Part shown: positions 1 through 26,106 of the stretch, in pieces | Layout: each line of letters opens with the position of its first letter | Position numbering within the stretch: position 1 is the first letter of the stretch | NCBI GenBank assembly: GCA_020061125.1 | Contig: JAGUYV010000474.1 | Location: 1 to 26,106, forward strand | DNA: 26,106 nt | Reading direction: 5' to 3' | From: a bacterium | GTDB lineage: Bacteria; UBP15; UBA6099; DSWB01 | Made by a program: the position numbers and the translations under genes | Notes under the pieces: generated by a model | Database searches by the model: none | What the model saw: only the letters and a program-made list of their open reading frames with translations | Told to the model about the DNA's origin: nothing

Positions 1-1
1 G

Positions 2-45
2 CGGGACAGGCAAGGTTTTGCTGTCGCAAAACGCACCCAGTCCCG
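2..45. repeat. Imperfect nested hairpin at the left edge
   Basis: Outer arms CGGGAC (2-7) and GTCCCG (40-45) are exact inverted repeats. They enclose a second exact pair, GTTTTGC (15-21) and GCAAAAC (26-32), with a 4-nt TGTC loop. The segments between the two pairs do not pair well. The element lies in non-coding DNA downstream of the GH1 gene. It could be a REP-like or MITE-like element, a 3' RNA structure, or a terminator for a gene outside the window. The inner arm supplies a short T-run, but no classical terminator tail follows. No coding sequence was recognised in 1-270. Confidence 0.45.
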
Positions 46-104
46 GTGTTTTTCCTCACTTTTGCTCATTTGCGGCACCTGGAAACATAGCGAAGAAAAA
101 AAAC

Positions 105-248
105 GAGTTTTTCAACAGCCCCACAGTCTTCGTTTTTTGCTGCTTTTGCATTTTGTGAGAGGGTTCAAGGGCTTCTCAACAGTCCCTCACAGTTCCCTTT
201 TCTCCCGTACCCGCAGATTATGAGATAGGATTGAGTTTTTCTACAGCT
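105..248. repeat. Degenerate ~64-bp tandem repeat, about 2.3 copies
   Basis: The block GAGTTTTTCAACAGCCCC (105-122) recurs as GGGCTTCTCAACAGTCCC (169-186) and as GAGTTTTTCTACAGC (233-247). The CAACAG/CTACAG cores start at 113, 177 and 241, exactly 64 bases apart. The rest of the unit also aligns between the first two copies: CACAGT follows each core, and a GCA..TT.TGAGA..GG segment occurs near 148 and 213. This indicates real but diverged tandem duplication rather than chance. On the minus strand the core reads CTGTTGAAAAACTC. Such short non-coding repeats can be remnants of mobile-element ends, but no transposase is present here. Confidence 0.6.
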
Positions 249-270
249 TTCCGCATCCCTCTTCGCTCCG

Positions 271-1614
271 CTACGCGCCCCAGATTTCCTCTTCGGTGTC
301 CGGCGCATATTCCCGTACGATTTCCGGCGTGACGCCCTGTCTGGCGATCAGCCCGTACATGGTTGCGCTCGGCCTCGGGATGCGGTTCAGCGTGCCCGGC
401 TCCAGGGCGAACAGTCCGAGTTTCTTTTCAAACCCGTACAGCCACTCGAAGTTGTCTATGTACGACCACTGGAAGTAGCCGCGAATGTCCATACCGTCCT
501 TCATGGCGCGGTGCATCTGCGCGATGTGGCGGACCAGATACCGGCGGCGCATGACATCGTCCTGCTCCGCGTCGGCGCAGCCGTTTTCCGTTACATACAT
601 GGGGACTCCGAACCCGCTCATGTACTTGAACACTTGGTAGAATCCGGGCGGGTATGATTCGTAACCCATGCCGGTGACCTCGCGCCCTTCGGTGAACAGG
701 AAATCCGGGAGATCGTTGGGCGGAATTTTTGCGGGTACGCGCAGGGTCATGCGGTAGTAATAATTCACGCCCATGAAGGAATAGGAACCGGCCAGGCCGT
801 GAATGGTTTCCCCGATGCCGAACGGGAACGGGATTTTTCCGGTCTGCATGGATTCCACAAATGCGCGGTTGTGCATGAAGTCGAAAAACTCGTGGATTTT
901 GCGATCCACGGGATTGTGCGGATTGCGCGGCTCCACGAAGCAGATGGCGTGTGCGATGCCGATGAGGGGCTGCCTGGGATCCCCCTCTGCCCGCGCCTGG
1001 AGGGTGATCTCGGAGTGCGCGGCCACATGCGCCCGCAGCAGGTTTCCGTACACCTTGCAGGCCAGGGGCCAGGATCGTTTTTCTGGGGGAAACGCGCCCA
1101 TCACGAAGCCCGCGAACAGGGGCGCGGTGGGTTCGTTCAGCGTGCACCACAGATCCACGAGCGGGTAAAGGCGGCGGACCACGCAACGCACATAGTTCTT
1201 GAACCAGCGCACGCACCCGGGCGCGGTCCATCCCCCGGCGTCCGCAACCCATTTCGGCAGCACCCAGTGATAGAGCGTGAGGCAAACTTTGATATTGCGT
1301 TTTCGCAATTCCTTGAGAACGCTTTCATAGTGGCGCAGCGCGTCTTCGTCGAAACGCCCCTGCTCCGGCTCGATGCGCGCCCATTCCACAGACAGGCGGA
1401 ACCCGTTGTATCCGTATTTCTCCATGAGCGCGAAATCTTCGGGGTAGCGGTTGAGCATGTCCGAAGCGGGGCCGGACACGGACCCGTCGCGGATTTTGCC
1501 CCTGTGCTCGAATTCCCACCAGTCCGAATGCACATTGTGGCCCTCGGCCTGGTGAGAGCATACGGCCGTGCCCCATATAAAATTCTCGGGAAACGATAGC
1601 GGCGCCCTGTCCAT
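271..1614 (-). CDS. Glycoside hydrolase family 1 (beta-glucosidase-like)
   Basis: A 447-residue retaining beta-glycosidase with an (alpha/beta)8 barrel, probably cytoplasmic because no signal peptide is visible. The N-terminal FIWGTAVCSHQAEG matches the family start. The acid/base glutamate lies in TLNEP (Glu161) and the nucleophile in YVTENG (Glu343). The SYIDNFEW motif late in the protein is also typical of GH1. An upstream in-frame ATG at 1650 was rejected: the ATG at 1614 has GGAGGG five bases ahead, and the GH1 fold begins right after it. The length is normal for the family. GH1 covers glucosidases, galactosidases, fucosidases and 6-phospho-glycosidases, so the exact sugar cannot be stated. 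The gene has its own promoter in the gap from the HD-GYP gene. Confidence 0.93.
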   Translation of the reverse strand: MDRAPLSFPENFIWGTAVCSHQAEGHNVHSDWWEFEHRGKIRDGSVSGPASDMLNRYPEDFALMEKYGYNGFRLSVEWARIEPEQGRFDEDALRHYESVLKELRKRNIKVCLTLYHWVLPKWVADAGGWTAPGCVRWFKNYVRCVVRRLYPLVDLWCTLNEPTAPLFAGFVMGAFPPEKRSWPLACKVYGNLLRAHVAAHSEITLQARAEGDPRQPLIGIAHAICFVEPRNPHNPVDRKIHEFFDFMHNRAFVESMQTGKIPFPFGIGETIHGLAGSYSFMGVNYYYRMTLRVPAKIPPNDLPDFLFTEGREVTGMGYESYPPGFYQVFKYMSGFGVPMYVTENGCADAEQDDVMRRRYLVRHIAQMHRAMKDGMDIRGYFQWSYIDNFEWLYGFEKKLGLFALEPGTLNRIPRPSATMYGLIARQGVTPEIVREYAPDTEEEIWGA

Positions 1615-1652
1615 AGGTACCCTCCACGCGAAAACAGATCTGCAACGCAAAG

Positions 1653-1661
1653 ATTATACCA
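1653..1661 (-). promoter_or_regulatory. Extended -10 promoter of the GH1 gene
   Basis: Read on the minus strand this is TGG-TATAAT, a perfect -10 hexamer (1653-1658) with an extended TGn element and no good -35 box. Transcription would start near 1646, leaving a leader of about 32 bases before the ATG at 1614. The inverted repeat CAACGC (1643-1648) / GCGTTG (1674-1679) brackets the -10, one arm near the start site and the other in the -35 zone. That makes it a candidate operator. Confidence 0.55.
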
Positions 1662-1700
1662 TTCGGAGGCAAGGCGTTGGGAGGGGAACATCAAAGCGAG

Positions 1701-2966
1701 CTAAACCGCCCGCTTCATATCCATACCGAAGCTGGCGTAGCTTTCGAGCGCTTCACGCTGCGCGGTGCCGCGCACATCGTTGATTTCGTCCATGTGGGAG
1801 GCAAGCACGCGGACAATGTCTCCGTCCAGAGTCATGCTGTCCGCCATGTTGCCGATTGTCCACATGGCCTCGGTGAGGCGCATGGCCTTGCGGAAGGGCC
1901 GGTCTTCGGTCATGGCGGTAAACACATCGGCCACGGCCATGACGCGCGCGCCCAGGGGAATTTTTTCTGATGTGTAGTGGAACGGGTAACCTTTGCCGTT
2001 GAGGCGCTCGTGATGCAGGGCGGCCCAATCGCGGACCGTGTGCAGCATGGGAATGCGGTCCAAAAGGTAATAGGTATAAAAGGCGTGGCTTTTGACGATG
2101 TTGAACTCGTCCTTGTTGAGCGCGGCGGGCTTTTCGATGATTTCGAGGGGCACGGCGAGCTTTCCGATGTCGTGGAAATATCCTGCGACTTCCATGAGTC
2201 GCGCATCCTCGTCGCTCATGCCCGTGTAATGCGCGAGAAGCGAAGCCACGGCGGCAACGCCGCTTGAGTGCGTGGCGGTGAACCGGGAGCGGTAATCAAT
2301 GAGGCGGCAGAACAGGCGCGCCAGGCCGCCCAGGGCGTCAATGTCCAGACTGACCTCGCCCATGAGCCGTCCGCGGCGCTTGAGGCTCGCGCCCAGCAGC
2401 GGACGCGTGAGGCTGAACCAGAAGGACTCGCGCGTGGCGAGAAGCTCGAATGCGTCCACGATGTGCGGTGCGAACAGCGCGCCTTCATAACGCCGGATTT
2501 TGGCGCGAATGCCGTCTACCTGCCCGAGAATTTCCCGGCGCGGATCAATCAGAACCGACACGCGATCCGCGAGATGCACAATATGCGCTTCCTCGGGCGT
2601 ATCCGGCGCGCAATCGCCATGGTTCCATGGCTCGTGATGACGGCGCACGATGGGCGCGGCGTCGCTGAACGGGTCGGCCATTTCAAGAAACGACGCGCCC
2701 AGACCGGCGTGACGGTGGGGGTTTTCCAGTTCAAACTTGAGCGCGTCCATGCGCTCGCGCAGGGAAAGTGCGCCGATGTCGTGCGCAAGCCCGGCAAGCA
2801 TGGCGCGCTTGCGCGATTCCTCGGGCATATCAAGCTCACCGGCCAGACAATCTGCGATGTACGCCACGATTTTATGATGATCCACCAGATCGCTGCTGAT
2901 GAAATCCAGGACTTCCGAGAGCAAAACCCCTATGTCGAAAAGCCTCACTGTCTGCTGCATTTGCAT
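1701..2966 (-). CDS. Tandem-HD / HD-GYP domain phosphohydrolase
   Basis: A 421-residue soluble protein with two HD modules. The N-terminal HD domain carries AHDIGAL (HD at 62-63). The C-terminal domain carries FHDIGKL (HD at 265-266), HHE (318-320) and NGKGYP (GYP at 326-328), the signature of HD-GYP c-di-GMP phosphodiesterases. The expected function is hydrolysis of c-di-GMP to pGpG or GMP using a metal centre. There is no receiver domain or membrane segment, so regulation is probably through a partner. AGGAG lies nine bases before the ATG. The gene is the last of the chemosensory cluster, 61 bases after cheY on the same strand. This suggests that chemosensory output is tied to second-messenger turnover, which is inference. 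Confidence 0.85.
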   Translation of the reverse strand: MQMQQTVRLFDIGVLLSEVLDFISSDLVDHHKIVAYIADCLAGELDMPEESRKRAMLAGLAHDIGALSLRERMDALKFELENPHRHAGLGASFLEMADPFSDAAPIVRRHHEPWNHGDCAPDTPEEAHIVHLADRVSVLIDPRREILGQVDGIRAKIRRYEGALFAPHIVDAFELLATRESFWFSLTRPLLGASLKRRGRLMGEVSLDIDALGGLARLFCRLIDYRSRFTATHSSGVAAVASLLAHYTGMSDEDARLMEVAGYFHDIGKLAVPLEIIEKPAALNKDEFNIVKSHAFYTYYLLDRIPMLHTVRDWAALHHERLNGKGYPFHYTSEKIPLGARVMAVADVFTAMTEDRPFRKAMRLTEAMWTIGNMADSMTLDGDIVRVLASHMDEINDVRGTAQREALESYASFGMDMKRAV

Positions 2967-3027
2967 GTAGAAAAACTCCTCTGGCGCTTTGAGCCTTAAA
3001 AGGCCCGATGCGCTCTTCTCGCATATT

Positions 3028-5015
<1,988 letters not shown>

Positions 5016-5026
<11 letters not shown>

Positions 5027-5408
5027 TTGCTGCCTCATATACCACCTCGTTGACCGCCTTGAGAATTTCTTCCGGCGAAAAGGGCTTATGCACAATTCCG
5101 GTGACGCCCATGCCTCGCAGCTTTTCAATTTTTGTGCCGCTGCCCTCGGTGGACACCACGATGACCGGAATGTTGCGCAACACCTCGTCCCCGCGCATTC
5201 TTGATATCATTTCGAATCCATCCATGACCGGCATGTTCAGATCCGCGATTACAAGGTCTAACCAGTGAGCGTGCATGACGGTCAGCCCCTCGTCACCGTT
5301 GCCCGCGAACCGCATTTCGCCGATGTCCAGGCCCGATAGATTCAAAATGCGCTTAATCATGGAGCGCATGATCGGAGAATCGTCCACGATCAGAATGTTG
5401 AGTCCCAT
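5016..5408 (-). CDS. cheY: CheY-like single-domain response regulator (proximal copy)
   Basis: A 130-residue lone receiver. It has the acidic pair Asp9-Asp10, phosphoacceptor Asp56 in IADLNMP, Ser87 as the switch residue and Lys108 in HKPF. All catalytic positions are intact. It lies 16 bases downstream of cheD and overlaps the start of the CheX-like gene, so the phosphorylatable regulator and its likely phosphatase are made together. It differs clearly in sequence from the second CheY of the cluster, so the two probably have separate partners. Confidence 0.9.
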
Positions 5409-5424
5409 GCGGGATCACCTGCCC

Positions 5425-5931
5425 TTACAACTCGAATTCGCCGTTATGATCCTTGATCCAGACGCGGCCGGAAGCGATCTCCAGACGCATGTTGCGCCAC
5501 ATGTCGCCGCCCACATCCTCGGATAAGATGAAGATGCCGTTCTTCCACAGAAACTTTTTGACAACCGTAATGTTGCGCTGCCCGATGTTGAACACGCCGT
5601 CGCGATCCGCCATGGTTGCTCCGCCGGCCACGCGTACGGCCACGCGCTTGCGGGACGCGCCCAGGGCGTACATCTGCTCGAGCAGTTCCGTCAGTCCGGT
5701 GTCGCCGAACATCGCGGGATTCTGCGCCGCTCGCTCCGGATTTTTCTTTGACAGGGGGAGCTGGAAGTGCAGCAGACCGCCCACGCCCGCCTCCGCGTCG
5801 TGCGCCGCCACGCCAAGGCATGAACCCAGCGAATGCGTCTCGAGCACGATCTGCGGATCGTTCGACACCTTCAAGTCGCTGATGCCGACCTGAACGCGGG
5901 ACACATAATTTCTCGGCGCTGTGGCGCTCAT
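5425..5931 (-). CDS. cheD: CheD, chemoreceptor glutamine deamidase
   Basis: A 168-residue protein. It has the CheD core LGSCLGV with catalytic Cys38 and the LLHFQLP segment with His55, followed by the GGA and N..IG.RN motifs typical of the family. CheD deamidates specific receptor glutamines and, in Bacillus and Thermotoga, also binds CheC; here the possible partner is CheX. The start at 5931 was chosen because it gives an ATGA overlap with the cheR stop and because homology begins right after it. Longer in-frame extensions to 6144 would lie inside cheR and are not credible. Confidence 0.93.
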   Translation of the reverse strand: MSATAPRNYVSRVQVGISDLKVSNDPQIVLETHSLGSCLGVAAHDAEAGVGGLLHFQLPLSKKNPERAAQNPAMFGDTGLTELLEQMYALGASRKRVAVRVAGGATMADRDGVFNIGQRNITVVKKFLWKNGIFILSEDVGGDMWRNMRLEIASGRVWIKDHNGEFEL

Positions 5932-6764
5932 TGCGCGCGCCCTCCCCTGCGGTACACCGACGACTGCACAAACTCGAAATCGTGTTTCACGCCGATGAGG
6001 CTTTCCGAATGGCCGATGAACAGATAGCCGCCGGGATTGAGCTTTTCGTGGAACCGGCGCACCAGCGCCTCCTGCGTGGGTTTGTCGAAATAAATCATCA
6101 CATTGCGGCAGAAGATCACATCGAAATTCCGCTTCATGGGCCATGGCTCCATGAGATTCAGATAACGGAACTTGATGAGCTGCCGAAGAAGCGGCCCTGC
6201 AACGCGCACGGGTTCGCCACCATCATCGGCTCTGTCGAAGTATTTGCTCTTGAGCAGTGGATCCATGTTCTGGAACCGGGTTTCCGGATATGCGCCCGAG
6301 CGGGCTATGTCGAGCATGCGGGTCGAGATGTCCGTGGCCAGAATCTTTATATCGCGGCCGCCCGCAGCGTCCAGATGCTCGTTGAGCAGCATGGCCAGAG
6401 AGTACGGCTCTTCGCCCGAGGAACAGCCAGCGCACCAGAAGCGGCTGCGCGCCGCGGGGTTGTCCCTCAAGGCCGGAAACACATTCTCGACAAGGAAATC
6501 GAAGTGGCGCGGTTCACGGAAGAATGTGGTGAGGTTCGTGGACAGAGCGTCTATCATGCGGGTGAGTTCCGCGCCGTCGGATTCCACGCGCTCGATGTAC
6601 TCTCCGAAAGACGCAATGTGCAGGGCGCGCATGCGCTTGGCCAGGCGCGAGCGCACCAGTTCTTTTTTGCCCTGGTGCAGGTTAATGCGGCACACGCTGT
6701 AGGCGAGTTCGCTGATGCGCCGGAAATCCCTGTCCTTGAGTTCAAAGTGTACGGCGTGGTTCAT
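5928..6764 (-). CDS. cheR: CheR, chemoreceptor glutamate methyltransferase
   Basis: A 278-residue S-adenosylmethionine-dependent methyltransferase. The N-terminal helical domain (about 10-80) carries the basic segment KKELVRSRLAKR expected for receptor contact. The SAM-binding motif is FWCAGCSSGEEPYS, followed by the FDVIFCRNVMIYF segment typical of CheR. It methylates receptor glutamates for adaptation. The start at 6764 has GAGG seven bases upstream; the in-frame extension to 6830 runs into a strong GC hairpin and has no homology. It follows the mcp gene after a 94-base gap with two hairpins, and its stop overlaps the cheD start. Confidence 0.95.
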   Translation of the reverse strand: MNHAVHFELKDRDFRRISELAYSVCRINLHQGKKELVRSRLAKRMRALHIASFGEYIERVESDGAELTRMIDALSTNLTTFFREPRHFDFLVENVFPALRDNPAARSRFWCAGCSSGEEPYSLAMLLNEHLDAAGGRDIKILATDISTRMLDIARSGAYPETRFQNMDPLLKSKYFDRADDGGEPVRVAGPLLRQLIKFRYLNLMEPWPMKRNFDVIFCRNVMIYFDKPTQEALVRRFHEKLNPGGYLFIGHSESLIGVKHDFEFVQSSVYRRGGRAQ

Positions 6765-6798
6765 GGTCTTGCCTCGGATGGAGAGAAGCGGGAGGGGC

Positions 6799-6828
6799 GG
6801 CTTGCGGCGGCGGGCGCCGCCGCAAGCC
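6799..6828 (-). terminator. GC-rich hairpin between mcp and cheR
   Basis: The arms GGCTTGCGGCGGCG (6799-6812) and CGCCGCCGCAAGCC (6815-6828) are exact inverted repeats, realistically a 13-bp stem with a 4-nt loop. No U-tract follows on the minus strand, so it is not a classical intrinsic terminator. It may stabilise the 3' end of the mcp message, mark a processing site, or partly attenuate cheR expression relative to the receptor. Confidence 0.5.
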
Positions 6829-6829
6829 A

Positions 6830-6848
6830 TTTCCTGTCCCCCAGGAAA
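6830..6848 (-). repeat. Second hairpin just after the mcp stop
   Basis: The exact arms TTTCCTG (6830-6836) and CAGGAAA (6842-6848) enclose a 5-nt loop. The hairpin lies 10 bases beyond the mcp stop codon and directly before the larger hairpin at 6799-6828, so the mcp transcript ends in two stacked stem-loops. Confidence 0.5.
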
Positions 6849-6858
6849 ATCGCTTGAA

Positions 6859-9222
6859 TCAAAAGTCGTCGAAGTCTTCTTCGTCGAGCGGAATGACCTG
6901 CTCGGGAGTTTTGCTCTTTTTGGAGTCTTGCGCCGCGGATTTGATTGCAGCCTTCACGGGCTGGATCGCGGCTTTTGCCTTACCGTTGCCGTTTCCTGCG
7001 AGCGCCGGCATGGAAACCGGAGAATGTGCCGAGGGCTTTGAAACGACAGTGTTGCGTGCGCGGGCGGACGAGCCGCCGTGGATCTTGAAGCGGGAGACCA
7101 TATCCGCGAGCTGCGAGGACTGCGAGGACAGCTCTTCGGCCGCGCTTGCGGATTCCTCGGCGTTGGTGGCGTTCTGCTGGGTCACGCGGTCGCTCTGGCT
7201 CATGGCGATGTTGATCTGCTCGATGCCCTGCGCCTGCTCATGGCTTGCGGCGGCGATTTCGCTGACCAGGTTGTTGACCTTTTCCGCGCCATCGGCGATC
7301 TGGGTCAGGGAATCGGACACATCGCGTGCAATGGCCACGCCGTTGGTGGCGTTGTTCACGGACTCTTCAATCATGTTGGCGGTCGTGCGCGCTGCGTCGG
7401 CGCTGCGCATGGCCAGGTTTCGCACTTCCTCGGCAACCACGGCGAAACCCTTGCCCGCTTCGCCCGCGCGCGCGGCTTCCACAGCGGCGTTCAGCGCCAG
7501 CAGGTTGGTCTGAAACGCGATCTCGTCAATGGTCTTCACAATCTTGGCGGTCTGGTCGCTGGAGCGCTTAATCTCCTCGATTGCGTCGTTCATGCGCTGC
7601 ATGGCTTTGGTGCCATTTGTGGTGTTCTCGCGGGAATCCTTTGACAGCATCTGCGCCTGGTTGGCGTTTTCCGCGTTCTGGCGGGTCATGCTGCTCAATT
7701 CCTCGAGGCTGCTGCTCACTTCTTCCATGGTGCTGGCCTGTTCGCTCGCGCCCTCGGCCACGCCCTGCGCACTGGAGCTGATCTGCGTGCTGGCCGTGTA
7801 AATCTGCTCCACGGCATCCGTGACCTGCGCCACCAGATCGTGCAAGCTATGAATGGCCCCGTTGAGGTTCGTGACGATCACGCCATAGTCGCCGTCGTAG
7901 TTGTTGTCCGCGGTGGCGGTGAGGTTTCCGTCCCGCAGGTTCTCGCACACTCTGGTGATTTCATTGATGACGCTCTGCAGGTTGCTCATGGCCTGGTTGA
8001 GGTTGTCGGAGATGTCCTTGAAATCGCCGGTGTAATTGCCTTCGAGTCTCTTGGACAAATCTCCACACGCCATGCCTTTTGCCACATCAATGATTCCGTT
8101 CAGCATCTGCTTGCGTTCGGTGATGTCAATGACGAACTCCATACCGCCGATGATATTGCCGCTCTGATCACGCACCGGCGCGCCGGTGTATTCGATGATG
8201 ATGTCGCGGCCGCCCTGGTGCGTAACGGTCTCGCCGGTGTACACGCTGCCGGACTCCATGGCGCGGCGCACGCGGCATTCCGCGGTGTTGCAGTGGGGGG
8301 TCTTGAACTGGTCGAAGCACTTGCAGCCCTGGAGCTGCGCCTGATCCTTGCCCAACACCGTACCCGCGGCCAGATTTGCGTACTTGATGTTCATATCCTT
8401 GTCCACGGCGATAATGGGTGTGGGCAGATTCTGGAGATATTCGAGCTTTTCCGCTGCGTCGGACAGCGCGGCCTCGATGGGCGCCATGACCGATTTGATG
8501 ACCACTCGGCTGAACAGAAGCCCCAGGCCGATGGCAGCCATGATTCCAATGATCACACCGCCGATGATCATTTTGAACGCCGCGGCAATCTTGCCGTCGG
8601 CGCGCTTTCTCGCGTCCGCGATTTCTTTAGATGCAATGTCCTCTATGCGCGTCAATTTTCCTATCATATCCGTGCCAATGGCATCAGCTTTGCGATCCAG
8701 TTCCGACAGTTCCCGGGCCAAATCCTGCACGCGCGCGCCGTCTTTGCCCATGGCTTCAAGCTGCTCTTTTTTCAGTCCGTACAACTGTTTTATCACTGGC
8801 TGGAATTCATCGTTGTGGTAGCGATCACCCTGTTGCACCACTTCGCGCAGCTCCTTGTCCTGGGCCGCGGCGATGTAGCCGTCATGCGTCTGCCCGCCAT
8901 TCAGTATGGCATCAGCATAAGTGTCAAAGTCCTTTACGAAACCCTGATGTTCCTCCCACAGGTCGTCGAGATCACTGCGGCTCTGCGCGGCGAGAATTTC
9001 CATGATCATCTGCATGTCTCGCGCCACGCTGTACTTCATTTCCATGGACGCAATTTTCAGCGGCTCTTGCTGTGCGACATATTTCTCTTCTTTTTCCACA
9101 CCCCGCATGGACAAAAAGCTGATCAATCCCACGATCAGCACAAGCCCGGCCATGGACAGGAAACCGGCGATGAGTTTCTTTCCGATGGCTTTTTTCTGCA
9201 TTTCAGAATTCTGTGCGTTCAT
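6859..9222 (-). CDS. Methyl-accepting chemotaxis protein with Cys-rich PAS domain
   Basis: A 787-residue inner-membrane chemoreceptor. TM1 spans about 17-39 and a helical periplasmic domain about 40-210. TM2 spans about 214-238 and a PAS-like domain about 258-370, ending in the usual ITERKQ linker. HAMP-like segments occupy about 370-470 and the signalling coiled coil about 475-712. The tip around 565-605 ([20 protein letters not shown]) is strongly conserved. The PAS domain carries Cys300, Cys302, Cys311 and Cys316 close together, suggesting metal, heme or redox sensing. The C-terminus is a linker ending DEEDFDDF, without the NWETF-type CheR-binding pentapeptide. The start at 9222 follows GGGAGG five bases upstream; upstream in-frame ATGs lie inside cheA. 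The receptor lies 70 bases downstream of cheA. Confidence 0.95.
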
Positions 9223-9292
9223 TTTTTCCTCCCTGTGGAAAGACAGTTTTTGCTTATTTTGATCCGGGCGTCGCCGGAAAACCGCCTTGGTT

Positions 9293-12196
9293 TCACTTAG
9301 CATTTTCAGCATTGGCCGCGCGCACCAGGCCCGCGGTGTCGAGGATGAGGGCCACGCGCCCGTCTCCGAGAATGGCGCCGCCTGACACGCCGTCCACGGC
9401 GTCGAACACGCGGCCCAGTGATTTGATGACGACCTGTTGCTGACCGAGAAGGTCGTCCACGAGCAGGGCGCAGCGTTTCGCCCCGTCGCCGATGATGAGC
9501 GTGAGCGCCTGCATCGGGTCCTGCTGCGCGCCGTCCAGCGAAAACAGCTTGTGCAGCCTGAACAGGGGCACCAGATCTCCGCGCACATTCAGCATCTCGC
9601 CACGGCCCAGGGCCGTGCCGTACTTCTCGGGGGCGGGCCGCAGGGATTCCTGGATGGCCGTGGTGGGAATGATGTAGCGCTCGCCGGCAACGGACACGAG
9701 CATGCCGTCAATGATGGCCAGCGTGAGTGGCAGGCGAACAATGAATGAAGTCCCCCGCCCCGGCTCGCTCTCAATGTCAATACGGCCGCGCAGTTTTTCG
9801 ATGTTCTTTTTAACCACATCCATGCCTACGCCCCGGCCCGAGATATCCGTGACCTGTTTGGCCGTGGAAAAGCCGGGATGGAAGATGAGGGCGTGAATGT
9901 CGTGCGCATTCAAATCCGCGGACGCATCCGCTAGGCCGAGTCTGCGCGCCTTGGCGAGGATGGCGTCACGGTCCAGGCCGCGGCCGTCGTCGGATATGCG
10001 GATGATCACGCTGCCGCCCGCGTGGCAGGCGTCGAGGTGAACGCGCCCAGCCTCGGGTTTGCCCGCCAGGCGCCGCTCCGCGGGAGGCTCTATGCCGTGG
10101 TCAACGGCATTTCGCACCATGTGAACCAGCGGGCTGGTGATCTCCTCGACCACATTTCGATCCAGTTCGGTGTCCTCGCCCGAGTAAGTGAACTCCACGG
10201 GGCAGCCGGACTTGACGCTTATGTCGCGCGCCACGCGCTGCATTTTCTGGAATGTGCCGCGCAGCGACACCATGCGCATGCTCATGGCCAGTTCTTGCAG
10301 TTCGCGCGTGATCTTGCCCAGGTGCGCCGCGTTCTGGTGCAGTTTCGTGTGCGCCAGGTCCCCGTTCTGCTGGGATATCTCGCGCGACACCATAGCGTTG
10401 GCGATCACCAGTTCGCCCACGGCGTCAATGAGCGCGTCCAGGCGCTCTGTTCCAACCTTGACCGATCCGTTGGAAGCCGCGCGCACGAGCGCCGCCTCTG
10501 CGGGCCGTTGCGGGTTGTCTGATGAAACAGACACCTCGGATGCGGGTTGAGCAACCGGCGCGACTGCCGGGACTTCAAATGTTTCGGGGTTCTTTAGTTT
10601 TCTGACAAGCCCTGCATATCCGGCCGGGGTTTCATAGGGCTGCCCTGCGATGGCCGCAGCCACGCGGGACAACATGTCCTTGAACATATCCAGAGCCTCG
10701 AACGCGGCCTGGGCCACGGCGCCCTGAAACGCGAGTTTGCCGGTGCGCGCTTTGTCCATCATGGATTCGGCGTGGTGCGCCAGTTCGTTGATATCGGTGA
10801 GCTGCAAAAAGCCCGTGATGCCCTTGATGTTGTGGAAACAGCGGAAGATCTCGTTCAAATGTTCGCTGTTCGCCGGGTCTTTTTCGAGTTGCATGATGCA
10901 CAACTCCGCGGACTCGATGTATTCGCCGCCTTCGGACACAAATTCCTGCATTTCCGGGTTGGAGAAATCCGCGGTGCAGACAGGAGTCGCGGATTCCGCC
11001 GCCCGGGTCACGGACGCCTGGGTTTGCGCGCGCATGGTCAATTGATTCAGAATGCGGTTCAGTTCGGCCTCATCCAGTTCGCATGTATCGCCCGCGGCCA
11101 GCGCCGTGAAAAATGCGTGCAGCGCATCCTTGGCCGAAAGCAGCGCGTTCGCAATTTGCGTGGAACCACAGTCCGGCCCTGCATTCAGGGCGCGCGCGGC
11201 GGATTCCAGAAAGCCCGCGGCTGCAACCAGCCCTGCCTTGCGGCACGCCGCGCCCAGCGCGCTCGCCGCGCGCGCCGGCTCTCCGATTTCTCCACCGGTT
11301 TCATAAGCCAGAATTGCGGACTCGAAATCATCCAGCGCGGCCGCGCCATGATCCAGAAAATCCGCAAGCGCCGGAGACAGCGCGGTGTCCGGTTCGGGGA
11401 ATGCGATCGCCGCATTGTCATCACCCTGCTCCGGAGCGCCAGAGTCCGTTGCAGCGGCGAACGCTTCGCCAAGGTCTTCGTATGCTTGAGACAGGACCAG
11501 CGCGCCGGTTTCAAAATCCACGGCGCCGGACGCCAGGTCCGCGGCGGCCGCGCGCATGCGCTCGCACGGCGCGGTAAATGATTTTGTGAGGCCCGGCATG
11601 TTGAAAATCTTGCTGCCGATGTTTCCAATGACATCAAGCACATGCGGGCTGTCCGCGTCCAGATCGCCGATGATTCCGCCCAGCACATCGAGCTGCAATT
11701 CGAGGTCCACAACATCCGCGGGCGACAGCGTGGCCGCGGCCGGTTCAGACTCACTGTGCTGCTGTCCGGCAGGTTCCGCATCACCATTCATGTCAATGGA
11801 AAAAACAGAGAAAATAAATTCATCTTTTTCGTTTGTCTCGAAGGCGTCTTGATCCGGTTCATGGTTCGACGGCATTTCAGTGAATGAATTCGCAGGCTGG
11901 TCGTGCTCCCCTGCGGACTCCGCAGCGCGCTGCAGGGTTTCCATGGCGTGGCACAAGCGGCCGTAATGTGTTTCGAAAGATGCAGGATCCTCTTGGAGCG
12001 CCTTCACGCGCGAGAGCACGCCTTGGAGATTTTCCCGCGCGCCCTCCGGGAACTTTGCATCACGGCCCGCTCGCTCCAGCATGTCCCGGACGGCGTCAAG
12101 CGCGGACAGAGTTTCCGAATCCAGATCCGCAACCACTCCGGCCGCGATTTCGAGGTTCAGCAGGATGTCTTCAAACGCGGCGTTCAGCACGGTCAT
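9293..12196 (-). CDS. cheA: CheA histidine kinase with unusual N-terminal extension
   Basis: A 967-residue cytoplasmic kinase, well above the usual 650-750. From about 415 it is canonical. The Hpt/P1 domain has phosphorylatable His455 in FHNIKG, and dimerisation P3 spans about 575-640. The ATPase P4 has Asn696 and His700 in RNAVDHG, DDGRG near 736-740 and GRGVGMD near 787-793. The CheW-like P5 domain runs from about 823 to the end. The first 400 residues are unusual. Residues about 14-90 and 169-243 align without gaps and share GDLD/ADLD and FET motifs, so they are an internal duplication of an unrecognised domain. Residues about 277-340 look like an Hpt lacking histidine. There is no obvious P2 domain. 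The start overlaps the stop of the preceding pseudo-receiver gene by four bases. Confidence 0.95.
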
Positions 12197-12597
12197 TGAA
12201 CGCCTCCGGAGGTGAGAATGCCCTCGAGCAGGGTCCGGGGTTCGCGGAACAGATCATCTATGGTTTCCTGAATGCGAAGCACATCGGTGAGCATGCACGC
12301 GCCCAGGCGGCGCGCCTGATCCTGGTATTCCTTGCCGTTCTCACTGGTGTAGAGAACGATGCGCACGCCACCGGAGGTAAGTCGGATTTCGTTGAAAATC
12401 TGTTCGTTGGCCCTGGCGAAAGCAACATCCGCAAAGATGATGTCCGGTTTGAGCGCGTCCACGGCGTTCTTGATGCGTTTGCGCGAGGATATCTGCGCGA
12501 CCAGGCCCACATTGGGCCGCCGCGATATCAAACCCGCGATTTTTTCCCTCAAAATATCGTTTTCTTCCATGACCAGCGCGGAATAGCCTCGGTCCAT
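12193..12597 (-). CDS. Receiver-like protein with degenerate phosphorylation site
   Basis: About 134 residues with the fold pattern of a response-regulator receiver. An ALVMEEND strand replaces the usual LLVDDD. The KPDIIFADVAF strand keeps an aspartate at the phosphoacceptor position, and VRIVLYTSE resembles the switch strand. The K-P motif is absent; LGACMLTDV stands in its place. The acidic pocket and the lysine are therefore altered, so normal phosphorylation is doubtful. The start is uncertain: 12597 was chosen because GGGGGTGG lies five bases upstream and the domain begins there. In-frame ATGs at 12636, 12651 and 12702 have no ribosome-binding site. It is the first gene of the chemosensory operon and overlaps cheA by four bases, suggesting a CheA-associated adaptor or localisation role. 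Confidence 0.7.
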   Translation of the reverse strand: MDRGYSALVMEENDILREKIAGLISRRPNVGLVAQISSRKRIKNAVDALKPDIIFADVAFARANEQIFNEIRLTSGGVRIVLYTSENGKEYQDQARRLGACMLTDVLRIQETIDDLFREPRTLLEGILTSGGVQ

Positions 12598-12777
12598 GGT
12601 GTCCACCCCCGGGTATCTGACGACTGTTGTGTCCATCGGCGCAAGATTCATGTTTACAGAATACGCGCGGCGCAGAGGGCACGGTATCGCGCGAACAGCC
12701 ATTAGCGCGTCGCATGCGCGCGATTGTGGTGTGGCGATTTACGGGAAACGCTTGTCGAAAATTTTCTACATGCCGGA

Positions 12778-12799
12778 ATCGCGCCGCATGCGGCGCGAT
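12778..12799. promoter_or_regulatory. Perfect 22-bp palindrome upstream of sodN
   Basis: The 11-base arm ATCGCGCCGCA is followed directly by its exact reverse complement, giving a perfect dyad with no spacer, centred 74 bases before the sodN start. It lies in the divergent region between the cheA operon and sodN. A related but imperfect dyad centred on GCATGC lies at 12709-12720. A dimeric regulator site is plausible, for example a nickel- or metal-responsive Fur-family protein, but the sequence does not match the Nur box I remember, so the regulator is unknown. No convincing sigma-70 promoter could be assigned to either strand. Confidence 0.5.
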
Positions 12800-12804
12800 G
12801 CAAC

Positions 12805-12823
12805 CCGGAGGCGGATTCTCCGG
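12805..12823 (+). promoter_or_regulatory. Leader hairpin before sodN
   Basis: CCGGAG (12805-12810) and CTCCGG (12818-12823) are exact inverted repeats around a 7-nt loop. With one bulged C the stem extends to eight pairs (AACC-GGAG / CTCCGGTT). It sits about 40 bases upstream of the sodN ATG, next to the 22-bp palindrome. It could be a second operator or a 5' UTR structure. There is no U-tract for an intrinsic terminator. Confidence 0.4.
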
Positions 12824-12862
12824 TTATATCTTTATCTAAACAATGAAAGGCAGGTGTTTGTG

Positions 12863-13399
12863 ATGATGCACAAACTGTTCAAATATCTGGATGGCAAGCT
12901 CGGATTCGAGAAGGCGAGCGCGCACTGCGATATACCATGCGGCATTTACGACCCGCGTTCCGCGCAGATGGCCGCGCTCACCGTAGTCCGCATGATGGAC
13001 CTCATGAAAGCGCTGAACGAAAAATCCGGCACTATGGATCTGGCGTATGTCAACACCATGAGCCGCTACATCGCCTCCAAGGAAGAGCACGCGGAGATGG
13101 TCAAACGCGAAATTCGCGTAATCTGGGGCGACTTCATGAAGAAAGAGCACTTCGATAAATACCCGGAACTGCACGGCCTCGTGCACGAGATTATGCAACT
13201 GGGTTCGCAGGCGCGCCAGGGAGTGGACATCGCCATCGCCGAAACGCTTCTGAAGAAGGTGAACCGGTTCGCGGAAATTTTCTGGGAAATCAAGGGCGTG
13301 AAAACGCACTGCGTGGTCAGCCCTTATCTGCCCGAGAGGCTCGTGATCATGCCCATTCTCGACGGCATGGAAAAAGAGCATCTGAAAAAGGCATCGTGA
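12863..13399 (+). CDS. sodN: Nickel superoxide dismutase precursor
   Basis: A 178-residue Ni-SOD precursor that disproportionates superoxide to O2 and H2O2. The nickel hook HCDIPCGIYDP starts at residue 21, so a 20-residue propeptide is removed to expose His1, with Cys2 and Cys6 as the other Ni ligands and Tyr9 at the substrate channel. Ile replaces the common Leu and Val at hook positions 4 and 8, which is conservative. The mature part of about 158 residues is longer than the classical Streptomyces enzyme of about 117. The ATG at 12863 (or 12866) has AGGTG six bases upstream; longer in-frame starts would cross the promoter region. The gene is followed by sodX, encoding its protease, which strongly supports the call. 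Confidence 0.96.
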   Translation: MMHKLFKYLDGKLGFEKASAHCDIPCGIYDPRSAQMAALTVVRMMDLMKALNEKSGTMDLAYVNTMSRYIASKEEHAEMVKREIRVIWGDFMKKEHFDKYPELHGLVHEIMQLGSQARQGVDIAIAETLLKKVNRFAEIFWEIKGVKTHCVVSPYLPERLVIMPILDGMEKEHLKKAS

Positions 13400-13406
13400 A
13401 CCGCAC

Positions 13407-13436
13407 ACGGGCGCGGGCGGCGGCGCCCGCGCCCGT
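13407..13436 (+). terminator. Strong hairpin between sodN and sodX
   Basis: ACGGGCGCGGGC (13407-13418) and GCCCGCGCCCGT (13425-13436) are exact 12-bp arms around a 6-nt loop, starting eight bases after the sodN stop. Only a weak CTTTGCT tail follows. It is therefore more likely a transcript-stabilising or attenuating stem-loop than a full terminator. It would allow much more SodN than SodX from one message. Confidence 0.55.
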
Positions 13437-13460
13437 CCGCTTTGCTACGGAGGTGCGCTC

Positions 13461-13754
13461 ATGCTCAAGATCATCCGCATCACGGGAAAAAGCATGGAAC
13501 CCCTGTACCGCGACGGGGATTACGCCCTGCTGTGGACCGCGCGGACGCGCCGCGTGCGTCCGCGCCATATCGTCGCGGTCAGGCATCCAACCCTCGGGCT
13601 GATTTTCAAGCGTGTAGAGCGCATCACGGACTCGGGCCATATCGAGGTGCGCGGCCTGCACCCTCACAGCACGGACTCGCGCTCCTTCGGCGCCCTGCCC
13701 CCGGATCTCATCGCCGGAAAAGCTCTGATCGGCATTAGGGCGCGCCACGGTTGA
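13461..13754 (+). CDS. sodX: Ni-SOD maturation protease (S26 signal-peptidase family)
   Basis: A 97-residue small S26-type serine protease without membrane segments, so it is cytoplasmic, as expected for SodX. The catalytic serine is Ser11 in GKSMEPLYRDGD and the general-base lysine is Lys50 in IFKRVER, the standard Ser-Lys dyad of the family. It removes the Ni-SOD propeptide so that the new N-terminal histidine can bind nickel. GGAGGT lies six bases before the ATG. It lies 61 bases after sodN, separated by a strong hairpin. Its size and the pairing with sodN make another S26 function unlikely. Confidence 0.92.
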   Translation: MLKIIRITGKSMEPLYRDGDYALLWTARTRRVRPRHIVAVRHPTLGLIFKRVERITDSGHIEVRGLHPHSTDSRSFGALPPDLIAGKALIGIRARHG

Positions 13755-13779
13755 ATCCGCAACCCGCGCACCGTATGAT
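13751..13779 (+). promoter_or_regulatory. Sigma-70-like promoter of rhaD
   Basis: TTGAAT (13751-13756), a 17-base spacer and TATGAT (13774-13779) fit the housekeeping consensus well. The -35 box overlaps the sodX stop codon. Transcription would start near 13786, giving a leader of about 30 bases before rhaD. This suggests that rhaD is expressed independently of the sod genes. Confidence 0.5.
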
Positions 13780-13815
13780 CTGGGCACAAACTCCGGCAAG
13801 GGGGAACGGTAACCC

Positions 13816-14637
13816 ATGAGCGCCATCACGCCATTCGAAGAACTGCTTCAACAGGTCACACGCGCGGCGCACGACCTATGGATCAAGGGCTGGGCCGAAC
13901 GAAACGCGGGCAACATTTCCGTGCGTCTCAAACAGGAGCAAATGCCGGAAAACGGGACGGCAACTCAAGACGATTGGCATGAACTGGGATTTGAGGCGCC
14001 CGCTCTGGCGGGAGAGTTCTTCCTGTTCAGCAGCACGGGTTGCCACATGCGCAATGTGGAACTGCTGCCGGAGCGGTATCTCGGCATCATTGAGCTTGAT
14101 GAACAGGCGCGCCGGTTCCGGCGCGTGTGGGGCTTTTCCGGCGGCGGAAGGCCAACAAGCGAACTCGCGCCGCACCTAATTGCGCATGCCGCGCGTGTAG
14201 TGGCGTCCGCTGGCGCGGACCGCGTGGTCATGCACGCGCACGCCCCGGTGCTTATCGCTCTGACATATTCCATGGATCTGGACACGGCGCGCCTTACGCA
14301 TCTGCTGTGGGAAATGCACACCGAATGCGTGGTGGTGTTACCAACCGGTTGCGGATTCGTGCCATGGTCCGTGCCCGGCAGCATTGATCTCGCCCGCGCC
14401 ACGGCCGAGGAGTTGAGCAAAAGACCCCTGGCCATCTGGCAGTTTCATGGCGCCATAGGAACCGGCCCTGACATTGACACCGCGTTCGGCCTCATTGACA
14501 CCGCGGAAAAAGCCGCACAGATATACAAGCACGCAGCCGCGTGCGGCGGCATTCGCAACAAGCTCTCCAATGCGCAGATCGCGGCTCTGGCGCGCGCGTT
14601 CAGCGTCACACCCGACCCGGAAATCTTAGGCGAATAA
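13816..14637 (+). CDS. rhaD: L-rhamnulose-1-phosphate aldolase
   Basis: A 273-residue class II, zinc-dependent aldolase that cleaves L-rhamnulose 1-phosphate to dihydroxyacetone phosphate and L-lactaldehyde. It follows E. coli RhaD (274 residues) closely along its length. WAERNAGNIS matches the phosphate-binding N-terminus. VVMHAHAPVLIALTY supplies the HxH zinc ligands, WQFHGAIGTGP supplies the third histidine and FGLIDTAEKAAQ is a family hallmark. GGGGGAA lies about nine bases before the ATG. No other rhamnose genes are in the window, although a FucU-type mutarotase lies about 10 kb away. The gene ends 20 bases from the converging kinase gene, with no visible terminator. Confidence 0.93.
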   Translation: MSAITPFEELLQQVTRAAHDLWIKGWAERNAGNISVRLKQEQMPENGTATQDDWHELGFEAPALAGEFFLFSSTGCHMRNVELLPERYLGIIELDEQARRFRRVWGFSGGGRPTSELAPHLIAHAARVVASAGADRVVMHAHAPVLIALTYSMDLDTARLTHLLWEMHTECVVVLPTGCGFVPWSVPGSIDLARATAEELSKRPLAIWQFHGAIGTGPDIDTAFGLIDTAEKAAQIYKHAAACGGIRNKLSNAQIAALARAFSVTPDPEILGE

Positions 14638-14657
14638 CCCGCCCGCAAATCAACGCT

Positions 14658-16271
14658 TCATTCGCTCTGGTATTTTTCTGGAATTGTTGGCGTTTTCCCT
14701 ATGGGAAAAGTGACAGCAAACTCGCTTCCATGATTTTCCCGGCTGCGGACCTTTATCTCCCCCGCATGATCCTTGACGATGCGCGTGACGATGGACAGGC
14801 CCAGTCCCGTGCCCACCTTTTCCAAGGCTATGGCGTTGGGCGCGCGGTGGAACACATCGAAGATTTTCGGCAGATCCTCCTCGGGAATGCCGATACCCGT
14901 GTCCTTGACCGTTACGATGACATTTTCGCCATCGTCCCCTGCGGTGACGCTCACCGCACCGCCGGGCGGCGTGTATTTGATGGCGTTGCCGATGATGTTC
15001 CGGAACACCTGCTCCATGTGGCCGGCGTCCGCATAGATCAACGGCAGCTCGTCTGGCACATTCACGGTCAGGCTCAAATTTCTGCGGTCAATGCGCGCGG
15101 CGAACGAGGTAAGCAGCGTGCGAAGTATGCCCGCAAGCTGTGTGGGTTGAAGCCGGCCTTCAGCCGTGCGTTTCTCCACTTTGGACAATTCCAGAAGATC
15201 CGAGATAAAGGCCAGAAGCTTGTCAATGTCCTCGTCCGCTCGACGCAGCATGTCCTTCTGCCGCGGGTTCAGTTCTCCGAGGATCTCCTCGAGCACCACG
15301 CTCATGCAGCTTTGCACTGCGGCAAGCGGCGAGCGCAAATCATGGTAGATGACCAGGGCCAGGTCGGACTTGACCTTTTCCGTCTTTTGTAAGTCTTCGA
15401 GCGCCTTGTTGAGTTCGGCGTTCACCTGTTCGAGCCGCGCCGTGGCGTCTCTAATTCGCTGCTCCATTTCCATTTTCCATTCCCGCAGGTCCTCTTCCTT
15501 GCGCTTCTTGAGGCGCATGGACATCATGTTGAAATACTGCGCGAGCCACCCGAGTTCATCCTTGTCGCCCACTGGGATGGAGTACCCATATTCGCCCGAG
15601 TGGATTCTACGCGTGCCCTCGATCAGCCGGTTGATGGCGGGGCGCACCGTGCGCTGCACAATGAATGTGGCGGCGCCGATCACGAGCAGAAAAGTGAACG
15701 CGCCGAATATAAAGGCGCGGTCGCGGTTGCGGGCCACCTTGGCGTCAATGTCCGCGATAGTGAAAACCATTTCCAGGGAACCGAGAACGGGCCTGTCCGG
15801 GCCGTGGCACCGGTGGCAGGATTCCTGATTGCGTATGGGAGTGGTGAGGACCAGTGAGCGTCCCGGGGGATTGCTGATGAGGCGAAGGTCCGCGCCGGGA
15901 GGCGCCTCGGATATTCCGTGCGCCATGGATGGGCTTGCGAACGGCCTGCCGCCCGTGCGCGCGGGTTTTCCGACTTCGTGGGGCGACGCCGAAAAATGCG
16001 CTACGCCTGATTCATCGAGGATCCGCACGCTCTGGATGCGCGTGGAAGTGGCCATATCGCGAACGATGGCCTGAATGTCGCGCGGCTGGCCGCGGGCCAT
16101 GGACCGGTACACATTCTGGGACACGATCTGGCTGGCGGCGTTAAGCGTGATGATGCGCTCTTCCAGGAGCTGGGCGTTGTGCGCGCGAATTCCAATCAAA
16201 GAATACACGCCCAGGCCCAGAATCATGGCCGCGCCCATGTACACAATGATTCTGATGCGCAGCTTTCTCAT
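14658..16271 (-). CDS. Sensor histidine kinase with periplasmic CxxCH heme motif
   Basis: A 537-residue inner-membrane kinase. TM1 spans about 8-28 and the periplasmic sensor about 30-185. TM2 spans about 187-205, HAMP about 206-258 and a coiled coil about 259-300. The H-box is YHDLRSPL with His310, and the ATPase domain has N-box NIIGNAIKYTPP near 425-436 and G-boxes DTGIGI and GTGLGLS. The periplasmic domain contains a single CHRCH (Cys152, Cys155, His156), the covalent c-heme attachment motif, suggesting a redox, O2 or NO sensor. Its layout fits the bacterial kinases that sense with a periplasmic heme c fold. It lies 16 bases after the response-regulator gene, which is probably its partner. 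It ends the metVF operon, so it could report on respiratory state to that pathway. Confidence 0.9.
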   Translation of the reverse strand: MRKLRIRIIVYMGAAMILGLGVYSLIGIRAHNAQLLEERIITLNAASQIVSQNVYRSMARGQPRDIQAIVRDMATSTRIQSVRILDESGVAHFSASPHEVGKPARTGGRPFASPSMAHGISEAPPGADLRLISNPPGRSLVLTTPIRNQESCHRCHGPDRPVLGSLEMVFTIADIDAKVARNRDRAFIFGAFTFLLVIGAATFIVQRTVRPAINRLIEGTRRIHSGEYGYSIPVGDKDELGWLAQYFNMMSMRLKKRKEEDLREWKMEMEQRIRDATARLEQVNAELNKALEDLQKTEKVKSDLALVIYHDLRSPLAAVQSCMSVVLEEILGELNPRQKDMLRRADEDIDKLLAFISDLLELSKVEKRTAEGRLQPTQLAGILRTLLTSFAARIDRRNLSLTVNVPDELPLIYADAGHMEQVFRNIIGNAIKYTPPGGAVSVTAGDDGENVIVTVKDTGIGIPEEDLPKIFDVFHRAPNAIALEKVGTGLGLSIVTRIVKDHAGEIKVRSRENHGSEFAVTFPIGKTPTIPEKYQSE

Positions 16272-16287
16272 GATGCCGCGCGCCGCT

Positions 16288-16671
16288 TCAAATCATCTGC
16301 TCGACCAGCTTGAGCAGTTCCGCGGGCTTCACGGGTTTTTCCACGAAGTCCTCGGCCAGCAGGGTCCGGCCCTGCGCGTGGGTCCATTCCGGCTCGTTGA
16401 GATGTTCGCCCACGCCCGAAAGAATGATGACCGGGATGCCCGCGCACACGGGATCTTTCTTGAGTTCCGCGCACGCCGCGTATCCGTGCTTCTTGCCCAT
16501 CATGATGTCGAGGATGATCAGGTCCGGCACTTCCTGCCGGGCCATTTCCACGCCGTCTTCTCCGTTGTAAGCCACGATCACATTGTAATCTTTGCTCAAC
16601 AGGGTGGCGCGCATGGCTTCAACCAGGTTTTCGTCGTCGTCCACGAGGAGGATTTTTTTGCTCGCGTTCAT
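16288..16671 (-). CDS. Single-domain response regulator
   Basis: A 127-residue receiver with no output domain. Acidic residues Asp11-Asp12-Asp13, phosphoacceptor Asp55 in ILDIMMGKKHG and Ser94 in IILSGVG are visible, as is the conserved lysine in VEKPVKP. A short insertion around EHLNEPEWTHAQGR precedes the last strand. The start at 16671 was chosen over 16698 because AGGAG lies seven bases upstream. It sits between metF (67-base gap) and the heme-motif kinase (16-base gap). With no DNA-binding domain, it must act by protein contact or phosphorelay. Confidence 0.85.
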   Translation of the reverse strand: MNASKKILLVDDDENLVEAMRATLLSKDYNVIVAYNGEDGVEMARQEVPDLIILDIMMGKKHGYAACAELKKDPVCAGIPVIILSGVGEHLNEPEWTHAQGRTLLAEDFVEKPVKPAELLKLVEQMI

Positions 16672-16738
16672 GGCGGGTCTCCTTTCGACCGGATTCAACA
16701 GCGGATACTTTCAAGCAACTCATGCGCAACCGCGGGCG

Positions 16739-17623
16739 TCACATGCCAGCAGCCGCCAGGATGTCCGGCACCACCTCCTCCTTGCCGATGGCCATGATGT
16801 GCACGCCGTCGCAGATTTTTTCCTCGCGCAATTCCCGGATCATGCGCCCGGCGATGCGGATGCCCGTCTTGAGCGCCTCGCCCTTGGGCGCGGCTTCGAG
16901 TTCGGCGATCAGTTCATCTGGCACGAAGATGCCCGGCACATTGGCGTTCATGTAACGCGCCATGCGCGCGGACACCAGCAGCACTATGCCGGCCAGAATT
17001 TTGACCTCGAACTGGCGCGCGAAGTCCATGAAGGCCCTGAAATTGTTGAGGTCGTAGATGGCCTGTGTCTGGAAAAATTCGGCGCCGGCCTGAATCTTTT
17101 TCTCGAATTTCAAAAGCTGCGGCTCAAGGGGATCGGCCTCGGGCGTGACGATGGCGCCCACGCAGAACTCCACCGGGCCGTCGAGATCATTGCCGCCCAG
17201 GTCCTTACCCGTTTCCAAATGCCGCACGGTGTGAAGCAGTTGCACGGATTCGAGATCGAACACGGCCTTGGCCTGCTTGTGGTCGCCGACCGGCACGGCG
17301 TCGCCCGTGAGGCACAGCACATTGCGCACGCCGCGCGAGTACGCGAACAGCAGGTCGGCCTGCAGGGCCAGACGGTTGCGGTCCCGGCAGGTCATTTGCA
17401 GAATCGGCTCGGCCCCCAGCTCCTTGACATTGAGGGTGCCGCCAAGGGAGGGAAAGCGCATGACCGAACTCTGGTTGTCGGTCACATTGAGCGCGTCCAC
17501 CCTGTCCTTGAGCAGCTCGATGTGGTGTTTCATGGGATCGAGATTCACGCCCTTGGGCGGGCCGATTTCGCTCGTGACCACGAATTTGCCGTCTTCCAGG
17601 GCCTGCTTGAATGCGGTGCTCAT
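16739..17623 (-). CDS. metF: 5,10-methylenetetrahydrofolate reductase, MetF
   Basis: A 294-residue FAD-dependent TIM-barrel enzyme interconverting methylene-THF and methyl-THF. The family N-terminus FVVTSEIGPPKG carries the catalytic glutamate (Glu19). NVTDNQSS and the LCLTGDAVP segment mark folate and flavin binding, and AEFFQTQAIYD is also conserved. The length matches the bacterial catalytic unit without the eukaryotic regulatory domain. It overlaps metV by four bases (ATGA), so the two proteins should be made in equal amounts. In acetogens MetF works with MetV rather than using NADH directly. Here redox subunits encoded upstream probably feed or drain it. Confidence 0.95.
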   Translation of the reverse strand: MSTAFKQALEDGKFVVTSEIGPPKGVNLDPMKHHIELLKDRVDALNVTDNQSSVMRFPSLGGTLNVKELGAEPILQMTCRDRNRLALQADLLFAYSRGVRNVLCLTGDAVPVGDHKQAKAVFDLESVQLLHTVRHLETGKDLGGNDLDGPVEFCVGAIVTPEADPLEPQLLKFEKKIQAGAEFFQTQAIYDLNNFRAFMDFARQFEVKILAGIVLLVSARMARYMNANVPGIFVPDELIAELEAAPKGEALKTGIRIAGRMIRELREEKICDGVHIMAIGKEEVVPDILAAAGM

Positions 17624-18285
17624 TGGGCTTCACTCCCTTGCAGCGGGATTTGGACCTTTCCGGGTTTGGAAACGGCCTGGTAATTTTTGGGCGGCTGGTA
17701 TTTGCGCATCCTGTCCAGGCGGCCCATGGCCTGGAGGCGGTTGTAGATCATCGCCCACGCACAGTCCGTGTCATTGCCAATTTCGCACTTGCCCTTGTTG
17801 GTGCCACCGCAGGGTCCGTTCAGCAACCCCTTGTGGCATGCGGTCACAGGACAGATTCCAGCGGTGTCTTCGAGCACGCATTCGCCGCACTGCATGCAGA
17901 TTTCGGAATACGACCCCACGGCCTGCTCCTTGCCCAGGAACAGGGTGTCGAGCGCGGGGATCACGGGCCGCATGAGCGTGGAGGCCAGGGTCTGCACGCC
18001 GAATGCGCAGGTCATGGCCAGAACCGCATCCGCGTCGTCGAAAGCATGTTTGTGATCGCGCACGGCCTGCGGAGACAGTTCGTCGCAGGCCGTGGGCACC
18101 ACCAGGGTTCCGGTCAACACCTTGCCCAGGGCCTGTAGAGATCGTTTCATGGAGGCCACCTGCTCCTGCCCGCCCGTGCGGCACATGGTGGCGCAGGTGC
18201 CGCAGCCCACGATGCACACCCCGGTGTCTCCGGCCAGGCTGTTCTCAATCTTGTCCATGTCTTTGAGGCGTGTGATGGTTTTCAT
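17620..18285 (-). CDS. metV: MetV, iron-sulfur/zinc partner of MetF
   Basis: A 221-residue cysteine-rich protein matching the methylene-THF reductase C-terminal-domain family (MetV). The N-terminal cluster Cys24, Cys28, Cys31 and Cys35 precedes a Rossmann-like middle. A second cluster follows at Cys130, Cys133, Cys136, Cys145 and Cys150, with further cysteines at 159, 167 and 175 (GLLNGPCGGTNKGKC is a family hallmark). MetV transfers electrons between MetF and an oxidoreductase partner in Wood-Ljungdahl organisms. GGGAGG lies nine bases before the ATG. The stop overlaps metF, and the NuoF-GltD fusion gene lies 34 bases upstream. Confidence 0.92.
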   Translation of the reverse strand: MKTITRLKDMDKIENSLAGDTGVCIVGCGTCATMCRTGGQEQVASMKRSLQALGKVLTGTLVVPTACDELSPQAVRDHKHAFDDADAVLAMTCAFGVQTLASTLMRPVIPALDTLFLGKEQAVGSYSEICMQCGECVLEDTAGICPVTACHKGLLNGPCGGTNKGKCEIGNDTDCAWAMIYNRLQAMGRLDRMRKYQPPKNYQAVSKPGKVQIPLQGSEAQ

Positions 18286-18319
18286 GCCAAGAAACCTCCC
18301 GATGCGGAAAATGCGCGGT

Positions 18320-21300
18320 TCAGCGCTCCAGGTCGCAGCGCAGGCAACGATTCGCCTCGGCCAGAGCCTGTTCTTCAGTGAATCCGGTTTCCACTTCCGT
18401 GAAGCCCGAGGTTCGCAGCCCCATGGAGATTTTGCCTACGGCTTCGCGCGGCAGCGCTCCGGCATCATCTTCTCCGACAGGCGCAGCCGCTAGGGTCTCG
18501 ATGACTTTTTTTTCGTCCCGCAATTCCACGCGCGACGCATCCTTTCGCAAATACTTGTCAATGGCAAGAGCGCTGCGGTATCCCGCTGCGATTGCCTGAA
18601 TCACCATGCCGGGACCGCTCACGAAATCGCCGCCCGCGAATACGCCGGGCACATTGGTGGCCAGGGTGTTCGGGTCCACATCGAGCGTTTCCCAGCGCGT
18701 GCGTTCGAGCCGGCTGTCGCGCGGCAGAAACGACAGGTCAGGCGCCTGCCCCACGGCCATGATCACCGTGTCCGCGGGCGCCAGGGTTTCGCTGCCGGGC
18801 ACGGGCACGGGCCGCCTCCTGCCGCTCGCGTCCGCTTCTCCAAGTTCCATGCGGATGCACTCCAGGCCCGTGACCTTCCAGTTGCCGCTCGCGATGCGCG
18901 TGGGACTGGTGAGGAAATGGAACCGCACCCCTTCCTCGACCGCATCCTCGAACTCGACCTGTGACACCGGCATTTCCTCGCGCGAGCGGCGGTAGAACAC
19001 ATCCACGGATTTCGCCCCCAGGCGCAGGGCCGATCGGGCCGCGTCCATGGCCGTGTTGCCTCCGCCGATAACCACGCACCGTTCTCCCATGCGAACCTGT
19101 TTACCTGTCTTTACATCTCGCAGGAACGACAGTCCATAATAAAGGCCTTCAAGTCCCTCGATTTCTCCGGGGACGCCGATTTTCTGGCTGCGCTGCGCGC
19201 CCGCGCCGATGAACACCGCGGCGTATCCGTCTTTCATCAAATCTTCAACCGTGAAGTTGGCGTTGACCGGTGTGTTGTAGCGAATTTCCACGCCCCGGTT
19301 TTCGATGTATTTGATTTCGTTCTGGATGACCTCGTTCGGGAGCCGGTATTCGGGGATGGCCACGGAAAGCATGCCCCCTGCTACGGGCAAGGCCTCAAAC
19401 GCGGTCGTGCTGTAACCCATGCGCGCCAGGTGATACGCGCACGAAAGCCCCGTGGGACCTGCCCCAACTACGGCCACGCGCTCCGGATTCCTAACCGGGA
19501 ACGGCTCGGGCAGGCCGATGTAATTGTTGAAATACCAGTCCGCGGCGAACCGCTTGAGCGCGCGGATGGCCAGCGGCTCGTCCAGCTCGCCCCGTCGGCA
19601 TTTGACCTCGCAGGGATGATGGCAGATGCGGCCGCATATTGAGGGGAACGGATTGCGCTCCCGGATCAGTTCCACGGACTCGGTGTATTTCCCGGCGGCG
19701 ATGTATGCGATGTAATTGGGTACATCCACACCCACGGGGCATGCGTGCTGGCACGCGGAAATCACGAGCGCGTCGCACGACCCCGCAGCGCACCTTTTGT
19801 CGCGGATGTGCGCATCGTATTCGTCCCTGAAGAACCGGATGGTGGACAGCACGGGGTTGGGGCAGGTCTGGCCCAGGCCGCACAGGGCCGCGGCCTTCAC
19901 GGTCCTGGCGATGCGTTCGAGGCGCTCCACATCGCCCTCGCGCCCCTGCCCCTGGGTGATGCGCGTGAGGATGGTGAGCATCTGCTTGGTGCCGATTCGG
20001 CACGGCGAGCATTTGCCGCAGGACTCGGACTGCGTGAAGTTGGCGAAGAACCGCGTGATGTCCACCATGCAGGTATTCTCGTCCATGACCACCATGCCGC
20101 CGGACCCCATGATGGCGCCGATCTGCTGCAGGGTTCCATAATCAATGGGCATGTCCAGATGGCGCGCGGGCACGCACCCCCCGGACGGGCCGCCCATCTG
20201 CACGGCCTTGAACCTTCGGCCCTTGGGAATGCCGCCGCCAATGTCGAAGATCACATCGCGCATGCTGATGCCGATCGGCACTTCAACAAGCCCGGTGTTG
20301 TTGACTTTTCCGGTCAGGGAGAAAATTTTGGTGCCGCCGCTGGCTTCGGTGCCCAGAGCCGCGTACCAGGCCGCGCCCCGGTTGATGATGGTGGCGATGT
20401 TGGCCAGGGTTTCCACATTGTTGATGCATGTGGGCCTGCCCCACAGGCCCGAATTGGCCGGAAACGGAGGCCGGGGACGGGGCATGCCGCGCTTGCCCTC
20501 GATGGATGCGATGAGCGCGGTCTCTTCGCCGCACACAAACGCGCCCGCTCCTTCCTTGATTGTGATGTCGAAACAGAAATTGGTCCCAAGAATATTGTCC
20601 CCGAGCAGACCGGATTCGCGCGCCTGTGCAATAGCCACGCGCAGATTGGCCACGGCCAGCGGATATTCGGCACGCACATAGATGTACCCGTGCGCATCGC
20701 CGATGGCGTACGCGGCGATGGCCATGCCCTCGAGCACCAGGTGCGGGTTGCCTTCAAGAACGCTGCGATCCATGAACGCCCCCGGATCGCCCTCGTCCCC
20801 GTTGCAGATCAGATACTTGACCCGGCCCGGCGCTTTTCGGGTGAACTCCCATTTCATGCCCGTGGGAAACCCCGCGCCGCCGCGGCCACGCAGTTTTGCG
20901 TCCTTGATTTCCTGTATCACATCCTCCGGGGACATTCCCGTGAGCGTTTTGGTGAGCGCCGAGTAACCTCCGCGCGCGATGTAATCCTCGATACTGCGCG
21001 GATCAATAAGCCCGTTGTCCGCGAACACGATCCGCTTCTGTTTTTCGTAGAACGGGATCTCCTCTTCGAGGCGCACCTGCCGGCCCGACGCCGGGTCCGT
21101 GTACAGCAGGCGCGGCACCACATTCTTCTTGATCACGGTTTCATAGATGATTTCCTTGACATCTTCCTCGGAAACACCGCAGTAGTACACGCCCATGGGA
21201 TGGATGACCAGGTTCGGCCCGTTTTCGCAGAACCCGTGGCATCCGGTTTCCATGACATCCACTTTGTCCGCCAGCCCGGCGCGCTGTACTTCGAGACGCA

Positions 21301-21442
21301 GGGCCGCCAGCACGGGTTCGCTGCCGAAAGCGCGGCAGCCCGTTCCGCCGCACAGAGCGATGCAGGGTTTGGACGGGTCGCGGCGGCGCGCCAGGGTTTC
21401 GCGCAGGGACAGCAGTTCCGATGGCGAGGTCAGCATTTTCAT
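18320..21442 (-). CDS. NuoF-type NADH/FMN subunit fused to GltD/NfnB-type oxidoreductase
   Basis: A 1040-residue fusion. Residues about 24-105 form a thioredoxin-like [2Fe-2S] domain (Cys31, Cys36, Cys68, Cys72). About 140-540 is a NuoF/HndC-like core with FMN/NADH motif GRGGAGFPTG (186-195), CGEET near 304 and a [4Fe-4S] site (Cys475, Cys478, Cys481, Cys521). About 550-1040 is a GltD-like half with clustered cysteines at 551-615, FAD motif GAGPTG (660-665), a second nucleotide motif GGGNTAMDAA (793-802) and a CLRC tail. One chain thus offers NAD and probably NADP sites plus two flavins, as in electron-bifurcating transhydrogenases (compare Nfn and the Sporomusa Stn type, from memory). The ATG has AAGGG upstream and lies 15 bases after nuoE. 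Confidence 0.93.
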   Translation of the reverse strand: MKMLTSPSELLSLRETLARRRDPSKPCIALCGGTGCRAFGSEPVLAALRLEVQRAGLADKVDVMETGCHGFCENGPNLVIHPMGVYYCGVSEEDVKEIIYETVIKKNVVPRLLYTDPASGRQVRLEEEIPFYEKQKRIVFADNGLIDPRSIEDYIARGGYSALTKTLTGMSPEDVIQEIKDAKLRGRGGAGFPTGMKWEFTRKAPGRVKYLICNGDEGDPGAFMDRSVLEGNPHLVLEGMAIAAYAIGDAHGYIYVRAEYPLAVANLRVAIAQARESGLLGDNILGTNFCFDITIKEGAGAFVCGEETALIASIEGKRGMPRPRPPFPANSGLWGRPTCINNVETLANIATIINRGAAWYAALGTEASGGTKIFSLTGKVNNTGLVEVPIGISMRDVIFDIGGGIPKGRRFKAVQMGGPSGGCVPARHLDMPIDYGTLQQIGAIMGSGGMVVMDENTCMVDITRFFANFTQSESCGKCSPCRIGTKQMLTILTRITQGQGREGDVERLERIARTVKAAALCGLGQTCPNPVLSTIRFFRDEYDAHIRDKRCAAGSCDALVISACQHACPVGVDVPNYIAYIAAGKYTESVELIRERNPFPSICGRICHHPCEVKCRRGELDEPLAIRALKRFAADWYFNNYIGLPEPFPVRNPERVAVVGAGPTGLSCAYHLARMGYSTTAFEALPVAGGMLSVAIPEYRLPNEVIQNEIKYIENRGVEIRYNTPVNANFTVEDLMKDGYAAVFIGAGAQRSQKIGVPGEIEGLEGLYYGLSFLRDVKTGKQVRMGERCVVIGGGNTAMDAARSALRLGAKSVDVFYRRSREEMPVSQVEFEDAVEEGVRFHFLTSPTRIASGNWKVTGLECIRMELGEADASGRRRPVPVPGSETLAPADTVIMAVGQAPDLSFLPRDSRLERTRWETLDVDPNTLATNVPGVFAGGDFVSGPGMVIQAIAAGYRSALAIDKYLRKDASRVELRDEKKVIETLAAAPVGEDDAGALPREAVGKISMGLRTSGFTEVETGFTEEQALAEANRCLRCDLER

Positions 21443-21457
21443 GGATTCGGCCCTTTC

Positions 21458-21949
21458 TCACCGGCTCGCGTACTGGGACAGCACCGCGGCGATTTTTTTG
21501 GGGTTCATTTTGCCGTAATAGGAATGGTTGACCACCATCACGGGCGACAGGGCGCACGCGCCCAGGCACGCCACGGTCTCCAGGCTGAACCGGAAATCCG
21601 CCGTGGTTTCCCCGTCCTGGATGCCCAGTTCATTTTGAATCAGTTGCAGGATTTTTTTGCCCCCGCGCACATGGCACGCGGTGCCCCGGCACACGCGCAC
21701 CACATTGCGTCCGCGCGGCGCCGTGTAGAACTGGGAATAAAAAGTAATCACCCCGAACACCTGGCTTGGAAACAGCCCGAGCGCCCCGGCCACGCTGTCC
21801 ACGGCGTCTCGCGGAATGTATCCGCACTCCTCCTGAACCTGCTGCAGCAACGGAATGAGCGACGACTGGTCTCGCGGGAAACCGGCGATGATTTCCCGCA
21901 GCGCTTGCTGTGAAATTCCCGGCGCTTCCGGCGCGGTTTGCACTGGCAT
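21458..21949 (-). CDS. NuoE-type [2Fe-2S] subunit
   Basis: A 163-residue NuoE/HydC-like protein with an N-terminal helical domain (about 15-75) and a thioredoxin-like ferredoxin domain. [2Fe-2S] ligands are seen in CRGTAC and CLGAC, the usual Cx4C plus Cx3C pattern. It normally pairs with a NuoF subunit in NADH-oxidising complexes, and the NuoF-GltD fusion is encoded 15 bases downstream. The start at 21949 has AGAGG five bases upstream and shares one base with the FdhA-like stop codon (TGATG). Upstream in-frame starts lie inside that gene. The tight coupling suggests a fixed-stoichiometry complex. Confidence 0.93.
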   Translation of the reverse strand: MPVQTAPEAPGISQQALREIIAGFPRDQSSLIPLLQQVQEECGYIPRDAVDSVAGALGLFPSQVFGVITFYSQFYTAPRGRNVVRVCRGTACHVRGGKKILQLIQNELGIQDGETTADFRFSLETVACLGACALSPVMVVNHSYYGKMNPKKIAAVLSQYASR

Positions 21950-24633
21950 CACATCCTCTCGATTTGCACGGCGCACATTTTGCGGTTCGGGGTTCTGGTG
22001 ACAACATCCAGTTGCGTGGAGAACAGGGAATTGACCTCGGCCGCGGACATGGAAACCGGCACGAAGACCACGCTGCGCGGCAGGCCGGGAGTGATTCTGG
22101 CGGGCAGTTCCATGGACCCGGCGCGCGAGACGATTTTCACGCGCTGCCCGTCGGCTACGGCCAGGCCCTCGGCGTCTTCGGCCCCGATCTCCAGGAAACA
22201 TTCGGGAAACATTTCCTTGAGTTGCTTCGAGTGCATTGTGCGCGCGCCGCTTCCAAAGTGGTAAAGATGAGAACGGGTGATCAGCGAAAACGGGAAGTTC
22301 ATGTCCGTTTCTTCATCGGGCACCAGGTATTCCACTTTCATGAACTGCGCGCGGTCCCGGTGAGGGAACGCGTGTTCATAGAGCACGGGGCTGCCCGCGT
22401 GATCGGCGTTCTCGCAGGGCCAGTGCAGGGTCTGGCGCTCCAGCCGCGCGTAGGAAACCCCGGCGTATATGGGTGCAGCGCGCGCGATTTCGGCCATGAT
22501 GTCCGCTGGTGATTTGTACTCCGCGGGCAGGCCCATGCGGCGGCACAGGTCTGAAAGCACCTGCCACTCGGCACGGCTCTGTCCGGGCGGATCCACGGCT
22601 TTGCGCACGCGCTGAATGCGGCGCTCGGCGCTTGTGAATGTGCCGTCCTTTTCCGCGAAACACGCCACGGGCAATACCACATGCGCGAGGTTCGTGGTGG
22701 GTGTGGGGAAGATGTCGAGGGCCACAAAGAAGTCCAGAGATTCGAGCGCTTTCTTCATAGTTGTGGAATCCGCGAATACGGCCACGGGATTTGCGCCCAC
22801 ATTCATGATGGCGCGGATGCCGCCAGCCGCGGCCTGTGAGATGATCTCCACGCCCGTAAGCCCGTCCCCCGCGGGCGGCGCCACGCCCCATAATTTTTCA
22901 AGATCCGCGCGCGCTTCGGGGTCCGACACTTTGCGGTATCCGGGCAGGTAATCCGGCAACACGCCCATGTCGCATGCGCCCTGCCCGTTGTTTTCCTTGA
23001 CCAGCGGATACACGCCCACGCCCGGACGCCCTATGTTGCCCGTGGCCATGGCCAGGTTGGCGATGGCCAGCACCGAATATGTGGCGTTGGGATAGTGCGT
23101 GATGCCGGAACCGTAGATGATGCAAGCGGCGTCCGCTCCGGCGAATATGCGCGCGGCCTCCAGGATCTGCTCCTCGGGGATGCCCGTAACCTTGGCCGCA
23201 TACGCGGGCGGATAGCGCCGGGCGCATTCGAGCAGCTTGTCCAGCCCGTCAACGCGTTCGCGCACGAAATCCTTGTCGTACAGGTTTTCATCCATAATCA
23301 CGCGCAGCATGGCGTTGACCAGCGCGATGTCCGTGCCCGGCGCCGGGCGGAGCCACAGGTGCGCGAACGGTGTCATGCGGCTCTGGCGCGGATCGGCGAG
23401 CAGCAGTTTCGCGCCGTGGAAACGCGCCGCGCGCTTGATTTTCTGGGCGATGAGCGGATGCGATTCGTGCGGGTTCGCGCCAAGGCACAATATCACGCCG
23501 CTTTTTTCGATGTCCGCGATGGTTCCGGTCGCGCCGGGATATCCGAACGCCTTGGTCAAACCCACGATGTTCGGCGAAGTGGACATGCGCGCGCTGCTGC
23601 TGACATTGTTCGTGCCCACGGCCGCGCGCGCGAATTTCTGAATCAGATAATTCTCTTCGTTGGTGCAGCGGAACGAGCCGAACACGGCTATGCTGTCCGG
23701 GCCGCTCTGCTCCCTGATTTGCGTGAGCCTGTGCGCGATCAGATCCAGGGCCGCATCCCACGACGCCTGTTTAAAGGATCCATTTTCTTTAATGAGCGGA
23801 ACCGTGAGCCGTTCGGGGTTGTGAATGTAGTCATGGCCGTAATGGCCTCGCACGCACAGGGACGCGCCGTTCACGGAGTTTTCCTCGTTCGGCTCAACGG
23901 ACATCACGCGGTTGTCGCGCGTCTGCAACATGATGGAACACCCGCTGCCGCAGAACGAGCACACCGTCGGGGTTTGCTCCAGGCCCGTTCCGCGGTACTG
24001 CCGCGTCTTCTCGGACAGAGCGCCCACGGGGCACAGGGTCACGCATGTGCCGCAGTATTCGCATGCGGCCTTGTCCAGAGGCATGTCGAACGGTGTGGCC
24101 GGCCGGGCGTTGAACCCGCGGCCCGCGAAGTCTATGGCCCCGATGACCTGGATCTCCTGGCACGCGCGCACGCACAAACCGCACATGATGCACTTGGTCA
24201 AATCCCGCTCGATGAATGCATTGGCGGTCTCGATTTCCGAAAATCGGCGGATGCGATCCATGTCAATGTCGCCAATGCCCAAATCCGCGGCCAGGGCGCG
24301 CAGCGCGCACGCGTTGCCCTTGTCGCACAGCACGCACGCCTCGGGATGGCTGGACAACAGCAGTTCTACCACGGTTCTTCGGGTTTCAAGCACGAGCGGG
24401 GAATCCGTGCGGATGGTCATGCCGGGCGCAATGGGCGTTACACATGACGCCACCAGCGCGTGTCGTGCTTCATCCTCGACCAGGCAAACGCGGCACGCGC
24501 CAAACGGCGCCACATGCGGGCTGTGGCACAGCGTGGGAATTTCTACGCCTGCCTCGCGCGCGAGTTCCAGTATGGTCATTCCGCTGCGGCCGCTGATTTC
24601 CTTGCCATTCAAAACGATAGTAATCGTTTCCAT
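21949..24633 (-). CDS. FdhA-like bis-MGD oxidoreductase lacking the formate catalytic residues
   Basis: An 894-residue protein with a NuoG-like N-terminus and a formate-dehydrogenase-like body. A [2Fe-2S] domain (Cys36, Cys47, Cys50, Cys64) is followed by a His-ligated cluster (His96, Cys100, Cys103, Cys109) and two [4Fe-4S] sets (Cys148/151/154/158 and Cys191/194/197/201). The body has its own [4Fe-4S] set (Cys225, Cys228, Cys232, Cys260) and aligns well with E. coli FdhF. However, the Mo/W-ligating Sec/Cys is Ser351, the next His is Thr352, and the Arg333 equivalent is Val545 (in VYPLVKENNGQGACDMG). The serine codon is TCC, so no recoding is hidden. Formate oxidation is therefore unlikely; Ser-ligated relatives include DMSO reductase. 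It is the first gene of the metVF operon, and the ATG has AGGGAG upstream. Confidence 0.9.
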   Translation of the reverse strand: METITIVLNGKEISGRSGMTILELAREAGVEIPTLCHSPHVAPFGACRVCLVEDEARHALVASCVTPIAPGMTIRTDSPLVLETRRTVVELLLSSHPEACVLCDKGNACALRALAADLGIGDIDMDRIRRFSEIETANAFIERDLTKCIMCGLCVRACQEIQVIGAIDFAGRGFNARPATPFDMPLDKAACEYCGTCVTLCPVGALSEKTRQYRGTGLEQTPTVCSFCGSGCSIMLQTRDNRVMSVEPNEENSVNGASLCVRGHYGHDYIHNPERLTVPLIKENGSFKQASWDAALDLIAHRLTQIREQSGPDSIAVFGSFRCTNEENYLIQKFARAAVGTNNVSSSARMSTSPNIVGLTKAFGYPGATGTIADIEKSGVILCLGANPHESHPLIAQKIKRAARFHGAKLLLADPRQSRMTPFAHLWLRPAPGTDIALVNAMLRVIMDENLYDKDFVRERVDGLDKLLECARRYPPAYAAKVTGIPEEQILEAARIFAGADAACIIYGSGITHYPNATYSVLAIANLAMATGNIGRPGVGVYPLVKENNGQGACDMGVLPDYLPGYRKVSDPEARADLEKLWGVAPPAGDGLTGVEIISQAAAGGIRAIMNVGANPVAVFADSTTMKKALESLDFFVALDIFPTPTTNLAHVVLPVACFAEKDGTFTSAERRIQRVRKAVDPPGQSRAEWQVLSDLCRRMGLPAEYKSPADIMAEIARAAPIYAGVSYARLERQTLHWPCENADHAGSPVLYEHAFPHRDRAQFMKVEYLVPDEETDMNFPFSLITRSHLYHFGSGARTMHSKQLKEMFPECFLEIGAEDAEGLAVADGQRVKIVSRAGSMELPARITPGLPRSVVFVPVSMSAAEVNSLFSTQLDVVTRTPNRKMCAVQIERM

Positions 24634-24670
24634 GCGGGAAATCTCCCTCGGCTATTGGTTATGTGCAAAT

Positions 24671-24720
24671 CCGGTTTCTTTGGATGTATTATACCCTACT
24701 TTGAATTGCGGGCAAACCGG
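24671..24720 (-). promoter_or_regulatory. Promoter of the fdhA-like/nuoEF/metVF operon with bracketing inverted repeat
   Basis: On the minus strand TTGCCC (24710-24715), a 16-base spacer and a perfect TATAAT (24688-24693) form a sigma-70-like promoter. Transcription would start near 24681, with a leader of about 48 bases to the ATG at 24633. The exact inverted repeat CCGGTTT (24671-24677) / AAACCGG (24714-24720) places one arm on the -35 and the other just past the start site, a typical position for operator pairs. Confidence 0.6.
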
Positions 24721-24776
24721 AATCATACGATTTTTTTGCGCATGGCAAAATCCCGCAGGAACATGAGAATCAAAGA

Positions 24777-24837
24777 CGCAACAGGCGTTGCGCGTGCAAG
24801 GAGAACGCGCGCCTCCGCGCGTTCAGCTATGTAGCTG
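24777..24837. repeat. Cluster of three adjacent hairpins between fucU and the fdhA-like operon
   Basis: Three dyads lie in 61 bases: CGCAAC (24777-24782) / GTTGCG (24787-24792); GAACGCGCG (24803-24811) / CGCGCGTTC (24816-24824), a 9-bp stem with a 4-nt loop; and CAGCTA (24824-24829) / TAGCTG (24832-24837). They follow the fucU stop on the minus strand, so they may mark the end of the cobO-fucU transcript, although no T-run follows the main stem. No credible gene was found in 24634-24854. Confidence 0.45.
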
Positions 24838-24854
24838 GCAAAAAATGGGAATTG

Positions 24855-25304
24855 CTATGCGGGCTTGACTGCGCCGATGGACAACAGCACATTGGCGTAC
24901 CAGCCCTGGTCCGCGGTGGCGATGGTGAGCGCCACATCCTCGCCGCTGGCGGCCTCGTAAAAGCCGGGGATGTCCAGCTCTTCAAGATCCACGGCCGCGC
25001 CCTCGCGCTTGAAAATGGCGCGGAACTCGTCCCAAGCGGGCGGGTCGTTTCGCATTGCGTATGGTCCCTCGGACGCGGGTTTCATGACCGCCGCACCCTG
25101 TATGGGGATCGCGGACGCTACGGCGTCCAGCGCCTGCGCAACGGTGACCACGCCCGGCGACAGGTTCAGGCACACGAGCGCGGCGTTGGGGCCGAGCCGC
25201 GTGGAAAACGGGAAATTCCCGTCCGCGATCAGCACCTTGGCGTTGTGCCCGGCCGCGCCCAGCGCGGACAGTATTTCCGGATGCAGCAGTTTGTATTTGA
25301 GCAT
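24855..25304 (-). CDS. fucU: RbsD/FucU-family sugar mutarotase (FucU-like)
   Basis: A 149-residue cytosolic protein of the RbsD/FucU fold, which speeds interconversion of sugar anomers or ring forms. The N-terminal ALGAAGHNAKVLIADGNFP carries the family histidine and the following Asp, and the C-terminal FYEAASGEDVALTIATADQ leads into WYANVLLSIG, close to the E. coli FucU tail (Y-N-LL--G). The length fits FucU (about 140) slightly better than RbsD. L-fucose is the likely substrate, but this subfamily has mixed specificity and no fucose genes adjoin. GGGAGG lies seven bases upstream of the ATG. It lies 28 bases downstream of cobO, probably in one transcript. Confidence 0.82.
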   Translation of the reverse strand: MLKYKLLHPEILSALGAAGHNAKVLIADGNFPFSTRLGPNAALVCLNLSPGVVTVAQALDAVASAIPIQGAAVMKPASEGPYAMRNDPPAWDEFRAIFKREGAAVDLEELDIPGFYEAASGEDVALTIATADQGWYANVLLSIGAVKPA

Positions 25305-25332
25305 GATCCGCCTCCCTGTTCTTGGCGTCGCG

Positions 25333-25854
25333 TCAGAACTCGATGCCTTTCTGCGCCTTCACGCCCTGCTCGAACGGATGCTTGATCAGGGTCATCTCGG
25401 TGACCAAATCCGCCATGTCCACGAGTTGCGAATGCGCGCCCCGGCCCGTGACCGCCACATGCATCTCCGGCGGCCTGTTGCGCAGCGCGTCCGCCACGGT
25501 TTCGATCTCCAGCACGCCGTATGTAATCAGATAGGTCAGTTCGTCCAGGATGACCATGCCGTGCCGGTTTTCCGCGATCACGGACCGGGCCAGATCCCAG
25601 GCTTCGCGCGCCACGCGCTTGTCTTCCTCGATATTGTCCGACTGCCATGTGAATCCGCGGCCGCACACATGCCATTCCAGCAGGTCCTCGAACCGCTTTG
25701 CGGATTCCAGTTCGCCGTACTTCCACGATCCTTTAAGAAACTGGATCATGCACACGCGCATGCCCTGCCCCATGGCGCGGAACGCCATGCCCAGCGCGGC
25801 CGTGGTCTTGCCCTTGCCGTCGCCCGTGTTGATTATCAGCAAACCACTGGTCAT
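25333..25854 (-). CDS. cobO: Cob(I)yrinic acid a,c-diamide adenosyltransferase
   Basis: A 173-residue CobA/CobO/BtuR-type adenosyltransferase, which uses ATP to adenosylate Co(I) corrinoids on the way to adenosylcobalamin. The P-loop is GDGKGKTTAALG near residues 12-23, and MVILDELTYLI supplies the Walker B-like strand. QFLKGSWKYGELE and the late segments RNRPPE and VTGRGAH are also typical. The start at 25854 was chosen because GGAGG lies seven bases upstream; the longer in-frame form from 25887 begins in the promoter. It lies just downstream of cobT, so this is a cobalamin-synthesis locus continuing beyond the window. Corrinoids are also needed by methyl-THF pathways, which fits metVF nearby. 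Confidence 0.94.
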   Translation of the reverse strand: MTSGLLIINTGDGKGKTTAALGMAFRAMGQGMRVCMIQFLKGSWKYGELESAKRFEDLLEWHVCGRGFTWQSDNIEEDKRVAREAWDLARSVIAENRHGMVILDELTYLITYGVLEIETVADALRNRPPEMHVAVTGRGAHSQLVDMADLVTEMTLIKHPFEQGVKAQKGIEF

Positions 25855-25874
25855 GCACGCTCCTCCCGCTTTGC

Positions 25875-25918
25875 GTTCCATCGCCATATTATACTACCCT
25901 TGCCGCATGTGATGGAAC
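25875..25918 (-). promoter_or_regulatory. Promoter of cobO with bracketing inverted repeat
   Basis: A perfect minus-strand TATAAT (25888-25893) lies 34 bases before the cobO ATG, with start near 25881. The exact 8-bp inverted repeat GTTCCATC (25875-25882) / GATGGAAC (25911-25918) flanks it, one arm on the -35 position and one at the start site. The -35 itself is poor, which suggests activator dependence or repression through the repeat. No cobalamin riboswitch was recognised in this short gap. Confidence 0.5.
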
Positions 25919-25925
25919 CGCGTTA

Positions 25926-26106
25926 CTACGCTTCGGACACGCCCGCGTCGCCAAAGGTGGCCATTTCATGATACAGCTTGAGCGCCGCGTCCACGACCGT
26001 AGCAGCCAGGACCGCGCCCGTGCCCTCGCCAAGGCGCATGTCCAGAGCCAGAATCGGGCGCAGCCCGAGCGCCTCGACAACCGCCGCATGCCCCGGTTCG
26101 GCCGAA
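25926..26106 (-). CDS. cobT: CobT, C-terminal end only (cut by the window edge)
   Basis: The last 59 codons of nicotinate-nucleotide:dimethylbenzimidazole phosphoribosyltransferase, which activates the lower ligand of cobalamin. The fragment reads [15 protein letters not shown], then [15 protein letters not shown] and finally [12 protein letters not shown] before the TAG stop at 25926-25928. These are the highly conserved C-terminal motifs, including the EGTGA loop. The frame enters at base 26105. The 5' part lies outside the window. It is upstream of and codirectional with cobO. Confidence 0.92.

Follow-up and report, generated by a model that had tools for sequence, protein, structure and literature searches.

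The window analysed here, that is, the whole stretch of 26,106 nucleotides, carries five consecutive genes on the reverse strand (Table 1), encoding a formate dehydrogenase (FDH)-like subunit termed FdhL, NuoE, a NuoF/GltD fusion protein, MetV and MetF. The genes are separated by gaps of 2, 15 and 34 bases, followed by a 4-base overlap of metV and metF. Adjacent metV and metF genes are as in MetVF-type methylene-tetrahydrofolate (THF) reductases (MTHFRs), and neither RnfC2, a subunit of type III MTHFR, nor HdrABC-MvhD of type IV is encoded in the window operon. Among solved PDB chains, no relative of MetV was found by sequence. Approximately 220 bases upstream of FdhL and on the same strand, a corrinoid adenosyltransferase gene (CobA/BtuR) and an RbsD/FucU-family gene are located (24855-25887).

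Table 1 Features of the FdhL operon and its surroundings in the window
Feature	Position	Strand	Evidence or remark
FdhL, FDH-like subunit without catalytic triad, 894 aa	21949..24633	(-)	open ORF
His96-Cys100-Cys103-Cys109 motif (A3/N5-type cluster), proposed exit towards MetV	24307..24348	(-)	32/32 in clade; constraint shift
FS0 (A5) cluster ligands C225, C228, C232, C260	23854..23961	(-)	kept in 32/32 of clade
R262 codon (CGA), replacing invariant Lys between FS0 and pterin	23848..23850	(-)	alignment, codon read-out
S351 (TCC) and T352 (ACT) codons, replacing Cys/Sec-His	23578..23583	(-)	phmmer alignment, codon read-out
V545 codon (GTC), replacing formate-binding Arg	22999..23001	(-)	phmmer alignment, codon read-out
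NuoE/BfuC-like [2Fe-2S] subunit, 162 aa	21458..21946	(-)	PF01257, E=2.4e-52
NuoF-GltD fusion, 1040 aa: BfuB-like core (B1, B2, B5 ligands), then NfnL/GltD FAD-NADP(H) domain	18320..21442	(-)	
MetV	17620..18285	(-)	PF12225, E=1.2e-35
MetF, 4 bp overlap with metV	16739..17623	(-)	PF02219, E=7.7e-37
Response regulator (16288-16698) and histidine kinase (14658-16271)	14658..16698	(-)	directly downstream of metF

In its fold and domain order, FdhL corresponds to the alpha subunit of NAD-linked FDHs: a [2Fe-2S], a His-Cys3 [4Fe-4S], two [4Fe-4S] and an FS0 [4Fe-4S] cluster motif are followed by a full Mo-bisMGD-type domain. The single-chain AlphaFold model (mean pLDDT 91.6) displays the complete FDH fold (Z 54.5 over 887 residues) and can be overlaid with ForCE1 from Bacillus subtilis and with R. 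capsulatus FDH over 887-888 residues at 1.7-1.9 Å, the latter structure (6tg9) giving a Z of 50.9 and an rmsd of 1.7 over 888 residues. By homology to the N5-type cluster, H96-C100-C103-C109 would be the ligands of cluster A3. As foreseen in the original prediction, automatic annotation would call the protein an FDH, given its match to NCBIfam TIGR01591 (formate dehydrogenase alpha) with 719.5 bits at a cut-off of 666.25. That prediction had also placed Sec140, His141 and Arg333 of E. coli FdhF, the catalytic triad, at Ser351 (TCC), Thr352 and Val545 of FdhL, with Fe-S ligands and flanking blocks intact. Both statements are confirmed by alignment: using phmmer, C386/H387 of R. capsulatus FDH (6tg9) align with S351/T352 and R587 with V545, the codons being TCC, ACT and GTC, and the window FdhL hence lacks the catalytic Cys/Sec-His-Arg of NAD-linked FDH alpha subunits. 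The loss is, however, wider than the triad reported earlier. The 61 canonical relatives share 58 fully invariant columns, of which the window FdhL has changed 11. Ten of these changes affect the pocket loops (D345S, C347S, C351S, H352T, H514Y, G517A, R545V, G546K, Q547E and V550G), while the eleventh, K262R, replaces the Lys between the last Fe-S cluster (FS0) and the pterin and is the sole change outside the pocket loops.

A pattern scan for FdhL relatives yielded two other loci with the same operon, both without the triad. MetF proved to be the better probe, with the window MetF being ~70% or more identical to its clade in many Deltaproteobacterial and Syntrophomonad-like genomes. The order FdhL-NuoE-NuoF/GltD-MetV-MetF and the strand are identical in all 33 loci long enough to tell, including the window, which represent three lineages of oxygen-avoiding bacteria: the small phylum of the window, a Deltaproteobacterial class and a Syntrophomonad-like class. 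MetF of this clade (E<=1e-105) was detected in 64 of 340 genomes of the Deltaproteobacterial and in 19 of 97 of the Syntrophomonad-like class. In the window phylum, 1 of 7 genomes examined carries this MetF, namely the window genome itself (a 79%-complete assembly of 513 contigs), and a broad sample of 386 genomes gave eight other MetFs at 58-64%, none of them with this operon. In a quick tree (no bootstraps) with active-site columns masked, 31 triad-less proteins form one clade with an SH-aLRT of 100; in the unmasked tree, the window FdhL (identity <=47% to other operon FdhLs) is the deepest branch of this clade. Likewise, 35 NuoF/GltD proteins from the operon, covering the same three lineages, group in one clade with a support of 100 (again a quick tree, no bootstraps). 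From these concordant clades, the five-gene unit seems to have been inherited together. An acetyl-CoA synthase domain is encoded in the window genome and in 18 of 19 Syntrophomonad-class carriers, an association which is uninformative because 80 of 97 genomes of that class encode such a domain anyway.

Several further genes accompany the operon or its parts. Response-regulator/histidine-kinase genes are found beside it in all three lineages (window 14658-16698; L218:9589-12472; L197:11125-11694; L202:1288-1932; L226:2254-3048), which suggests two-component control; the response regulator and histidine kinase of the window are possibly regulators outside the complex proposed below. A second MetF-like gene, 27-30% identical, lies directly upstream of FdhL at L060:449-1321, L197:10200-11072, L202:1981-2853 and ten other Deltaproteobacterial operon loci; its product keeps Glu19 and Asp108, while many otherwise invariant MetF residues are changed. 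Another gene order, MetV-MetF-NuoE-NuoF-FdhA, occurs at L040:3663-11661 and L189:1330-11000 (MetF-NuoE spacing of ~3 kb in L189) together with an intact Sec-His-Arg FDH, and MetVF may here be paired, in parallel, with an active FDH. At L120, L121, L124, L125 and L128, the gene for the NuoF/GltD fusion precedes one whose product resembles FdhL in its N-terminal 150-230 residues only; the NuoF/GltD module may thus pair with other catalytic partners, too.

The catalytic triad is missing in all 32 readable FdhLs of metVF operons and present in 61 of 61 canonical relatives, frequencies that are not population estimates because most operon copies were located via MetF and the live FDHs via FdhL. With the triad lost in 0/61 canonical relatives versus 32/32 operon homologues, its absence is not a matter of chance, and a lone mutant is ruled out by the recurrence of operon and triad loss across loci. 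A close homologue from the same operon with Cys/Sec-His-Arg, named in the original prediction as grounds for its rejection, was searched for and is not among the 32; the L040 and L189 proteins are no such case since they fall outside the triad-less clade and belong to another gene order. As to the check, suggested with that prediction, whether homologues beside metVF share Ser-Thr and Val, they share the absence of the triad but not the residues themselves. At least 20 combinations occupy the triad columns (e.g., S-T-V, Y-N-Q, S-G-A, N-G-A), with S, Y, N, C, F, G, L, M, E or R at the metal-ligand column and A, Q, V, L, I, S, T, H or F at the Arg column, and neither column has a conserved residue. 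Similarly, the predicted triple loss stands in that Cys/Sec-His-Arg are replaced, but Ser alone does not amount to loss of the metal ligand, as DMSO reductase-type enzymes use Ser in this role. Ser is present in only 5 of 32 clade members, and since it is not conserved, as it is in Ser-ligated DMSO reductase-type enzymes, a Ser-ligated metal in FdhL is unlikely and Ser as a conserved new ligand was rejected. A motif common to the triad-less clade, [RK]-[ED]-x-N, takes the place of G-Q-N-N. Elsewhere, an FdhA copy with Trp-His-Arg, Trp being at the Sec position (L022:4017-6683), has a tandem neighbour in which Sec-His-Arg is intact (L022:1136-3805). The window genome itself encodes, in an open frame of ~1374 aa (G000:C108; L193:1143-5213), a GltD-like part joined to an FdhA with intact Cys-His-Arg, and therefore has no need of FdhL for formate.

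Despite the altered pocket, FdhL is under purifying constraint. In six related pairs, dN/dS amounts to 0.12-0.21, with selection acting more strongly on the Fe-S than on the Mo part in each of the six. Ligands of all five Fe-S clusters are kept in every clade member except at column 158, one row stopping short of the [2Fe-2S] domain. At this column, 15 of the 32 triad-less proteins carry Asp in place of the fourth Cys of one [4Fe-4S] motif. The His-Cys3 (A3) ligands are found in 32/32 members of the triad-less clade versus 45-52 of 61 live FDHs. Relative to each protein's own mean, conservation in live FDHs is 1.47 for the Mo loops and lowest, 0.66, for the His-Cys3 region, whereas the triad-less clade displays 1.29 for the His-Cys3 region, 1.46 for the [4Fe-4S] pair and 0.92 for the Mo loops. 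The N-terminal Fe-S domain, above all the surroundings of the His-Cys3 cluster, has thus gained constraint at the expense of the Mo pocket. Hence, the earlier suggestion of a changed substrate or an electron-wiring scaffold rather than decay is supported, and pseudogene formation is refuted by the intact frame, the dN/dS of 0.12-0.21 and the retained Fe-S ligands. Between the two, a scaffold or wire is favoured because the triad columns vary freely and constraint has shifted to the Fe-S domain.

The neighbouring subunits resemble those of electron-bifurcating Bfu enzymes. NuoE is a thioredoxin-like [2Fe-2S] subunit of the BfuC kind (PF01257), and NuoF/GltD, whose NuoF part is best matched in the PDB by 7t2r_B (784 bits), possesses the FMN, SLBB, B1 and B5 features of BfuB. 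The B2 ligands of HydB (C438/C476(T)/H525/C531/C536) correspond to C458/T496/H545/C551/C556; C458, H545, C551 and C556 are conserved in 34/34 NuoF/GltD homologues and T496 in 33/34. The B2 His of BfuB has been described as absent from non-bifurcating homologues (PMC9304861). The C-terminal ferredoxin domain of BfuB (IPR017896; B3/B4), proposed to pass electrons to ferredoxin in Bfu enzymes, has no counterpart, as no Fer4 domain was found in the fusion and GltD (PF14691, PF07992) follows at residue 545. By the published definition, NuoF/GltD is therefore not a Bfu member, and its ferredoxin coupling is uncertain, though it may function like one. The GltD domain carries FAD/NAD(P) motifs and eight invariant Cys, which is enough for two predicted [4Fe-4S] clusters.

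Considering gene order and sequence features together, the five genes are proposed to encode one soluble complex built on MetVF, in which FdhL, NuoE and NuoF/GltD would supply the pyridine-nucleotide and ferredoxin end. FdhL probably serves as a non-catalytic wire between the NAD(P)H/ferredoxin-coupled NuoEF-GltD core and MetVF, all five proteins residing in one complex; we consider this proposal likely. An NAD-linked FDH of the bifurcating type would have contributed its alpha subunit as the ancestor of FdhL, which gave up formate chemistry while keeping structure and wiring. Electrons would travel along NuoF-FMN ↔ A1-A2-A3 of FdhL ↔ MetV ↔ MetF-flavin, most likely leaving FdhL at the His-Cys3 cluster (A3) as in HydABCSL. 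Docking of MetV at this cluster would be expected to raise the constraint around A3, as observed. Together with clusters A4/A5, the dead Mo domain would have been retained for scaffolding or oligomerisation. That the complex forms and bifurcates, that electrons exit at A3 and that the cofactor was lost are points that we infer. Against the proposal weigh the retained FS0 (A5) ligands, the replacement of the B3/B4 domain by GltD and the strong divergence of the window FdhL from the others. Given the B2 signature in NuoF, which is that of bifurcating Bfu enzymes, reversible coupling of CH2-THF/CH3-THF to NAD(P)H and ferredoxin together is probable. Based on reported potentials of -280 mV for NADH, -380 mV for NADPH and -500 mV for ferredoxin (PMC9304861) and of about -200 mV for CH3-THF (PMC6295475), NADPH-driven bifurcation to CH2-THF and ferredoxin would be downhill by ~30 mV per electron and the NADH-driven reaction uphill by ~70 mV, while NADH formation from CH3-THF and reduced ferredoxin would be downhill by ~70 mV per electron. 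Sites for both nucleotides would be fitting in an enzyme that works reversibly. More tentatively, and with a fair chance of being wrong, the complex may represent a fifth, bifurcating/confurcating MTHFR type with a dead FDH as wire, coupling NAD(H), NADP(H), ferredoxin and CH2-THF/CH3-THF.

Complex and wire could also be real without any bifurcation, yielding a plain NAD(P)H:methylene-THF reductase as in type III (MetVF-RnfC2). The type III enzyme of A. woodii indeed does not bifurcate (PMC8760232), and NuoF lacks the B3/B4 ferredoxin domain; yet the B2 ligands are kept, among them the His regarded as bifurcation-specific in BfuB, and the Cys residues of GltD would suffice for two [4Fe-4S] clusters, which makes this reading somewhat unlikely. 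We rate as unlikely that the operon encodes two co-regulated enzymes, a Stn/Nfn-like NuoEF-GltD-FdhL transhydrogenase and a stand-alone MetVF. StnABC of Sporomusa ovata is encoded beside metVF and was purified as a separate enzyme (PMC7483475), and none of the NuoF/GltD fusions fetched from other genomes has metVF beside it, but the strict five-gene order across lineages, the metV-metF overlap, the single co-inherited clades and the raised constraint around A3, a likely partner-docking site, speak for one unit. A still smaller probability is assigned to FdhL being a Mo/W enzyme with a new substrate, its metal held by Ser or another ligand. The complete fold, the alteration of only 11 of 58 invariant columns and the new shared motif agree with such an enzyme; given that the window FdhL retains the FS0 (A5) ligands and the majority of the residues fixed in live FDHs, a bound pterin and some Mo/W chemistry are possible. 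However, the metal-ligand and Arg columns have no conserved residue, conservation of the pocket loops is below average and MetVF already provides a catalytic module in the operon. Finally, although FdhL evolves faster than its neighbours and its Mo domain is relaxed, a relic retained by operon hitchhiking alone is hardly credible in view of the low dN/dS, Fe-S ligands invariant across three lineages and an intact FdhL in every operon covered to a sufficient length.

In both acetogens and acetate-oxidising syntrophs, the coupling between electron carriers and the methyl-THF step is still an open question (PMC8760232, PMC6295475). If real, the wired MetVF complex would be a candidate for the oxidation of CH3-THF coupled to NAD(P)H/ferredoxin; at the same time, many FdhA-NuoEF annotations in carrier genomes would be wrong and formate metabolism over-predicted there. 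The MTHFR types described so far, I-IV (PMC8760232), do not include the set of MetVF, NuoEF-GltD and FdhL, and no description of a MetVF-NuoEF-GltD-FdhA arrangement was found in the open-access literature searched. The main text of the Bfu survey makes no mention of MetF, and its selection required the BfuB ferredoxin domain, which the NuoF/GltD fusion lacks. While the parts are of known kinds, their combination and the use of a dead FDH as wire to MetVF thus appear undescribed in the open-access literature searched.

Acetogen-type MetF has no predicted NADH site, and MTHFR types III (MetVF-RnfC2) and IV (MetVF-HdrABC-MvhD) recruit extra NADH modules (PMC8760232). The window operon likewise combines a MetVF catalytic module with a recruited pyridine-nucleotide module, which here consists of NuoEF-GltD and a dead FDH instead. 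With Fdh-Bfu and FdsA-type NAD-linked FDHs (R. capsulatus, 6tg9), FdhL shares domain order, fold and partner subunits but not the Cys/Sec-His-Arg, and MetVF is added. An FDH-like protein reported to lack FDH activity, OmeA (CISM) of Dehalococcoides, has been proposed as hydrogenase-to-reductive dehalogenase connector (PMC5736913); in contrast to FdhL, it is a respiratory FDH-N-type subunit of a membrane-bound complex from an unrelated operon. StnABC from Sporomusa ovata comprises NuoE, NuoF, GltD and an inactive FdhF-like domain, the latter being part of StnC, a subunit that mediates tetramerisation (PMC10482914); although annotated as FDH, it showed no FDH activity (PMC7483475). In Stn, however, GltD is fused to the NuoG/FdhF-like subunit, here to NuoF, and MetVF subunits are absent from StnABC. 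A parallel in wiring is the bifurcating hydrogenase NiFe-HydABCSL of Acetomicrobium mobile (Type 3 Bfu), in whose solved structure HydA links HydBC to HydSL through A3 in the chain FMN-B1-A1-A2-A3-S1-[NiFe], while at the dimer interface the A4/A5 arm, which in FDHs leads to the Mo site, comes to a dead end (PMC8880783). Both systems share a NuoE/NuoF-like core and a NuoG/FDH-related A subunit without substrate chemistry, wiring this core to an added catalytic module, via A3 in HydABCSL and, as proposed, also here. In the window operon, by contrast, MetVF replaces HydSL, GltD replaces the ferredoxin domain of HydB and an FDH-type Mo domain is still complete in the A subunit.
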